From NCBI RefSeq assembly GCF_033060595.1, contig NZ_CP133038.1, positions 1,116,001 through 1,180,000 of the forward strand: DNA of 64,000 bases. The letters are read 5' to 3'. Position 1 is the first letter of the stretch, and every line of letters begins with the position of its first letter. Both the position numbers and the translations under genes were made by a program. Below, one piece after another: positions 1 to 64,000 of this stretch. The notes under the pieces were generated by a model. It was not told the origin of the DNA. It saw only the letters and a program-made list of their open reading frames with translations, and searched no databases. Origin of the DNA: Pyramidobacter sp. YE332. GTDB taxonomy: Bacteria; Synergistota; Synergistia; Synergistales; Dethiosulfovibrionaceae.

Positions 1-15
1 CAAACGCAAACAATG

Positions 16-44
16 AGTTATCTTTACACGGGGGGGGGTATGAT
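16..44 (+). promoter_or_regulatory. Adhesin promoter region with nine-G tract
   Basis: A homopolymer of nine G occupies 30-38 and is followed at once by TATGAT (39-44), a good -10-like hexamer. The tract would then lie in the spacer between the -10 and a -35 that should sit near 16-22, where the match to TTGACA is poor. Transcription from here would give a leader of about 90 nt before the ATG at 143. Seen: the tract and hexamer. Inferred: that this is the promoter and that tract length changes its activity. Confidence 0.5.
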
Positions 45-142
45 ATGCTCTTCACTGTTTGCCCATATACAATTTGAATGCGTTTGTTTTATCAATCGAA
101 TTTGTTTTTGTAGTAAAAACAAAAAAGGAGGAGATGTGGTAC

Positions 143-3100
143 ATGGGTTCGATTTACGAAGAGGTGGAAAACAAGGCTCGAAAATGCCATGCAGAAGCGC
201 CCGGGATCGTCGGCGTAAGACGCGCCGCGGTCCTGGTATGCGCTCTGGCGTTGGCCGTCGGGAGCTTTGAACCGTCGCGGGCGTCGGTGATCGACGAGAG
301 CTATGTGGAGATTGCGAGAGGGGCCGAGGCGAATCATACGAAGGCGATCGCCGTCGGCAATAAGGCCAAAGCAAAGGGAGAGGAAAGTATCGCGATAGGC
401 TACGAGGCGGAAGCCAACAATCCGCAGCAATCTAATTATGCGGTTCCGGCAATCGCCATCGGCTCCCGGGCGCGGGCGCTGAAAAGCAATGCCATCGCTT
501 TCGGCACGCTGAGCACCGCGCACGGCAACCGCAGTATCGCCATCGGTTCCGGCGCGGTGGCCGACGACTTTACGACGTCGTTGGGCTGGATGGCCGGCTC
601 GACGAGCAAGGTCAAAGGAGAGCATGGCGTTATTCCCGTAGGGAAGTTCAAATCGAGCAAAGAAAGCGTTTTTATCGGAAAGAACGCAGGCCGCGACATC
701 GAAGGCAAGGATAACGTCGTTATCGGCAATTATGGGGCCGAAGGCGTTCCCGAAGATGGCTCTTATGTACAAGGCAACACGCCGGGCGACAACGCAGGAC
801 ATTTCGTAGGCATCACGGCGATCGGCCGGAGCGCTCTGGTCAAAGGCGACAACGGCGTGGCTCTGGGCAAGGAAGCCAAGGCCATGGGGACCTCTGGCGT
901 GGCCGTAGGTCATCTTGCCAATGCAAAAAAGAATTTTGACATAGCCTTAGGTTACAAGGCTGAAGCCGAAGGGGTTCCCCCTTCTTCCAGTAGCACCGGC
1001 GGTTCGGCAATGGCTTTGGGCACGAGCGCCCACGCCGCGGGTATGAACGCGGTCAGCATTGGCAACGGAGCGTCTGCGACGAATACTTCCACCATCGCAC
1101 TGGGGGGCAAGGCCGAAGGACACAGTTCCACAGCGCTTGGTTATGTCACGCAGGCGTCCGGCTCCAGCGCTACGGCGGTAGGCTATTATGCCCAGGCGAC
1201 CGGGAACCAGAGCACGGCCCTCGGCACGATAGCCAAGGCCGAAACGGTCGGGGCCGTGGCCATCGGTAACGAGGCCAAAGCCGCAGCTTCCGAAGGCGAC
1301 GTCGCTTTGGGTGCCGGCTCGGAAACAGCGGCAGCCGTGGGAACGGCTTCCTACATGGTTAACGGGCAGACGAAGAATTTTGCGGGAACAGATCCAGCCT
1401 CTACCGTCAGCGTGGGCAAAGCCGGCACGGAGCGCACGATCACCAACGTGGCGGCCGGACGCATCAGCGGCAACTCTACGGACGCCGTCAACGGCAGCCA
1501 GCTGTTCGGCGTCATCGAAGAAGTGAACAAAGGAACCAAATACGGCGGAGACACGGGCGCCGTCTTTACCCGCAGACTGGGCGAACAGACCAGCGTCAAG
1601 GGCGGCAAGAGCACCGGCCTGACCGAAAACAATATCGGCGTGGTTTCCAACGGCACGGACACCCTCACCGTCAAGCTGTCCAAAGATGTGAACCTGGGCA
1701 GTACGGGCAGCCTGCAGGCCGGCGGCACCACGATCAACAGTACCGGCATCGCCACCAATCAGATCGTGGCGGGCGGCACGACGATCAACGGCACCACGTT
1801 CGACGCGGGCAACAAGCAGATCACCAACGTAGCCAGCGGCGGCAGCGTTACGAACAATGCGGCTACCATCGGCGACGTCAATACCATTATCGGCAATAAA
1901 ACCAAGTGGACCATCAAAGACGGAGGCAGCGGGAGCAAGGAAATCAACGCTACGACCCCGTTGGTCGTCAAAGGCGACGCTTACGTAAAGACCAAAGTGG
2001 ACAACTTTGGCCTTCACCTGAGCATGGACGAAACCAAGCTGAACAGCACCATCACCAACAACACCAGCATCACCACCATCAACGAGACATTGGACAAGGG
2101 GCTGAAATTCGCCGGCAACGACGGAGTTGCAGTCAAGCGCGAGCTTGGGCAAACTCTGAGCGTCAAGGGCGGATTGTCCGACGTGAGCGCGAACGCGTCC
2201 GGCAAGAACCTCGGCGTGAAGAAGAACGCCGCCGGTGACGGACTCGACCTCGTCATGAGCGAGAAACCCGAATTCACGGAAGTGACCGTCGGCTCGACGA
2301 ACAAAGTCGTTCTGAGCGAAGGCAAAATCAGCATTGGCGGCAAGGATTACATCACCACCGCCGGTCTGAACGCCAACAGCCAGCAAATCAAGAACGTAAA
2401 GGCCGGCACGGAAGGAACGGACGCGGTCAACCTCAACCAGGTGAAGTCCCTGGTCACGGCGGGGGCGAAGCCGACTACGGTCAAGGGCAGCGATAACATC
2501 GGCGTGTCCGATGGCGCGAACTCCCAGGGCGGCAAGGAATACACCGTCAGCCTGAAAGACAGCGTAACTCTCGGCACTGATCCGGCCAAGAAAATCTCCA
2601 TCGACGGAACCGCCGGCAAACTCACAGTCGGCACCAAAGTAACCGTCAACGGCGCCACCGGCGACATCCAGGCGGGCACAGTCAAGATCGCGGGCGCAGG
2701 CACAGTCAACGAACTGACGAACCGCGCCTGGGATATCGACAACCCGACGATAGTGAACGGCCAGGCCGCTACCGAAGACCAGCTGAAAGTCGTCAGCGAC
2801 GTCGTGAAGACCAACACGAGCAACATCAGCAACCTGACCACCACGGTGAACAACCACACCACCGACATCACCAACCTCAAGGGCGGCTTCACCGTGAGCG
2901 ACGGAGACGGCAGCGTCAAACCCGAAATCAAACTCGGCGAAACGGACAAACAGAACATCCAGTTCAAAGGCGAGCCGGACAAGATCGCCGTCGAAGTCGC
3001 CAAGGCCGCCGACGGAGCGACTGTGACCGTGAAAGCCGACCCGAAGTTGGGCGAGACCATCAACATCAGCAACAACACCAGCATCACCAGTCTGAAGGCG

Positions 3101-6100
3101 GGCTTCGACCTTGCCGACGCCAACGGAGTGAAGGGCAGCGTCGAACTGGGCGGAAGCAACAAGCAGGCAGTGATCTTCAAGGCAACGGGAGTCGGCGATG
3201 CCTTCACGGCGAGCGTCGACGCCGACCGCAACGTGACCTACAGTATCGACAAGACCAAACTGGTCAACAACATTACCGGCGACATCATCACCAATATCAA
3301 CAACGGCGGCACGGCCATCACCAACATCGAAGGCAAGTTCAAGGTGAGCGACGGCACGGCGGCGAACACCAAGACCCTCACCATCGGCAAGAACGGCGCG
3401 CCCGAGATCCAGTTCAAGGGCGAAGCTGACAAGATCGACGTCGAAGTGAGCGGGAGCGATTCAATCCCCGTTGTGACCGTGAAAGCCGACCCGAAGTTGG
3501 GCGAGACCATCAACATCAGCAATAACACCAGCATCACCACCATCAACGAGACATTGGACAAGGGGCTGAAATTCGCCGGCAACGACGGAGTTGCAGTCAA
3601 GCGCGAGCTTGGGCAAACTCTGAGCGTCAAGGGCGGATTGTCCGACGTGAGCGCGAACGCGTCCGGCAAGAACCTCGGCGTGAAGAAGAACGCCGCCGGT
3701 GACGGACTCGACCTCGTCATGAGCGAGAAACCCGAATTCACGGAAGTGACCGTCGGCTCGACGAACAAAGTCGTTCTGAGCGAAGGCAAAATCAGCATTG
3801 GCGGCAAGGATTACATCACCACCGCCGGCCTGAACGCCAACAATCAGAAGATCACCAACGTGGAAGCCGGCACCTCGACCAAGGACGCCGTCAACTACGG
3901 CCAGCTGACAGCGCAGATCGCCAACAGCAAGACGATCCTGAAAGACGGCCATAATACGACAGTCGAAGGCGAAGGCACGGCTGCCAAGCCGTACAAGGTC
4001 AACGTCAAAGACGATCTCGTACTGGGCAAGGCAGGAGCCGACGGTAAAGACGGTTCCATCGGCATCAACGGCAAAGACGGCCAATCCGTCGTAATTCACG
4101 GCAAGGACGGGATCAGCGTCAAGGGCAAAGACGGCAAAGACGGAGTGACCATTTATGCCAAAGACGGCGCGGACGGAACGGAAGGCAAGATCGGCCTGAC
4201 CGGCCCGAAGGGCTCCGACGGCAAGAACGCCAAAGCCGACATCGGCATCAATGCCGGCCCTGCCAGCCTCGATCCGGCGAAGAACCTGAGCGCCACCGAG
4301 ATGACCCGCATCTACTACACGGATGAAAAGGGCGATCACCAAGTTGCGACGATGGACGACGGCATGAAGTACGCCGGCGACAACGGCCAGAGCGACGCGA
4401 GCAAAGTCATCAAGAAGAAACTGAACAACACGCTCGACATCATCGGCGGAGCCTCCGGCGCGCTGACCGACGGCAACATCGGCGTGAACAACGTCGGCGG
4501 CCAGCTGAAAGTTCAGCTGGCGCAGAACCTCAACCTGACGGCAGCCGGCAGCCTGACCATCGGCGACACTCTGCTTAACGGCAGCGGTCTGACGATTACC
4601 GGCGGCCCCAAGCTCACCAAGACAGACGTGAACATGGGTGGCCTGCAGATCCACGGCGTCGCCCAAGGCACGTCCGACACCGATGCCGTCAACTACGGCC
4701 AGCTGACAGCACAGATCGCCAACAGCAAGACGATCCTGAAAGACGGCCATAATACGACAGTCGAAGGCGAAGGCACGGCTGCCAAGCCGTACAAGGTCAA
4801 CGTCAAAGACGATCTCGTACTGGGCAAGGCAGGAGCCGACGGTAAAGACGGTTCCATCGGCATCAACGGCAAAGACGGCCAATCCGTCGTAATTCACGGC
4901 AAGGACGGGATCAGCGTCAAGGGCAAAGACGGCAAAGACGGAGTGACCATTTATGCCAAAGACGGCGCGGACGGAACGGAAGGCAAGATCGGCCTGACCG
5001 GCCCGAAGGGCTCCGACGGCGAGAACGCCAAAGCCGACATCGGCATCAATGCCGGCCCTGCCAGCCTCGATCCGGCGAAGAACCTGAGCGCCACCGAGAT
5101 GACCCGCATCTACTACACGGATGAAAAGGGCGATCACCAAGTGGCGACGATGGACGACGGCCTGAAATTCGCCGGCGACGGCGGGACCCCCGTCGGCAGA
5201 AAACTCGGAGAGACGCTGAAAATCAGCGGCGGAGCGGACGTCTCGAAACTTACGGACGACAATATCGGCGTAATCACCGATCCCGCCAGCGGCGAACTGA
5301 AAGTGAAACTGGCGCAGAACCTGAACCTGGGAAGCGCCGGCAGCGTGACCATCGGCGACACTCTGCTTAACGGCAGCGGCCTGACGATTACCGGCGGCCC
5401 CGTCATCACCAAGACCAACGTGAACATGGGCAACCAGATCGTCCACGGCGTCGCCAACGGCGCCGCCGCGACCGACGCGGTCAACTACGGCCAGCTCCAG
5501 GCCGTGGAGAACAAGATCGACCAGACCAGCACCACAGTGAACAAAGGCCTCACCTTCAAAGCCGACGATACCAACACCGTCAACAGGAAACTCGGCGAGA
5601 CCCTCCACGTCGCCGGCGACGGCACGAACACCGAGACCAAAGTCGACGGCGGCAAAGTCGTCGTCGCCCTCAAGAACGAACTGAAATTCGACGTGACCGG
5701 GACGACAAACAAACTCACCATCAACAAGGACGACAAAGGCACCGTCAACGGCCTGAGCAACACAACCTGGAACCCCCTGAGCATCACCTCCGGCCAGGCC
5801 GCCACCGAAGACCAGCTCAAAGCCGTGGACGACAAGATCGCCGCCATCTCCGCCGACACCCTGAAAAGCTGGGACGCCCAGATCGACGGAGTGAAAGTGA
5901 AGACCGTCAGCAAGACCGACAACGTCCTCAACTTCAAGAAAGGCAGCAACATCAAACTGAGCGACGACAGCGGCGCCATCAAGATCTCCGTCGTCGACGC
6001 GCCGAATTTTGCCGGCAAAGTCACCGCCAAAGGCTTCGACGCCATCGGCCACAAGATCGAGAACGTCAAAGCCGGAGCCGTGAACCAGACCAGCGGCGAC

Positions 6101-6814
6101 GCCATCAACGGCGCGCAGCTGTGGAAGACCTCGAGCAGCATCGCCACCCACCTCGGCGGCGGCTCCTCCGTCACCCCCGACGGCACCGTCTCCGCCCCCA
6201 CCTACAAGTTCAAGTACGTGAACGGCGGCAGCTACAACACCGTCGGCGACGCCTTGAGCGCCGTAGACCGCCAGTTCGGCAACGTCTACAACAACTTCGG
6301 CAACGTCTACAACCAGATGGGCGAACTGAGAAGCAGCATCAAGACCACCGGAGCGCTCGGCTCGGCCTTGAGCGCGCTCAAACCGATGCACTACGACCCC
6401 GTCGAACCCAGCCAGCTCATGGCCGGCTTCGGAGCCTACAAAGGCGAATACGCCCTGGCCCTTGGCTTTGCGCACTACGTGAAAGAAGACTTCATGGTGC
6501 ACGCCGGAGTGTCCGTCTCGCACCACGGCGAGTCGATGGCCAACGCCGGGCTGACGTGGAAGATCGGCCGCAAGGAAGACAGGGAGGCGATCCCCGAACG
6601 TTACCGCAAGGGCCCCATGAACAGCGTCTACGTGATGCAGAAGGAGAACGCTCAGCTGCAGGCCGAGGTAACCTCGCTGAAACGCACGAACGCCCAGCAG
6701 GCCGAAACGAACGCGCTACAGAGCCAGGAGATCGCCGAACTGAAGGCGATGCAGGCGGAATTGAAGGCGAACATGGAGGAAATGAGGCGTCTGCTTCGCG
6801 CTTCGCGGCGCTAG
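143..6814 (+). CDS. YadA-like trimeric autotransporter adhesin
   Basis: This 2223-residue protein is predicted to be a trimeric surface adhesin (type Vc secretion) reaching out from the outer membrane. The start is set by AGGAGGAG at 126-133, nine bases before ATG 143. An extended N-terminus precedes a hydrophobic stretch (about residues 27-42) and a probable cleavage after SRAS. Residues about 50-430 carry many AIAIG/ALG-type YadA head repeats, then neck motifs such as DAVNGSQL. The stalk follows, with two collagen-like GKDG-rich blocks (about residues 1297-1370 and 1562-1636). The membrane anchor ends near residue 2143 ([10 protein letters not shown]). Unusually, about 75 more residues follow, the last 60 or so a charged heptad-rich coiled coil. 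Two DNA segments inside the gene are nearly exact duplicates. It is monocistronic and ends at a strong terminator. The family call is secure; the ligand is unknown. Confidence 0.95.
2061..2377 (+). repeat. Intragenic repeat A, copy 1 (about 317 bp)
   Basis: This stalk-coding segment recurs at 3525-3841 (offset 1464 bp) with one difference noticed by eye (T at 2365 against C). It encodes the stretch from [14 protein letters not shown] to ITTAGLNAN. Both copies are in the same frame and orientation, so recombination between them would delete or duplicate 488 codons without a frameshift. Confidence 0.9.
3525..3841 (+). repeat. Intragenic repeat A, copy 2 (about 317 bp)
   Basis: Second copy of the segment at 2061-2377, in the same reading frame of the adhesin. 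Near-identity including third codon positions points to recent duplication or gene conversion, not only protein-level selection. Confidence 0.9.
3887..4362 (+). repeat. Intragenic repeat B, copy 1 (about 476 bp)
   Basis: This segment, which includes the collagen-like GKDG block, recurs at 4685-5160 (offset 798 bp = 266 codons). Only about three base differences were noticed by eye, one of which changes Lys to Glu in GSDGKNAK / GSDGENAK. Confidence 0.9.
4685..5160 (+). repeat. Intragenic repeat B, copy 2 (about 476 bp)
   Basis: Second copy of the segment at 3887-4362. The copies are in frame and direct, so unequal crossing over would change the stalk by a 266-residue module. Confidence 0.9.
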
Positions 6815-6888
6815 CACAGACGCAGCCAGGACTCGCGGATACGGGAAAAAACGTATCGCCCCGCGCTCCGGCGCTCGTTTCGCACCGC

Positions 6889-6933
6889 AAAAACGAAAAG
6901 GTCACGGCATTTTGCCGTGACCTTTTCGTTTTT
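6889..6933. terminator. Bidirectional terminator, adhesin / clpB
   Basis: A perfect 21-bp inverted repeat (6889-6909 and 6913-6933) with a TTT loop. It has A-rich left and T-rich right flanks, so it can terminate both the adhesin (+) and clpB (-), which converge here. Confidence 0.92.
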
Positions 6934-6940
6934 GATATCG

Positions 6941-9550
<2,610 letters not shown>

Positions 9551-9592
9551 GGAGAACCCTCCTTTCGGGGTGCGCTTCTTTTTCACAGCTGC

Positions 9593-9621
9593 ATTATATA
9601 TGGTCAATATTGGTCAGTCAA
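9593..9621 (-). promoter_or_regulatory. clpB promoter with CtsR-like direct repeat
   Basis: On the minus strand, TTGACT (9616-9621) and TATAAT (9593-9598) are separated by exactly 17 bp. Read on the plus strand, the spacer and -35 hold GGTCAAT (9602-9608) and GGTCAGT (9612-9618) three bases apart. This is the layout of the CtsR operator (RGTCAAA-NAN-RGTCAAA), matching 6/7 and 5/7 positions, although the spacer is ATT and lacks the central A. The promoter is well supported; CtsR binding is inference. Confidence 0.75.
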
Positions 9622-9759
9622 GAGGTTCCGGAGAAATTTTTGCTTTTTATCGACCTTTCGCGGCGATTTGGCAATTCCAGGGGATCGTGCTATGATGCGT
9701 GCGGCGGCAACGACCTTGCGCGGCCGTAAAAATTTTGCGATGACAGCGGAGGGATCCTC

Positions 9760-11076
9760 ATGAAAAACGACGTTTCGCGGCGGCTGATCGACTTTCTCGA
9801 CGGCAGTCCCACGTGCTACCAGGCGATCGAAAATCTTTCTTCCCGACTGCGGGAAAAGGGCTACGCGCCGCTTCGCGAGTCCGAACGCTGGGCGCTCGCG
9901 CGCGGCGGCAAATATTTCGTAACGCGGGGCGAATCGTCGCTGATCGCGTTCCGGCTCCCCGCGGGCGAGCTGCGCGGCTTCATGCTGACGGCCTCGCACA
10001 GCGACTCGCCGACGTTCAAGCTGCGCCAGAACGCCGAAGTCCCTTCCGCGGGCAATACGGTGCGCCTCAGCGTCGAGGGGTACGGCGGGGCCATCATGCG
10101 CTCGTGGCTCGACAAACCGCTGTCCGTGGCCGGACGCGTCTTCGTCAAGGAGGGCGCGGGGCTTGCCTCCAAACTGATCGACATCGACCGCGACCTGCTC
10201 GTCATCCCCAGCCTGGCCATCCACATGAACCGGGAGATGAACAAGGGCGTCGAGCTCAAGGCCAACGTCGACATGCTGCCGCTGTTTTCCGCGGCGGGCG
10301 AGGAGGGCGCGTTCCGCCGTCTGGTCGCCGAAGCCGCGGGCGTCGGCGCGGACGAGATCGTTTCGACGGAGCTGTTCCTTTATCCGCGCACGCCCGGCAC
10401 GCTGGTAGGTTTGAACGAAGAGTTCATCGCCTCGCCGCGGCTCGACGACCTCGAATGCGTGTTCTGCTGCTATAACGGTTTTGTCGAGAGCGAAAGCGAA
10501 CCGTCCGCCTCGGCGCCGCTGTTCTGCGTCTTCAACAACGAAGAGGTGGGCAGCGGCAGCCGCCAGGGCGCCAATTCCACATTTTTGGAAGACACCGTCG
10601 GCCGCATCTGCGGAAGCCTGGGCATGAGCGCCGACGAGCGCGGCGCGGCCGTCGCCGACAGCTTTATGATTTCCGCCGACAACGCCCACGCGATCCATCC
10701 CGCGCATTCCGAATACGCCGACGGCAACGAGTTCCCGGTGTTGAACGGCGGCGTCGTCATCAAATACAACGCCGCGCAGAAGTACACGACCGACGGCCTT
10801 TCCGGCGCGGTCTTCACGCGGCTGTGCGAACTGGCCGGCGTGCCGGTGCAGCGCTACAGCAACCGCGCCGACCTGCCGGGCGGCTCGACGCTGGGCAACA
10901 TCAGCGGCTCGCACCTGTCGGTGCCGACGGTCGACATCGGCCTGCCGCAGCTGGCCATGCACAGCTGCTATGAAATCGCCGGCGTCAAGGACGCCGAATA
11001 CCTGATCGCCGCTGCGCGCGCGTTCTACGGCAAAAGCTTCCGCCACGGCGCGGACGGGCGGATCGCGCTGGAATGA
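9760..11076 (+). CDS. M18 family aminopeptidase
   Basis: This is a cytoplasmic dinuclear zinc aminopeptidase of the M18 (aspartyl/ApeB-like) family, removing N-terminal residues from peptides. The 438-residue length is normal. Expected metal and catalytic motifs are in order: ASHSDSP (His ligand), RLDDLE (Asp), FNNEEVGS (catalytic and ligand Glu), SADNAHA (Asp) and GSHLSVPT (His). GGAGG lies about six bases before ATG 9760. It stands alone between divergent clpB and a convergent efflux operon, and ends in the 11089-11141 hairpin. Peptide use fits an amino-acid-fermenting lifestyle. Confidence 0.95.
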   Translation: MKNDVSRRLIDFLDGSPTCYQAIENLSSRLREKGYAPLRESERWALARGGKYFVTRGESSLIAFRLPAGELRGFMLTASHSDSPTFKLRQNAEVPSAGNTVRLSVEGYGGAIMRSWLDKPLSVAGRVFVKEGAGLASKLIDIDRDLLVIPSLAIHMNREMNKGVELKANVDMLPLFSAAGEEGAFRRLVAEAAGVGADEIVSTELFLYPRTPGTLVGLNEEFIASPRLDDLECVFCCYNGFVESESEPSASAPLFCVFNNEEVGSGSRQGANSTFLEDTVGRICGSLGMSADERGAAVADSFMISADNAHAIHPAHSEYADGNEFPVLNGGVVIKYNAAQKYTTDGLSGAVFTRLCELAGVPVQRYSNRADLPGGSTLGNISGSHLSVPTVDIGLPQLAMHSCYEIAGVKDAEYLIAAARAFYGKSFRHGADGRIALE

Positions 11077-11088
11077 ACCATGTTGCGA

Positions 11089-11141
11089 CAATAGAAAAAG
11101 AGGAAGGAACCGCGCTCTGGTTCCTTCCTCTTTTTCTATTG
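11089..11141. terminator. Bidirectional terminator, M18 peptidase / efflux operon
   Basis: A 23-bp perfect inverted repeat (11089-11111 / 11119-11141) with a seven-base loop. The stem carries A and T runs for both directions. The right arm contains the stop codon (11136-11138) of the minus-strand HlyD gene. Confidence 0.9.
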
Positions 11142-12224
11142 CATCAGCCTGACGGGATCGCCGTCTTTGAGGGCGTTGCCGCCGAAGACGATCACTTCGT
11201 CGCCGTCTTTCAGGCCCGCCAGGATTTGCACGTCGACTCCCTGCGAGATGCCGGTTTTGACCTTGACGACTTTCGCCGTTCCATGCTCGTGCAGCACCAG
11301 TTCATTGTTTTCCGGATCGGCGGTGCGGTCGAGGCGCAGCGCGCTTGTCGGCACGACGAACGCGCCGACGGCTTCCCGTTCCACGACGAAGGCGCGCCCG
11401 AACATGCCGGGGCGAAGTTTGTCGCCCGCCGCGGCGTTCTCCAGCTGCGCTTCCACGGAAGCGGTGCGGGATTGCGGATCGATGTAATCGTCCACTGCGA
11501 CGATCTGCGCCCTGAACTCTTCCCTGGGGAGCGCGTCGAGAGAGAGAAGCACCGACATGCCCGGATGGACGGAGTAAAAGCGCTTTTCCGGCACGCGGAA
11601 GGTCGCCTTGATAACGCTCAGGTCTGCCAGCTCCGCCACGGGCGTGTTGGGGGAGAGCATGGCGCCGGGAGCGAGGGCATAGTCGTTCAGCACGGTGCCG
11701 TCGATCGAAGCGGTGATGATGTATTCGTCGCGGGTGACCGTGAGGCGGTCCAGATCGGATCTGGCGGCGTCGTATTGCGCGCGGGCGCTTCGATAGGCCG
11801 TGTCTTTGCTGTCGAGCAGCTGCTGCGTGCTGAAACCCTCTTTTTTCAAACGCTGGTACCGCTGCAGCTCGATCTGCGCGTTGGCCCATTCGGCGCGGGT
11901 GCGGGCGACGGCGGCCCGGGCCGCGGCGATCTGGGCGTCCTGTTCGGCGTGGGCGAGGACGGCGATCTGCTGTCCTTTTTTGACGACGGCGCCTTTGGCG
12001 ACGGTCAGTCTTTCCAGCCGTCCCGTGACGCGCGGATAGAGGACGACGCGCTGCAGCGCCTCGAGCGAGGTGTTTTGCGTGAAGCCTTCGCGGATCGTCG
12101 CGTCGGCGCGCAGCACTTTGATCCGCACATAGGCCGGCCCGGCGGGGGCCGCCGCGATCGGGGCCGGCCGAAGAGGCGACAGTGTCAGCGCCAGCAGCGG
12201 TATCAGGCAGAAACGTTTTTTCAT
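11136..12224 (-). CDS. RND efflux periplasmic adaptor (HlyD/AcrA family)
   Basis: This 362-residue membrane-fusion protein should bridge the RND pump and the TolC channel across the periplasm. A signal peptide (MKKRFCLIPLLALTLSPL...) is followed by a barrel-sandwich half, a central coiled-coil hairpin (about residues 80-165) and the second lipoyl half, then a C-terminal beta-barrel domain. The start ATG at 12224 overlaps the tolC stop (ATGA, 4 bp), so translation is probably coupled. It is the last gene of the operon, although adaptors are more often encoded first. An in-frame extension upstream of ATG 12224 lies inside tolC and is not real. The substrate is unknown. Confidence 0.93.
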   Translation of the reverse strand: MKKRFCLIPLLALTLSPLRPAPIAAAPAGPAYVRIKVLRADATIREGFTQNTSLEALQRVVLYPRVTGRLERLTVAKGAVVKKGQQIAVLAHAEQDAQIAAARAAVARTRAEWANAQIELQRYQRLKKEGFSTQQLLDSKDTAYRSARAQYDAARSDLDRLTVTRDEYIITASIDGTVLNDYALAPGAMLSPNTPVAELADLSVIKATFRVPEKRFYSVHPGMSVLLSLDALPREEFRAQIVAVDDYIDPQSRTASVEAQLENAAAGDKLRPGMFGRAFVVEREAVGAFVVPTSALRLDRTADPENNELVLHEHGTAKVVKVKTGISQGVDVQILAGLKDGDEVIVFGGNALKDGDPVRLMQ

Positions 12225-13513
12225 CGTTTTTTCCCTTCCAGCGTCCAGGGAATCAAGGCTCCCTCGGCACGTTTCAACGCGACGACTTTCATCAAATGGT
12301 CGAAGAGCGACTGGCTGTAATCCTTGCGCGCCGCCGTCAGGTTGGATTGGGCTTCCAGCAGGTCGAGCTGCGGCGTCACGCCTTCGCGGTAACCGACCTG
12401 GGAGAGGCGCAGCGTCTCCCGGGCCAATGCCAGCGACTTGCGATGCGCTTCGACTTGAACGGCGCTGTCGCCGATCTCGACCCAGGCCAGCTCGATCTCC
12501 GAGAGGACGTCCAGTTCTTTCTGCCGCAGCGCCTGTTTGTTCTGCTCCTGAACGGCCTTCGCCTTCATGACTTCGCCGCGGGTCTGCCCGCGGTCGTAGA
12601 GCGGGATCTCGAGGGTGAGCGTCGCTTTCCATGAGTCGTCGCCGGCGTCCTGGTTACGATATGGATCGGAGTAGTCGGCGGCCGCGCTCAGATCGAAACT
12701 TGGCTTCATGGCGCCGCGGACGATCTTGATCTGTTCCGACTGGATCGCGATCTGTTTTTCCAGCATGGCGACGTCGGCGCGCTGCTTTTGAGCCAGCGCG
12801 ACGGACTGCTGCGCCGTGCCCCGGGGATCGGCGAGTTCGAGGGTCCCCTTGGGGAGCAGCGCGCTGGAAGGCGCCAGCCCCATCAGGTTCAGCAACGTGA
12901 TGCGCTCAGCGTCGAAGGCGCCGCGGCTGGAAGCCAGCGCCGCCTCGTTGGCGCTGAGCTTCTGTTCGGCGCGGATGACTTCGAGCTGATTGGCCAGGCC
13001 GACCCCGAGCATTTGCCGGACTTCCCGCACGTGCGTGCGGGAAGTCTCCACGGCGTCCTGCGCCGCGGCCACTTTCTCGCGCGCGAGGATGACGCCGTAA
13101 AAGGCGTCGTAAACGTTCACGGCCAACGCCTCTTCCGCTTCCCGCACGCCGAGTTCCGCCTGCGACAGCGTCGCCTGCGCCTGACGCCGCTGGGCCGCGT
13201 GCCTGCCGCCGGCGTAAAGGTTCTGCGTCAACGCGATGCCGGCGCTGACGCTGTCGGTCCGCGAAGTGCCGATGACGGTGGGGGAACGGTTGTCGCTGTA
13301 TTGGCCGGTCAGGCTCAATCGCGGCAAAAAATTTCCCCGGGCCTGCACGACGCCGCCTTTGGCTTTGTTGAGCTCCTGCCGCCGGGAGTTGAGAGTCGGG
13401 CTCTGTTCCAAGGCCGTGACGATCGCTTCGCCGATCGAGAGGTCCTGAGCGCGCAGCCCGGCGGGGCAGAGGAGAGCGCCCGCAAGAAGAACCGCCCGCA
13501 TGATCCGTTTCAT
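12221..13513 (-). CDS. TolC family outer membrane efflux protein
   Basis: This is the outer-membrane channel of the tripartite pump, 430 residues. A signal peptide ends near GLRA|QD. The duplicated TolC fold is visible as two long helical, Ala/Gln/Glu-rich halves (about residues 30-200 and 220-430) with the typical LTQNLYAGGR and LTLEIPLYDRGQ strands. ATG 13513 is preceded by GAAAGGAGCG and starts one base after the stop of the RND gene. It is the middle gene of RND > TolC > HlyD and is translationally coupled to both neighbours. Confidence 0.94.
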   Translation of the reverse strand: MKRIMRAVLLAGALLCPAGLRAQDLSIGEAIVTALEQSPTLNSRRQELNKAKGGVVQARGNFLPRLSLTGQYSDNRSPTVIGTSRTDSVSAGIALTQNLYAGGRHAAQRRQAQATLSQAELGVREAEEALAVNVYDAFYGVILAREKVAAAQDAVETSRTHVREVRQMLGVGLANQLEVIRAEQKLSANEAALASSRGAFDAERITLLNLMGLAPSSALLPKGTLELADPRGTAQQSVALAQKQRADVAMLEKQIAIQSEQIKIVRGAMKPSFDLSAAADYSDPYRNQDAGDDSWKATLTLEIPLYDRGQTRGEVMKAKAVQEQNKQALRQKELDVLSEIELAWVEIGDSAVQVEAHRKSLALARETLRLSQVGYREGVTPQLDLLEAQSNLTAARKDYSQSLFDHLMKVVALKRAEGALIPWTLEGKKR

Positions 13514-13514
13514 G

Positions 13515-16500
13515 TTACGCTCCTTTCGTCTGCGAGAACGCCGCCTTTTTCATCCGGCGTCCGCGGCGCACGGCCTTGGCGCGATGGAGTTTGCCCTTGA
13601 CGAAATCGGCGAAATCGTCCATCGACAGATACACGACGGGGATGACGAGCAATGTCAGCAGCGTGGAGGTGAAAAGGCCGCCGATCACGGCCGCGGACAT
13701 GGGCTGGCGCACTTCGCCGCCAAGGCTGAGGCCAAGGGCGATCGGCAGCGTGCCGATCATCGTCGAGGTCGTCGTCATCAGGATGGCCCGCAGGCGCAGC
13801 GGTCCGGCGTTCAGCATCGCCGTGACCTTGTCCAGGCCCTTGGCGCGTTCCTTGTTGGCGAAATCGACGAGCATGATGGCGTTGTTGACGACGATGCCGA
13901 TCAGAAGGATGATCCCCATCAGGCTCATGACGCTCAGCCGCAGCCCCATCAGGTAGAGGAAGCCGAACGCGCCGCTGGTCATGAGCGGCAGGGAGAACAT
14001 CACCGTCAGCGGGTGCAGGAACGATTCGAACTGCACGGCCATGACCATGTACACGAGCACGACGGCGAAAACGATGCCCGTGACGATATAACCGAAGCTC
14101 TCCCGCATGTTCTCGGAATCCCCGGCCGGCGTCATCGTGAAGAGCCCGTTCTGCGGGGCGTGGCGGCGGAAGACCTCTTCCATGATCTGAATGCCTTCGC
14201 CGGGCGAGATCCCTTCGGTATTGGCCTGGATCTGGATGGAGCGCTGCCGGTTGTAGCGCTTGATGACGTTCGGGGCCATATCCATGACGGGCGTGACCAG
14301 ACCGTCGGCGCGGATCAGGTCGCCGCCGTTCGTGCGCACGAGCGTGTTGAGCACTTTATCCGGCGTGTTGCGTCCGGGTTCGTCGGCGCGGATGCGGATG
14401 TCGTAGCGGTATCCTTCGTCGTTGAACGTGCCGGCAGTCGTGCCGCCGAACCAGGCGTCGAGCTCGGACGAAAGCGTCCTCACGTTGACGCCGAGGTCGT
14501 CCGCCAGGGCGCGGTTGAGCTCGAGGTTGATGCGCGGCTTGTTCATCTGCAGGTCGGTGACGATGTCGGCGAGGCCGCGCTTTTCGCGCTGCAGGTCGGC
14601 CTTGATCTCGTCGCCGAGCTTGGCCAGCTCTTCGGTGGTCGGCCCCTGGATGACCAGCGTCAGATCGCTGCCGCCCCAGTTGCCGAGCTTGATGTCGACG
14701 TCCTTGTACGCGGCGAGCTTCTCGCGCCATTCGCGCATGATCGCGCCGGACGAGGGCCTGAGCTTGCGGTCGACGAGATGGACGTGTAGCGTCCCCTTGT
14801 ACACGGCCGAACCGGCGCCGCCGCCGGCGTTGCCGTAGGTATACAAAACCCGCGGATCCTGCTGGACCGTTTCGGAAAGCTCCTTCATGAAGGCGAGCGT
14901 GCTCTCGATCGAAGCGTCGGCCGCCATTTCCACGCTGATGTTGAAGCGCCCCTGGTCTTCGTTGGGGAAGAATTCGCTGCCCAGCTTCCCGGCGATGAAA
15001 ATGCCTGCGGTGAAAGCGCCGACGGCGATCGCCAGCGTCGAGAGACGGTGGCGGACCGCGGCTTTCAGGACGCGGCTGTAACCGCGCTCGAGCCAGATCA
15101 GCGGTTTCTCCATCCAGTTCTGCCAGCGGACCGGCTTTTTCATGCGTCCGAGCAGGTTGGCGCACAGAAACGGCGTCAGCGTCACCGAAAGGAGCAGGGA
15201 GATGGCGATCGTCACCGTCACCGTGGTGCCGAAGGAACTGAAGAAACGTCCGATCATGCCGGGCATCAGCGCGACGGGCAGGAACACGGCGATCGTCGTC
15301 GCGGCGCCGGCAATGACCGAAGCGCCCACTTCGCTCGTGCCGTCGAGCGCCGCCCGCATGGCCGTCTTGCCCATCTCGCGGTGGCGCTGCACGTTCTCGA
15401 TCACGACGGTGGTCGCGTCGACGACCATGCCGACGGCCAGCGACAGTCCCATGGCGCTCATGTTGTTCAGGGTGAATCCCATGCCCCAGAGGACGATGAT
15501 ACTTCCCAGAAGGCAGACGGGGATCGTGATGACCGTGACGATGGTCGCCCTGAAAGTGCGCAGGAACAGGAACATAATCAGAGAGGTCAGCAGGATCCCC
15601 ATAATGATGTCGTCGCGCACGCCGTGCATGGAGTTGAGAATGTAGACGGAGTTGTCCTGAACGACTTTCAGCGTCACGCCGGGAGGCGCGATGCCGTTCA
15701 GCTCTTCGAGGCGTTTTTTCACGCCTGCGGCAAGATCGACCTCGTTGGCGCCTCGCTGCTTGCGGATGAAAATCAAGATGGAATCCTTGCCGTTGTAGAG
15801 GGCGACGTTCCTGACGTCTTCAAAGCCGTCTTCGATGCGGGCGATGTCGCGGAGGCGGATCACGGCGCCGTTGACGTTTTTGATCGGCAGGTTGGCCAGC
15901 TCTTCGACGCTGGCATATTCTCCGTTGAGGCGGATCCCGTACTCCTGCGCGCCGGTCTCGACCCGTCCGGCGGGAAGCTCTACGTGCTTGTTTTGAATGG
16001 CGTTCTTCACTTCAAGGGCCGTCAGATTGCGCGACTCCAGTTTGTACGGATCGACCCAGACGCGGATCTGGCGTTCCTGAAAGCCGCCGCTTTCGGCGCC
16101 GCCGACGCCCTGGACCGTCTGCAGACGTTCGAGGGCGACTTTGTCGACGAACCGGGAAAGGTCGCGTCTGCTGGTTTGACCGGTGCTTTCGACGGCAATG
16201 AACATGACGGGACGGTCGTCCATGTTGAACTTGTCGGTCTGCGGGCTTTTGGCGTCGTCGGGAAGACTGCTCTGCACCATGCTGGCCTTGCCGCGGACGT
16301 CGGCGGCGGCGTTGTCGATATCGCGCTCGAGGACGAACTCGACGATGATGAAGGAGCGTCCCTCGTAACTGCTCGACGAGATGTTTTTGATGCCCTCGAT
16401 GGTGTTGATGCGCGCTTCCAGGACGTCGGTCACGTCGTTGTCGACGATGGCGGGACTGGCGCCCTCGAGCGTCGTGCGAACCATGACGACGGGGATATCG

Positions 16501-16619
16501 ACGTTCGGCATCCGCTCGATGCCGATCTGATACAGGCCGTACAGTCCAAAGACGATCAGCGCCAGAGTGCCGATAATCACGCCGACAGGCCTGCGCATCG
16601 AACTTTCGACAATTTTCAT
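13515..16619 (-). CDS. RND family multidrug efflux permease (AcrB-like)
   Basis: An inner-membrane proton-driven exporter of the hydrophobe/amphiphile type; 1034 residues is the standard size. Twelve membrane segments and two large periplasmic loops fit: TM1 in VGVIIGTLALIVFGLY, then the IERMPNVDIPVVMV entry to the porter domain. The TM4 proton-relay region reads GMVVDATTVVIEN, with one Asp where AcrB has an Asp-Asp pair. The final TM block ends MTSTLLTLLVIPVVYLS-like. AAAGGA precedes ATG 16619. It is the first gene of the pump operon, with a promoter at 16709-16736. Whether drugs, bile salts or fatty acids are exported cannot be read from the sequence. Confidence 0.95.
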   Translation of the reverse strand: MKIVESSMRRPVGVIIGTLALIVFGLYGLYQIGIERMPNVDIPVVMVRTTLEGASPAIVDNDVTDVLEARINTIEGIKNISSSSYEGRSFIIVEFVLERDIDNAAADVRGKASMVQSSLPDDAKSPQTDKFNMDDRPVMFIAVESTGQTSRRDLSRFVDKVALERLQTVQGVGGAESGGFQERQIRVWVDPYKLESRNLTALEVKNAIQNKHVELPAGRVETGAQEYGIRLNGEYASVEELANLPIKNVNGAVIRLRDIARIEDGFEDVRNVALYNGKDSILIFIRKQRGANEVDLAAGVKKRLEELNGIAPPGVTLKVVQDNSVYILNSMHGVRDDIIMGILLTSLIMFLFLRTFRATIVTVITIPVCLLGSIIVLWGMGFTLNNMSAMGLSLAVGMVVDATTVVIENVQRHREMGKTAMRAALDGTSEVGASVIAGAATTIAVFLPVALMPGMIGRFFSSFGTTVTVTIAISLLLSVTLTPFLCANLLGRMKKPVRWQNWMEKPLIWLERGYSRVLKAAVRHRLSTLAIAVGAFTAGIFIAGKLGSEFFPNEDQGRFNISVEMAADASIESTLAFMKELSETVQQDPRVLYTYGNAGGGAGSAVYKGTLHVHLVDRKLRPSSGAIMREWREKLAAYKDVDIKLGNWGGSDLTLVIQGPTTEELAKLGDEIKADLQREKRGLADIVTDLQMNKPRINLELNRALADDLGVNVRTLSSELDAWFGGTTAGTFNDEGYRYDIRIRADEPGRNTPDKVLNTLVRTNGGDLIRADGLVTPVMDMAPNVIKRYNRQRSIQIQANTEGISPGEGIQIMEEVFRRHAPQNGLFTMTPAGDSENMRESFGYIVTGIVFAVVLVYMVMAVQFESFLHPLTVMFSLPLMTSGAFGFLYLMGLRLSVMSLMGIILLIGIVVNNAIMLVDFANKERAKGLDKVTAMLNAGPLRLRAILMTTTSTMIGTLPIALGLSLGGEVRQPMSAAVIGGLFTSTLLTLLVIPVVYLSMDDFADFVKGKLHRAKAVRRGRRMKKAAFSQTKGA

Positions 16620-16708
16620 CTTATCCGTCCTTTCCCGCCATCGAACGGCGCCCTGAGAGAAGACGCGCCAATTTCACCGTGCTTGAGTTATAATAGCTCT
16701 GATTTTGA

Positions 16709-16736
16709 ATTATATCTCTATTTTGAACGCGCGCAA
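16709..16736 (-). promoter_or_regulatory. Promoter of the RND efflux operon
   Basis: On the minus strand, TTGCGC (16731-16736), 16 bp, TATAAT (16709-16714) lies about 90 bp before the RND start codon. The surrounding 16680-16770 is markedly AT-rich. No regulator gene lies next to the operon. Confidence 0.6.
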
Positions 16737-16848
16737 TGTAGATTATGACAATCGAAGCGTTAACTTCGGAGAAATTCAAAAAAAATAAATCCATGCGATC
16801 GCGGCGGAGCGGTCCGAAACCGCCCAATCACAGAGGAGCGCGAGATTC

Positions 16849-17766
16849 ATGAAGCACCTGTTACGATGGTCGGCCGTCCTGCGGCGGCAATTCGGCGAAC
16901 GGGTCCAGAAAGTTTCCCTGGATATCGGCGCCGGCTGCCCGCATCGCCAGGGACTGCGCGGCGGCGGCTGCATTTTCTGCGACGAAAGGGGAGGCGGCAG
17001 CGGCGCCTTCATTCAGGGCATATCCCTGCGGGAACAGGTCAGAAGAGGGATCGCCGGAGCCTGGAAACATTACGGCACTCGTTCCATCATCCTGTACTTT
17101 CAGAGCTATTCGGCGACCAATCTGCCGCTGGAACGGTTCGCGTCGGCGCTCAACGAAGCTCGCGACGCCGCGGCCGCTTTGGGAGCGAACGTGCGCGCCA
17201 TTTCCGTGAGCACGCGCCCCGACCTGCTCCCCGAGCCGGTCCTCAATTATCTGCAGGAGCTGGCGGAAAACTGCCAGATCTGGCTGGAGCTCGGCGTGCA
17301 GACCACGGACCCGCAAGGATTGCGGTGGCTGCGCCGCGGGCATGGATTGGACGTCGTGGAGCAGGCTCTTGCCCGGCTGAGCAAAACGCGCGTGCAAACT
17401 TGCGCGCACCTGATCGCGGGCATCCCGGGTGAACGGGAAGATCAGCTGACGCGGTCGGCTCTGTGGCTTGCGGAAAGGGGAGTGCAGGCGCTCAAATTCC
17501 ACCCGCTGTATGTGCTGCGCGGGACGCCGCTTGAAACTCTGTACGCGGCGGGGCGATTCGAGCCGCTGAGCCGGAAAGGATACGTCGGGCGTCTCGTCGA
17601 AGCTCTTTGGAAATTGCCCGACGGGATCGTCCTGCAAAGGCTGACGGCGGGCGTGAGACCGGCGCAGCTGGTCGCGCCGCAGTGGATCTTGGACAAAGAA
17701 TCGTTGGAACGGCAGATCGCCGCGCGTTTCATTTTCATGCCGCCTCGTCAGAACTCCGTCCGATGA
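16849..17766 (+). CDS. TIGR01212 family radical SAM protein (YhcC/YtqA-like)
   Basis: This 305-residue radical SAM enzyme belongs to the YhcC/YtqA group, whose exact reaction is not settled. The [4Fe-4S]-binding cysteines follow the group's long spacing (C-x10-C-x2-C: GCPHRQG...GGGCIFCDE, about residues 28-44). The SAM-binding region, with WLELGVQT and HLIAGIPGE strands, follows. The ATG has a weak GAGG-type site nine bases upstream. It is divergent from the efflux operon and ends at a bidirectional terminator. There is no neighbouring substrate gene to suggest a role. Confidence 0.88.
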   Translation: MKHLLRWSAVLRRQFGERVQKVSLDIGAGCPHRQGLRGGGCIFCDERGGGSGAFIQGISLREQVRRGIAGAWKHYGTRSIILYFQSYSATNLPLERFASALNEARDAAAALGANVRAISVSTRPDLLPEPVLNYLQELAENCQIWLELGVQTTDPQGLRWLRRGHGLDVVEQALARLSKTRVQTCAHLIAGIPGEREDQLTRSALWLAERGVQALKFHPLYVLRGTPLETLYAAGRFEPLSRKGYVGRLVEALWKLPDGIVLQRLTAGVRPAQLVAPQWILDKESLERQIAARFIFMPPRQNSVR

Positions 17767-17806
17767 TCCCGGCGGGATGGCTATAAAACTATTATAAGAC
17801 AATATT

Positions 17807-17852
17807 AAAAATCGACACGCCAGACTTCATAAAGACTGGCGTGTCGATTTTT
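17807..17852. terminator. Bidirectional terminator, radical SAM / dehydrogenase
   Basis: A 17-bp perfect inverted repeat (17807-17823 / 17836-17852) with a 12-base loop and A5/T6 flanks. The stop codon of the minus-strand dehydrogenase (17852-17854) touches the right arm. Confidence 0.9.
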
Positions 17853-18835
17853 TAACGGAGATGCCGAATATAGTCTTCGTTCAGCAGGCCGGGGATCGTC
17901 CTGTTGGCGAAGAACGCCAGGACGGAATCGACGGCGCCGCGGCACTCGCGCCGCAGAGCTTCGGCAGTCCAGCCGGCGGAGTGGGGCGTGAGCAGGGCGC
18001 TGCCGCAGCGAAGAAGCGGATTTCCGGACTGCGGCGGTTCGACCTGAAAGACGTCGACGGCCGCGGCGGACAAGGGGCCGTTTTCGAGCGCCCGGGCGAG
18101 CGCCGCTTCGTCGACGAGCGCGCCGCGGGCCGTGTTGACGAAGACGGAGCCGGGCTTCATCATTTCGAAGAGTCGCTCGTCGAAAAATCCCCGCGTGGCT
18201 TCGTTCACCCGGCAGTGAAGGGTCACGGCGTCGCACTGAGGCAGCATCTCTTCCAAAGTCTCGACGAAAGAGAACCGGCCGTCGTCCGGGCGCCCGTCCC
18301 GGGCATGAGGGGAGTAGACGAGCAGACGGCAGCCGAAGGGGACGAGCCGGTCGAGGACTTCGCGGCCGATCGCCCCCAGCCCGACGATCCCGACCGTGGC
18401 ACCGCGCAGGTCATGTCCCAGCAAAGAGTCGGAGCTGCGCCAGCCGCCCCGGCGGATGACCGGCAGCTGCAGGTCGAAGCGCCGCAGCGCGGCGATGATC
18501 AGCATGACGGTATATTCGGCGATCGTCGTCGTGTTGGCGCCGGGGACGCATGAGACGGCGACGCCGCAGCGGGCGGCATATCCGACGTCGATATTGGAAG
18601 GCGGGCCGCCGCACTTGGCGATGAGCTTGAGTCCGGTCGCCGCCAGCAGCTGATCGTTGGATATCGCCGTCGCGGAGGTAATCACGACCGCCGCGGAACG
18701 GGCAAGGATCTCGTCGATCTCCTCGGGCCGCACGGGACCGTCGGGATTGACAAATTCGACCGCGGCGATCTCGCGCAGCGCGGCGAACCATGCTTCCGGT
18801 CCTTCCGGTTCGATGACTGTCACACATGGTTTCAT
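17852..18835 (-). CDS. D-isomer 2-hydroxyacid dehydrogenase family protein
   Basis: An NAD(P)-dependent 2-hydroxyacid dehydrogenase/reductase of the SerA/LdhA/glyoxylate reductase superfamily; 327 residues. The Rossmann motif GIVGLGAIGREV lies near residue 150. The catalytic Arg is in VNTARGALVDE, the Glu region is FQVEPPQSGNPLL and the catalytic His is in LLTPHSAGWT. The start MKPCVTVIEP is chosen because AAAGGA lies about nine bases upstream; an upstream in-frame extension overlaps a terminator. It is a single gene between two hairpins. The substrate cannot be told from sequence; phosphoglycerate, glyoxylate or D-lactate types are all possible. Confidence 0.88.
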   Translation of the reverse strand: MKPCVTVIEPEGPEAWFAALREIAAVEFVNPDGPVRPEEIDEILARSAAVVITSATAISNDQLLAATGLKLIAKCGGPPSNIDVGYAARCGVAVSCVPGANTTTIAEYTVMLIIAALRRFDLQLPVIRRGGWRSSDSLLGHDLRGATVGIVGLGAIGREVLDRLVPFGCRLLVYSPHARDGRPDDGRFSFVETLEEMLPQCDAVTLHCRVNEATRGFFDERLFEMMKPGSVFVNTARGALVDEAALARALENGPLSAAAVDVFQVEPPQSGNPLLRCGSALLTPHSAGWTAEALRRECRGAVDSVLAFFANRTIPGLLNEDYIRHLR

Positions 18836-18865
18836 GTTCGAAAAATCCTTTCGCCTACGCATAAA

Positions 18866-18907
18866 GCGAATCCCCAGAAGAGAAACGTCTCTTTTCCGGG
18901 GATTCGC
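18866..18907 (-). terminator. Terminator of the small coiled-coil protein gene
   Basis: An imperfect inverted repeat: GCGAATCCCC (18866-18875) pairs with GGGGATTCGC (18898-18907), and AGA/TCT-type pairs continue the stem inside. On the minus strand the stem is followed by TTTAT, weak but adequate. It lies between the gene at 18924 and the dehydrogenase start. Confidence 0.65.
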
Positions 18908-18923
18908 CATCGAGTCAAATACC

Positions 18924-19277
18924 TTATTTGCCGATCATTTTGCCCATTTCGTCAAGATGCTTGCTCATCTGCTCGAGCTGCGCTTTAAAGGCGTCGTATT
19001 CGGCGCGGGCAAGATTCTGGGTGAAAGCCGTAAGCTCGTCGACGGATTTCTGCATCGAAGCCAGGTCTTTTTTGACCTGGGCGATCTCGTCATTCGGCAT
19101 CTGACCGACGGCGGACGTCTTGATCTGATCCAGCTCGGCCTTCAAAGAGTCGAAACGGCTGTTCGTCACCGTAGCCAAAATATTCAGGAGCAGAACGACG
19201 CCGAGAACGATCAGAACGATCTTCTTTACCCCCAGACCTTTGACGTATTCAGCGATCTTCGTTTTTTCTTCCAACAT
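18924..19277 (-). CDS. Small membrane-anchored coiled-coil protein, unknown
   Basis: This 117-residue protein has no recognised family. A short charged N-terminus (MLEEKTKIAEYVKG) leads to one strongly hydrophobic helix (about residues 20-37, IVLIVLGVVLLLNILATV). The rest is a heptad-rich, Lys/Glu/Asp/Gln-rich segment without cysteine, likely a coiled coil. AAGGAGG precedes ATG 19277 at good spacing, which supports real translation. Topology is probably N-in with the coiled coil in the periplasm. Its own terminator follows. A role as a membrane scaffold or partner of a larger complex is possible but unproven. Confidence 0.75.
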   Translation of the reverse strand: MLEEKTKIAEYVKGLGVKKIVLIVLGVVLLLNILATVTNSRFDSLKAELDQIKTSAVGQMPNDEIAQVKKDLASMQKSVDELTAFTQNLARAEYDAFKAQLEQMSKHLDEMGKMIGK

Positions 19278-19384
19278 GTTTATATGCCTCCTTGAGATTT
19301 TGTCCCGATCGTTTTTCATGGTGTCCTATAATGTATCTTATGTTACGCGCAGGGGAATTCTTGCCGATTTTGGCTGGATACAAA

Positions 19385-20128
19385 TCAGAGCTCGGCGGCG
19401 CGGAAATTTTTCAGGATCGCGAAAAAATCGCGCGCTTTCAATGAAGCGCCGCCGATCAGGCCGCCGTCGATCGACGGCCGGCTGAAGAGTTCCGCCGCGT
19501 TCGACGGTTTGACCGAGCCGCCGTACAGGACCGGAACGCGAACCGAATCTTTGATGAGGCGGCAGACTTTTTCCGCGTCTTCGGCGCTGGCCGCGCGGCC
19601 GGTGCCGATGGCCCAGACCGGTTCGTAAGCGACGATATACGCCGCGCCGGCGGGAAAGTCTTTCACGCCTTTTTGAAGCTGATCGGAAATGACGGCGGCC
19701 GTTCGCCCGGCGTCGCGCTGTTCGAGCGTTTCGCCGACGCACAGCACCGGGATCAAAGCGGACGCCAGGCAATTCAGCGCTTTTTTGTTGACCAGCTCCG
19801 AAGATTCGCCATAGATATGACGGCGCTCGCTGTGCCCGACGATCACGTACCGACAGCCGGCTTCCTTCAGCATCGACGGCGCGACCTCGCCGGTATAAGC
19901 GCCTTCGCCGTGGTCGCTGGCGTTTTGCGCCCCCACGTTGATGCCGAGGTTCGTGAAGTTTTTCACCGCTTCGGGGATGAGGACGAAAGGAGGAAAAACG
20001 CAAATCTCCGTTTCGGCGTTCAAGCCCGGCCGCTCCGAAAAGAAAGCGGCGCTCTCGGCGGCAAAATCATTTATGGCGTGAAGGCTCTGGTTCATTTTCC
20101 AATTACCGAACAGGAAAATTCTTTTCAT
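19385..20128 (-). CDS. tpiA: Triosephosphate isomerase
   Basis: A glycolytic enzyme interconverting dihydroxyacetone phosphate and glyceraldehyde 3-phosphate, 247 residues, a (beta/alpha)8 barrel. Landmarks: the N-terminal FGNWKMN with the substrate-binding Lys, IVGHSERR with catalytic His, AYEPVWAIGTG with catalytic Glu and the phosphate loop VLYGGSVKPSN. The start is ATG 20128; an upstream in-frame stretch lies in the terminator of the preceding gene. It sits after the EF-G-like gene on the same strand but beyond a hairpin, so it may have its own promoter. Confidence 0.97.
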   Translation of the reverse strand: MKRIFLFGNWKMNQSLHAINDFAAESAAFFSERPGLNAETEICVFPPFVLIPEAVKNFTNLGINVGAQNASDHGEGAYTGEVAPSMLKEAGCRYVIVGHSERRHIYGESSELVNKKALNCLASALIPVLCVGETLEQRDAGRTAAVISDQLQKGVKDFPAGAAYIVAYEPVWAIGTGRAASAEDAEKVCRLIKDSVRVPVLYGGSVKPSNAAELFSRPSIDGGLIGGASLKARDFFAILKNFRAAEL

Positions 20129-20164
20129 GCCTGACCTCGCTTTTCTGCACCGTTGGTTGTCAAA

Positions 20165-20206
20165 AAGCCCGCTTCCCGGCATGGCATTCACTCGAAAAGC
20201 AGGCTT
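20165..20206 (-). terminator. Terminator of the EF-G-like gene
   Basis: The arms 20165-20174 (AAGCCCGCTT) and 20197-20206 (AAGCAGGCTT) pair over ten positions with one G-U. On the minus strand five T residues follow the stem. Confidence 0.7.
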
Positions 20207-20221
20207 CCGTCGCATCAAAAA

Positions 20222-22305
20222 CTACTCTTCTTCCTCGGTCAGCAACCCCTGGCGTTCGGAGACGATCTTTTTCGTGATCTCTTCGGGGACGGGATCATAG
20301 TGCGAAAAGGCCATTTCGTAAGTTCCGCGTCCGGAAGTCATCGAACGCAAGTTGATGGCGTACTGGAACATCTCCGCCTGAGGCACCTGCGCGTTGACGA
20401 CCTGGAGATGCCCCAGCGTGTCGACGCCCATGATGCGGCCGCGGCGGGTGTTGAAATCCCCCATGATCTCGCCGAGATACTGATCGGGGACAATGACTTT
20501 CACGTCCATGATCGGCTCGAGCAGGATCGGCGAAGCTTCGGCCATCCCCTTCTTGAAGGCCAGGTGCGCCGCCGTCTTGAAGGCCATTTCCGAGGAATCG
20601 ACGTCGTGATACGAACCGAAATACAGCGACGCTTTGAAGTCCACCGTCGGGAACGCCGCCAGCACGCCCTTGTTCAGGCACTCGCGCAGCCCTTTTTCGA
20701 CGGCGGGGATGTACTGCCTCGGCACCGTGCCGCCGGTGATCTTGTCTTCGAAGACGAAGCCCTCTCCCCGCTCGAGGGGCTGAACTCGATGTAAACGTCG
20801 CCGTACTGGCCGTGGCCGCCGGTCTGCTTTTTGTGCTTGCCCTGCGCCTTGGCCGACTTGCGGATCGTTTCGCGATACGCGACCTGCGGCACGCGGGTCT
20901 TCAGGTTGACGCCGAAGCGGTCTTTCAGCTTGGCGAGAACGATGTCGAGATGGAGATTGCCCATGCCGGAAAGGATGTTGTCGTTCGTTTCCGCGTTTTT
21001 CTCGAAGCTGACCGTGGGATCTTCTTCGGTGATACGGCGGACCGCCGTCCCCAGCTTGTCCTCGTCGGCGCGGCTCTCGGGATCGACGGCGACCGAATAC
21101 ACCGGGCGCGGGAACTTGATGGCCGGATAGAGCACGGTGCTGCCGGCCTTGCCCATCGTATCGCCGGCCCGCGTGCTCTGCAGCTTGGGAATGGCGACGA
21201 TCATGCCGGTCGTGACTTCCTTGACGTCGACGCTCTCCTTGCCCTGCATAATCTTGAAGGTGCTGACGCGCTCCTCCTGCCCGGTGCTGACGTTGAAGAT
21301 CGGTTCGTCGGTGGTCAGTTTGCCGGAATTGACGCGGACATAGGAAAGTTTGCCCACGTAAGGATCGACCAGCACCTTGAAGCACAGGCCGCTGAACGTG
21401 GCGTCGTCGTCCGGCTTGATCGTGATCTCTTTCTCCCCTCCCTTGACCGCGGGGCGTTCGCGCATCTCCAGCGGGCTGGGAAGATAATCGACGATCAGGT
21501 CCATGAGCTGGCGGACGCCGATGTTTTTCAGCGCGGAACCGGGCATGACCGGGAAGATCTTGCACTTGTAAATGCAGCGCTGCAAAACGGGAAGCAGTTC
21601 GTCGATGGGGATGTCTTCGCCGTCGAGATAACGCATCATCATCTCTTCGTCTTCTTCGACGATGGCTTCGACGAGATAGCCGCGGGCGCGGTGCGCGTCG
21701 CTGATCATCTCTTCGGGGATCCCCTGCTCTTCGAATTTCCCCGAATCGTCGTTGTAAACGTAAGCGATGTCCTTGAGGACATCGACGACGCCCTTAAAGG
21801 AGGCTTCGCTGCCGATCGGGAGCATGAAACGGTAGGCGCCCTTGCTCAGATTGGCGCGGATCTGTTCGTAAACCCCGTTGTAATCGGCGTTTTCGCGGTC
21901 CATCTTGTTGACGAAGAAAATGGTAGACGTCTCGAACTCCCGTGCGAACTCCCAGGCTTTTTCCGTCTGCACTTCAACGCCGTCGACCGCGCTCACGAGC
22001 ATCACGGCGGAACCGGCGACGCGCAGCGAGCTGCGCAGGTCGCCAATGAAGTCGGCATAGCCGGGAACGTCAAGGACAAAGACTTTTTTGCCCTTGTAGT
22101 CGTAATTCAGGAGGGAGGTGCTGATAGAGATCTGGCGTTTTTGTTCTTCGGCAGTGTAGTCGGAAACGGTGTTCCCGTTTTCCACGCTGCCCCGGCGGGT
22201 CGTGACGCCGGCGTCAAAGAGCAACGCTTCCGCAAGCGAAGTTTTGCCTGCGCTTCCGTGAGCAACAATCGCGATACTTCTGATGTCTTCCGTTTTCATT
22301 CCCAT
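20222..22305 (-). pseudogene. EF-G-like translation elongation GTPase, frameshifted
   Basis: A paralogue of elongation factor G (EF-G2/FusA-like), split by one missing base. The first frame runs from ATG 22305 (AGGAGG about 12 bases upstream) through the GTPase domain: AHGSAGKT (G1), DVPGYADF (G3), NKMD (G4). It continues through domains II-III to GGHGQYGDVYIEFSP in domain IV. There the frame is lost at a C4 run on the coding strand (20776-20779). Adding one C restores LERGEGFVFEDKITGG and continues to the normal EF-G C-terminus, stopping at 20222, about 694 residues in all. Apart from this base the gene looks intact. The AHGSAGKT loop marks it as the accessory paralogue, not the main EF-G. 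Sequencing error and true mutation are both possible. Confidence 0.85.
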
Positions 22306-22404
22306 ATCTCTTGCCAACCTCCTCGATGATTTCGGCGATGACACAGTTCCTTGTTTAAGTTTTTCTATACTCCCGTATTTTAACAGATTTATTCAAACAT
22401 AACA

Positions 22405-23877
22405 CTACTCCTTCGCAAGAAACTCGTTCAAAGCTTTCAAAACTTCGTCCGGTTTCGCCTGTCCGCGGCTCTCCTTCATGACCAGCCCCATGAGGAACTT
22501 GAGCTTCTTGTCTTTCTTGTCCTGGCCGGAACGGATCACCTCGACGACGTCGGCGTTGGCGCCGGCGACCGCGGCGATGATTTCCCGCAGTCTGTCGCCG
22601 CCCACCGCGCCGGTCTGGATGCCGCAGGCCTGAATGGCCTGTTCGAGCGTCATCTCGCTGCCGGCGAGTTTCTCGAAAACGTCTTTCGCGGCCGTCGTGG
22701 AGATTTTTTTGCCGTCGACGAGCTTGATCAGCCCGGCCAAAGTTTCGGCGCTCACCGGGGCGTCGGCGATCTCCCGGCCCCGCTCTTTCAGCGCTCTCAT
22801 CAGGTCGGTCCGCACCCAGTTCGAAGATCTGACCGGCTCGCCGCCGGCTTTCACGACGTTCTCGTAATACGCGGCGACTTCGGGCGTCTCCGTCAGCACC
22901 AGCACGTCTTCCACAGGCAGCTTGTACTGCGCGAGGAACCGTTCGCGCTTGGCGTCGGGGAGCTCCGGCATGGCGGCTTTGATGCCTTCGATGTACTCGT
23001 CGTCGAGCAGCAGCGGCGGCAGATCGGGCTCGGGGAAATAACGGTAGTCGTTGGACTCTTCTTTGCTGCGCGACGGCGTTGTGATGCCGTCGGCGTCGTC
23101 CCAGTTGCGCGTCTCCTGAGCGATCCGTTCGCCGCGGGCGAGCAGGTCGCGCTGGCGCAGCGTCTCGTACTCGAGCGCGCGTTCCAGCGCCTTGAGCGAG
23201 TTCATGTTTTTGACTTCGACGCGGTTGCCCCAGCGGCCGTCGGAAACTTTCTGCGAAATGTTCGCGTCGACGCGCATAGATCCCTTTTCCATGTCGCCGT
23301 CGGAAATGCCCAGATAGCGCACCAGCTGGCGCATGGCCGACACGTACTCGCGGGCCTCGCGCGGCGAAGCGATGTCGGGCTCGGACACCACTTCGGCGAG
23401 CGGCACGCCGCCGCGGTTGTAATCGACGAAAGACTGGCTGGAGCCGACGATCCGTCCGTCGGATGCGACGTGAACGAGTTTGCCGGCGTCTTCTTCGAGA
23501 TGGAGCCGCGTGATGCCGATGCGGCGGGGCTGCCCGTCGTCGCCGGTGATGGTCAGATAGCCGTTCTCGGCGAGCGGCACGTAGTATTCGGTGATCTGAT
23601 ACGCCTTGGGAAGGTCGGCGTAGAAATAGTTCTTGCGGTCGAAGCGCGTCAGTTTGTTGATCTTGCAGTGCAGCGCCAGACCGCCGCGCACGCCGAACTC
23701 GACGACTTTCCCGTTCAGGACCGGCAGAGCGCCCGGCTGTCCGGTGCAGACCGGACAGACATGGGAGTTCGGCGTTGCGCCGATGTAGTCGGTCGAGCAA
23801 CTGCAGAAGATCTTCGTTTTCGTGTTGAGCTGGATGTGGATTTCCAGCCCGATGACGGTCGTGAATTCAAGAGCCAT
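22405..23877 (-). CDS. gatB: Asp-tRNA(Asn)/Glu-tRNA(Gln) amidotransferase subunit B
   Basis: GatB activates the mischarged aminoacyl-tRNA and supplies the kinase and tRNA-binding part of the GatCAB transamidosome. It has 490 residues. The N-terminal signature VIGLEIHIQL, the zinc site CSCSTDY...CPVCTGQPG and the C-terminal YqeY-like helical domain (from about residue 330) are all present. ATG 23877 overlaps the gatA stop by one base. It is the last gene of the ligA-gatC-gatA-gatB run. Confidence 0.97.
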   Translation of the reverse strand: MALEFTTVIGLEIHIQLNTKTKIFCSCSTDYIGATPNSHVCPVCTGQPGALPVLNGKVVEFGVRGGLALHCKINKLTRFDRKNYFYADLPKAYQITEYYVPLAENGYLTITGDDGQPRRIGITRLHLEEDAGKLVHVASDGRIVGSSQSFVDYNRGGVPLAEVVSEPDIASPREAREYVSAMRQLVRYLGISDGDMEKGSMRVDANISQKVSDGRWGNRVEVKNMNSLKALERALEYETLRQRDLLARGERIAQETRNWDDADGITTPSRSKEESNDYRYFPEPDLPPLLLDDEYIEGIKAAMPELPDAKRERFLAQYKLPVEDVLVLTETPEVAAYYENVVKAGGEPVRSSNWVRTDLMRALKERGREIADAPVSAETLAGLIKLVDGKKISTTAAKDVFEKLAGSEMTLEQAIQACGIQTGAVGGDRLREIIAAVAGANADVVEVIRSGQDKKDKKLKFLMGLVMKESRGQAKPDEVLKALNEFLAKE

Positions 23878-25337
23878 TAACGGACACCTCCCTCGGCGAT
23901 GCGGCCTTCCGCCTTTTTGCCAAGAGCGGCGGCCATGTCGAGAATCGCCGCATCGGACCAGCGCGGGCCGATCAACTGCATCCCCAGCGGCAGTCCTGCG
24001 GACGAAAAGCCGGCGTTGAAGGAAATGCCGGGCAGACCGGCCAGATTGACGGGGATCGTGAAAACGTCCGCCATATACATCGTCAGCGGCGCGCTCATCT
24101 CCCCCAGTTTGAAGGCGGGCGTCGGCGAGGTCGGCAGCAGGATGGCGTCCACCTGTTCGAAGGCTGCGGCGAATTCCTGCTTGATGACTTTGCGGACCTT
24201 TTGCGCCGTCAGATAATAGGCGTCGTAAAATCCCGAGCTGAGCACGTAGGTGCCGGTCAGGATACGGCGCTTCACTTCCGGGCCGAAGTTTTCCCCACGC
24301 GTCTTGACGTAAAGCTCGAGCAGCGACTTGGCATCCCCGTAAGCGGCTCCGTAGCGCACGCCGTCGTAACGGGCGAGATTGGAGCTTGCCTCCGCGGGCG
24401 CGAGGATATAATAGCAGGCCAGTCCGTACTCAAGCGCTTTCGGCAGAGCGACTTCAACGATCTCCGCCCCCAGGCGGCGGCATTCTTCGATTTGTCCGTC
24501 CATCGCCGCCTGCAGGTCGGCCGTCAGCTTGCCGTCGACGAGCTTCGTCAGCACGCCGATCTTCTTCCCGCACAACGGCGCGTCGCTGAGATCGAAACGG
24601 GGCGCGGGACGGTCTTCGCTGGTCGAGTCGTGAGGGTCGAACGCGCAGATCGCCGAGAGGATTAGTTTGAGGTCTTCGGCGGTGCGCGCAAAGGGGCCGA
24701 TCTGGTCGAGCGACGAGGCGAAGGCGACCAGCCCGTAACGGCTCACCTGCCCGTAGGTCGGTTTCATGCCGTAGAGCCCGCAGAACGAAGCGGGCTGGCG
24801 GATCGAACCGCCGGTGTCGCTGCCCAGGGAGATCGGCGCATAACCGGCGGCGACGGCGGCGGCGCTGCCGCCGGAACTGCCGCCCGGCACGCGGCCGACG
24901 TCCCAGGGGTTCATCGTCGGGCCGAAAGCGGAGTTTTCCGTGGAGCCTCCCATGGCGAACTCGTCGCAGTTCGCTTTGCCGAGAATGACGGCGCCCTCGG
25001 CCCTCAACATCTTCACGACGGTCGCGTCGTAGGGAGGCACCCAGCCGGCGAGGATTTTGCTGGCGCAGGTGGTCGGCATGTCGCCGGTGCAGATGTTGTC
25101 TTTGAGGATGACGGGCACGCCCATCAGGCGCCCCGGATCGCGGCCTTCCGCGACGGCGGCGTCGACGGCGGCGGCGGTTTTAAGCGCGGAATCCGCCGCG
25201 ATATGAAGCATGGCGTGAAGGTGGGATTCCATTTCCCGCATGCGCTCAAGGCACGACCGCACGACGTCGGCGCACTTGAAACGGCGCGCCTTCAGTCCCG
25301 CGACGATTTCCGCGGCGCTCAGTCTGTACAGCTCCAT
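23877..25337 (-). CDS. gatA: Asp-tRNA(Asn)/Glu-tRNA(Gln) amidotransferase subunit A
   Basis: The amidase subunit releases ammonia from glutamine for transamidation. It has 486 residues. The amidase-signature triad is visible: Lys in VILKDNICTG, cis-Ser in the following GGSSGGS stretch and nucleophile Ser in GSDTGGSIRQPAS. ATG 25337 overlaps the gatC stop by one base; a GTG one codon upstream is a less likely start. Presence of GatCAB implies an indirect route to Gln-tRNA and/or Asn-tRNA in this organism. Confidence 0.97.
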   Translation of the reverse strand: MELYRLSAAEIVAGLKARRFKCADVVRSCLERMREMESHLHAMLHIAADSALKTAAAVDAAVAEGRDPGRLMGVPVILKDNICTGDMPTTCASKILAGWVPPYDATVVKMLRAEGAVILGKANCDEFAMGGSTENSAFGPTMNPWDVGRVPGGSSGGSAAAVAAGYAPISLGSDTGGSIRQPASFCGLYGMKPTYGQVSRYGLVAFASSLDQIGPFARTAEDLKLILSAICAFDPHDSTSEDRPAPRFDLSDAPLCGKKIGVLTKLVDGKLTADLQAAMDGQIEECRRLGAEIVEVALPKALEYGLACYYILAPAEASSNLARYDGVRYGAAYGDAKSLLELYVKTRGENFGPEVKRRILTGTYVLSSGFYDAYYLTAQKVRKVIKQEFAAAFEQVDAILLPTSPTPAFKLGEMSAPLTMYMADVFTIPVNLAGLPGISFNAGFSSAGLPLGMQLIGPRWSDAAILDMAAALGKKAEGRIAEGGVR

Positions 25338-25633
25338 CACTTGTCGCCTCCGATGCGGGGGACTCTGATGAAGTCGCCTTCGCGCGAGGGCGACTGGTTC
25401 AGGATCGCTTCCCTCCGGTCGTTCTCCTCCACTTCGTCGTCGCGGAGGCGGACCGGCCGGGTATCTTCCATCGTGAACGGATCGACGGCGCTGAGATCGA
25501 GCTCCTCGAGTTTGGAAAAATAATCGAGAATGCCGTTGAAGTGCTCCGACAAAGAATCGAGCTCTTCAGGGGCGATCTCCAGACGGGCAAGCTTGCCGAT
25601 CTTCAGGACTTCTTCCTTGGACAATCTAGGCAT
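25337..25633 (-). CDS. gatC: Asp-tRNA(Asn)/Glu-tRNA(Gln) amidotransferase subunit C
   Basis: A 98-residue GatC that stabilises the GatA-GatB interface. It has the family layout: KIGKLARLEI near the N-terminus, FNGILDYFSKLEELD in the middle and the DDEVEEND...ILNQSPSREGDFIRVP tail that wraps around GatA. The ATG at 25633 lies inside the 3' end of ligA (8-bp overlap), and its stop overlaps the gatA start, so the four genes appear translationally coupled. Confidence 0.95.
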   Translation of the reverse strand: MPRLSKEEVLKIGKLARLEIAPEELDSLSEHFNGILDYFSKLEELDLSAVDPFTMEDTRPVRLRDDEVEENDRREAILNQSPSREGDFIRVPRIGGDK

Positions 25634-27683
25634 CGTTCGTTCCTCCAGACATGTGCTGCGGTAATTTATCGATCATGGCGAAAAATTCCTCTTCGTTCAG
25701 CGTCGGCACGTTCAGGCTGAGCGCTTTTTCGGCCTTGCTGCCCGGCGCCTCGCCGACGACGACATAGGACGTCTTTTTGCTCACGGAAGCGACGTTTTTT
25801 CCCCCGCGCTGCGCCACGAGTTCCTGCGCCTGCGCCCTGGACATACGCGAAAGCTCCCCGGTAAAGACGAACGTCTTGCCGGCCAGCGGCCCTATCGGGG
25901 CTTCCGGCGCCGTTTCGCTCCGCATGGATACGCCGGCTTCGCGCAGTTCGTCGATGAGCCGCCGGTTATGCTCTTCGCCGAAAAACGCTTTGATCGACCC
26001 GGCGATCACCGGTCCCACGCCCTCGACGGCGGCGAGCCGTTCTTCGTCGGCGGCGGCGATCTCATCGAGCGACGAAAAGCGTTTCGCCAGCTCCGCCGCG
26101 ACTCCCGCGCCGACTTCCCGGATCCCCAGCGCCGTGATCAAAAATTTCAGCGGGCGCTCTTTGGATTTTGCGATGGCCTGGATCAGTTTCCCCGCGGACT
26201 TTTCTCCCATGCGGTCCAGACGGATAAGCGGCTCGACGCGCAAGGCGTACAGATCGCCGAAACTCTTGACCAGCCCGCTCTGGACGAGCTGTTCCGCCAG
26301 ACGGTCGCCGATGCCCCGAATGTCCATGCCCTGGCGGGAGGCAAAATGGATCAGCCCTTGGGTCAGCTGCGCCGGACAGGATCTGTTGGGACAGCGCAGC
26401 GCCACTTCGCCGGGAAGCTTGGCCACGGCCGCTCCGCACACGGGACACGTTGCGGGCATCGTGAAAGATTCCTCTGTGCCCGTACGGCTGGCGGTGTCGA
26501 CGCGGACGATCTCGGGGATGATCTCGCCGGCTTTGCGGACCCAGACCTGGTCGCCGACGCGGATGTCCTTGCGCTGGATCTCCTCGTCGTTGTGGAGGCT
26601 GGCGCGTTTCACCACCGTTCCCGAGATCAAGACAGGGGTCAGAATCGCCACCGGCGTGAGCACGCCCGTGCGGCCGAGGGAAATCTCTATGCTCTCGAGT
26701 TTCGTTTTTCGCTCTTCCGGCGGATATTTATAGGCCACGGCCCAGCGGGGCGTTTTGACGTTGTTTCCCAGGATCTTCCAGTATTCCGTCGGATCGGCCT
26801 TGAACACGGCGCCGTCCGTCGCGTAGGGCAGACTGAAACGTTCGCCGCTCCATCGCTCCAGGAAATCGAGAACCTCGGCTTCCGTCCCGGCCCGGCGCCA
26901 GGCTCTCTGCACGGGAAGCCCACGGGCTTTCAGCCATCCGAGGACTTCCGATTGGCTGTGCAGGCCGTAGGATTCCGCATCCTGCACATAGTAGGTGAAA
27001 AGGCGCAGATTCCGTTTGGCGGCGACCGCCGTGTCAAGCTGTCGCAAACTGCCCGCCGCCGCGTTGCGGGGATTGGCGAAAAGCGGCAGCCCCGCTTCTT
27101 CCCTTGCGGCGTTCAGTCGAGCGAATCCCTCTTTGCTCATGTACACTTCGCCGCGCAGCTCCAGATGCCCCGGGACATCGCCGAGGAGGCGAAGCGGCAG
27201 GTCTTTGACCGTTTTCAGATTTTCCGTGACGTCCTCGCCGACGATACCGTCGCCGCGGGTCGAAGCCTGAACGAATTTGCCGTCCTCGAAGATCAAAGAC
27301 ACCGCCAAGCCGTCGATCTTCAATTCGCAGCACCAGGGGATCCACGGTTGCCCGACGCCTTCTGCCGCCCGCTGCAGCCAGTCGTGAAGCTCTCCCTTCG
27401 AGAAAACGTCTTCGAGGCTGAGCATCGGTTTGGCGTGCGCAACTTTTTCAAACGCCTCCAGCACCGTACCGCCGACGCGCTTCGACGGAGAGTCGTCGCG
27501 GATCAGGTCGGGATGTTCCCTTTCGAACTGAAGCATCTCGCGCATCAGCGCATCGTATTCGTCGTCCTCGATTTCCGGGGCGTCCAGAACGTAATAGAGG
27601 CGCCCATGACGATTCAGCTCGTCGACGAGCCAATGATAGCGGTCCAGTTTTTCCTGTTCCACGCAGAACACCACCCCTGTCAC
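25626..27683 (-). CDS. ligA: NAD-dependent DNA ligase
   Basis: It seals nicks in replication and repair using NAD+. The product has about 685 residues. Domains in order: Ia, the adenylation domain with nucleophile Lys in CCELKIDGLAVS (about residue 118), OB fold, a four-Cys zinc finger (CPVCGAAV...CPNRSCPAQ), HhH repeats and a C-terminal BRCT domain (GKTFVFTGELSRM...). The start is uncertain. GTG 27683 is the longest, but GTG 27662, giving MEQEKLDRYHW, follows a GGGGTGG stretch and may be the true start. It overlaps gatC by 8 bp, an uncommon but plausible grouping. Confidence 0.96.
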   Translation of the reverse strand: MTGVVFCVEQEKLDRYHWLVDELNRHGRLYYVLDAPEIEDDEYDALMREMLQFEREHPDLIRDDSPSKRVGGTVLEAFEKVAHAKPMLSLEDVFSKGELHDWLQRAAEGVGQPWIPWCCELKIDGLAVSLIFEDGKFVQASTRGDGIVGEDVTENLKTVKDLPLRLLGDVPGHLELRGEVYMSKEGFARLNAAREEAGLPLFANPRNAAAGSLRQLDTAVAAKRNLRLFTYYVQDAESYGLHSQSEVLGWLKARGLPVQRAWRRAGTEAEVLDFLERWSGERFSLPYATDGAVFKADPTEYWKILGNNVKTPRWAVAYKYPPEERKTKLESIEISLGRTGVLTPVAILTPVLISGTVVKRASLHNDEEIQRKDIRVGDQVWVRKAGEIIPEIVRVDTASRTGTEESFTMPATCPVCGAAVAKLPGEVALRCPNRSCPAQLTQGLIHFASRQGMDIRGIGDRLAEQLVQSGLVKSFGDLYALRVEPLIRLDRMGEKSAGKLIQAIAKSKERPLKFLITALGIREVGAGVAAELAKRFSSLDEIAAADEERLAAVEGVGPVIAGSIKAFFGEEHNRRLIDELREAGVSMRSETAPEAPIGPLAGKTFVFTGELSRMSRAQAQELVAQRGGKNVASVSKKTSYVVVGEAPGSKAEKALSLNVPTLNEEEFFAMIDKLPQHMSGGTNDA

Positions 27684-28049
27684 ATTGCCAGCGGCGGGGA
27701 AAAAGCCGCTGCCCGAGCGATCTTCCCGATTTTATGAAGCGAAGCGGGACAGATGCTCATTATGTATGCAGAACATTGATAAATTCTAACCCCAAAATGC
27801 TTTTCCAGCAAGAGATTCCCGCCGTTCGAATGCGGAAGACGATAAATCACGCGGGCTTCGGCGCCATTCGCCGGCAGATGGATATAAAAGAAACCGCAGG
27901 AGCTGCGTGCTCCGACGGTTTGCGTTGTCCCTGGGATTTTATGCGCCGATTCCTTGCTGATCACGATCATCGGCACAAATTCTAATAGGAATCTCGTTTC
28001 TCCGTTGCTGATCTCTGCATCATAATGAACAAAGAGATGCCCCTTCAAT
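27684..28049. other. Intergenic region with lower GC, no supported gene
   Basis: This 366-bp stretch lies between ligA and the CDF gene and is visibly more AT-rich than its surroundings. One minus-strand frame stays open from 28162 to 27680 but overlaps the CDF 3' end by over 100 bp. It lacks a ribosome site at a usable start and shows no recognisable domain. A short plus-strand frame (27734-27985) is equally unsupported. It may be the decayed flank of a transferred segment. Confidence 0.5.
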
Positions 28050-29225
28050 TTAACTCTCCGAAAAATCTGTGTCGAGAGCGGTAATGACTGTATATTCCGG
28101 ATACATTTCTTGAATCTCCTCGGTAACCTCATGATAAAGCGCCGTTCTGTCTTTTGCGTCAAAACTTACAATCATATCGAAACGGATCACCTTCCGTTCC
28201 CTGTCTGCGTAAAATGCATGCATCTGCATAACATTTTCATGCTCCATGACTTTCTTTCTAATCCTGTCCCGCATTGTGGCAGCTTCCAGATCTTTTGTGT
28301 TGTAGGAATAGACGCCGATTGCCGTAAGGTATACATGATTTTTCATGGAGACTTCCGCTGTGATTTGCCGCGTCAAAACGTCCAGCTTATCAGCAGTCAT
28401 CGTATCTGGGACTTCGATATGGAGAGAGCCGCTATATGCATTTGGTCCGTAATTATTCAGGACCAGATCATAAGCTCCACGAACTTCCGGAAAAGACGAG
28501 ACCGTCTCTTTGACTCCCTTTGCAAGTTCGGCATCCCCTCGCTCGCCAAGAATTTCGGACACTGTGTTCCTCAACATTTCCAGGCCAGACTTGATAATGA
28601 CAATAGAAATGATTGCTCCAAGCCAAGATTCCAACGACACGTGAAAGATCATAAAAACGACTGCTGCCGCTAGCGTCGAAGCGGAAATAACGGAATCCAG
28701 CTTGGCATCCTCGCCGGAATTGACAAGCGAATCTGAGTTTACCTTCTGGCCGGTTTTCTTGACAAAATGTCCAAGCACGATTTTGACGAGAACGCCTATC
28801 GCGACAATCACCAAAGATGTCATAGAATATTCTGGTGTTTCCGGGTGTACGATTTTCTTGACTGATTCCGCAAAAGAGGTAATGCCGGCATAGAAGACGA
28901 TAATAGAAATGATCATTGCGCTCAGATATTCGATCCGGCCGTATCCAAACGGATGCTTCCGGTCTGCCGGCTTTGTCGCCAATTTTGTGCCGATGATCGT
29001 AATCAGCGAAGAGGCTGCGTCGCTGATATTATTGACGGCATCCATCGTGATGGCAATCGAGCCAGTCATCACACCGATCACCGCCTTGAATGCGGCCAAC
29101 ATGACATTCGCGAGAATTCCGATGATACTGGTACGCACGATAATGCGATTCCTCAACGTCGTTTTTTCAAACTCCTCCGACGACATGCCGGCGCGTTCTG
29201 CTTCTTTTATTTTCGCAGCCAACAC
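28050..29225 (-). CDS. Cation diffusion facilitator family metal exporter
   Basis: A 391-residue CDF transporter that exports divalent metal in exchange for protons. Six membrane helices occupy about residues 30-210, with a cytoplasmic C-terminal domain after about 215 and probably a further domain at the end. The HPFGYGR motif follows TM2. Metal-site residues read NNISD in TM2 and DAKLD in TM5. The Asn/Asp-x3-Asp and Asp-x3-Asp pattern is typical of manganese-type members, where zinc exporters have His. Start is GTG 29225 after a seven-G run that forms the ribosome site. GC is clearly lower than in neighbours, suggesting transfer. Metal specificity is inference. Confidence 0.9.
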   Translation of the reverse strand: MLAAKIKEAERAGMSSEEFEKTTLRNRIIVRTSIIGILANVMLAAFKAVIGVMTGSIAITMDAVNNISDAASSLITIIGTKLATKPADRKHPFGYGRIEYLSAMIISIIVFYAGITSFAESVKKIVHPETPEYSMTSLVIVAIGVLVKIVLGHFVKKTGQKVNSDSLVNSGEDAKLDSVISASTLAAAVVFMIFHVSLESWLGAIISIVIIKSGLEMLRNTVSEILGERGDAELAKGVKETVSSFPEVRGAYDLVLNNYGPNAYSGSLHIEVPDTMTADKLDVLTRQITAEVSMKNHVYLTAIGVYSYNTKDLEAATMRDRIRKKVMEHENVMQMHAFYADRERKVIRFDMIVSFDAKDRTALYHEVTEEIQEMYPEYTVITALDTDFSES

Positions 29226-29301
29226 GATGTTTCTCCCCCCCTGTTTCCGCTCCTGCGTTCTTTTTCCCGCTCGGATCCTTGCCTTTTTGCGTGTGCGCTA
29301 T

Positions 29302-29351
29302 AGATATACAAGAGAACCGGCAGCATACGCCGCCCGCTCCCTTGTATATCT
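29302..29351. repeat. Long inverted repeat between lysS and CDF gene
   Basis: AGATATACAAG (29302-29312) is exactly complementary to 29341-29351, with an inner CGGC/GCCG pair. No T run follows on the minus strand, so it is a poor intrinsic terminator for lysS. It could be a Rho-type end, an mRNA stabiliser or part of the CDF leader. Confidence 0.6.
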
Positions 29352-29368
29352 GTCGGATGATCGCCTCT

Positions 29369-30901
29369 TTAATCTTCCGGCTTGGCGGACGGTTCTCGGT
29401 TCTCGATGGGTTTCATCGTCGGGAAGAAGATGACGTCGCGGATCGAGCGGCAGTTGGTCAGGAACATGACGACGCGGTCCATGCCGATCCCCAGCCCGCC
29501 GGTCGGCGGCAGCCCCTGCTCCAGGGCTTCGACAAAGTCCTCGTCGAAAGGATGCGTTTCGTCCTCGCCTTCGGTCTTTTTCTGCGCCTGATCGAGAAAG
29601 CGTTTTTTCTGGTCGATGGGGTCGTTCAGCTCGCTGTAGCCGTTGCTGAGTTCCTTGCCGCAGCAGAAAAGCTCGAAGCGGTGGGTGTAGTCGGGGTGCT
29701 CGGGGTCCTTCTTCGACAGCGGCGAGATCTCGACGGGATGTCCCATCACGAACGTCGGCTGCACGAGTTTCTCTTCGACGAACTCCTCCATGAACATGGT
29801 GAGGATCTTGAAGCGCGACTCGTGCCCCGTGATCTCGATCTTGTTCTTGCGGGCGGCGTCGCGCGCTTCTTCGTCGGTGATGGCGGCGAAATCGACGTCG
29901 CAGGTCTCTTTCACCAGTTCCACCATCGTGGCGCGGCGGAACGGCTTGGCAAAATCCAGCGTCACGCCGTTGCGCTCGATGAACGGCGCGCCGTTGGCGG
30001 CGATGCAGGACTCGCGGATCAGTTCTTCGGTCAGATCCATCATGTCGACGTAATCCGCATAGGGCCAGTAAACTTCCATCATCGTGAATTCGGGATTGTG
30101 CGTCAGGTCCATGCCCTCGTTGCGGAAATCCTTGCTGATCTCGTACACGCGCCCCATCATGCCGACGACGAGCCGCTTCAGATAGAGCTCCGTGGCGATA
30201 CGCAGGTACATGTTGGCGCCCAGCGCGTTGTGATAGGTGATGAAAGGACGCGCGTTGGCGCCGCCGGCGAGATAGGAAAGCACCGGCGTCTCGACTTCCA
30301 GCGTGCCGTGTTTCTCGAGCACGGCGCGGAAGGTGGAGATGATCTTGGCCCTTTTCCTGAAGACTTCGCGCGCTTCGGGATTGACGATCAGATCGAGATA
30401 GCGCTTGCGGTAACGGATCTCAAGGTCCGTCAGGCCGTGCCACTTCTCGGGCAGGGGGCGGAGCGCCTTGGTCAGCAGGCGGAACCGCTCGACGGCGACC
30501 GTCAGCTCGCCGCGCTGCGTGCGGAACGGATGGCCGACGATGCCGACGATGTCGCCGGAGTCGAGCCACTTCTTGAAGAAGGTGTAGTCTTTCTCGCCCA
30601 GAGTGTCGTAACGGAAATAGAGCTGGATCGTTCCCGTCTCGTCCTGCATGTTGACAAACGCCGCTTTGCCCTGGCGGCGCAGCGTCATCAGGCGTCCGGC
30701 CATGGAAAATTTCGTCTCGGGGACGGCTTCTTCCGCCTTGAGATAATCGAAATCTTTCCGCACCTGCGCGACGGTGTGATCGACGTTCCACTTTTCGTTT
30801 TCGAAAGGATTATAGCCTTCCTCTTCGCGAAGTCGTCTCAGTTTGTCGATGCGCTGTCTGAGAATTTCCGTTTCCTGAGTGCCGGCTGCAATTTCCGCCA
30901 T
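29369..30901 (-). CDS. lysS: Lysine-tRNA ligase (class II)
   Basis: It charges tRNA-Lys with lysine in the cytoplasm. The 510-residue length is normal. An N-terminal OB-fold anticodon-binding domain spans about residues 50-150. Class II motifs follow: motif 2 (FRNEGMDLTHNPEFTMME) and motif 3 (GLGIGMDRVVMFLT). ATG 30901 lies one base after the dus stop, with GGGG about nine bases upstream. Co-transcription with dus is likely and links two tRNA functions. Confidence 0.97.
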   Translation of the reverse strand: MAEIAAGTQETEILRQRIDKLRRLREEEGYNPFENEKWNVDHTVAQVRKDFDYLKAEEAVPETKFSMAGRLMTLRRQGKAAFVNMQDETGTIQLYFRYDTLGEKDYTFFKKWLDSGDIVGIVGHPFRTQRGELTVAVERFRLLTKALRPLPEKWHGLTDLEIRYRKRYLDLIVNPEAREVFRKRAKIISTFRAVLEKHGTLEVETPVLSYLAGGANARPFITYHNALGANMYLRIATELYLKRLVVGMMGRVYEISKDFRNEGMDLTHNPEFTMMEVYWPYADYVDMMDLTEELIRESCIAANGAPFIERNGVTLDFAKPFRRATMVELVKETCDVDFAAITDEEARDAARKNKIEITGHESRFKILTMFMEEFVEEKLVQPTFVMGHPVEISPLSKKDPEHPDYTHRFELFCCGKELSNGYSELNDPIDQKKRFLDQAQKKTEGEDETHPFDEDFVEALEQGLPPTGGLGIGMDRVVMFLTNCRSIRDVIFFPTMKPIENREPSAKPED

Positions 30902-30902
30902 T

Positions 30903-31904
30903 TTACATGAATCCCCTTTCAAAATATGAGCGCCAGTCGCACAGGATCCTGTACGCAGAATCCCAGTCTTTCGCGCTGGCCAGCGTGCGTTTGAATTCCG
31001 CGGTCCCCGCCTTGCCCCTGAAAAATCCGGCAAGGAAACGCCTCAAGAGCACAAGAGCCGCGCGTTCGCCATGGAGCCGATAGAGATCGTCCGCAAAGCC
31101 GATAAGGATTTCCGCGCGTTCTTCAAGCGAGGGCTCGCCATCTGACATTCGAGTATTATAACCCAAAACCCGCAAAGATTGCACGACCATGAACGGATCG
31201 GCGATCGCGCCGCGGGCACAGAGCACTGCCGCGCAGCCGTTGTCGAGATAGAACGCGACGTCGCGGGGAGCGTAAACGTCCCCCGAAGCGGTGATTCTGC
31301 CTTCGAAGCGCCGCGCCGCGCGGACGACTTCGCTTTTATCGGCTTTCCCCTCGTACCGCTGCTGGGGCGTGCGTCCATGGATTGTCACGTTGTCGGCCCC
31401 GGCCGCGAGCAATCCCTCGGCGAACTGCAGCGTATCCAGGCGATATTCGCGGCCGTCCGGAACGATCTTGCGGATCTTGGGCCAGACGGGCAGGCCGAAT
31501 TTTTTCAGCTCGCGCACCATCGCGAAAGCGACGTCGGGATCCTGCAGCAGGCGGCTGCCGGCGCCTTTTTTGTGGACCTTCGGCATCGGACAGGCCATGT
31601 TGATGCTGAACGCGGCGTACGAACGGCTTTGCAGACACCGCTCCGCCGAGCGGCACAGACTGTCCGCGTCGCCCGTGAAAAGCTGCAGGACGAGCGGTCT
31701 TTCCCCGTCGGTACATTCCGTCATCCGCCAGGTCTTCGTCCCGGCGTAAAGAAGCCCCGCGCTGCTGATCATCTCCGTATGGGTCAAAGCGGCCCCCAGG
31801 CGGCGGAAAAGCCGCCGCACCGCCGCGATGCTGACGCCGGCCAAAGGCGCAAAAAACACGGGGTTCTCGACTTCCACCCCGCCGATCACGAGTTTCGTTT
31901 CCAT
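30903..31904 (-). CDS. tRNA-dihydrouridine synthase
   Basis: An FMN enzyme that reduces uridines in the tRNA D-loop, 333 residues. The N-terminal FFAPLAGVSIAAVRR, the catalytic-cysteine motif NMACPMPKVHKKGAGSRLL, VTIHGRTPQQRY and the FMN phosphate region (SGDVYAPRD, CARGAIADPF) match the DusB-like group. GAGAGGA precedes the ATG. The family is certain; the exact target position (DusA/B/C class) is not assigned. It follows comEC at a 22-bp gap and precedes lysS at 1 bp. Confidence 0.94.
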   Translation of the reverse strand: METKLVIGGVEVENPVFFAPLAGVSIAAVRRLFRRLGAALTHTEMISSAGLLYAGTKTWRMTECTDGERPLVLQLFTGDADSLCRSAERCLQSRSYAAFSINMACPMPKVHKKGAGSRLLQDPDVAFAMVRELKKFGLPVWPKIRKIVPDGREYRLDTLQFAEGLLAAGADNVTIHGRTPQQRYEGKADKSEVVRAARRFEGRITASGDVYAPRDVAFYLDNGCAAVLCARGAIADPFMVVQSLRVLGYNTRMSDGEPSLEERAEILIGFADDLYRLHGERAALVLLRRFLAGFFRGKAGTAEFKRTLASAKDWDSAYRILCDWRSYFERGFM

Positions 31905-31926
31905 AAAATCCTCTCAGACATTCTCT

Positions 31927-33339
31927 CTAAAAGATGACGGCGATGAACGCGCCGCAGCCTCCCAGCAGGACGGCCCGCCCGAGGGAAACTTTTTCCGCCA
32001 GGGCGACGAGAAAGAACAAAATGCCGGCGCACAGCCAGGCGGGGAAGAAATGGACCGGGAGCGCCTGCGGCAGCCATTCCACCCATTGATCGGCCGCCAG
32101 CGCCCAGATCTGCATCAGCTTTTCCGCCGGCCAAGCCAGCCAGAAAAGCCGGATCCCCAAGATCCAAGGAAGCGCCGCGGCAAGCACGGCAAAAAGGATC
32201 ACGGCAAACAACGCGGAAGCCATGGCGTTGATCGGCAGGGAGGACAGATAAACGCCTCCGGCCAGCGGCGCGATCAGCGGCGACGTCAAGATCCACATGA
32301 CAAGGGGAGAAAAGACGACGAGCAGCGCCGACTTGCATTTTTCCAAAGCCGTCACGGCGATCGCGGCGATCACCGACAACTGCCAGCCAAGATCGAAAAA
32401 ACACCACGGATTCCACAGAAGCATCGCGATCCCGGCGACGCCGATCGCGTTCAGGGCGCGTCCGGGATGCCCCCAGTAAAGCCCGAGCATGCCGATCTGG
32501 ACCATCAAAGAGGCGCGTACGGCGCTCATCGACGCCCCGCTGGTGAGACAGTATCCCCACAGGAGCAGCGAGCACCAGAGAAGGCCGCGCCGTCCGCCGC
32601 CGAAGATCAGGCAGCCGAGCATCAGCGCCAGCCCGACGTGCCACCCCGAGACGGCCAAGATGTGGCTGATCCCCCATCTCCTGTAATCCTCGCGGAGGTT
32701 GGCGTCCCGGTCGCCGAGAAGGACGGCGGCCGCCAGAGCGTGCGTGTTGCACGGCAACGTTTCGAGCCGCGTCCTTAAATACTGGCGGAAGCTGTGGCGC
32801 GAAAAGCTTTTGCCCCGTTTTTCGATGCGCGCGGCCCGGCGCAGTTCGCCCTGCACGCCGCGCGCCCGCCAGTACCGACGCGGGGAAAAGGAACTTCTCA
32901 GAGAACCGTTCCGGAGCGGAACGACGGAAGCTTCCAACGAGAGCTCGTCCCCTTCTTCGACGTCCTGCAGTCCTTTGCCGACGGCGAGAAGCCAGCCGGC
33001 GCCGCGCGCGTCGGTCAATCGAAGCACTTCGCGCTCTCCCCACTGCCGCCGCTCCGCCACAAGGAAACGGCCGGAAACGGCTTTTACGGACGTCGGCCCC
33101 TCTTCGAGCCGCGACTGCAGGAACACGGAGAAAACGCCTGAAAGCACCACGAGCGCCAGCGCGAAACAAAACTTGCACGCATACCAGCGCTCTTCCGAAA
33201 GCAGCATTTCCGCGCTGAGCGCGCAGACGGAAAGGGGAATCGCCAGCCATAAAGGGAGCCCGCTTTCCACTGCCGCCAGCGAGAGCACGCCGCCTTGCAG
33301 CAGCAGGAGCGCAGGGATCCTGTTCAACAGAGAATCCAT
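31927..33339 (-). CDS. comEC: ComEC/Rec2 family DNA-uptake channel (short form)
   Basis: The inner-membrane channel for single-stranded DNA in natural transformation. It has 470 residues and about ten hydrophobic segments. The competence-domain signature HILAVSGWHVGLAL lies near residue 225, and TSGASMSAVRASLMV follows. An N-terminal OB-like DUF4131 region occupies about 30-180. Unlike the longer ComEC proteins (700-800 residues), it stops after the membrane domain and lacks the C-terminal metallo-beta-lactamase-like domain. It lies 6 bp downstream of comEA, which strengthens the call. Confidence 0.9.
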   Translation of the reverse strand: MDSLLNRIPALLLLQGGVLSLAAVESGLPLWLAIPLSVCALSAEMLLSEERWYACKFCFALALVVLSGVFSVFLQSRLEEGPTSVKAVSGRFLVAERRQWGEREVLRLTDARGAGWLLAVGKGLQDVEEGDELSLEASVVPLRNGSLRSSFSPRRYWRARGVQGELRRAARIEKRGKSFSRHSFRQYLRTRLETLPCNTHALAAAVLLGDRDANLREDYRRWGISHILAVSGWHVGLALMLGCLIFGGGRRGLLWCSLLLWGYCLTSGASMSAVRASLMVQIGMLGLYWGHPGRALNAIGVAGIAMLLWNPWCFFDLGWQLSVIAAIAVTALEKCKSALLVVFSPLVMWILTSPLIAPLAGGVYLSSLPINAMASALFAVILFAVLAAALPWILGIRLFWLAWPAEKLMQIWALAADQWVEWLPQALPVHFFPAWLCAGILFFLVALAEKVSLGRAVLLGGCGAFIAVIF

Positions 33340-33345
33340 GCGGCG

Positions 33346-33963
33346 TCAAAACCGAAGCAGCGTCTGCATCTGGCTCAGTTTGCCTTTGCCGATGCCGGGA
33401 ATTTCCAGCAGCGCCTCGGCGGAATGGAAAGGCCCGTGGGTCTGGCGGTACTCTATGATCTTCCGGGCCGTAGCCGGGCCGACGCCGGGAAGCGTGCACA
33501 GATCTTCTTCCGTTGCCGTGTTGACGTAGACGTACTGCGTTTTGTTCTCCCGCTTCCTGTCCTGAGAGGATGCGCTCTTGGCGGAAGTCCGGGGCGTAAG
33601 CGCGGCGGCTTTGACGTGGACATGCGCGCCGTCGCGTATCGGCGCGGCGAGGTTGACCTGCGACTGATCCGCGTCGAAGCGGAAACCGCCGGCGGCTTCC
33701 ACGAGCTGAAAGACCCGCGCGTCCGCCGAGATGGGATAAACGCCCGGACGGGAAACGGCGCCGGTGATATAAGCGTAGTGTTCGGGCGAAGACGAAGCGG
33801 GCAGCTTGTAAGACGGCGACTGAAGCCACAGGGCGGGCCCCGCGACCGCCGTCGGCGCTTCGTCCTGCCAGCTCCCCCTGAAAATCCGCACCGCGGCGCC
33901 GGCGCAGCCTATGCAGAATATGGCCCCGGCGACGCACAAAGAAATTTTCGTCCGATTCTCCAC
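33346..33963 (-). CDS. comEA: ComEA-like DNA-binding competence protein
   Basis: The periplasm-facing DNA receptor for transformation, 205 residues. An N-terminal membrane anchor (about residues 7-25), an SLBB domain (YAYITGAVSRPGVYPI, about 62-118), a basic/Ser linker and a C-terminal double helix-hairpin-helix (VNTATEEDLCTLPGVGPATARKII, then LLEIPGIGKGKLSQM) give the classic layout. Start is GTG 33963 with GGGAGGGGAG upstream. comEA-comEC adjacency suggests the organism could be naturally competent if type IV pilus genes exist elsewhere. Confidence 0.93.
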   Translation of the reverse strand: MENRTKISLCVAGAIFCIGCAGAAVRIFRGSWQDEAPTAVAGPALWLQSPSYKLPASSSPEHYAYITGAVSRPGVYPISADARVFQLVEAAGGFRFDADQSQVNLAAPIRDGAHVHVKAAALTPRTSAKSASSQDRKRENKTQYVYVNTATEEDLCTLPGVGPATARKIIEYRQTHGPFHSAEALLEIPGIGKGKLSQMQTLLRF

Positions 33964-33982
33964 CGGCGGCTCCCCTCCCTTA

Positions 33983-35290
33983 TTAAAGGATTCTCCCCTT
34001 CAGCGACCAGCTGTCGGCGGCGGTCACCTCCACGTCGGTGAACGTTCCGATCAAGCTTTCGCCGCCTTCGAAAAGGATCACTTTATCGGCCGGATTTCTC
34101 CCCTGCAGCAAATCCCCTTTCAGCGCCTTGCCGTCGACCAGCACGCGATAGCGCCGCCCGATCAGTTTTTCGTTGATCTCTTTGGCGATTTCCGTCTGCA
34201 GTCGATTGACCTCGTTCAAGCGCCGACTCTTTACGTTTTCGGGGACCTGCTCCTTCATCGCGGCGGCCGGCGTCCCCTGCCGGCGCGAATAGGCCGCCGT
34301 GTGGACCTGATCGAAGCGGAACCGTTCCAGCGCCGCCATCGAACAGGCGAAATCTTCGTCCGTCTCGCCCGGGAAACCGACAATGAGGTCGGAGGTCAGG
34401 CCGACTTCGGGCAGGCCGCGGCGGATGCCGTCGACGACCTTGGCATACTCCTCCACCGTGTAGCGGCGGTTCATCGCTTTCAGGATCCGGTCGCTGCCCG
34501 CCTGGATCGGCAGGTTGATTGCGGGACAGATGTTGGCGTTTTCGGCGATCGCTTCGACCACGTCTTTCGTGAAATCCGTCGGATAAGAAGTCATGAAGCG
34601 CAGACGTTCCAGCCCCGCGATATGGGCGACGTCGTTCAGCAGATCGGCGAAGCTGTAACGGTCGAGATCTTTTCCGTAGGTGTCGACGTTCTGCCCGAGC
34701 AGACAGATCTCTTTGACCCCTCCTTCGACAAGCTGTTCCACCTCGTCCATGATCTCCCGGGAGCTGCGGGAAGCGAATCGACCGCGCACGTAAGGGACGA
34801 TGCAGTAGGTGCAGAAATTGTCGCATCCGTGCGAGATCATTACCGAAGCTTTCCAGGGAAATTGGCGTTCCAGCGGGGCAAAGCGCAGTTCGTGCAGTTC
34901 GCGGGGATCGTCGTCGAGCAGGACGACTTTCTCGCTGCCCGACAAGGCCGTTTCCAAAGCGTCGGGCACCAGACCGATATGCCGGGGGCCGGAAACGACG
35001 CGGATCCACGGATAACGTCTGGACATGTCGACGCCCACGTTTTGAGCGATGCAGCCCGTCATGGCGACGACGGGACGCCCTTCTTTGCGCCAGCGTTCTT
35101 CGTAATGCCCCAATTCGCTCCAGACTTTATGCTCGGCCTTGTCTCGGATGCTGCAGCCGATAAAGACGATCGCGTCGGCGCTTTCTTCCGCGGTTTCGTA
35201 AGCCCCGCGCGCGACGAGCGCCGTCCTGATCTTGTCGGCGTCGTACTGATTCATTTGACACCCGTAAACTTTCATCGCAAAACCGTACAC
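33983..35290 (-). CDS. miaB: tRNA (i6A37) methylthiotransferase MiaB
   Basis: A radical SAM enzyme adding the methylthio group to i6A37 in tRNA. It has two Fe-S clusters. N-terminal cluster cysteines appear in YGCQMN, IGCSIRDKAE and GCIAQN; the radical SAM motif is CDNFCTYCIVPYVRG; a TRAM domain ends the protein. The start is decided by GGAGG (35299-35303) eight bases before GTG 35290, giving a 435-residue protein; ATG 35275 would cut into the first cluster strand. It sits directly upstream of comEA on the same strand. Confidence 0.95.
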   Translation of the reverse strand: MYGFAMKVYGCQMNQYDADKIRTALVARGAYETAEESADAIVFIGCSIRDKAEHKVWSELGHYEERWRKEGRPVVAMTGCIAQNVGVDMSRRYPWIRVVSGPRHIGLVPDALETALSGSEKVVLLDDDPRELHELRFAPLERQFPWKASVMISHGCDNFCTYCIVPYVRGRFASRSSREIMDEVEQLVEGGVKEICLLGQNVDTYGKDLDRYSFADLLNDVAHIAGLERLRFMTSYPTDFTKDVVEAIAENANICPAINLPIQAGSDRILKAMNRRYTVEEYAKVVDGIRRGLPEVGLTSDLIVGFPGETDEDFACSMAALERFRFDQVHTAAYSRRQGTPAAAMKEQVPENVKSRRLNEVNRLQTEIAKEINEKLIGRRYRVLVDGKALKGDLLQGRNPADKVILFEGGESLIGTFTDVEVTAADSWSLKGRIL

Positions 35291-35426
35291 TGAAAAAACC
35301 TCCACGAGTACATTCCAGAATAGCTTCCCGTCAATTATACCCGAACGGGCGGCGAAATAAAGCATTCTTCGAAAAGAACCCCGCTTTTCCACCGCGCCTC
35401 GTCCGCTCGGCGAACGGAACGGCACA

Positions 35427-35469
35427 AAAAAGAGACTCTCGAGAAAGATGAACTCGAGAGTCTCTTTTT
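35427..35469 (-). terminator. Terminator of the rubredoxin gene
   Basis: A 17-bp perfect inverted repeat (35427-35443 / 35453-35469) with a nine-base loop. T runs occur on both strands; it separates rubredoxin from miaB. Confidence 0.9.
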
Positions 35470-35486
35470 ATCTTACGAACCTGAAC

Positions 35487-35648
35487 TCATTCGACCGCTT
35501 CGAACTGATCCTTGCCCACGCCGCAGACGGGGCAGACAAAGTCCTCGGGAAGATCTTCGAAGGCCGTGCCGGGCGCGATGCCGTTATCGGGATCGCCCAC
35601 CGCCGGATCGTATTCCCACCCACACACAGAACACACATACTTTTTCAT
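35487..35648 (-). CDS. Rubredoxin
   Basis: A 53-residue one-iron electron carrier. It begins [15 protein letters not shown] and carries the second metal pair in [14 protein letters not shown], giving the Cys-x2-Cys-Gly pairs that bind Fe. The full length is the family norm. ATG 35648 is preceded by GGGGGAGG. It has its own terminator and probably its own promoter in the AT-rich 35690-35705. In anaerobes rubredoxin serves in oxygen and peroxide detoxification. Confidence 0.95.
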
Positions 35649-35748
35649 GTTTTTTCCTCCCCCATATCGTATCTGTGAAACATTACCGAAATTCTATCAT
35701 ATAAATCCCCCGGCCGCCACCGCGACGACGATGATTCAAGTTTATCAA

Positions 35749-36864
35749 TCACAGCGGCAGGTGAACGAACTCCTGCGGTAAATTGGCGGAAAGGCGGCGC
35801 GCTCCGTCTTCCGTGATCAGATAATCGTCTTCGATGCGCAGGCCGCCGCGATCGGGAATGTAAATGCCCGGCTCGATCGTGATCACGTCGCCGCACTGGA
35901 GAGGTCCCTGGTACAGAGGCGAAAGGCGCGGCGCTTCGTGGATCTCCAGGCCGAAGCTGTGCCCGAGTCCGTGACCGAAATACGCGCCGTAACCGGCGTC
36001 GGCGATAACCTGGGCGGCGACCGCATGCACATCGCAGCCGCGTGCCCCCGGCTTCAGCAGCGCCGCGGAATCCCGGTGGGCTTTCAGGAGAACTTCGTGG
36101 ATCTCCAGAAACTCGGCGTCTTTGGGCGCGCCCAGAGAAAAGTTCCGCGTCAGGTCGGACATGTAGGCGCCGAAGATCGCGCCGTAATCGACGGTGACCT
36201 GGTCGCCCGCTTCCATTTTTTTCGCACTGGCCACGCCGTGCGGCATGGCGCTGCGAACGCCGGAAGCGACGATCATCTCGTTTTTGTGCCACACGCCTTC
36301 GCCGTCGTGGCGGGCGATGTTCAATTCGAGCAACTTGGCGAATTCTTTTTCCTTCATGCCGGGCCTGACCAGCGGCAGCGTTTCCAGATACGCGGCGGAA
36401 GCGATGTCGGCCGCTTTGATGATCGATTCGATTTCATGAGCGTCTTTGCGGCGGCGCTGTTCAGCCATGGCTGAGGAAAAGTTGCGCCATTCGACGGAAA
36501 ACTCGCTCAGCGCCAGATAAGTCTGCGCGCTAAGCATGGCGCCGTCGTAGCCGCAGCGGCGGATTTTCAGCTCGCCGAGAAGACGTCCGGCCGTCGCGAC
36601 CTGGCTCTCCCCCGTCTTCACCGCGCGGATCTCGAAAGGCGACTGCTGCGCGGCTTGGGTCAGATAACGCGAATCCGTGGCAAGGATCGCCCGCTCCTGC
36701 GTCACCGCGACGACGGCGGACGAACCGTGAAATCCGCTGTAATAAAACAGATTCTCCCAGCCGCTCGACTCGGAATCGATCAAAAGCAGGGCGTCGAGTT
36801 TTTCTTCCAGCAGTTTTTTTCTCAGACCGACCAGACGGTTCTCCATGTAATTCTCATGAGGCAT
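35749..36864 (-). CDS. Xaa-Pro aminopeptidase (M24 family)
   Basis: A cytoplasmic metallopeptidase cleaving the residue before proline. It has 371 residues, the compact bacterial PepQ/PepP form. A creatinase-like N-terminal domain (about 1-130) precedes the pita-bread domain with all five metal ligands: VDYGA and DLTRNF (Asp), GHGLGHSFGLEIHE (His), ITIEPGIYI (Glu) and GLRIEDDYL (Glu). AGGAGC lies about 12 bases before ATG 36864; ATG 36846 is an alternative. It follows queH closely on the same strand. Confidence 0.94.
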   Translation of the reverse strand: MPHENYMENRLVGLRKKLLEEKLDALLLIDSESSGWENLFYYSGFHGSSAVVAVTQERAILATDSRYLTQAAQQSPFEIRAVKTGESQVATAGRLLGELKIRRCGYDGAMLSAQTYLALSEFSVEWRNFSSAMAEQRRRKDAHEIESIIKAADIASAAYLETLPLVRPGMKEKEFAKLLELNIARHDGEGVWHKNEMIVASGVRSAMPHGVASAKKMEAGDQVTVDYGAIFGAYMSDLTRNFSLGAPKDAEFLEIHEVLLKAHRDSAALLKPGARGCDVHAVAAQVIADAGYGAYFGHGLGHSFGLEIHEAPRLSPLYQGPLQCGDVITIEPGIYIPDRGGLRIEDDYLITEDGARRLSANLPQEFVHLPL

Positions 36865-36879
36865 ACGATCTTCACGCTC

Positions 36880-37431
36880 CTAAAAATGGTGAGGGCGCTC
36901 CATGCTGTAACGGCACCCGCAGTAATTCTGCCGGTAAAGCCCCAGCCGCTTGCACTCCTGAACGGAGAAGAGCTGCCCGTTCTTTTTTCTCCAGATTCGT
37001 TCTTCCCAGTTCAGCGCGTAACGGCCGGCAAGCCCCCTCCCCCAGAGGTTGATCAGGTCGGGGTGTTTCTGCGGGCTGAGCGTCAGGCTGGTGCAAAGCG
37101 TCGACACGGAAAGCTCGGCCGCTTTTTCCGCGGCGCTTTCCAGCTGCAGGCGCATGCAGCGCTCGCAACGGCGGCCGCCTTCCCGTTCGTTTTCCAATCC
37201 CGCCGTGCGGCGGTCCCATTCGGACGTGTCGTAAGGGCGGACGATCAGCGGGAGGCAATACGCCGCCGCCAGTTTTTGCAAAGCTTCCAGCCGCCGCTGC
37301 CATTCATCGTAGGGATGGATGTTGCCGCCGTAAAAATAAAGCGTCACTTCCCGTTTCTCCTCGGTCAGAGCGTGGACGCCGGTCGTCGCGCAGGGACCGC
37401 AGCAGGCGTGGAACAGTAATTTTTCTTCCAT
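36880..37431 (-). CDS. queH: Epoxyqueuosine reductase QueH
   Basis: It performs the last step of queuosine synthesis, reducing epoxyqueuosine in tRNA. It is the non-cobalamin enzyme that replaces QueG in many anaerobes. The product has 183 residues of the former DUF208 family. Cluster and metal cysteines are visible in HACCGPC, RRCERCMRL and QNYCGCRYS. The His/Pro-rich GGNIHPYDEW strand is typical. ATG 37431 starts 9 bp after the transketolase stop. No other queuosine genes are in the window. Confidence 0.92.
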   Translation of the reverse strand: MEEKLLFHACCGPCATTGVHALTEEKREVTLYFYGGNIHPYDEWQRRLEALQKLAAAYCLPLIVRPYDTSEWDRRTAGLENEREGGRRCERCMRLQLESAAEKAAELSVSTLCTSLTLSPQKHPDLINLWGRGLAGRYALNWEERIWRKKNGQLFSVQECKRLGLYRQNYCGCRYSMERPHHF

Positions 37432-37440
37432 CGACAGCTC

Positions 37441-39378
37441 TTAGCGCGCGACTTTTTTCAGTTCCTCGAGAGATTCTGCGATTTTGTCCGCGGAAAGCCC
37501 CATGGCGGCGTACACTTCTTCGCTCGGGCCGGAATCGCCGTAACGATGCACGCCTAAACGGCGCGCGACGGAATGCAGTCCCAGTTCTTCGGCGCGGGCC
37601 AGCCAGAGGCTGCCCATGCCGCTGACGACATTGTGATCTTCGACGGTCAACACCGTACCGGTCTGAAACGCTTCCGTCAACGCGCTCTCGTCGATCTCCA
37701 GCGGGCACGAGACGGCGTAGACCGCCGTTTCGACGCCTTTTTCGGCAAGCAGCTCCGCCGCCTGCACGGCGCGCCCCGCCATCGCTCCCAGCGCCAAGAT
37801 GGCGGCGTCCTTGCCCTCGCGGACTTTGACGGCTTCGCCGTACGTGAAATCGCGCGCCAACAGCGGCTTGCCGTTCGCGCAGAGCGCCGGCAGTTTGCTG
37901 CGCCCCATCGCCAGGCAGACGTTGCCCGCCGTTTTCAGCGCCCAGCGCGTCGCGCGGTCCGTCTGATTCGGGTCGGCGGGAACGACCAGCTTCCAGTTGA
38001 AGAAGTTCGACATCAGCGCAACGTAGTCGATGCACTGATGCGTCATGCCGTCTTCGCCGACGTCGAGCCCCACGTGAGTGAGGACGAGCTTTTCGTTCGC
38101 GTGGTTGACGTCGTTCATGCGCTGCTGGTTGTAGGCTTCCGCCAGGCCGAAAACGCCGAAGTCCGCCCAGACTGACACGACGCCGCCGGCAGACGCCGCT
38201 CCGGCGGCCGTGGCCGTGGTGTTCTCCTGAATGCCGCACTGGATGAAGTTGTCCGGGCATTTTTTCGCAAATTCGCCGGTCTTGACCGAACCGGCGAGGT
38301 CGCAGTCGAAAACGAGCACGGGGGCGCGCCCGGTCTTTTTGTAGTTGAGCTGCCCCACTTCCGCCAACGCCGAGCCGAAGGCGGAGCGGTTGTCCGTCGT
38401 GTCGGCGGGGCCGTAGACCTTCGCTGCGCCCAGATCGAGGACCGCTTCAAGCGGTTCGACGGCGCGCGCGGCGCTGAACTTCGCTTTTTTGTGCTCCGCG
38501 GCCAACGCGACGAGATCCGGCTGTCCCAGCTCTTTCATCGCTTGCCGGTAGAGGTCGCCCGAAGCGGCCTTGCCGTGATAGTCCGGCTTGTCTTCCATAA
38601 AGGAAACGCCCTTGCCCATAGTCGTCCGGCAGAGGATCGCCGTCGGGCGCCCGGCGGCGCGCGCCGCCTTCAAAGCGGCGTACAGCTCCGCGAACGAATC
38701 GCCGTCGCACAGGAGCGTCTGCCAGCCGTCGGCTTCCCAGAGCTCCTTGATATGCGCGGGCATGACGTCGCCGCAGCGCCCGGAGATCTGGATGTCGTTG
38801 ACGTCGATCAGCGCCGTCATGCTGGTCAGTTTTCGAGCCGCGATCAAGCGGCGCGCTTCGGCGATCTGCCCTTTCGGCTGCTCGCCGTCCCCCATCAGAA
38901 CGTAGACGCGGCCGTCGTAGCCGCGCGCCTTCTGCGCCAGGGCAAACCCCGCTCCCGCGGACAGCCCCTGGCCGAGACAGCCGGAACCCCAGTCGATGCC
39001 GGGGACCATGCGCTCGACGTGTCCCTGAAAGCGGCTGCCCGTTCGTCGAAACTCGTTCACGGCGTCGAACGCGTCCACAAATCCGTAATACGCCAGGGTC
39101 GCATACGCCGCGGCCGAGGTGTGCCCGTGGCTGATCACGACGAAATCGCGGTCGAGCGAGTCGCAGTTTTGTGGCGACACGTTCGCAGCGCCGTAGGCGG
39201 CCATGTACATTTTCATGCTGGAGAGCGCCCCCGCGGGGTGCCCGCTGTTGGCGCGGGCGACCATCGCCACCGCGAGGCCCTTGCAGACTTGCGCGGCTTT
39301 GTCCAGCTGCCGCTCTTCGGCCGGCGGCAGTTCTTCCCATTGAAAAGAATTTATTTTGACAGCCTTATCGAACATCAT
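37441..39378 (-). CDS. tkt: Transketolase
   Basis: A thiamine-diphosphate enzyme of the pentose phosphate pathway, moving two-carbon units between sugars. It has 645 residues, a complete single-chain form. The N-terminal ThDP domain has ISHGHTSAAAYA and the GDGEQPKGQ...NDIQ metal-binding motif. The pyrimidine-binding half has QCGIQENTTATAA with catalytic Glu, and the C-terminal domain closes the chain. GGAGG precedes ATGATG. A promoter is at 39428-39457. It may co-transcribe queH and the peptidase. Confidence 0.95.
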   Translation of the reverse strand: MMFDKAVKINSFQWEELPPAEERQLDKAAQVCKGLAVAMVARANSGHPAGALSSMKMYMAAYGAANVSPQNCDSLDRDFVVISHGHTSAAAYATLAYYGFVDAFDAVNEFRRTGSRFQGHVERMVPGIDWGSGCLGQGLSAGAGFALAQKARGYDGRVYVLMGDGEQPKGQIAEARRLIAARKLTSMTALIDVNDIQISGRCGDVMPAHIKELWEADGWQTLLCDGDSFAELYAALKAARAAGRPTAILCRTTMGKGVSFMEDKPDYHGKAASGDLYRQAMKELGQPDLVALAAEHKKAKFSAARAVEPLEAVLDLGAAKVYGPADTTDNRSAFGSALAEVGQLNYKKTGRAPVLVFDCDLAGSVKTGEFAKKCPDNFIQCGIQENTTATAAGAASAGGVVSVWADFGVFGLAEAYNQQRMNDVNHANEKLVLTHVGLDVGEDGMTHQCIDYVALMSNFFNWKLVVPADPNQTDRATRWALKTAGNVCLAMGRSKLPALCANGKPLLARDFTYGEAVKVREGKDAAILALGAMAGRAVQAAELLAEKGVETAVYAVSCPLEIDESALTEAFQTGTVLTVEDHNVVSGMGSLWLARAEELGLHSVARRLGVHRYGDSGPSEEVYAAMGLSADKIAESLEELKKVAR

Positions 39379-39427
39379 CGTTTTTACGCCTCCGCATGAA
39401 ATTTTTCGATCACCGTTTTATAAAATC

Positions 39428-39457
39428 ATTATAAGACAAAAATCCCCGTTGCCTCAA
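39428..39457 (-). promoter_or_regulatory. Promoter of the transketolase operon
   Basis: On the minus strand, TTGAGG (39452-39457), 18 bp, TATAAT (39428-39433). The -35 overlaps the last codons of the preceding SUI1-like gene. Confidence 0.6.
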
Positions 39458-39849
39458 ACGATCTTCACATTCCGCGCGCCGAGATCCTTCAGAAGTTTCG
39501 ACAACCGCGCGCGCTGATCTCCCTGAAAGAAAACATCCTCCTCTTCGATTGCGGCGCCGCAGCCCAAATTCTGCTTCAGCTCCTTCACAAGACGGCTGCT
39601 CCGTTCTCCCGACGGCAGACCGGCAAGCCGCGTGACGTTTTTTCCGCTTCTGCCCTTGCGCTCCAGGAAAAGCCTCAACGGCGCCGTCTCAAGCGCGTGG
39701 TCTCGCGCCGGTTCGGCGTCGGCGCGAGACGGCTCCTTCGCAGACAGGCGGGCCGGTTCCCGCGACAGCCCCATGGCGTCGGCAATCGTGAAGGATTCGG
39801 CGTCCAGGCTCTGCAGATCGATCTTCTTTTTGGAACTACGCAAGCTCAT
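39454..39849 (-). CDS. SUI1/eIF1-like translation factor (YciH family)
   Basis: This 131-residue protein has a variable, charged N-terminal half and a C-terminal SUI1 domain (about residues 62-131: ERKGRSGKNVTRLAGL ... LKQNLGCGAAIEEEDVFFQG ... LKDLGARNVKIV). Bacterial YciH is thought to influence start-site fidelity and to act as an inhibitor of translation under stress; this is family knowledge. Its ATG lies 14 bp inside the 3' end of the small gene upstream, indicating coupling. Confidence 0.88.
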   Translation of the reverse strand: MSLRSSKKKIDLQSLDAESFTIADAMGLSREPARLSAKEPSRADAEPARDHALETAPLRLFLERKGRSGKNVTRLAGLPSGERSSRLVKELKQNLGCGAAIEEEDVFFQGDQRARLSKLLKDLGARNVKIV

Positions 39850-40027
39850 ACCCTTCTTCGCGGCAGGTGACGATAAAATCTTCGCCTTCCCGAAAACGGA
39901 CCGTCATCTGCGAATCCAGCGGCATCTCCAGCATCTGCCGATAAACCGCCACCGCCGAACGAGCGCCCTGCAGCTCGCTCTTGGCCGCCGTTTCGTACAT
40001 CATCTCGATCAACTTCCTGTCAAGCAT
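39836..40027 (-). CDS. Small protein of unknown function upstream of SUI1-like gene
   Basis: A 63-residue acidic protein starting MLDRKLIEMMYETAAKSELQG, not matching a family I know. GGAGAAGAG precedes ATG 40027 and a good promoter lies at 40086-40114. It overlaps the SUI1-like gene by 14 bp, so the two are probably made together. The N-terminal half looks helical and the C-terminal half (MTVRFREGEDFIVTC) like two beta strands with a Cys. No membrane or secretion signal. Confidence 0.7.
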   Translation of the reverse strand: MLDRKLIEMMYETAAKSELQGARSAVAVYRQMLEMPLDSQMTVRFREGEDFIVTCREEGYELA

Positions 40028-40085
40028 TCTCTCTTCTCCAAACTTTATCCATATGAAAACGCGGGAACGCGTCTCACACGGTTGC

Positions 40086-40114
40086 AGTATAATGCATCGC
40101 ACATTTTCTCTCAA
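40086..40114 (-). promoter_or_regulatory. Promoter of the small gene / SUI1 operon
   Basis: On the minus strand, TTGAGA (40109-40114), exactly 17 bp, TATACT (40086-40091), about 60 bp before ATG 40027. Confidence 0.7.
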
Positions 40115-40135
40115 GGCGGAATTTCCGTGAAACCG

Positions 40136-40357
40136 TCAGTCTGTCATGTGATGCGTCTCGGAGATCTCGATCCCGCCCTTTTCACAAAGCCGTATGATCT
40201 CGTTTTCGCGGTCGCAGGGATAGGAGCAGGCCAGCCCGCAGCTTGCCGAGATCTGCCGGGGCACGGGGATGATCCTCACGTCGAAACCGGCGCGGCGGCA
40301 TTGTTTCTCGAACATCAGGGCCATACTGGTGACGTCAAAGGTCGCAAGACATTTCAT
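40136..40357 (-). CDS. DUF3343 protein, putative Se/S carrier-like
   Basis: A 73-residue member of the DUF3343 family, which commonly occurs beside selenium genes (yedE, yedF, selD) in anaerobes and is described as Se/S-carrier-like. It shows the family pattern of an N-terminal strand (MKCLATFDVTSMALMFE), the VPRQISASCGLA motif with the conserved Cys and a second Cys in SYPCDREN. AAGGAG precedes ATG 40357. It is divergent from yedE with overlapping promoters, so both may be regulated together. The role in selenium delivery is inferred from family and context. Confidence 0.85.
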   Translation of the reverse strand: MKCLATFDVTSMALMFEKQCRRAGFDVRIIPVPRQISASCGLACSYPCDRENEIIRLCEKGGIEISETHHMTD

Positions 40358-40419
40358 TATACAGAACTCCTTATAGATTATGAATTTATGCAAGGGTTTT
40401 ATTCATGCGTTTTGATAAT

Positions 40420-40447
40420 TTGACTTCCGGCTTTTTTCGAATATACT
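40420..40447 (+). promoter_or_regulatory. Promoter of the yedE-yedF operon
   Basis: TTGACT (40420-40425), 16 bp, TATACT (40442-40447). It overlaps the oppositely directed DUF3343 promoter, so the two cannot be occupied fully at the same time. Confidence 0.75.
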
Positions 40448-40468
40448 AAAGAACAAGAATAAGGTCAA
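40440..40468 (-). promoter_or_regulatory. Promoter of the DUF3343 gene
   Basis: On the minus strand, TTGACC (40463-40468), 17 bp, TATATT (40440-40445). Its -10 overlaps the -10 of the yedE promoter on the other strand. Confidence 0.7.
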
Positions 40469-40528
40469 TGATAGTTATTTATACTATGCCTTGTTCAAAC
40501 TTCATTTCATCGCAGGAGGCGGTTGTCA

Positions 40529-41626
40529 TTGAAAAATTTTGATTCTCTCATGGTGTCGCGGTTGGGCCCCGTTATCGCAGGTCTTGCCGTGGGCATACTT
40601 GCGCCGGTTCTCGTGCTTCTGGGGAACCCGGGCAATATGGGGATCTGCGTTGCCTGTTTCGAGCGCGATATCGCCGGGGCGCTGGGCTTTCACAGGGCGG
40701 CGGCGGTCCAGTATATCCGTCCGGAGATCATCGGCCTGATCCTCGGCGCTTTCGGTTCCGCGCTGGCGTTCAAGGAATTCAAGCCGCGCGCGGGATCGGC
40801 CCCCGCCGTGCGCTTTCTGCTCGGCATTTTCGCTTCCATCGGCGCGCTGATCTTCCTCGGCTGCCCCTGGAGAGCGTATCTCCGTCTGGCGGGCGGCGAT
40901 TTCAACGCCCTTTACGGCATCGCCGGACTCTTTGTGGGGATCTTGATCGGCATTTATTTTATCAGTTCCAACTACAATTTGGGTAGAGCCTATCCCGCTC
41001 CGGCCGAAGCGAAATTATCCGGTTTGATGATGCCGCTGTTCGCGCTTGGGCTGCTGGCGCTGCTGCTGATCGCGCCCAAGTTGGGAGCCGAGGGGACGGG
41101 ACCGATTTTCTTCTCCGAAAAGGGGCCCGGCTCGATGCACGCGCCGTGGTATGTCAGTCTGGCCGTGATGCTTTTGGTCGGCTGGCTTGCGCAGCGCAGC
41201 CGCTTCTGCACGATCGGAGCGCTCAGGGATCTCGTTCTCGCCCACGACGGCTATCTGTTCTGGGGGATCGTCGCCCTGCTGGTGGCCGCGTTCGGCATGA
41301 ACTTCGTGCTGGGGAGCTTCAAGTCCGGATTCGCGGGGCAGCCCGTGGCTCATACCGACTCGCTCTGGAATTTCCTCGGCATGGTCCTGTCCGGCCTGTG
41401 CTTCACGCTCGCCGGAGGATGTCCCGGCCGTCAGCTGGTCATGGCCGGCGAGGGCGACGGCGATGCGGCTGTTTTCGTCTTCGGCATGATCGCGGGCGCG
41501 GCGGTGGCCCATAACTTCGGTCTTGCCAGCAGCGGCGCCGGGATCGGCGCTCACGCCCCGACCGCTTTCGTCATCGGCATGATTTTCTGTCTCTGCGTCG
41601 GTTTCGTGATGCGCAGGAAGGCTTAA
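40529..41626 (+). CDS. yedE: YedE family putative selenium transporter
   Basis: A 365-residue polytopic inner-membrane protein with two YeeE/YedE (sulf_transp) halves and about ten membrane segments. The family is linked by genome context to selenium uptake or trafficking. Conserved cysteines expected of these channels are present: GICVACFERD and FLGCPWRAYLRL in the first half, RSRFCTIGALRD and AGGCPGRQLV in the second. The start is set by AGGAGG (40514-40519) nine bases before TTG 40529; TTG 40523 would be only three bases away. It is followed 12 bp later by a TusA-like gene, the standard YedE-YedF pairing. Confidence 0.92.
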   Translation: MKNFDSLMVSRLGPVIAGLAVGILAPVLVLLGNPGNMGICVACFERDIAGALGFHRAAAVQYIRPEIIGLILGAFGSALAFKEFKPRAGSAPAVRFLLGIFASIGALIFLGCPWRAYLRLAGGDFNALYGIAGLFVGILIGIYFISSNYNLGRAYPAPAEAKLSGLMMPLFALGLLALLLIAPKLGAEGTGPIFFSEKGPGSMHAPWYVSLAVMLLVGWLAQRSRFCTIGALRDLVLAHDGYLFWGIVALLVAAFGMNFVLGSFKSGFAGQPVAHTDSLWNFLGMVLSGLCFTLAGGCPGRQLVMAGEGDGDAAVFVFGMIAGAAVAHNFGLASSGAGIGAHAPTAFVIGMIFCLCVGFVMRRKA

Positions 41627-41638
41627 GGAGGAGAAAAA

Positions 41639-41848
41639 ATGGTTGTTGATGCACGCGGACTTTCCTGTCCTCAGCCTGTCGTCGAGGCCAAAAAAGCGGC
41701 GGCGACGGGAGAAAAGGAGATCGAGATTTTTCTCGATAACCCGACGTCGATCACGAACGTTACCCGCTTCATGACAAACCAGGGCTATCAGCTCAAGACA
41801 AACGATATTCAGCCTGATCAATCGAACAAACTTGTCTTCGTCAAATAA
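41639..41848 (+). CDS. TusA/SirA-like protein (YedF-type)
   Basis: A 69-residue single-domain sulfurtransferase-like protein. The active Cys lies in the diagnostic DARGLSCPQPVVEAKKA at the N-terminus; the rest is the IF3-like fold ending KLVFVK. Full YedF proteins carry an additional C-terminal domain, absent here, so this is the TusA-like half only. AAGGAGGAG precedes the ATG. Next to YedE it probably accepts or carries persulfide or selenide-like species. Which element it carries is inference. Confidence 0.9.
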   Translation: MVVDARGLSCPQPVVEAKKAAATGEKEIEIFLDNPTSITNVTRFMTNQGYQLKTNDIQPDQSNKLVFVK

Positions 41849-42183
41849 TCAGCGGCGATGATCATAAGGAGAGGCGGCTCGACACCGCCTCTTTTTCATA
41901 TTTGCTTGATTTTGTCGCCCATCGTATTTCTACAGGCCTCATTTCACGGTAAAAAAATCTCTTCTCATTGAAATATCACTGCAATTATAAAAACTGCGAA
42001 TGTTCGTCGCGAAAGGGGAAAAGACAATTTCAGCAAAAAACATAAAAACTTTCATCATCACTTGAGAAATCAAGGATCTTGGTTTTTATTGCGACATCTT
42101 GTATTATAATAGCGTCGGTTACAAGGCAAAGTCCTTGCGATAAATTTTCGCTCCACAAAATCCCTGAGGAGGTATTTTCAGTA
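41849..42183 (+). promoter_or_regulatory. Intergenic: terminator and grdC leader
   Basis: This 335-bp AT-rich gap first holds the yedF terminator (41870-41896). A TATAAT at 42105-42110 is a probable -10 for grdC, about 75 bp before its ATG; no convincing -35 is present 16-18 bp upstream, which suggests activator dependence. A small hairpin CTTGA-gaaa-TCAAG lies at 42061-42074. I do not see the glycine riboswitch core. Confidence 0.5.
41870..41896 (+). terminator. Terminator of the yedE-yedF operon
   Basis: The stem AGAGGCGG (41870-41877) pairs with CCGCCTCT (41885-41892), with a seven-base loop, followed by a T run to 41896. Confidence 0.88.
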
Positions 42184-43713
42184 ATGTCCAGAGTTGCAAT
42201 CAAAGGTTCCGCTTACTGCCTTGAGCATGTTCCCCAGCTGGGGCTTCACTACGGCAACACGCCCTATACGGCCGGCGAAGGCGAGAAAGAGTATCTTCAG
42301 GCTCTTCCCAAGCATCTTCAGACCTACGAACAGGCGAAGGGATATGCTCCCAACATGACGTACATCGGAGCTCTGCCCCTTGAGGATCTTGACGCGCAGC
42401 CGACGCCCATGTACCAGAACTACAATCTCGAGGCGCCCCGTTTCGGCACATACGGCGAGATCATGCCCGAAGACGAATTCCTCGGCCTGCTCGACATCTG
42501 CGACGTTTTCGACCTGATCTGGCTCGAAAAGGACTTTGCCGCCTCCGTCCGCGAAAAGCTTTCCAAGCACGAACTGATCACCGAGTCCATTCTCGCCCGC
42601 CTCGAAGCCGGACACGATCGCGCCGAGATCGAAGAATACCTCAAGAGCAGCGATCATACTCAGGTTTTGCCGCTCTATTTCGACGGCAAGGTCGTCGGCA
42701 TGGCGCGCGCGGCGCACGCCGTGGACGACAATCTGTTTGCCCACGTTCTGCTCGAGAATCTTGCCAGCAAGGCCGGCTCCGTGCTCGCCCTGCTCCATCT
42801 GCTCCGCAACACCGGCCTGAAACCCGAAGAGGTCGATTTCGTGATCGAGTGTTCCGAGGAAGGCGCGGGCGACGCCTGCCAGCGCGCCGGCGGCAACTTC
42901 GCCAAGGCCATCGCCGAGATCGCCGGCTGCGTGAACGCCAGCGGCTGCGACGTGCGCGGTTTCTGCGCCGGCCCCGTCAACGCCATGATCAACGGCGCTT
43001 CCCAGGTCGCCGCGGGCGCCCGCAAGAACGTCGTCGTCCTGGCCGGCGGCGCCATCCCCAAGCTTTACATGAACAGCCGCGACCACGTCAAGAAGGACAT
43101 GCCCGCTCTCGAGGACTGCCTTGGCTCGTTCGCGATCCTGATCACTCCCTGCGACGGCGTCAGCGCCGAAATGCGTCTGGACGTCCTCGGCAAACACTCC
43201 GTCGGCGCGGGCGCCTCGCCTCAGGCCGTCACGCAGGCCCTCACCTGGGAGCCGCTCCAGAAGGCCGGACTGACCTTCGCCGACGTCGACAAGTTCGGCG
43301 CCGAACTTCATATCCCCGAGATCACCGAACCCGCCGGCGCCGGCAACGTGCCGCTCGCCAACATCAAAATGATCGCCGCTCTGGCCGTCATGAAGAAGAG
43401 CATCGAAAAGAAGGACATGATGACCTTCGTCAAGGAGAAGGGACTGCACGGCTTCGCCCACACTCAGGGACACATCCCCGCCGGCGCGCCCTTCATCGGC
43501 CCCGCCGCCGACTGGATCAAGGAGGGCAAGATCAACCGCGCCATGATCATCGGCAAGGGCAGCCTGTTCCTCGCCCGCCTGACCAATCTCGCCGACGGCG
43601 CTTCGTTCCTGCTCGAAAAGCCCGCGCCCGTAGCCGCGGCAGTGAGCAAGGACGACATCAAGAGCCTGCTGTTGGAGTCTCTTTCCGAAATCGCAGCAGA
43701 CCTCAAGAAGTAA
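42184..43713 (+). CDS. grdC: Glycine/sarcosine/betaine reductase protein C, beta subunit
   Basis: GrdC, with GrdD, forms protein C. It takes the carboxymethyl-selenoether made by protein A and releases acetyl phosphate, giving ATP from glycine, sarcosine or betaine. The 509-residue length is normal. The protein is thiolase/FabH-like, with cysteines in VIECSEEGAGDACQRAGGN and GFCAGPVNAMING near the active site. AGGAGG (about 42167-42172) sets the ATG at 42184; upstream in-frame codons lack a site. grdD follows after 12 bp. Confidence 0.95.
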   Translation: MSRVAIKGSAYCLEHVPQLGLHYGNTPYTAGEGEKEYLQALPKHLQTYEQAKGYAPNMTYIGALPLEDLDAQPTPMYQNYNLEAPRFGTYGEIMPEDEFLGLLDICDVFDLIWLEKDFAASVREKLSKHELITESILARLEAGHDRAEIEEYLKSSDHTQVLPLYFDGKVVGMARAAHAVDDNLFAHVLLENLASKAGSVLALLHLLRNTGLKPEEVDFVIECSEEGAGDACQRAGGNFAKAIAEIAGCVNASGCDVRGFCAGPVNAMINGASQVAAGARKNVVVLAGGAIPKLYMNSRDHVKKDMPALEDCLGSFAILITPCDGVSAEMRLDVLGKHSVGAGASPQAVTQALTWEPLQKAGLTFADVDKFGAELHIPEITEPAGAGNVPLANIKMIAALAVMKKSIEKKDMMTFVKEKGLHGFAHTQGHIPAGAPFIGPAADWIKEGKINRAMIIGKGSLFLARLTNLADGASFLLEKPAPVAAAVSKDDIKSLLLESLSEIAADLKK

Positions 43714-43725
43714 GGAGGCTTTTGT

Positions 43726-44880
43726 ATGTCTGACGTTCGCAAGCTCATCGGTGAGGCTCTCTCCGAGATCATCGATTCTGCCGCTCACGGCGGCCCCCGC
43801 GTCCGCGTCGGCCTGCAGGCGAATGGCAGCGAGCACGGCTCCGAAGAAATCGCCAACGCCGCACGCCTCGCCCAGCGCCAGAACCCCAACATTCAGGTCG
43901 TGATGATCGGCCCTAAAAAAGTCGAAGGTTTCGACGACCTCGAGTGGATCGAGACCCCCGACTGCGAGATCGACCTCGAAAAAGCCATGGACGAAGCCAT
44001 GGACAGCGGCAAAGTCGCCGGCATCGTCGCCATGCACCATCCGTTCCCCATGGGCGTGACCACGATCGGCCGCGTCTTTACGCCCGCCTGCGGCCGCGAC
44101 ATGATCGTCGCCTCCACGACCGGCACCAGCGCCATTAACCGCGTCGAAGCCATGATCCGCAACGCCGTCTACGGCATCGCCGTCGCCAAGTCCATCGGCA
44201 AACAGAATCCCACCGTGGGCATTCTCAACGTCGAAGGCGCGCAGGTGGTCTTCAAGGCGCTGCGCAAGCTTCAGGAAAACGGCTACGACATCACTTTCGG
44301 CGAAAGCAAACGCGCCGACGGTGGTTCCGTCCTGCGCGGCAACGACATCCTCCAGGGCGTCGTCGACGTGTGCGTCTGCGACACGCTGACCGGCAACGTG
44401 CTGATGAAGATGTTCTCCTCGTTCAGCACCGGCGGTTCGTACGAAGCGCTGGGCTGGGGCTACGGCCCCTCCGCCGGCGAAGGCTGGAAGCACGTCGTCA
44501 ACATCATCTCCCGCGCTTCCGGCGCTCCCGTGATCGCCAACGCCGTCGCCTATTGCGGCGCCGCGGCGGCAGGCAAACTTCCCGAACTGGTCGCCAAGGA
44601 AGTCGAAGCGGCCAAGGGCTGCGGTCTCGAGGAAATCATCGCCAGCTTCATGCCCAAACCGGCCGCGGCCGAAGAGGAAATCAAAGCCCCGGCGGCCGAG
44701 CCGACCGACGAGGAAATCCACGGCGTCGACGTGCTCGCCATCGAGGACGCCGTGCGCGAGCTGTGGAAGCACGGCATTTACGCCGAAAGCTCGATGGGCT
44801 GCACCGGCCCCGTCGTCAAGCTGAACAAGAGCAAAGAAGAAGAAGCCCGCAAGATCCTCGCCGCCGCCAGCTACATTTAG
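43726..44880 (+). CDS. grdD: Glycine/sarcosine/betaine reductase protein C, alpha subunit
   Basis: The partner of GrdC, 384 residues, with a PlsX/phosphotransacetylase-like fold suited to forming acetyl phosphate. Landmarks include VRVGLQANGSEHGSEE, VASTTGTSAINRVEAM and, near the C-terminus, the conserved cysteine in SSMGCTGPVVKLNKSK. An Ala/Pro/Glu-rich linker lies about residues 305-330. AAGGAGG precedes the ATG. The unit ends at a strong terminator, so grdC-grdD is bicistronic. GrdA, GrdB and GrdE genes are not within view on either side. Confidence 0.95.
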   Translation: MSDVRKLIGEALSEIIDSAAHGGPRVRVGLQANGSEHGSEEIANAARLAQRQNPNIQVVMIGPKKVEGFDDLEWIETPDCEIDLEKAMDEAMDSGKVAGIVAMHHPFPMGVTTIGRVFTPACGRDMIVASTTGTSAINRVEAMIRNAVYGIAVAKSIGKQNPTVGILNVEGAQVVFKALRKLQENGYDITFGESKRADGGSVLRGNDILQGVVDVCVCDTLTGNVLMKMFSSFSTGGSYEALGWGYGPSAGEGWKHVVNIISRASGAPVIANAVAYCGAAAAGKLPELVAKEVEAAKGCGLEEIIASFMPKPAAAEEEIKAPAAEPTDEEIHGVDVLAIEDAVRELWKHGIYAESSMGCTGPVVKLNKSKEEEARKILAAASYI

Positions 44881-44924
44881 AACCTTGAAACACGGCGCGC
44901 GCAAGGGAAAAGCGCGTGAAGAAC

Positions 44925-44968
44925 AAAAAAATGACGTTGGAAGGACGAACTTCCAACGTCATTTTTTT
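44925..44968. terminator. Bidirectional terminator, grdD / FecE
   Basis: A 19-bp perfect inverted repeat (44925-44943 / 44950-44968) with a six-base loop and A7/T7 ends. It serves grdCD (+) and the convergent ABC transporter operon (-). Confidence 0.93.
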
Positions 44969-45007
44969 GTTCCGCGTCATTGTTTTTTCATAAAGCAAAA
45001 ATTTGCA

Positions 45008-45787
45008 TCACGCGCGAAAAGCGGGATCGCTCCGCAGGCGCGGAATCACCAAAGGCGCGCCGTCGTGCGCGATCACGTCTACGGGAATCCCGTAAACGTC
45101 GCCGATCAGATCGGCGGTCGCCTCCGCCGGCCGGCAGGCCGCGCAAACGGCGCCGTCGCGCAGAAAGATCAAACGGTCGGCGACGCGCAAAGACGTGTTT
45201 AGATCGTGGATCGACATCAGAATCGCCACGTTCCGTCCTTGAACGATCTGCCGCAGCGTCCGCAGCATGTCGATCTGATTTTTGAGATCAAGGCTGCTCG
45301 TCGGTTCGTCCAACAGCAGGACTTTGGGTTCCTGCACGAGAGCGCGGGCAAGAGCGACCTTTTGGAACTCGCCGCCGCTCAGCTCGTCGAGGAACCGCAG
45401 GGAAAATTTTTCGAGAGACAGAGCTTTTAGCGCCGCTTCCACTTTTTCAACGTCTTCGTCCTTTATCGTCCATGCGATGTGCGGGCGGCGGCCAAGCAGG
45501 ACCGCGTCGAAAACGGTCAGATGCTGCGGTTCGTCCCTCTGGGGGACGTAACCGAAAATCTTGGCCCGGTCGCGCCGCGGACACAAGGCGAGCGTACGCC
45601 CATCAAGAAAGACCGTCCCCATCGCAGGGCGCAGGATCCCGTTAATGGCTCGCAGCAGCGTGGTCTTTCCCGTGCCGTTGGGACCGAGCAGCACGACGAT
45701 CTCCCCCTGTTCCAGAGAAAAACTCACGTCCTTCAAAACGTCGTTGCGCCCGTAGGCGAAGGAAAGTCCCGATACCGACAGCGTCAT
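45008..45787 (-). CDS. ABC transporter ATP-binding protein (FecE/BtuD type)
   Basis: The ATPase of a metal-chelate importer, 259 residues. Walker A GPNGTGKTT, Q-loop region GYVPQRDEPQ, signature LSGGEFQK, Walker B VLLLDEPTSSLD and the switch His in MSIHDLN are all present. ATG 45787 overlaps the permease stop (ATGA). It is the last gene of fmdE > SBP > permease > ATPase. Substrate could be an iron or cobalamin complex or another metal compound. Confidence 0.94.
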   Translation of the reverse strand: MTLSVSGLSFAYGRNDVLKDVSFSLEQGEIVVLLGPNGTGKTTLLRAINGILRPAMGTVFLDGRTLALCPRRDRAKIFGYVPQRDEPQHLTVFDAVLLGRRPHIAWTIKDEDVEKVEAALKALSLEKFSLRFLDELSGGEFQKVALARALVQEPKVLLLDEPTSSLDLKNQIDMLRTLRQIVQGRNVAILMSIHDLNTSLRVADRLIFLRDGAVCAACRPAEATADLIGDVYGIPVDVIAHDGAPLVIPRLRSDPAFRA

Positions 45788-46854
45788 TTTCGGCTTCTCC
45801 TTTTCATCAGGAGCGCCACGAACACCGGCGCGCCCATGAACGCCGTAAAGACGGAGACGGGCAGAAGACGCGGCGCGAGCAGGAGCCGCGCCCCCATGTC
45901 GGCGCCCGTCAGAAGGGCCGCTCCCAAGAGAACCGAGCCGGGGATCAGGAAACGATGATCGCCCCCGAGGAAACGGCGCAGCATATGGGGACAGACAAGT
46001 CCGACAAAACCGATCACGCCGAGAAACGCCACCATGACGGCGGCAAGCAGCGACGTCACGACCATGGCTTCGAGACGGATCCACGAAGCCGAGACGCCCA
46101 GCGACACAGCGGTCTCATCGCCGCAGCACAAAGCGTTCAGATCGAAGCGCCTGTAAAAGAACAACGCCGAAGAAAGGGCCAACAGAGCCGACATCATGGG
46201 GATCTCGCGCCACGACGCGCGCGAGACGTCGCCGAAAGTCCAGAAGACAGTAGCCGCCAGCTGGGCGTCGTCGGCGAAATACTGAAGAAACATGGTCCCG
46301 GCGGTAAACAGCGAACTCAGCGCGACGCCAGCCAGCACCATGACTTCGCCCGCGCCGCCGGTTGCCGAGACGATGAAAAGCACGATGCCCATGCAGGCCA
46401 GAGCGGCTGCGAAGGCCGCCCCCGTCGTGAGCCAGTGGTCCATGATCGTCACCGCGTCCGCCGCAGTGCTCTGCATCGTTCCCGAGCCGAGGACGATGAT
46501 CGAGAAGGCCGCGCCGAAAGCGGCCGCGTTGGAGATCCCCAACGTGAAGGGAGACCCCAATGGATTGCGCAGCACTGCCTGCATGACCAGCCCCGCGAGC
46601 GACAGCCCGCCTCCCGCCAGCATAGCGGCCAGAGTCTGGGGCAGGCGGATATTCACGACGATCACCTTGGCCCGCCCTTCCCCGCCGCCGAGAAGAACCT
46701 CGATCACCTCGGAGACAGGGATCCTGACGGCTCCCCAGGCCACGGACAGCAGGCCGAGGAGCAAACACAGCCCTCCCAGTCCAAGGAGAAAAAGCTTTTT
46801 ACGGCCGACGTAGGCTTCGTACTCCAACGAAAGGAGATGCTCCTGCCGAAGCAC
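45784..46854 (-). CDS. ABC transporter permease (FecCD family)
   Basis: The inner-membrane permease of the same importer, 356 residues and about ten helices. It begins with a charged cytoplasmic tail of about 19 residues. The family motif around RLPQTLAAMLAGGGLSLAG and the coupling-helix Gly near GFVGLVCPHMLRR are clear. Start is GTG 46854, three bases after the binding-protein stop; its end overlaps the ATPase start. Confidence 0.94.
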   Translation of the reverse strand: MLRQEHLLSLEYEAYVGRKKLFLLGLGGLCLLLGLLSVAWGAVRIPVSEVIEVLLGGGEGRAKVIVVNIRLPQTLAAMLAGGGLSLAGLVMQAVLRNPLGSPFTLGISNAAAFGAAFSIIVLGSGTMQSTAADAVTIMDHWLTTGAAFAAALACMGIVLFIVSATGGAGEVMVLAGVALSSLFTAGTMFLQYFADDAQLAATVFWTFGDVSRASWREIPMMSALLALSSALFFYRRFDLNALCCGDETAVSLGVSASWIRLEAMVVTSLLAAVMVAFLGVIGFVGLVCPHMLRRFLGGDHRFLIPGSVLLGAALLTGADMGARLLLAPRLLPVSVFTAFMGAPVFVALLMKRRSRK

Positions 46855-46857
46855 GGC

Positions 46858-47973
46858 TTATTTCCCTTCAAGGTTCAGACGTCGGAAAATTTTGCCGGAA
46901 AGGGCTTCGCTGATCTGAGCGTAGAGCGGTTTTCCGACAAGGAAAGAATAGATCTCGTCGGCGACGGACGCGATCTCGACGTCGGCGAAACGGTCGGGAT
47001 AGAGAGTTTTCCCCACGAAATAGCTGTTGACCAGCACGGAACCGTAATTGATCGTGTACGAATTGTAGGGAAGCACGCTCCAGATCTCGCCGTTTTCGAC
47101 GGCCGACAGTTCGGCGTAGACGGGATCGAAACTGAGCTGCCAGAGGCCGCTGGCCTCGCCTTTCGCCCGCAGGGTGTTGATGTCCATGAAGACGACTTGG
47201 GGATCCCACTGCAAGATCTTTTCCTTGGCGACGTTGACCGTTTCCGATCTGCCGGAACCGTCGGAGGCCACGTTTTTCGCGCCGGTGTAAAGGAACGGCG
47301 GATATCCCGTTTCCGTCGAGGTGAAACCATGCGTGCCGCGCATGGATACGCCGCCGATATAGCAGCTTCTGCGCTCTTCTTCGGGAACGCCGGCAGTCCT
47401 CCGGCGCAGTTCGGCGAGGTGCTTTTCGAAGAAAGCCGCCACTTCTTCCGCCCTCTGTTCCTTGTCAAGGACTTTCCCCATCAGACGCAGCGTCGCGTAG
47501 AACTGTTCCTTTTCGTCGCTCAGATTTCCGTATTCCAGGCCGATCACGGGAATCCCCGTTTTGGCCGTCAGCTGGTCGGGATGAGGACCGGAAAGAGGCG
47601 ACACTTTGAAGATCACCTGCGGCTGCGGAGAAAGCCCGGCAATCAGTTCGGGATTGTCTTTGCCGCGAAACTCGCCGAAAAGAGGCAGAGCGGCAAACTC
47701 AGGATGAGCGAAGGCATAAGGACGCGATGCTTTGCTCTGCGGAGGATCGTTGCGCTTTTCGATGGAATCCACCGCGATCACGCGATCATTCGCCTGAAGG
47801 TAGGTCAGCAGCCTCAAGGCTCCGGATCCCGAGCCAAGGATCCGCTGCGGCGCGACGGGCACGGTCACGGAACGCCCGAGGCAGTCCGTGACCGTCATCT
47901 CCGCGCCGCATGCCGCAGACGCACACAGCATCGCTAACACAAGGGACGCAAGAAATTTCATCGAACTCTTCAT
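46858..47973 (-). CDS. ABC transporter substrate-binding protein (FecB/BtuF type)
   Basis: A 371-residue binding protein capturing the metal compound outside the inner membrane. A signal sequence (MKSSMKFLASLVLAMLCASAACGAE) leads to the DCLGRSVTVPVAPQRILGSG entry of the fold. The SAAC before GAE is a poor lipobox, so free periplasmic or lipid-anchored forms both remain possible. Two lobes joined by a long helix (about residues 160-190) fit periplasmic-binding class III. GGAGG precedes ATG 47973, which overlaps the fmdE stop by 4 bp. Confidence 0.92.
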   Translation of the reverse strand: MKSSMKFLASLVLAMLCASAACGAEMTVTDCLGRSVTVPVAPQRILGSGSGALRLLTYLQANDRVIAVDSIEKRNDPPQSKASRPYAFAHPEFAALPLFGEFRGKDNPELIAGLSPQPQVIFKVSPLSGPHPDQLTAKTGIPVIGLEYGNLSDEKEQFYATLRLMGKVLDKEQRAEEVAAFFEKHLAELRRRTAGVPEEERRSCYIGGVSMRGTHGFTSTETGYPPFLYTGAKNVASDGSGRSETVNVAKEKILQWDPQVVFMDINTLRAKGEASGLWQLSFDPVYAELSAVENGEIWSVLPYNSYTINYGSVLVNSYFVGKTLYPDRFADVEIASVADEIYSFLVGKPLYAQISEALSGKIFRRLNLEGK

Positions 47974-48512
47974 TTTGTCATCCTCCTGATCTTTTCCGCG
48001 CAGGGCACACAGACTTTTCGTCCGTCCGCGCACGTCTCGAGGCGAGTGACCATGACTTTCTCGCCGCACACGGAACAGTTTTCCGAATCGTGAATACGCG
48101 CTTTCTGCGGGATCGCCTCTTCGGGTTTCTTCACGTCGAACAGAGCTTCATCAGGTTCCGTCAAAAGACGGCCCATGTGTTCGTCGCGCGAAAGTGCGTT
48201 TTCAGGCGAGCGATAGACCAGCCTCACGCCGCGTCCGTCAGAATGGCGGAAAACGGTGAAAGCGTGCTTGCCGTAATCGCGGAAAATGAAATTTCCCTTT
48301 CCGAACGTGCAGCCAAGAACTGCTTGGATCGCATCCACGCCGCAGGCGTCATTTTCCACAACCGCCACAATCTCTTCATCCACGTCGCGGGACAGATTCA
48401 GCAGCTTCATGGCCATTCGAGAAGCGCGCCAGCCGATCAACAGGCCGGGACACAGATGTCCGTGAAAAGCGACGACGGGCGTTAGTTCCGGTGGAATTTT
48501 CAACGATGCCAT
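47970..48512 (-). CDS. FmdE family protein with C-terminal zinc ribbon
   Basis: A 180-residue FmdE-type protein, named after a subunit of formylmethanofuran dehydrogenase but found widely in bacteria without that enzyme. The core motifs are FHGHLCPGLLIGWR near the N-terminus and VENDACGVDAIQAVLGCTFGKGN, whose His and Cys are candidate metal ligands. A zinc ribbon ends the protein (NCSVCGEK ... RKVCVPCAEK). ATG 48512 has GGAGG eight bases upstream; ATG 48518 is too close. It leads the FecBCD-type operon, so a role in handling the imported metal (for example Mo, W or Fe) is inferred. Confidence 0.88.
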   Translation of the reverse strand: MASLKIPPELTPVVAFHGHLCPGLLIGWRASRMAMKLLNLSRDVDEEIVAVVENDACGVDAIQAVLGCTFGKGNFIFRDYGKHAFTVFRHSDGRGVRLVYRSPENALSRDEHMGRLLTEPDEALFDVKKPEEAIPQKARIHDSENCSVCGEKVMVTRLETCADGRKVCVPCAEKIRRMTK

Positions 48513-48576
48513 ATCCATAACCTCCGATTCAAAGAGTAAAAATAACGCTACTTTCTATTTTTTACGTAGCACGATC

Positions 48577-48604
48577 ATTCTAGCACAGTCCGCCTGGATT
48601 ACAA
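48577..48604 (-). promoter_or_regulatory. Promoter of the fmdE-FecBCD operon
   Basis: On the minus strand, TTGTAA (48599-48604), 16 bp, TAGAAT (48577-48582). The -35 directly abuts the target duplication of the insertion sequence, so any native upstream element now lies 1.5 kb away. A GCTAC/GTAGC inverted pair (48547-48551 / 48566-48570) is in the leader. Confidence 0.55.
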
Positions 48605-48620
48605 TCTTTCATGGCCGTTG
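48605..48620 (+). repeat. Target-site duplication, left copy
   Basis: The 16-bp TCTTTCATGGCCGTTG is repeated exactly at 50161-50176, on either side of the insertion sequence. An exact direct repeat at the ends of the terminal repeats marks a clean transposition event. Confidence 0.93.
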
Positions 48621-48672
48621 TGTCGTTGTTCAGTGATAAAGTCACCCATAACTGTTCCAAGAAAATGTCACT
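48621..48672 (+). repeat. IS left terminal inverted repeat
   Basis: It begins TGTCGTTGTTCAGTG and includes AAAGTCACCCATAACTGTTC and a second GTCAC box. It matches the reverse complement of 50109-50160 with a one-base gap. Confidence 0.8.
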
Positions 48673-48704
48673 CTGAGATAATACCGTTCATGAAACAGGA
48701 GCGA

Positions 48705-50044
48705 ATGACATTGTCACAAAAGGAACTGGATCGTATCAGGATTATCGGAGCGCTTGTCGAGGGACGCATGACGAACAGGGAGGCGGCGGAAAAGCTGGGG
48801 CTCTGTCAACGGCAAATCATCAGGATCAAGAAGAGGTTCGCCGCTCAAGGGGCGGCAGGGCTTGTTCACGGCAACCGCGGCAGAACGTCTCGGCGCAGGA
48901 TCGGAGATGAGGTTCGGGAGTCGGTGCTGAAGGCGTATGAGGAGGTCTATTACGATTTCAACTTCTCTCACTTTGCGGAATGCCTGAACGAACGGGAGGG
49001 GATCGGGATCAGCCGTTCGAGTGTCGTCCGCATTCTGAAGGACGAGGGGATCAGGAGCAAGAAGAGTGCGCGGCGGCGGCCGAAGCTTCACCGTTCCCGA
49101 CCGCAGAAGGTGGCCGCGGGGATGTTGTGGCAGACTGACGCCACGTCGTTTGAATGGTTTGGCAGGGGGAACGGGCGCGCGACGCTGCACGCTTATATTG
49201 ACGATGCGACGGGGATCGTGACTGGCGCCTGTTTCACTGAGAACGAATGTATGGCGGGCTATGTCGCCGCGCTGGGGATGGGGATCGAGGGGTATGGGCT
49301 GCCGATGGCGATTTACAGCGACCGGCATACGATTTTCCGCTCTCCAAAGGCACGGGCGCAGGATGATGAGGATCGGATCGAAGGGAATGAAGAAAATGAA
49401 GGGAATGAGGCGGGGAAGGAGGAGCCGTTAAGTTGTTTCGGACGGGGGCTGAAGGATCTTGGGATCGGGCAGATCTTTGCCTTGACGCCGGAGGCGAAGG
49501 GGCGTGTCGAACGTCTTTGGAACACGATGCAGGACAGGCTGCCGGGGAGCTGAGGCTGCTTGGCGTCTCGGATATCACGGCGGCCAACGAGGTTTTGCCC
49601 AAGCTCATCGCCAGGCACAATCGGAAGTTTGCCGTCACGCCGGCTGAGGGAGAGGACGTTTATGTGAAGCCGGAAGGAAAAGTCGATTTGGATTTTCTCT
49701 TTGCGCGTCGCGAATCTCGCAGGACGGATCACGGCGGCATGATCTCCTACGGAGGTCGTCGGTACGTTCCGGCGGCGGACGATTGCCTCGGGATGGCCAA
49801 AACGACGGTTGAGGTGCGTGAAACGTCGACCGGGCGGATCTGGGGTGTTTCCAAGGGCAGACGGATCGAGATGAAGGAGGTTGAAAGTCAAAAACGAGTC
49901 GACTCCGATGAGGCATCGGCAAAGAAACGGAAAAGCGGGCTTGTGAAAGCGCACAAGCCCGCTCCGGACCACCCTTGGCGGCGTGGCGTCGTCAAAAGGC
50001 AGGGATATCATAGCACATGTCGGGATAAACGTACGTTCGCGTAG
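48705..50044 (+). pseudogene. DDE transposase of the IS, frameshifted
   Basis: An N-terminal helix-turn-helix (MTNREAAEKLGLCQRQIIRIKKRF) precedes an integrase-type core with QTDAT (first Asp), YSDRHTIF (second Asp) and KGRVERLWNTMQDRL (Glu). The frame then stops at 49551-49553. Adding one G to the G4 run at 49544-49547 restores LPGELRLLGVSDITAANEVLPKL and continues to TAG 50042-50044. The C-terminal part includes a basic tail. The start is uncertain: ATG 48690, ATG 48705 or TTG 48711. No typical slippery A-run is at the shift, so error or mutation is more likely than programmed frameshifting. Confidence 0.85.
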
Positions 50045-50108
50045 ACGTTGTTATGGCGGCACGATGGGGAGTTCTTTCGAGGTGTCTTGCTGTGATGGGA
50101 GTGTGATG

Positions 50109-50160
50109 GGGTGACTTTTTTAATGAGCAGTTATGGTGACATTTTTATTGGCTATTGACA
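50109..50160 (-). repeat. IS right terminal inverted repeat
   Basis: Read on the minus strand it begins TGTCAATAGCCAATA and includes AATGTCACCATAACTGCTC, pairing with the left end. Confidence 0.8.
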
Positions 50161-50176
50161 TCTTTCATGGCCGTTG
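50161..50176 (+). repeat. Target-site duplication, right copy
   Basis: Exact copy of 48605-48620 directly after the right IS terminus. The original chromosome sequence resumes at 50177. Confidence 0.93.
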
Positions 50177-50227
50177 CCCACGGCGTCTTCCCTGCTTGGC
50201 CTTTCGACATCTTCTGTAAGGATAAAT

Positions 50228-50353
50228 CTTTTTTCAAAAAAGTCCTATAATGTTTTTAGAGGAGCGGCGCTTCTTATACTACTTCTCAATTAAAAGGACA
50301 AACACAAGGGCGCTGCGAGGGAGTTCTGAGCGACTGAACTCCCTCGCAGCGCC
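50228..50353 (+). other. Promoter-like palindrome and orphan hairpin, no gene
   Basis: Between the IS and yerC I see no convincing gene. CTTTTTT-C-AAAAAAG (50228-50242) is a perfect palindrome followed by TATAAT (50246-50251). A perfect 18-bp stem then follows (50309-50326 / 50336-50353). The stem is not followed by T on the plus strand, so it is not a classical terminator in that direction; on the minus strand the flank (TTGTGTTTG) is moderately T-rich. A small RNA between the two is possible but unproven. Confidence 0.4.
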
Positions 50354-50394
50354 AAAAAACTATGTTAACGCTTTTTATCAAGAAACAGTATGAA

Positions 50395-50437
50395 CATGCG
50401 CCAGGGCCGTCTGGATTACCGACGGCTCTGGCGCATG
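50395..50437. repeat. Strong hairpin at the 3' end of yerC
   Basis: A 17-bp stem with one mismatch (50395-50411 / 50421-50437) just downstream of the yerC stop on the minus strand. There is no T run. It probably marks the transcript end or protects it. Confidence 0.6.
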
Positions 50438-50441
50438 AAAG

Positions 50442-50753
50442 TCATTTCTTGTTCGTGACGTTTTTCCCGTTCTCTTCAAGCCTGTTCAGCACCACGCCAT
50501 AACCGTCGGCGCCATAGTCGAGAAATTTGCGTACGCGGCTGATCGTCGCCGTGCTGGCGCCGGTCAGCTGCGCTATCTGCGGATACGTGTGATTCCGGCG
50601 CAGCAGGCGCGCCACTTCCAATCGCTGAGAAAGCGCCTTGATCTCGCCGATGGTCGCCACATCTTCGAGGAAATTATACACTTCTTCCACTGTGTTCAAA
50701 GAAAGAAACGCAGAAGCAAGCTGTTCTGTCAGTTCATCCTTCCATTTTTCCAT
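50442..50753 (-). CDS. yerC: YerC/YecD family TrpR-related DNA-binding protein
   Basis: A 103-residue helical regulator related to TrpR. The TrpR-like core lies at about residues 35-80 (IGEIKALSQRLEVARLLRR, then the helix-turn-helix TYPQIAQLTGASTATISRVRKFL). The acidic N-terminus is typical. Family members without a tryptophan site are of unsettled function. It is a single gene with a promoter at 50817-50845 and a strong hairpin behind. Confidence 0.9.
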   Translation of the reverse strand: MEKWKDELTEQLASAFLSLNTVEEVYNFLEDVATIGEIKALSQRLEVARLLRRNHTYPQIAQLTGASTATISRVRKFLDYGADGYGVVLNRLEENGKNVTNKK

Positions 50754-50816
50754 ATGGCCGCGCCTCCCGACTGAATATTATTGCAGAGACAACTTTTAAG
50801 GCTCCATTTCGGTCCC

Positions 50817-50845
50817 ACTTTAGCACACAAAAGCACAATGCACAA
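50817..50845 (-). promoter_or_regulatory. Promoter of yerC
   Basis: On the minus strand, TTGTGC (50840-50845), 17 bp, TAAAGT (50817-50822), about 60 bp before the ATG. Confidence 0.5.
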
Positions 50846-50941
50846 TCCAAACCGGGGCCCTCAGACAAACCGTATCGGTCTCCGTATCCCCCGGCGGGAT
50901 TCGCGCGCGGAAATACGCGGCGCCGCGGGAGCAAAAATATC

Positions 50942-50970
50942 TTGAGACGTCACTCAACCTATGGTATGAT
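50942..50970 (+). promoter_or_regulatory. Promoter of tRNA-Leu
   Basis: TTGAGA (50942-50947), 17 bp, TATGAT (50965-50970), with transcription expected about 10 bp before the tRNA. Confidence 0.75.
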
Positions 50971-50988
50971 TCGTGAGTAATTGAAAGG

Positions 50989-51074
50989 GCTCAGATGGTG
51001 GAATCGGTAGACACTGGGGACTTAAAATCCCCTGGCATTGCGCCGTGCGGGTTCGAGTCCCGCTCTGAGCACCA
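50989..51074 (+). tRNA. tRNA-Leu (anticodon TAA)
   Basis: The acceptor stem GCTCAGA (50989-50995) pairs with TCTGAGC (51064-51070), followed by A and an encoded CCA. The anticodon loop CTTAAAA within GGGGA/TCCCC gives anticodon TAA, reading UUA and UUG. A long variable arm (class II tRNA) and the T-loop GGTTCGAGTCC support leucine. A T-rich hairpin terminator follows. Confidence 0.97.
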
Positions 51075-51088
51075 CCGCCGAGATGCCG

Positions 51089-51139
51089 ATCCCGTCGTGC
51101 GACGTGTCGAATGCGCCGCACGACGGGATTTTCTTTTTT
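51089..51139 (+). terminator. Terminator of tRNA-Leu (and end of rarA)
   Basis: A 13-bp perfect stem (51089-51101 / 51117-51129) followed by TTTCTTTTTT. The convergent rarA stops at 51149, so the hairpin may be shared. Confidence 0.85.
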
Positions 51140-51148
51140 ATAAACACG

Positions 51149-52468
51149 TCAGCTGCCATGCTTGGCCTTCCAGTCTTTGATGAACTCGAGGCGCGCCTTG
51201 TATTTCGCTTCGAGCCCCTGCTCCGTCGGTTCGTAGTAGACCTTTCCCAGCAGCGAATCCGGCAGGCACTGCATGCCCGTCAGTTTTTCCGCGGCGTCGT
51301 GGGCGTACTGATAGCCCTTGCCGTAGTCCAGTTCTTTCATCAGTCTGGTCGGGGCGTTGCGGATCACAAGCGGGACGGGCTCGGCCAGTTGAGAGATCGC
51401 GTCGCGCCGGGCCGTTTCATAGGCGCGGTAAAGGGCGTTCGACTTGGGCGCCAGCGAGAGGTAGACGGCCGCCTGCGTCAGGTGGACGGAACACTCGGGC
51501 ATGCCGATGAAATGGCAGGCCTGATACGCCGCCACCGCCAGTTCCAGCGCTCTCGGATCGGCCAGCCCGACGTCCTCGCTGGCGAAGCGCACGATCCGGC
51601 GCGCCACGTAAAGCGGATCCTCGCCCGCTTCGAGCATCCGCGCCAGCCAGTAAACCGCGGCGTCGGGGTCCGAGTTGCGCATTGATTTGTGCAGCGCCGA
51701 GATGAGGTTGTAATGTTCTTCGCCTTTCTTGTCGTAGAGCAGCGATTTCTTGGAGATGCACTGTTCCAGCACTTCCGGCGTGACGACGACCTCGCCGCCG
51801 GCGCGATTGCCGTTCAGCACGACCATTTCCAGCGTCGAAAGGGCCGAACGGGCGTCGCCGTTGGCGAAGTTGGCGATCGCTTCCAGCAGTTCGGGCGCGA
51901 TGCGGACGTTTTGTCCGCCGAAGCCGCGCGGGTCGGCAAGCGCCCGCCGCAGCAAAGAAACCAGCTCTTCCGTCGTGAGCGCCTGTAATACGAAGACCTT
52001 GCAGCGCGACAGAAGCGCGCCGTTGACCTCAAAAGAAGGATTTTCCGTCGTCGCGCCGATGAGGATGATGCTCCCCTTCTCGACGAACGGCAGGAAGGCG
52101 TCCTGCTGGGCTTTGTTGAAGCGGTGGATCTCGTCGACGAAGACGATGGTCTTGCCGCCGAAGGTGCGGTTGCTCTCGGCCTGCTGCATGACCGTGCGGA
52201 TCTCTTTGATGCCGCTGGTCACCGCCGAAAAGTTGATGAACTCCGCCTTGGTCTGGTTGGCGATGATGCGGGCCAGCGTGGTCTTGCCGACGCCCGGCGG
52301 CCCCCAGAAGATCATCGAGGAAATGGTGTCGTTGACGATCAGGCGGCGCAGGATTTTATCCGGCCCCAGCAGATGCGTCTGCCCGACGAACTCGTCCAGG
52401 TTCTGCGGCCGTAGCCGGGCGGCAAGGGGCTGCGTCTGCCCGCTTTCAAACAAGTTGAGCTCTTCCAT
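51149..52468 (-). CDS. rarA: Replication-associated recombination protein A (AAA+)
   Basis: RarA/MgsA acts at stalled replication forks with SSB. The product has 439 residues. Walker A GPPGVGKTTLA lies near residue 56, Walker B FVDEIHRFNKAQQD follows, sensor 1 is GATTENPSFEVN and the C-terminal tetramerisation domain (CHFIGMPECSVHLTQAAVYLS) is full length. No close operon partner; a terminator lies on its 5' side. Confidence 0.96.
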   Translation of the reverse strand: MEELNLFESGQTQPLAARLRPQNLDEFVGQTHLLGPDKILRRLIVNDTISSMIFWGPPGVGKTTLARIIANQTKAEFINFSAVTSGIKEIRTVMQQAESNRTFGGKTIVFVDEIHRFNKAQQDAFLPFVEKGSIILIGATTENPSFEVNGALLSRCKVFVLQALTTEELVSLLRRALADPRGFGGQNVRIAPELLEAIANFANGDARSALSTLEMVVLNGNRAGGEVVVTPEVLEQCISKKSLLYDKKGEEHYNLISALHKSMRNSDPDAAVYWLARMLEAGEDPLYVARRIVRFASEDVGLADPRALELAVAAYQACHFIGMPECSVHLTQAAVYLSLAPKSNALYRAYETARRDAISQLAEPVPLVIRNAPTRLMKELDYGKGYQYAHDAAEKLTGMQCLPDSLLGKVYYEPTEQGLEAKYKARLEFIKDWKAKHGS

Positions 52469-52579
52469 GGATCACTCCCCCTTTGCGCGAACGATTCCCC
52501 GCCGTTCAGTGTCGAGGCGGGAAATATCGGCGACTGACTGAAAATATTCTATCACGCCTCAAAGCTTACGCACAGACAG

Positions 52580-52621
52580 AAAAAAGGAGTTCCCCGAAAA
52601 ATACCGGGGAACTCCTTTTTT
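52580..52621 (-). terminator. Terminator of the lon-like / nth operon
   Basis: A 17-bp perfect stem (52580-52596 / 52605-52621) with A6 and T7 flanks, just past the nth stop on the minus strand. Confidence 0.92.
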
Positions 52622-52625
52622 TCCG

Positions 52626-53330
52626 TCAGGCTTCGCTGGAAGGACAGATGCCCCTGAGGGGACATTCGCCGCACTTCGGCGCTCGGGCCTTGCAGATGTT
52701 TTTTCCGTGCTGGATCACGTTCAGGTGCCCGGCGCACTTCATCTCGTCGGGCACAAGCCGTTCGAGGCGGGCCTGGATCTCCGCAGGCGTCTCTTTGGCG
52801 TCGGCCCAGCCGAGACGCTTCGAGATGCGCGCCACATGCGTGTCCACGGGAAAGGCCGGAAAACCGAGATCGAAAGCGAGCACGCAGGCGGCCGTTTTCG
52901 GGCCGACGCCCTGGATGTGCGTCATAAAATCCCAGGCCGCGGCGGGCGTACCGCTTTTCAGGCGTTTGAGCGAATACTCGCCGAAGCGCTCTTTCACGGT
53001 TTTCAGCACGCGCAGGATCGTCGCCGCCTTGTTGTTGCAGATTCCCGCCGGCTTGATCGCCTCGGCGATCCGGTCCTGCGGCAGCGCGGCGACGCGCTCC
53101 CAGCTTCCGTATTGAGATTTCAGGCGTTCGAAGGCCATGTCGCGGTTGCGGTCGTTGGTGTTTTGCGACAGCACCGTCTCGATCAGCCCGTCGAGCGGCT
53201 CTTCATAGACGATTTTGGCCGAGTCCGTCCCCTGTTTCCAGAGTTGTTCCAGGATTTCCAGCACGGTCGTGATCGACGGCGGAGCGATCGGAGCGGGCGT
53301 CACCGTTTTGCCGACGTCAGCCCGGCTCAT
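52626..53330 (-). CDS. nth: Endonuclease III-like DNA glycosylase
   Basis: A base-excision repair glycosylase/AP lyase, 234 residues. The helix-hairpin-helix IQGVGPKTAACVL has the catalytic Lys; the catalytic Asp is in FPVDTHVARIS; four cysteines of the [4Fe-4S] loop end the protein (CKARAPKCGECPLRGIC). The N-terminus has about 20 extra residues rich in Pro/Thr. ATG 53330 overlaps the stop of the upstream Lon-like gene (ATGA), so the two are coupled. Confidence 0.93.
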   Translation of the reverse strand: MSRADVGKTVTPAPIAPPSITTVLEILEQLWKQGTDSAKIVYEEPLDGLIETVLSQNTNDRNRDMAFERLKSQYGSWERVAALPQDRIAEAIKPAGICNNKAATILRVLKTVKERFGEYSLKRLKSGTPAAAWDFMTHIQGVGPKTAACVLAFDLGFPAFPVDTHVARISKRLGWADAKETPAEIQARLERLVPDEMKCAGHLNVIQHGKNICKARAPKCGECPLRGICPSSEA

Positions 53331-55768
53331 TGTTTTCGCTCCCGGGAAACGGCGGAAGGCGCGTTCCCCTTTTGGCCTCTGCTCAGGGCGGCGCTTTTTT
53401 CGATCCATCGTTTCAGCTTCGCCATCGCCCGGCCGTGGATCGAATCTTCCGGATACGTCCCGTCGGCCCGGCGCTTTCCGGCCGGGCAGCCGGTCAGGAG
53501 CTCGATGCCTTCGTCGATCGTCTTCACGGACCAGATGTGGAACTGCTTGCGGCGGATCGCTTCGACCACGTCGTGGTTCAGCATCAGATGCCGCTCGTTC
53601 TGCCAGGGGATCAGCACGCCCTGCGAGCCGGTCAGGCCGCGCGCAAGACAATAGCTGAAAAAGCCCTCGATCTTCTCGTTGACGCCGCCGATCGGCTGGA
53701 TGTTGCCGAACTGATCGACCGAGCCGGTCACGGCGATGTTCTGCGCGATCGGCACGTCGGCCAGAGAGGAAAGCAGGCAGTACAATTCGGTGGACGAGGC
53801 GCTGTCGCCGTCGATACCGCCGTAATTCTGCTCGAACGACAGGCGGGCGGAAAGCGTCAGCGGCATGTCCTGGGCGTAAACGCGCCCGAGGTAGCTGCTC
53901 AAAGTCAGCAGGCCCTTGTTGTGGATCGGACCCGCCATTAAAATCTCGCGCTCGATGTTGATAACGCCTTCCTGCCCCATGAACGTGTTGGCGGTGATGC
54001 GCGCGGGATGCCCGAAGGAGACTTCGGCAAAGCTGACGACGGCCAGCCCGTTGATCTGCCCGACGACGGCGCCGTCCGTGTCGATGCGGATGATGTCTTC
54101 GGCGAAGGCGGCGCGGATCTTTTCTTCCGTCTGGCTCGAGCGGTAGCGCTTCTCCTGGATCGCCCGCAGCACGTGCTTGCGGTCCACCGATTTGGCGCCT
54201 TCGGACAGAGCCCAGGCGGACGATTCGACGACGTATTCTTTCAGCCTGTTGAACTGGGTCGAGAGTTTGTTCTGATCGTCGGCGAGGCGCGAAGCCCATT
54301 CGATCAGTTCGGCCAAGGCTTTTTTGTTGAACGGCAGGCAGCCGTCCTGTTCGGCCGTCGTTTTGACGAAGCGCGCCATATCCCACTCGTTTTCCGGCGT
54401 GCGCGGCATTTCGTAGTCGAATTCCGCGACGGTCTTGAAGAATTTGGGGAAATCGGGGTCGTATTCGCGCAGCAGATAATAAATGTAATAACTGCCGACG
54501 AGGATCACTTTGGTCTTGATGGGGATCGCTTCCGGGCGCGGCGTCGTGATCGGCATGACGCTGTATTGGTCGCTGAGGTTCTCGACCGTGAGCAGGCCGG
54601 AGCGCAGCACGCGTTTCAACAGATCGTAGGACATGAAATTGCGCAGCAGCTCTTCCGCGTCGAGGATCAGATAACCGCCGTTGGCCCGATGCAGCGCGCC
54701 GCTCACGATCCTCGTGAAGTCGGTATAATAATATCCCTGGCGGCTCTCGTACTCCATCTTGCCGGCGATGTTGTAAAAAGTCGGATTGGTCTCCCACACG
54801 GCCGGCGCGCCGCCCTTGGGATCGTTGCCGACGAAGACGTTGATCTTGTACGGCGTGAAATCCACTTCGCCGCTCTCGTCGCGGGCGGCGGCAATGAACA
54901 GGGCGTGATTGGCGACGATCTGGCGCTCCAGCGAATCGATCCACTGGGCGAATTTCTTCGTTTGTCCGTATTTCTCCCGGATCTCGTCCAGGTAAGGGCC
55001 GATCGCCGTGCGGCAGATCTCGGCTTCCATATCCGAAAGCTTGGCCTTGAGCGCGCGCTCCTTCTCCCGGATCTGCCGCAGGACTTCCAGAGTTTTCGAG
55101 GTCAAGGCGTCGGATACGCTCTTGAGGCGCTTCTGCTCTTTCCGCGGCAGGGCTTCGAATTCGTCGGTCTGAAGCTCCTTGAACTCCTTTTTGCCTTTGC
55201 CGTTCTTGACGATTTTGAGGGGAATGTTGACAAAACCCTGCGGCGTGCGCTTGACGAGGAAACCGTCCTTCTCGGCCTCTTCGCGGACGTGATTCATCAT
55301 CTTCGAGATCTGATCCTGAAACGAACTGATCTCCTGCGCCTTAGCGTCTTCGTAGCTGCTTTTCTCGAAAGCGCCGCTGATCACGGACTTCAACTCTTCG
55401 ATCAGCTTGGTGAAGTCTTCCTCGGCCTTTTTCGCCTGCCCGGCCGGCAGGTCGATGGCCAGAGGCTTTGCCGGCTCGTCGAAATTGTTGACGTAGATCC
55501 AGTCGCTGGGCGCCGGCATGCGCGCCGCTTTTTCACGCACGCTTTTGAGCGCGTAGCTTGTGCGCCCGCTGCCCTGCGCCCCGACGATAAAGACGTTGTA
55601 GCCGGTGCTCTTGACGGCGAGACCGAAATCGATCGATTTGACAGCCCGTTCCTGTCCGATAAAATGAGTCAGTCCTTCCAGCTCAGCGGAAGAAGAACAG
55701 CGCAGCACCTTGGGATCCGTCTTTCTTCGCGCCTGCGCCGCCGTTAATTTTCGGGCCCGTATTTTCAT
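53327..55768 (-). CDS. Lon-like ATP-dependent protease
   Basis: An 813-residue S16-family protease with an AAA (AAA_32-type) ATPase. Walker A is degenerate (VGAQGSGRTSYA) near residue 60. A long coiled-coil insertion spans about 110-270, AAA parts continue to about 540, and the Lon protease domain has Ser in DGDSASSTELY and Lys in GGVNEKIEGFF. ATG 55768 is preceded by AAAGG. Members of this group lack the N-terminal substrate domain of LonA. A long Lys/Glu-rich middle section is typical. Confidence 0.92.
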   Translation of the reverse strand: MKIRARKLTAAQARRKTDPKVLRCSSSAELEGLTHFIGQERAVKSIDFGLAVKSTGYNVFIVGAQGSGRTSYALKSVREKAARMPAPSDWIYVNNFDEPAKPLAIDLPAGQAKKAEEDFTKLIEELKSVISGAFEKSSYEDAKAQEISSFQDQISKMMNHVREEAEKDGFLVKRTPQGFVNIPLKIVKNGKGKKEFKELQTDEFEALPRKEQKRLKSVSDALTSKTLEVLRQIREKERALKAKLSDMEAEICRTAIGPYLDEIREKYGQTKKFAQWIDSLERQIVANHALFIAAARDESGEVDFTPYKINVFVGNDPKGGAPAVWETNPTFYNIAGKMEYESRQGYYYTDFTRIVSGALHRANGGYLILDAEELLRNFMSYDLLKRVLRSGLLTVENLSDQYSVMPITTPRPEAIPIKTKVILVGSYYIYYLLREYDPDFPKFFKTVAEFDYEMPRTPENEWDMARFVKTTAEQDGCLPFNKKALAELIEWASRLADDQNKLSTQFNRLKEYVVESSAWALSEGAKSVDRKHVLRAIQEKRYRSSQTEEKIRAAFAEDIIRIDTDGAVVGQINGLAVVSFAEVSFGHPARITANTFMGQEGVINIEREILMAGPIHNKGLLTLSSYLGRVYAQDMPLTLSARLSFEQNYGGIDGDSASSTELYCLLSSLADVPIAQNIAVTGSVDQFGNIQPIGGVNEKIEGFFSYCLARGLTGSQGVLIPWQNERHLMLNHDVVEAIRRKQFHIWSVKTIDEGIELLTGCPAGKRRADGTYPEDSIHGRAMAKLKRWIEKSAALSRGQKGNAPSAVSRERKQ

Positions 55769-55782
55769 GGCCTTTCCCCCAG

Positions 55783-56820
55783 TCATTCCATGTATTTTAT
55801 AAATCCGCCACCGAGGAGGATGTACTCCGTCCCGTCGTAAAGGGCAAGCGCCTGTCCGATCGAAACGCTCCCGGCGGGTTTCCGCAGTTTGACCGCGCCG
55901 CAGCCGTCGTGGCAGTCCGTCAGCCGGCCGGGAACCGGCCGGGCGCGATAGCAGTACTGCACGAGACATTCCTGCCCGGCGCGGACTTCCTGCTGCCAGA
56001 CGGCGTTTTCAAAAGAGATCGTCCCGACCGTGGCTTCCGTCCCATGAGACAGCAGCAGGCGATCGTTCGTAAAATCCCGGCGTTCGACGAACCACGGGCC
56101 GCGCGACAGGCCCAGCCCGCGGCGCTGCCCTTCGGTATAGAAGATCAAGCCCCGATGCGGGCCCAAATCTTTGCCGTCATGGTCGACCATGCGTCCGATG
56201 TGGCGTTCCTCCGACGCGATGTGATCTTCGAGAAAACGTTCCAGCGAGCCGCCCTCAAGAAAACAGATGCCCTGGCTGTCGCCCTGCGCCAGCCGTCCGC
56301 CCAGCCTGGATGCGAGCTCGTTTTTCACGCCCGTTTTATCTCGTTCTGCCGAAAGCGGAAAGCAAAGCCGCGGCAGCCATTCGTACGGCAGCCGGCACAG
56401 CATGTAGGTCTGATCTTTCGGCGAGGGCGTCCGGGCGATGGCCCAGCGGTTTCCGCGCTTGAGAACGCGCGCGTAATGTCCCGTGGCGACCTTTTCGATG
56501 CCCAGCCGGTCGGCCAGCTCGAGCAACACCCTGAATTTCAGGCTGGCGTTGCAGATCACGCAGGGATTGGGCGTGAGGCCTTTTCTGTATGCGTCGAGAA
56601 AAGGCTGCACGACGCGGTCGCCAAATTGTTTTCGACAGTCCAGGCGATGCATCGGCACATGCTGCGCCAGTCGTTCCAGCCGCAGGCGGTCGGTCGGGTC
56701 TTCGCCGTCTTTCAGGAGCAGATGCGCCGCCGTCACGTCGTAGCCAAGGTCTCTGAGCCGCAGGGCGGATAAGGCGCTGTCAACGCCGCCGCTGACTCCG
56801 ACAAGGATTTTTTCGCTCAT
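55783..56820 (-). CDS. mnmA: tRNA-specific 2-thiouridylase MnmA
   Basis: It adds sulfur to U34 of Glu, Gln and Lys tRNAs using ATP. The product has 345 residues. The PP-loop GVSGGVDSALSALRL is at the N-terminus, the catalytic Cys in NPCVICN and the second Cys in GDSQGICFL, with a C-terminal beta-barrel. GGAGAGAGC precedes ATG 56820. The frame stays open far upstream on this strand, but only as antisense of hypF. It lies 14 bp before the Lon-like gene. Confidence 0.95.
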   Translation of the reverse strand: MSEKILVGVSGGVDSALSALRLRDLGYDVTAAHLLLKDGEDPTDRLRLERLAQHVPMHRLDCRKQFGDRVVQPFLDAYRKGLTPNPCVICNASLKFRVLLELADRLGIEKVATGHYARVLKRGNRWAIARTPSPKDQTYMLCRLPYEWLPRLCFPLSAERDKTGVKNELASRLGGRLAQGDSQGICFLEGGSLERFLEDHIASEERHIGRMVDHDGKDLGPHRGLIFYTEGQRRGLGLSRGPWFVERRDFTNDRLLLSHGTEATVGTISFENAVWQQEVRAGQECLVQYCYRARPVPGRLTDCHDGCGAVKLRKPAGSVSIGQALALYDGTEYILLGGGFIKYME

Positions 56821-56898
56821 GCTCTCTCCGCGCCGCTTGTGGGCAGGTCTTCGACCGATTAAAATAATCGGAGCGTTTTCATATTCGAGGTGGAATTC

Positions 56899-59160
56899 AT
56901 GCTGATTGAAAAAACATACAGCGTCAGCGGCATCGTCCAGGGCGTCGGCTTCCGCCCGCTGTGCGTAAGGATCGCGCGTCGCACCGGGATCCGCGGCTCC
57001 GTGGCGAACACTTCCGACGGCGTCCTGCTCCGTTTGCAGGGGACGGAGGACGCCATCGCCCGATACGTGGCGGAACTGAAACGCGACTGCCCCGACGTGG
57101 CGCTGATCGTGGATATCAAGCTGCTCGAACGAAAGGACGTCGAACAGGCCGATGATGATTTTACCATACTCAAAAGCGTGCGTTCGCTTCGGCAGAGAGT
57201 CCTGCTTCCGCCCGACATGGCGACGTGCCGGAACTGCCTGGCCGACATCAGGGATCCCGCCGACAGGCGTTACCGTTACGCCTTCACGAACTGCACGAAC
57301 TGCGGCCCGCGCTTTTCGATCGTCAGAGAACTCCCCTACGACCGGCCCAAGACGACCATGTCGGCCTTTCCGATGTGCCCCGCGTGCCGGCAGGAATACG
57401 CCGACGAAACAAACCGCCGCTTTCACGCTCAGCCGAACGCCTGCCCCGTGTGCGGGCCTCGCCTGACATATTGCGACGCTCGGGGAGAAGAGATCGCGCG
57501 GGATGAAAAAGCCTTCGGGCTGGCGGTCGCCGCGCTTGCGAACGGCCGAATCATCGCCGTCAAAGGGCTGGGCGGCTTCCATCTGGCCTGCGACGCGACC
57601 CGGGAAGAGCCCGTCTCCCTGCTGCGCCGCCGCAAGCGCCGTCCGCGCCGCCCCTTTGCGGTCATGGTCAAAAACGTCGCCGTCGCCGAAAAGATCGTGA
57701 AGCTGAGCGCCGCCGACGCAAAGCTGCTGACGGGCGCACGAGCTCCTATTATACTGCTGGAACGGAACGATTCCAACTTTCTCGCCCCGTCGGTCGCGCC
57801 CGGCTTGAATCGTCTGGGCGTGATGCTCCCCTATACCCCGCTTCATCACATGATCATGGAAGGATTCGACGCCCTCGTGATGACAAGCGCCAATCTGAGC
57901 GGCGAGCCGCTCGTCTCCGAAAACGAGGAGGCGTACCGACGCCTCGCCGGGATCTGCGACGGGTTCCTCGTCCACAACCGCCCGATCCACATGAAGATCG
58001 ACGATTCCGTCCTGCTCCATCACGACGACGGCCCCGTCCTGATCCGACGGGCGCGCGGCTACGTTCCCAATCCCATTATCGCCGCACGCGAGCTGGCGCC
58101 GGTGCTCGCCGCCGGCGCGGAGATGAAAGCGACTTTTTCGTTCAGCCAGGACGCCATGATCTTTCCCAGCCAATACCTCGGCGACATGAAGGACATGGGA
58201 ACCGCGCAGTTCTACGAAAAAGCCCTGCGGCACTTTCTCGGCCTCTACAACTTCGCCCCCGAGCGGCTCGTCACCGATCTGCATCCGCTTTATCTCTCCA
58301 CCGCCGCGGCGAAGAGGGCTTTTCCCCAGCTGCCGGCGCTTGCCGTGCAGCACCACTACGCCCACATGATGGCCTGCCTCGCGGAAAACCGCGTCGATTC
58401 CCCCGCCCTCGGCATCATCATGGATGGCACGGGATACGGCAGCGACGGCTCGATCTGGGGCGGAGAGATCCTCTGCGGCGACGCGAAAAGCTTCGAACGC
58501 TGCGGCCATCTCAAGGAATTCCGTCTGCCCGGAGGCGACCGCGCCGTCATGGAACCCTGGCGCTGCGGCTTGAGCCTGCTGGTGGAAAGCTGCGGCGTTT
58601 CCCAGGCTCTTGAACTGTGCCAAACTCTCTGGCCCGGACGGACCGCCGCCGCCCGGCAGCTTCTGAACGCCTGGGAGGCGTTTCCGCTCACAAGTTCCTG
58701 TGGACGTCTTTTCGACGGCCTGGCCGCGATCGTGCTGGGAAAAGAATCCGTCAGTTACGACGGCGAAGCGGCCATGGAACTGCAGGCTCTTGCGGAAACG
58801 CATCCCCTGCCCGCCAGCGGTTCGCCCTTTGACGTTGAAAACGGCGTCATCGACTGGCGGCCTTTCGTCGCCGCTCTGGCCCGGACTCCGCACGACGTCC
58901 TTTTTGCGGCCGGGGCTTTTCATTCCCGCTTGGCGCAGGCGCTGGCCCAGTGCGCCGCGAACGTTGCCGGGCAGACGGGCATCCGCCTGGTCGCCCTTTC
59001 CGGTGGCTGCTGGCAGAACGGCCTGCTCTTGAAAGAGACGCTGCCCCTGCTGCGCGCTCGGGGACTGACGCCGCTCACCCATAAACTGCTTTCCCCGAAC
59101 GACGAGTGCCTCTCCGTCGGTCAGGCCTATATCGGCGGCCTGCGGCGGAACGGAAGTTAG
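56899..59160 (+). CDS. hypF: Carbamoyltransferase HypF
   Basis: It makes the CN ligands of [NiFe]-hydrogenase from carbamoyl phosphate, together with HypE. The product has 753 residues and all domains: acylphosphatase (GIVQGVGFRPLCVRIA, residues 10-90), two zinc fingers (CRNCLADI...CTNCGPRF; CPACRQEY...CPVCGP), a YrdC-like domain (about 185-370) and a Kae1-like domain (VQHHYAHMMACLAEN, DGTGYGSDGSIWGGE). ATG 56899 has GAGGTGG upstream; GTG 56890 is an alternative. It stands without hypABCDE and shares its last bases with the convergent pfkA stop. Confidence 0.96.
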   Translation: MLIEKTYSVSGIVQGVGFRPLCVRIARRTGIRGSVANTSDGVLLRLQGTEDAIARYVAELKRDCPDVALIVDIKLLERKDVEQADDDFTILKSVRSLRQRVLLPPDMATCRNCLADIRDPADRRYRYAFTNCTNCGPRFSIVRELPYDRPKTTMSAFPMCPACRQEYADETNRRFHAQPNACPVCGPRLTYCDARGEEIARDEKAFGLAVAALANGRIIAVKGLGGFHLACDATREEPVSLLRRRKRRPRRPFAVMVKNVAVAEKIVKLSAADAKLLTGARAPIILLERNDSNFLAPSVAPGLNRLGVMLPYTPLHHMIMEGFDALVMTSANLSGEPLVSENEEAYRRLAGICDGFLVHNRPIHMKIDDSVLLHHDDGPVLIRRARGYVPNPIIAARELAPVLAAGAEMKATFSFSQDAMIFPSQYLGDMKDMGTAQFYEKALRHFLGLYNFAPERLVTDLHPLYLSTAAAKRAFPQLPALAVQHHYAHMMACLAENRVDSPALGIIMDGTGYGSDGSIWGGEILCGDAKSFERCGHLKEFRLPGGDRAVMEPWRCGLSLLVESCGVSQALELCQTLWPGRTAAARQLLNAWEAFPLTSSCGRLFDGLAAIVLGKESVSYDGEAAMELQALAETHPLPASGSPFDVENGVIDWRPFVAALARTPHDVLFAAGAFHSRLAQALAQCAANVAGQTGIRLVALSGGCWQNGLLLKETLPLLRARGLTPLTHKLLSPNDECLSVGQAYIGGLRRNGS

Positions 59161-60119
59161 ATGCTGAGTTCTTCCACCAGCTCGAGCAGCTCGGGGTTCA
59201 GTCGCTTTCTTATCTCCCACGTGTTCGGCAGAGGGACCGGCGTCATGTGCCCGTTGACCAGTCCGGCCATGACGCCGTGCTTCCCTCCCAGCAGGCAGTT
59301 GACCGCGTAAGCGCCCATGCGGGTGGCGATCGTCGCGTCGTAGCTGGACGGCGCTCCGCCGCGCTGGATGTGGCCGAGCACCGTTACGGTCGCTTTGTAA
59401 CCGGGAGCCTGTTCGGCAAGCTTTTTTTGCAGTTCGTAGCCGGACATGACGCCTTCCGCAAGGATGATGAGGGAATAATTTTTTCCGCTGAGGCGCGACG
59501 CTTTGAGCTTTTTGCACAGGGCGCCGATGTCGAAGGGGATCTCGGGCAGCACCGCAAATTCCGCGCCGCCGGCCACGGCCGTCTGAAGCGCGATAAAGCC
59601 GCAGTGACGCCCCATCACTTCGACGATGAAAAGTTTGTCATGGCTGTGGGCCGTATCGCGCAGCCGCCGCACGGCGTCCAGAGCCGTATTGAGCGCCGTA
59701 TCGAAGCCGATCGTCATGTCGGTGCCGTTGACGTCGTTGTCGATCGTCGCGGGGATCCCCACGACGGGCAGCCCCATTTTCTGCAGTTCCCACGCGCCGC
59801 GGAACGAACCGTCGCCGCCGATGACGATCAGGCCGTCGATGTTGCGGTCGTCGCACTGCTGGCGCGCTTTCTTTCTGCCTTCCTCCGTCAGGAAACGCTC
59901 GCTGCGCGAGGTTCGCAGCACCGTCCCGCCGCGCTGGATGATCGACCCCACGTCCCGCACTTCGATCTTGCGGAACATGCCGTCGATGAGTCCCTCATAG
60001 CCCTGTTCCACTCCCAGACATTTTATGTCGTGATAGGCCGCGCACCTGACGACGGCCCTGATGGCCGCGTTCATCCCGGGCGCGTCGCCGCCGCTGGTCA
60101 ACACTGCAATACGTTTCAT
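59157..60119 (-). CDS. pfkA: 6-phosphofructokinase (ATP type)
   Basis: The glycolytic kinase making fructose 1,6-bisphosphate, 320 residues, the standard bacterial size. Motifs: LTSGGDAPGMNAAIR (ATP site), GGDGSFRGA, whose Gly after Asp fits ATP rather than pyrophosphate use, the catalytic ATIDNDVNGTD, and the EVMGRHCGFIAL substrate loop. The stop codon shares 59157-59160 with the hypF stop. It is single, with a hairpin upstream. Confidence 0.97.
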   Translation of the reverse strand: MKRIAVLTSGGDAPGMNAAIRAVVRCAAYHDIKCLGVEQGYEGLIDGMFRKIEVRDVGSIIQRGGTVLRTSRSERFLTEEGRKKARQQCDDRNIDGLIVIGGDGSFRGAWELQKMGLPVVGIPATIDNDVNGTDMTIGFDTALNTALDAVRRLRDTAHSHDKLFIVEVMGRHCGFIALQTAVAGGAEFAVLPEIPFDIGALCKKLKASRLSGKNYSLIILAEGVMSGYELQKKLAEQAPGYKATVTVLGHIQRGGAPSSYDATIATRMGAYAVNCLLGGKHGVMAGLVNGHMTPVPLPNTWEIRKRLNPELLELVEELSI

Positions 60120-60187
60120 CTTTCATCCTCCTTGCGCGCTGTTTGTCCAATTATACACTTTTCTCTTCAACCGGAATCACCGGGGCC

Positions 60188-60232
60188 AACGTAAAGGGAC
60201 TCAACTCTCCACGAGTTGAGTCCCTTTACGTT
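60188..60232 (-). terminator. Terminator of the heptose operon
   Basis: A 19-bp perfect stem (60188-60206 / 60214-60232) with a seven-base loop, just past the last gene on the minus strand. The T content after the stem is low in this direction. Confidence 0.75.
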
Positions 60233-60243
60233 TTCCGCCGGCA

Positions 60244-60978
60244 TTAGATTTCTTTTTGCAGCTCCATCATGCGATTGTTGATCTTGGTCAATTCTTCCTG
60301 GATCTCGTTCAGGCGGTCCTGAAGGCCTTTGCCTTCCTTCGTGAGGTTGCCGACGCGTTTGTTCAGACGGTCCATCTCCATGCGTGCGCCCGATTTGCCT
60401 TTCAGCAGCTTATCGGGGTCGTCGTCTTTGACGTCCCAGAAGAAATCGATGGTCTTGCCGAGCGTCACGGGCGTGATGGCGCCGTCGATGGTGAACTTGA
60501 CCGTTTTGACTTTCGGCGTCAGATAGGGTTTTCCCTTGGAATCGTAGCGGGGAAAGTAGACGAAACCTTCGCGTTCATCGGTGATTTTGAAGTTGAAGCG
60601 TTTGTCGTAATCGACGGGGGAAAGACGATGTTTGCCCACGGTCAGAGTGACCTGGCTCTCGAAAGGAGCCATCCGGATCGCCGGCCCGCGGTTCGTGAAT
60701 TTGATGAACACGGGGATCGTATCATCAAGTTTCAGCTGCTGCAGCAAATTGTAACGATAATCTTCCGCCTCGTCGGCCGTCCACAGATTCTTCTGCGCCT
60801 GATCCTGAGTCGAGCGTTCCACGTATTCCGACGCATAGTACGTCGCCTGAACTTCGACGCTGGCGCCGAAATCGTCGCGATATTCCTTCTTTTGGCGCCA
60901 CTCCGCGGCAGAGGCGGCCGAAACGCTCAACATGCTCACCATCAGCGCAAAATAAAATCCTCTTCTTTTGACACTCAT
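60244..60978 (-). CDS. Secreted protein with C-terminal coiled coil, unknown
   Basis: A 244-residue protein I do not recognise. A clear signal peptide (MSVKRRGFYFALMVSMLSVSAASA|AEW) is followed by a beta-rich domain of about 160 residues and a C-terminal coiled coil (about 190-244: MEMDRLNKRVGNLTKEGKG ... INNRMMELQKEI). There are no cysteines in the mature part and no membrane anchor. AAGGAGGGA sets ATG 60978. It is the last gene after gmhA, so a cell-envelope role is likely; it is not a known heptose enzyme. Confidence 0.8.
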   Translation of the reverse strand: MSVKRRGFYFALMVSMLSVSAASAAEWRQKKEYRDDFGASVEVQATYYASEYVERSTQDQAQKNLWTADEAEDYRYNLLQQLKLDDTIPVFIKFTNRGPAIRMAPFESQVTLTVGKHRLSPVDYDKRFNFKITDEREGFVYFPRYDSKGKPYLTPKVKTVKFTIDGAITPVTLGKTIDFFWDVKDDDPDKLLKGKSGARMEMDRLNKRVGNLTKEGKGLQDRLNEIQEELTKINNRMMELQKEI

Positions 60979-61039
60979 TCGAGTCCCTCCTTGATGATAA
61001 AACGCGTTCCCCGATCCGGAAAAAAGCCCAAGAAAAAAA

Positions 61040-61627
61040 TCACTTCTCTTCAAAAAGGCTTTTTTCAATGATTTCACACAGCGTGTGTCCGATCAGAATG
61101 TGCATTTCCTGAATCCGAGGCGTCTCGGCCGTCGGCACCGCCAGCACGACGTCCGCCATGCCGGCCAGAAGCGAGTTTCTTTCTCCCGTCATGGCAATGA
61201 CGCGCATATTTTTGCGACGCGCGGCTTCGGCCGCTTTCACGACGTTGGCGCTGCCGCCGCTGGTCGAAATCGCCACCAGCGTGTCTCCGGGACGGCCATG
61301 CGCCTCGACTTGCCGCGAGAAAACCGTTTCGTAACCGAAATCGTTGGCGATTGCGGTGAGCGCCGAAGTGTTGACATGCAGCGCTTCCGCGTCAAGCGCC
61401 GGCCGGTTGAGAAGGTACCGTCCGGAAAGTTCCGCGGCGAGATGCTGAGCGTCGGCGGCCGAGCCGCCGTTGCCGCAGAAAAGAATACGCCCGTCGTTTT
61501 TCAGCGACTGAATCATCAGCGCCGCAGCGCGCTCGACCAGCGGCATCATACCGGCCAGACGTTCGCAGACCTGACGGTGGCGTTCCAGATTTCCCGCAAT
61601 GATCGCTTCTATCGTGTGCCTGTCCAT
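61040..61627 (-). CDS. gmhA: Phosphoheptose isomerase
   Basis: The first step of ADP-heptose synthesis, converting sedoheptulose 7-phosphate to D-glycero-D-manno-heptose 7-phosphate. It has 195 residues with a SIS fold. ILFCGNGGSAADAQHLAAELSG holds the substrate loop and metal-site His; ISTSGGSANVVKA is the phosphate loop. ATG 61627 has AAGGTGG upstream. It lies 10 bp after gmhB, the expected order. Confidence 0.95.
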   Translation of the reverse strand: MDRHTIEAIIAGNLERHRQVCERLAGMMPLVERAAALMIQSLKNDGRILFCGNGGSAADAQHLAAELSGRYLLNRPALDAEALHVNTSALTAIANDFGYETVFSRQVEAHGRPGDTLVAISTSGGSANVVKAAEAARRKNMRVIAMTGERNSLLAGMADVVLAVPTAETPRIQEMHILIGHTLCEIIEKSLFEEK

Positions 61628-61637
61628 GGATTCCACC

Positions 61638-62183
61638 TTATTCTTGACGTTCCCAAAGCCAACGGGCCGCCTGCGGCAAGTTCTCGGCGTAAAAATCGGC
61701 GCTTACGCCGCGCGCCCGTTCCTTACGGCCGTAACCCGACATTAATAGTATCACAGGGCTGGCGAGATTTTTGCCAAACTGCATGTCGGATTCTTTGTCG
61801 CCGATCACGGCGGCAATATTGTCGTTGTTCAGCCCGCAATCGGCGCTTGCCCGTGAAATGAGCCCGACGGCCGGTTTGCGGCACGCACAGCGCTCTTCCG
61901 GACGATGCGGGCAAACGTAGATCCCTTGCAGCGTGATTCCCCGTTCCGCCAGCAGCTCCGTCAGCCGGCAGTGCACGCGGTCAACGTCGTCCATCGCAAA
62001 ATAACCGCGGCCGACGCCCGACTGATTGGTCACAACCGTCAGCACGTAACCGCGCTCATACAGAAATCTCAGGCCTTCGGCTACGCCGGGCAGAAGGACT
62101 ACCTGCTCGGGACGATGGAGATAGTTTTTTTCCTCGATGATCGTCCCGTCGCGATCGAGAATCACCCACTTTTTTTTATTCAT
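61638..62183 (-). CDS. gmhB: D-glycero-D-manno-heptose 1,7-bisphosphate phosphatase
   Basis: A HAD-family phosphatase of the same pathway, 181 residues. The nucleophile motif VILDRDGTI is at the N-terminus and VTNQSGVGRG is motif II. The zinc loop CPHRPEERCACRKP distinguishes it from histidinol-phosphatase relatives, and GDKESDMQ is motif IV. ATG 62183 lies inside the end of hldE (8-bp overlap). Confidence 0.95.
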   Translation of the reverse strand: MNKKKWVILDRDGTIIEEKNYLHRPEQVVLLPGVAEGLRFLYERGYVLTVVTNQSGVGRGYFAMDDVDRVHCRLTELLAERGITLQGIYVCPHRPEERCACRKPAVGLISRASADCGLNNDNIAAVIGDKESDMQFGKNLASPVILLMSGYGRKERARGVSADFYAENLPQAARWLWERQE

Positions 62184-63666
62184 TTTCGCGCAATTTGTCA
62201 ATGATCGACGTGCTGGAAAGCCCCGGCAACAGCGGCAAGATCTCCACTCTGCCGGCGTATGCGGCGCCGGCGATCCGCTCCGGCCGATAGTCGCCGCCCT
62301 TGACCAGAACATCGGGCCTGATCAGAGAAAGAAGCCGCTCCGGCGTGTCCTCGTCGAAAATCACCACGGCGTCGACGCATTCAAGGGCCGCCAGAACGGC
62401 GGCTCGGTTCTGCTCGCTGTTGATCGGACGAGTATCGCCTTTCAGATTTGTCACCGAGCGGTCGGAGTTGAGGCCGACGATCAAACGATCGCCCAAAGTT
62501 CTGGCGCGCGTCAGCGAGTCGACATGGCCGGCGTGAAAGACGTCGAAGCAGCCGTTCGTGAAAACCACTTTTTCCCCTTGTTCCTTCCACGCCTTCACCC
62601 GCCGTACCGCCGCAGTCGCATCGAGAATCTTCTGCCCGCCGGAGGGCGGATGTTCTTTCGCCTGGGAGAGGCACAGACCTTTCAGCTCCCGACAGGAAAT
62701 CGGATACGTACCGGCCTTGCCGATCACCACTTGAGCCGCCGCATTCGACAGCCGACAGCAGTTCCGCCAGTCGACGCCGTAGGCGCGGAAAAAAGCGACC
62801 GCAGCAATAACGGTATCGCCGGCGCCGGAAACGTCGTAAACGTCGACCGCCTGAGACGGTTCGTCAAAACACTCGCGCTCGCCGACGAACGTGCTGCCCT
62901 TTTCGGAGCGGGTAACCAGCAAATTATTCAACCCAAAGGAAGAACGAATCTTTTGAGCTTGCGTCACAAGCGCCTCGTCATCGTCGTTCGATATGTGGAA
63001 CCCCGCCACGTCCGAAAGCTCTTTCACGTTGGGAGTGACCAGTTCGGCGCCGGCGTAGCGCCGCCAATCCCGCCCCTTGGGATCGACGAAAACCGGGATC
63101 CGCCGCGCCCGGCACAGCTCGACGACCTTGCGGCACAACGAAAACGAACACATCCCCTTGCCGTAATCGGAGAGGACGACCGCATTCAGACGGCGCGCGG
63201 CAAATTCCGCCAGCCGGGAGAGAAGTTCGCCCTCCGATTCCGGGTCCAGCGGGAGGATATCCTCATGATCAAGCCTCATCATCTGCTGACGCCCGTTGCC
63301 GATGACGCGCGTTTTCACGGTCGTCGTCTCCTTATGGAACGGGAACAGTTCGACGCTTCCCCGGGACGAACCGTTCACGGCGTCCACAAGCTTCAGGACT
63401 TCCCGCGCCGCCGGATCCCCGCCGAGCTGAGCGAAGCACTTGACGTCCGCCCCCAGCCCGCAGAGATTGGCGACGACGTTGCCCGCCCCGCCGAGGACGC
63501 TCCTTTCACTCTGAAACTTCACGACCGGGATCGGCGCTTCGGGGGAGATCCGCTCCACGCTGCCGTAAAGATACCGGTCGAGCATGAGGTCGCCGACGAC
63601 GGCGACTGTACATGGAGAAAGCCGCTCGACCCGTTCTATGATCTTTGCAAGAGTGCCTTCGGACAA
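62176..63666 (-). CDS. hldE: Bifunctional heptose 7-phosphate kinase/adenylyltransferase
   Basis: It phosphorylates heptose 7-phosphate and later attaches ADP. The product has 496 residues. The N-terminal ribokinase-like domain ends with catalytic DVSGAGDTV; the C-terminal nucleotidyltransferase starts at about residue 370 (TNGCFDVFHAGHVDSL with HxGH-type motif). Start is TTG 63666, with AAAAGGGG ten bases upstream and eight bases after the heptosyltransferase stop. With gmhA and gmhB it gives the steps up to ADP-D-glycero-heptose; the epimerase HldD is not in this window. Confidence 0.95.
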   Translation of the reverse strand: MSEGTLAKIIERVERLSPCTVAVVGDLMLDRYLYGSVERISPEAPIPVVKFQSERSVLGGAGNVVANLCGLGADVKCFAQLGGDPAAREVLKLVDAVNGSSRGSVELFPFHKETTTVKTRVIGNGRQQMMRLDHEDILPLDPESEGELLSRLAEFAARRLNAVVLSDYGKGMCSFSLCRKVVELCRARRIPVFVDPKGRDWRRYAGAELVTPNVKELSDVAGFHISNDDDEALVTQAQKIRSSFGLNNLLVTRSEKGSTFVGERECFDEPSQAVDVYDVSGAGDTVIAAVAFFRAYGVDWRNCCRLSNAAAQVVIGKAGTYPISCRELKGLCLSQAKEHPPSGGQKILDATAAVRRVKAWKEQGEKVVFTNGCFDVFHAGHVDSLTRARTLGDRLIVGLNSDRSVTNLKGDTRPINSEQNRAAVLAALECVDAVVIFDEDTPERLLSLIRPDVLVKGGDYRPERIAGAAYAGRVEILPLLPGLSSTSIIDKLRENE

Positions 63667-63673
63667 AGCGGAT

Positions 63674-64000
63674 TCACCCCTTTTGCGGGAAAATAGATTC
63701 CAGAATTTCCTCTGCGGCTTTGATGACCTTCTGCGGAGCAATACGTTCCATGCAGGGCAAATCGCATTTCCAATCCAAACACCCCATCTTTTCGCAGGAT
63801 GTATAAACAACCTTGTCAAAGCTTTGCGTATAAGAGATCGAGAGCGACGTCGGGCCGAACATCGCGATCACCGGAGTCCCCAGCGCCCGCGCCATGTGAA
63901 GCGGCCCGGTGTCGGCGGCGACGACAAAAGAAGCGTCAGCCAACACGCAGAGCAATTCCGACGTCGAAAGTTTGTCTACCCAATCGAGAACTCTCTGTCC
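63674..64000 (-). CDS. Glycosyltransferase family 9 (heptosyltransferase), C-terminal part
   Basis: The last 108 codons of a gene that runs off the window edge. The family 9 signature VVAADTGPLHMARALGTPVIAMFGPT is visible, followed by a Cys-containing CEKMGCLDWKCDLPCM stretch and the usual end. It is probably an LPS-core heptosyltransferase (WaaF/WaaC/WaaQ class) and the first gene here of the heptose operon. The 5' end and subclass cannot be seen. Confidence 0.9.
   Translation of the reverse strand, partial: GQRVLDWVDKLSTSELLCVLADASFVVAADTGPLHMARALGTPVIAMFGPTSLSISYTQSFDKVVYTSCEKMGCLDWKCDLPCMERIAPQKVIKAAEEILESIFPQKG

Follow-up and report, generated by a model that had tools for sequence, protein, structure and literature searches.

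A Poly-G Spacer in a Predicted Promoter Family as a Probable Phase-Variation Switch of Adhesin Genes in Pyramidobacter sp. YE332

Introduction

Does a run of nine G residues lying just upstream of a giant adhesin gene act as a switch of this gene, or is it an ordinary feature of its promoter? We addressed this question in Pyramidobacter sp. YE332 (Synergistota; genome of 2.8 Mb), in a 64 kb stretch at contig positions 1116001-1180000, hereafter "the window", to which coordinates refer unless stated otherwise. The locus of interest, named 1116k, comprises the adhesin gene at 143-6814 with its G9 tract. The original prediction pointed to nine Gs at 30-38, followed by TATGAT (39-44) and, some 100 bp further on, by the start of the adhesin; all three are indeed in the sequence (the ATG is at 143).

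Switching through a homopolymer in a promoter spacer is already known (porA, opc, fetA, and uspA1). In Neisseria porA, opc, and fetA, a homopolymer lies between the -10 and the -35, and its length sets the transcription of the surface protein, according to excerpts of PMC2791445 and PMC3899988. In Moraxella catarrhalis, a G(n) tract upstream of the adhesin gene uspA1 gives graded transcription; in one strain, G8-10 went with low mRNA levels and G11-12 with high ones (excerpts of PMC7302503).

Results and Discussion

The Adhesin and the Elements Upstream of It

The product of 1116k combines a YadA head, a stalk, and a C-terminal YadA anchor, the domains by which a trimeric autotransporter is recognized: in the open frame spanning 59-6814, Pfam reported, above cut-off, YadA_stalk (4.1e-45), YadA_head (2.7e-26), and YadA_anchor (4.2e-11). 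A further in-frame ATG lies at 134, and a hydrophobic stretch is visible by eye at the N-terminus of the adhesin. Also by eye, the 84 residues past the anchor (6560-6811) look coiled-coil-like; additional domains past the YadA anchor are mentioned for Synergistetes in PMC7549365. The elements of the locus, several of them delimited with the 13-copy alignment described below, are as follows:

8-22, plus strand: upstream flank of the promoter element (AAACAA...TATC), moderately conserved in the 13-copy alignment
23-28, plus strand: predicted -35 hexamer TTTACA, overlapping the invariant ATCTTTAC (20-27); positions 20-27 and 29 are invariant in the 13 aligned copies
30-38, plus strand: G9 tract, read from the sequence, making up most of the 15-bp spacer (29-43); G5 to G13 among the nine copies of the genome
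41-49, plus strand: predicted extended -10 TGA-TATGCT, with its hexamer at 44-49; G42, T44, A45, and T49 are invariant in the 13 aligned copies
55-57, plus strand: expected transcription start, deduced from the -10 position
127-133, plus strand: ribosome-binding site GGAGGAG, read from the sequence
143-6814, plus strand: trimeric autotransporter adhesin, 2223 aa from the ATG at 143 (stop counted in), from Pfam, frame, and length

A Tract-Bearing Element Shared by Nine Adhesin Loci

A single G9 in 64 kb is within chance expectation, as dinucleotide shuffles of the window contained 0.42 on average and at least one in 27 cases out of 100; its recurrence before adhesins exceeds chance. Indeed, the whole genome holds seven runs of at least nine G (overlapping matches being merged): four belong to a conserved promoter element that precedes adhesins, one is a C10 located 127 bp ahead of a further adhesin frame, and the remaining two are within a tRNA-Leu gene and within a 540-codon open frame. 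When 17 x 500 bp are taken as adhesin-upstream sequence, the binomial P for the long runs near adhesins is ~6e-12; with five of the seven before adhesins, we rejected chance as the source of the promoter-element family.

The genome contains 17 YadA-anchor loci and nine copies of the conserved element ATCTTTAC(A/G)C-G(n)-...TANNNT, with tracts of G5 to G13. A search for TATCTTTAC(A/G)CGGGGG with at most one mismatch returned nine matches, all of them upstream of a YadA-anchor locus and on the same strand. Three more adhesins carry tracts of other types (G8 just inside the start at 1679k, C10 upstream at 2502k, and G7 upstream at 1369k), so that, in all, 12 of the 17 loci carry one at their promoter or start. 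Neither the element nor a G/C run of at least seven occurs in the pieces scanned for 269k, 2345k, and the three similar loci 7.6k, 2733k, and 2759k.

One has to keep in mind that the element does not always precede a working gene, since five of the nine adhesin genes that carry it have an interrupted or shifted reading frame in YE332. The frame is open from start codon to anchor at 1116k, 228k, 1271k, and 1585k; the anchor-bearing frame stops short of the promoter at 278k, 485k, 779k, and 2326k, and at 1985k, the ATG that follows the ribosome-binding site is out of the adhesin frame.

A few further observations concern individual loci. Over ~1.3 kb that begin ~190 bp past the element, the adhesins of 1985k and 779k are 99.7% identical, which suggests that sequence was recently exchanged or copied among adhesin loci. 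The frame of the 485k adhesin is apparently split, before position 4131 of its piece, by a sequence that we take to resemble a transposase. At 1985k, ~230 bp past the element, YE332 and Pyramidobacter sp. C12-8, of the same species, differ by one base in a short homopolymer; the signal-sequence frame is off the adhesin register in YE332 and in register in C12-8, and an assembly error is possible. At 1369k (contig 1368200-1380000), the G7 may be the spacer of a GTGACA-N18-TATTAA before the adhesin; C12-8 has G4 and an altered T run there. The C10 of 2502k (contig 2494000-2503000) is the run at 3293 of its piece, upstream of the adhesin, and we could assign no clear promoter hexamers to it.

Promoter Anatomy Across Copies

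We aligned 13 copies of the element, namely, the nine of YE332, three of C12-8, and one of G010, a related species. The C12-8 copies of 1116k, 228k, and 1985k, the promoters of which are identical to those of YE332, were kept out, as were C12-8 485k and G010 C1:271775; the spacer table comprises 18 copies (nine from YE332, seven from C12-8, and two from G010). Invariant in the alignment are 20-27, C29 and, past the tract, G42, T44, A45, and T49. TANNNT stands at the -10 place in 18/18 copies and the extended TG in 16/18, 779k and 2326k having CG. According to the alignment of 13 copies and the table of 18, the homopolymer lies between conserved -35 and -10 hexamers, as in promoters of the porA/opc/fetA type, and the invariant positions fit a predicted sigma-70 promoter made of TTTACA (23-28) and an extended -10 TGA-TATGCT (41-49), of which the tract would be most of the spacer. 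The latter is laid out as a C, the G run, then (T)ATGA. When window 1-400 was scanned for the sigma-70 consensus with spacers limited to 16-18, the single site reported was on the minus strand, and the promoter described here, with its 15-bp spacer, was not picked up.

Tract lengths in YE332 and spacer lengths in both strains are as follows:

1116k: G9; spacer 15 bp in YE332, 15 bp in C12-8
228k: G10; spacer 16 bp in YE332, 16 bp in C12-8
485k: G11; spacer 16 bp in YE332, 8 bp in C12-8
278k: G6; spacer 12 bp in YE332, 15 bp in C12-8
779k: G8; spacer 14 bp in YE332
1985k: G5; spacer 11 bp in YE332, 11 bp in C12-8
1271k: G13; spacer 18 bp in YE332, 13 bp in C12-8 (18 bp via a second candidate hexamer)
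2326k: G8; spacer 14 bp in YE332
1585k: G8; spacer 15 bp in YE332, 16 bp in C12-8

At 8 to 12 bp, some of these spacers are shorter than a functional promoter would allow, and the -10 of 278k (TAGTGT) is a poor one. In G010, too, both copies precede YadA-anchor loci and share their strand: one has G10 and a spacer of 16 bp; the other, before an adhesin frame of 3154 aa, lacks a homopolymer, and its spacer measures exactly 17 bp. This homologue with a fixed spacer offers a natural reference for measuring the variable promoters.

Tract Lengths in Two Strains

We compared ~1.4 kb around each tract between YE332 and C12-8 for 10 of the 12 tract-bearing adhesin loci; for 779k and 2326k, the C12-8 pieces examined contained no counterpart to compare. 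The tract of 1116k is G9 in both strains and, thus, gives no direct sign of variation at the very locus for which variation was originally predicted; lengths are also shared at 228k (G10) and 1985k (G5). Seven of the 10 adhesin tracts differ between the strains, four of seven within the promoter family:

278k: G6 in YE332, G9 in C12-8; the sole difference in 1.4 kb
1585k: G8 in YE332, G9 in C12-8; plus two mismatches
1271k: G13 in YE332, G9 in C12-8; surrounding identity of 89%
485k: G11 in YE332, G6 in C12-8; the C preceding the tract is also lost
2502k: C10 in YE332, C8 in C12-8; C10 in G009, another species
1369k: G7 in YE332, G4 in C12-8
1679k: G8 in YE332, G11 in C12-8

Ordinary sequence served as a control. 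In an alignment of the window with contig C103 of C12-8, covering 43,019 bases, we counted 56 mismatches, two one-base homopolymer changes, and one short-repeat change. One of the 44 control homopolymers of at least six was changed, keeping in mind that these runs are mostly of length six and shorter than the tracts; compared with them, the adhesin tracts give a Fisher P of 5e-6, or 5e-5 if one of the seven is taken as unchanged. The sole changed control run, at 29225-29245 on the minus strand, is a G7 (G8 in C12-8) that takes the place of the ribosome-binding site of a cation-efflux family gene (28050-29225, minus strand), immediately ahead of its GTG start codon.

Weighing the Explanations

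We consider slipped-strand transcriptional phase variation of the adhesin battery the best explanation and a probable one. Its sequence-level basis is the conserved hexamers, the intervening tract, the linkage to adhesins, and the length differences at sister loci in two strains. Could the tract instead be a fixed spacer, inherited from a duplicated promoter and without useful length variation? The copies are paralogues, hence part of their similarity is by descent, and three of the seven comparable family copies are unchanged between strains (1116k, with its G9, 228k, and 1985k). Nevertheless, adhesin tracts differ in 7/10 cases versus 1/44 control homopolymers, and the ATCTTTACRC core has a mean majority share of 0.98 against 0.61-0.66 in the diverged flanks, which makes a fixed promoter unlikely. 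Homopolymer assembly errors are less likely still as the cause of the length differences. YE332 is the shorter in all five one-base homopolymer differences read outside the tracts; its assembly, thus, likely undercounts some homopolymers, so that assembly error is possible for one-base tract differences, and cases such as 1585k are weak. Undercounting cannot, however, explain 1271k, 485k, 2502k, and 1369k, where YE332 is the longer; 278k differs by three bases, and one-base homopolymer indels, of which the 43 kb of ordinary sequence contain only two, are too rare to account for seven loci.

Two other readings concern the way in which the tract would act. The original prediction took TATGAT (39-44) as the -10 of the same switch. 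Its match to the consensus is better (5/6 versus 4/6 for TATGCT), but 39-44 varies among copies (GATGTT, GATGAT, TACGAT) and is only 10 bp from TTTACA, and the three invariant bases (T, A, and T) match a hexamer at 44-49; we, thus, rejected this hexamer on conservation, as being five bases too far upstream, and hold that version for very improbable. A conserved -10 at 44-49 would also place the transcript start near 55-57 rather than near 51, as had been proposed. The idea of a poly-G spacer that slips and tunes the adhesin finds, for its part, good support in the paralogous and orthologous copies. Translational switching, in which slippage would bring an upstream start codon into register with the adhesin or take it out, has a candidate elsewhere in the genome: at 1679k (contig 1678700-1692000), the G tract comes just after the ATG, and the frame is closed in YE332 and open over 2222 aa in C12-8, so that this locus looks like a translational switch. 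At 1116k, on the other hand, the adhesin is served by a ribosome-binding site of its own and by an ATG 105 bp downstream of the tract, which itself sits between the conserved promoter hexamers; translational switching, already thought unlikely there at the outset, is scarcely credible for this gene.

Proposed Mechanism

Under slipped-strand transcriptional phase variation, the G tract would be the variable spacer of a sigma-70 promoter driving the trimeric autotransporter adhesin. Replication slippage within a culture would reversibly add or remove Gs, and the tract length would determine how far the extended -10 (41-49) lies from the -35 (23-28) and, stepwise, the rate of transcription. Weak expression is predicted for 1116k at G9, because its 15-bp spacer is below the usual 16-18 bp; a longer tract should give a stronger one. 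With the same cassette at eight other adhesin loci, each of the nine genes is probably turned up or down separately by slips of its own tract, and a population would contain many combinations of high and low adhesins.

Related Systems and Significance

The likeness to porA, opc, and fetA lies in the position of the homopolymer, between -35 and -10 and before a surface protein. Those are, however, single genes, of another phylum and of other kinds, whereas Pyramidobacter has one cassette before nine adhesin loci, with a predicted effect of length. The nearest adhesin case is uspA1, with its G(n) upstream of an adhesin gene, although one gene is involved there; UspA1 is itself a trimeric autotransporter. 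Several paralogous surface genes with a homopolymer in each promoter are known from vlp of Mycoplasma hyorhinis and fim of Bordetella, which resemble the Pyramidobacter set in this respect and differ from it in their poly-A or poly-C tracts, their products (lipoproteins or fimbriae), and their phyla.

In the open-access literature, we found no report of phase variation for Pyramidobacter or Synergistota, older or closed reports being possible. Synergistetes and trimeric autotransporters are treated together in PMC7549365, and in its main text, the terms "phase variation", "phase variable", and "homopolymer" are absent. If the proposed mechanism is right, homopolymer promoter phase variation extends to Synergistota, and a whole set of giant adhesins is under one variable cassette, the states of which could be read from ordinary sequencing reads.

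Distribution Beyond the Species

A sequence model of the element found nine copies in YE332, seven in C12-8, and two in G010, and none in the three other genomes of the genus, two of which are 82-83% complete, or in eight genomes of two sister genera. Under stricter filters, 185 Synergistota genomes yielded four more weak model matches. The pattern of a -35 plus G8 gave 16 matches in 6 of these 185 genomes and a single one in the reversed control; viral contigs, used as background, gave 20 chance core matches, all G5 to G7, with an extended -10 in 0/20.

Two of the four weak model matches, both in one other genus, look like promoters of the same build as the adhesin element: TTGACA-G15-CATG-TATAAT precedes a 1057-aa exported protein in G061, and TTGACA-G13-ATAGGG-TAGAAT precedes a lipoprotein-like protein in G077 (signal sequences recognized by eye). 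As to kinship with the Pyramidobacter element, these poly-G cases outside the genus are leads. A combinatorial adhesin repertoire, in which the cassette would serve as independent dials at nine loci, with poly-G/C tracts at three more adhesins and a wider use in Synergistota before other exported proteins (G061 and G077), is a broader proposal that we regard as evenly poised. Other model or pattern matches outside the genus were not counted as members, the tract preceding an unclear gene in G133 and a non-adhesin gene in G079, and no -10 being seen in G112. Pfam assigned no family to the proteins encoded past the tracts of G061, G077, and G079. In G009, from another Pyramidobacter species, a long alanine-/glycine-rich open frame is preceded, at position 912 of contig C33, by a G9 and then TATGAC; the sequence ahead of this G9 is unlike the element.
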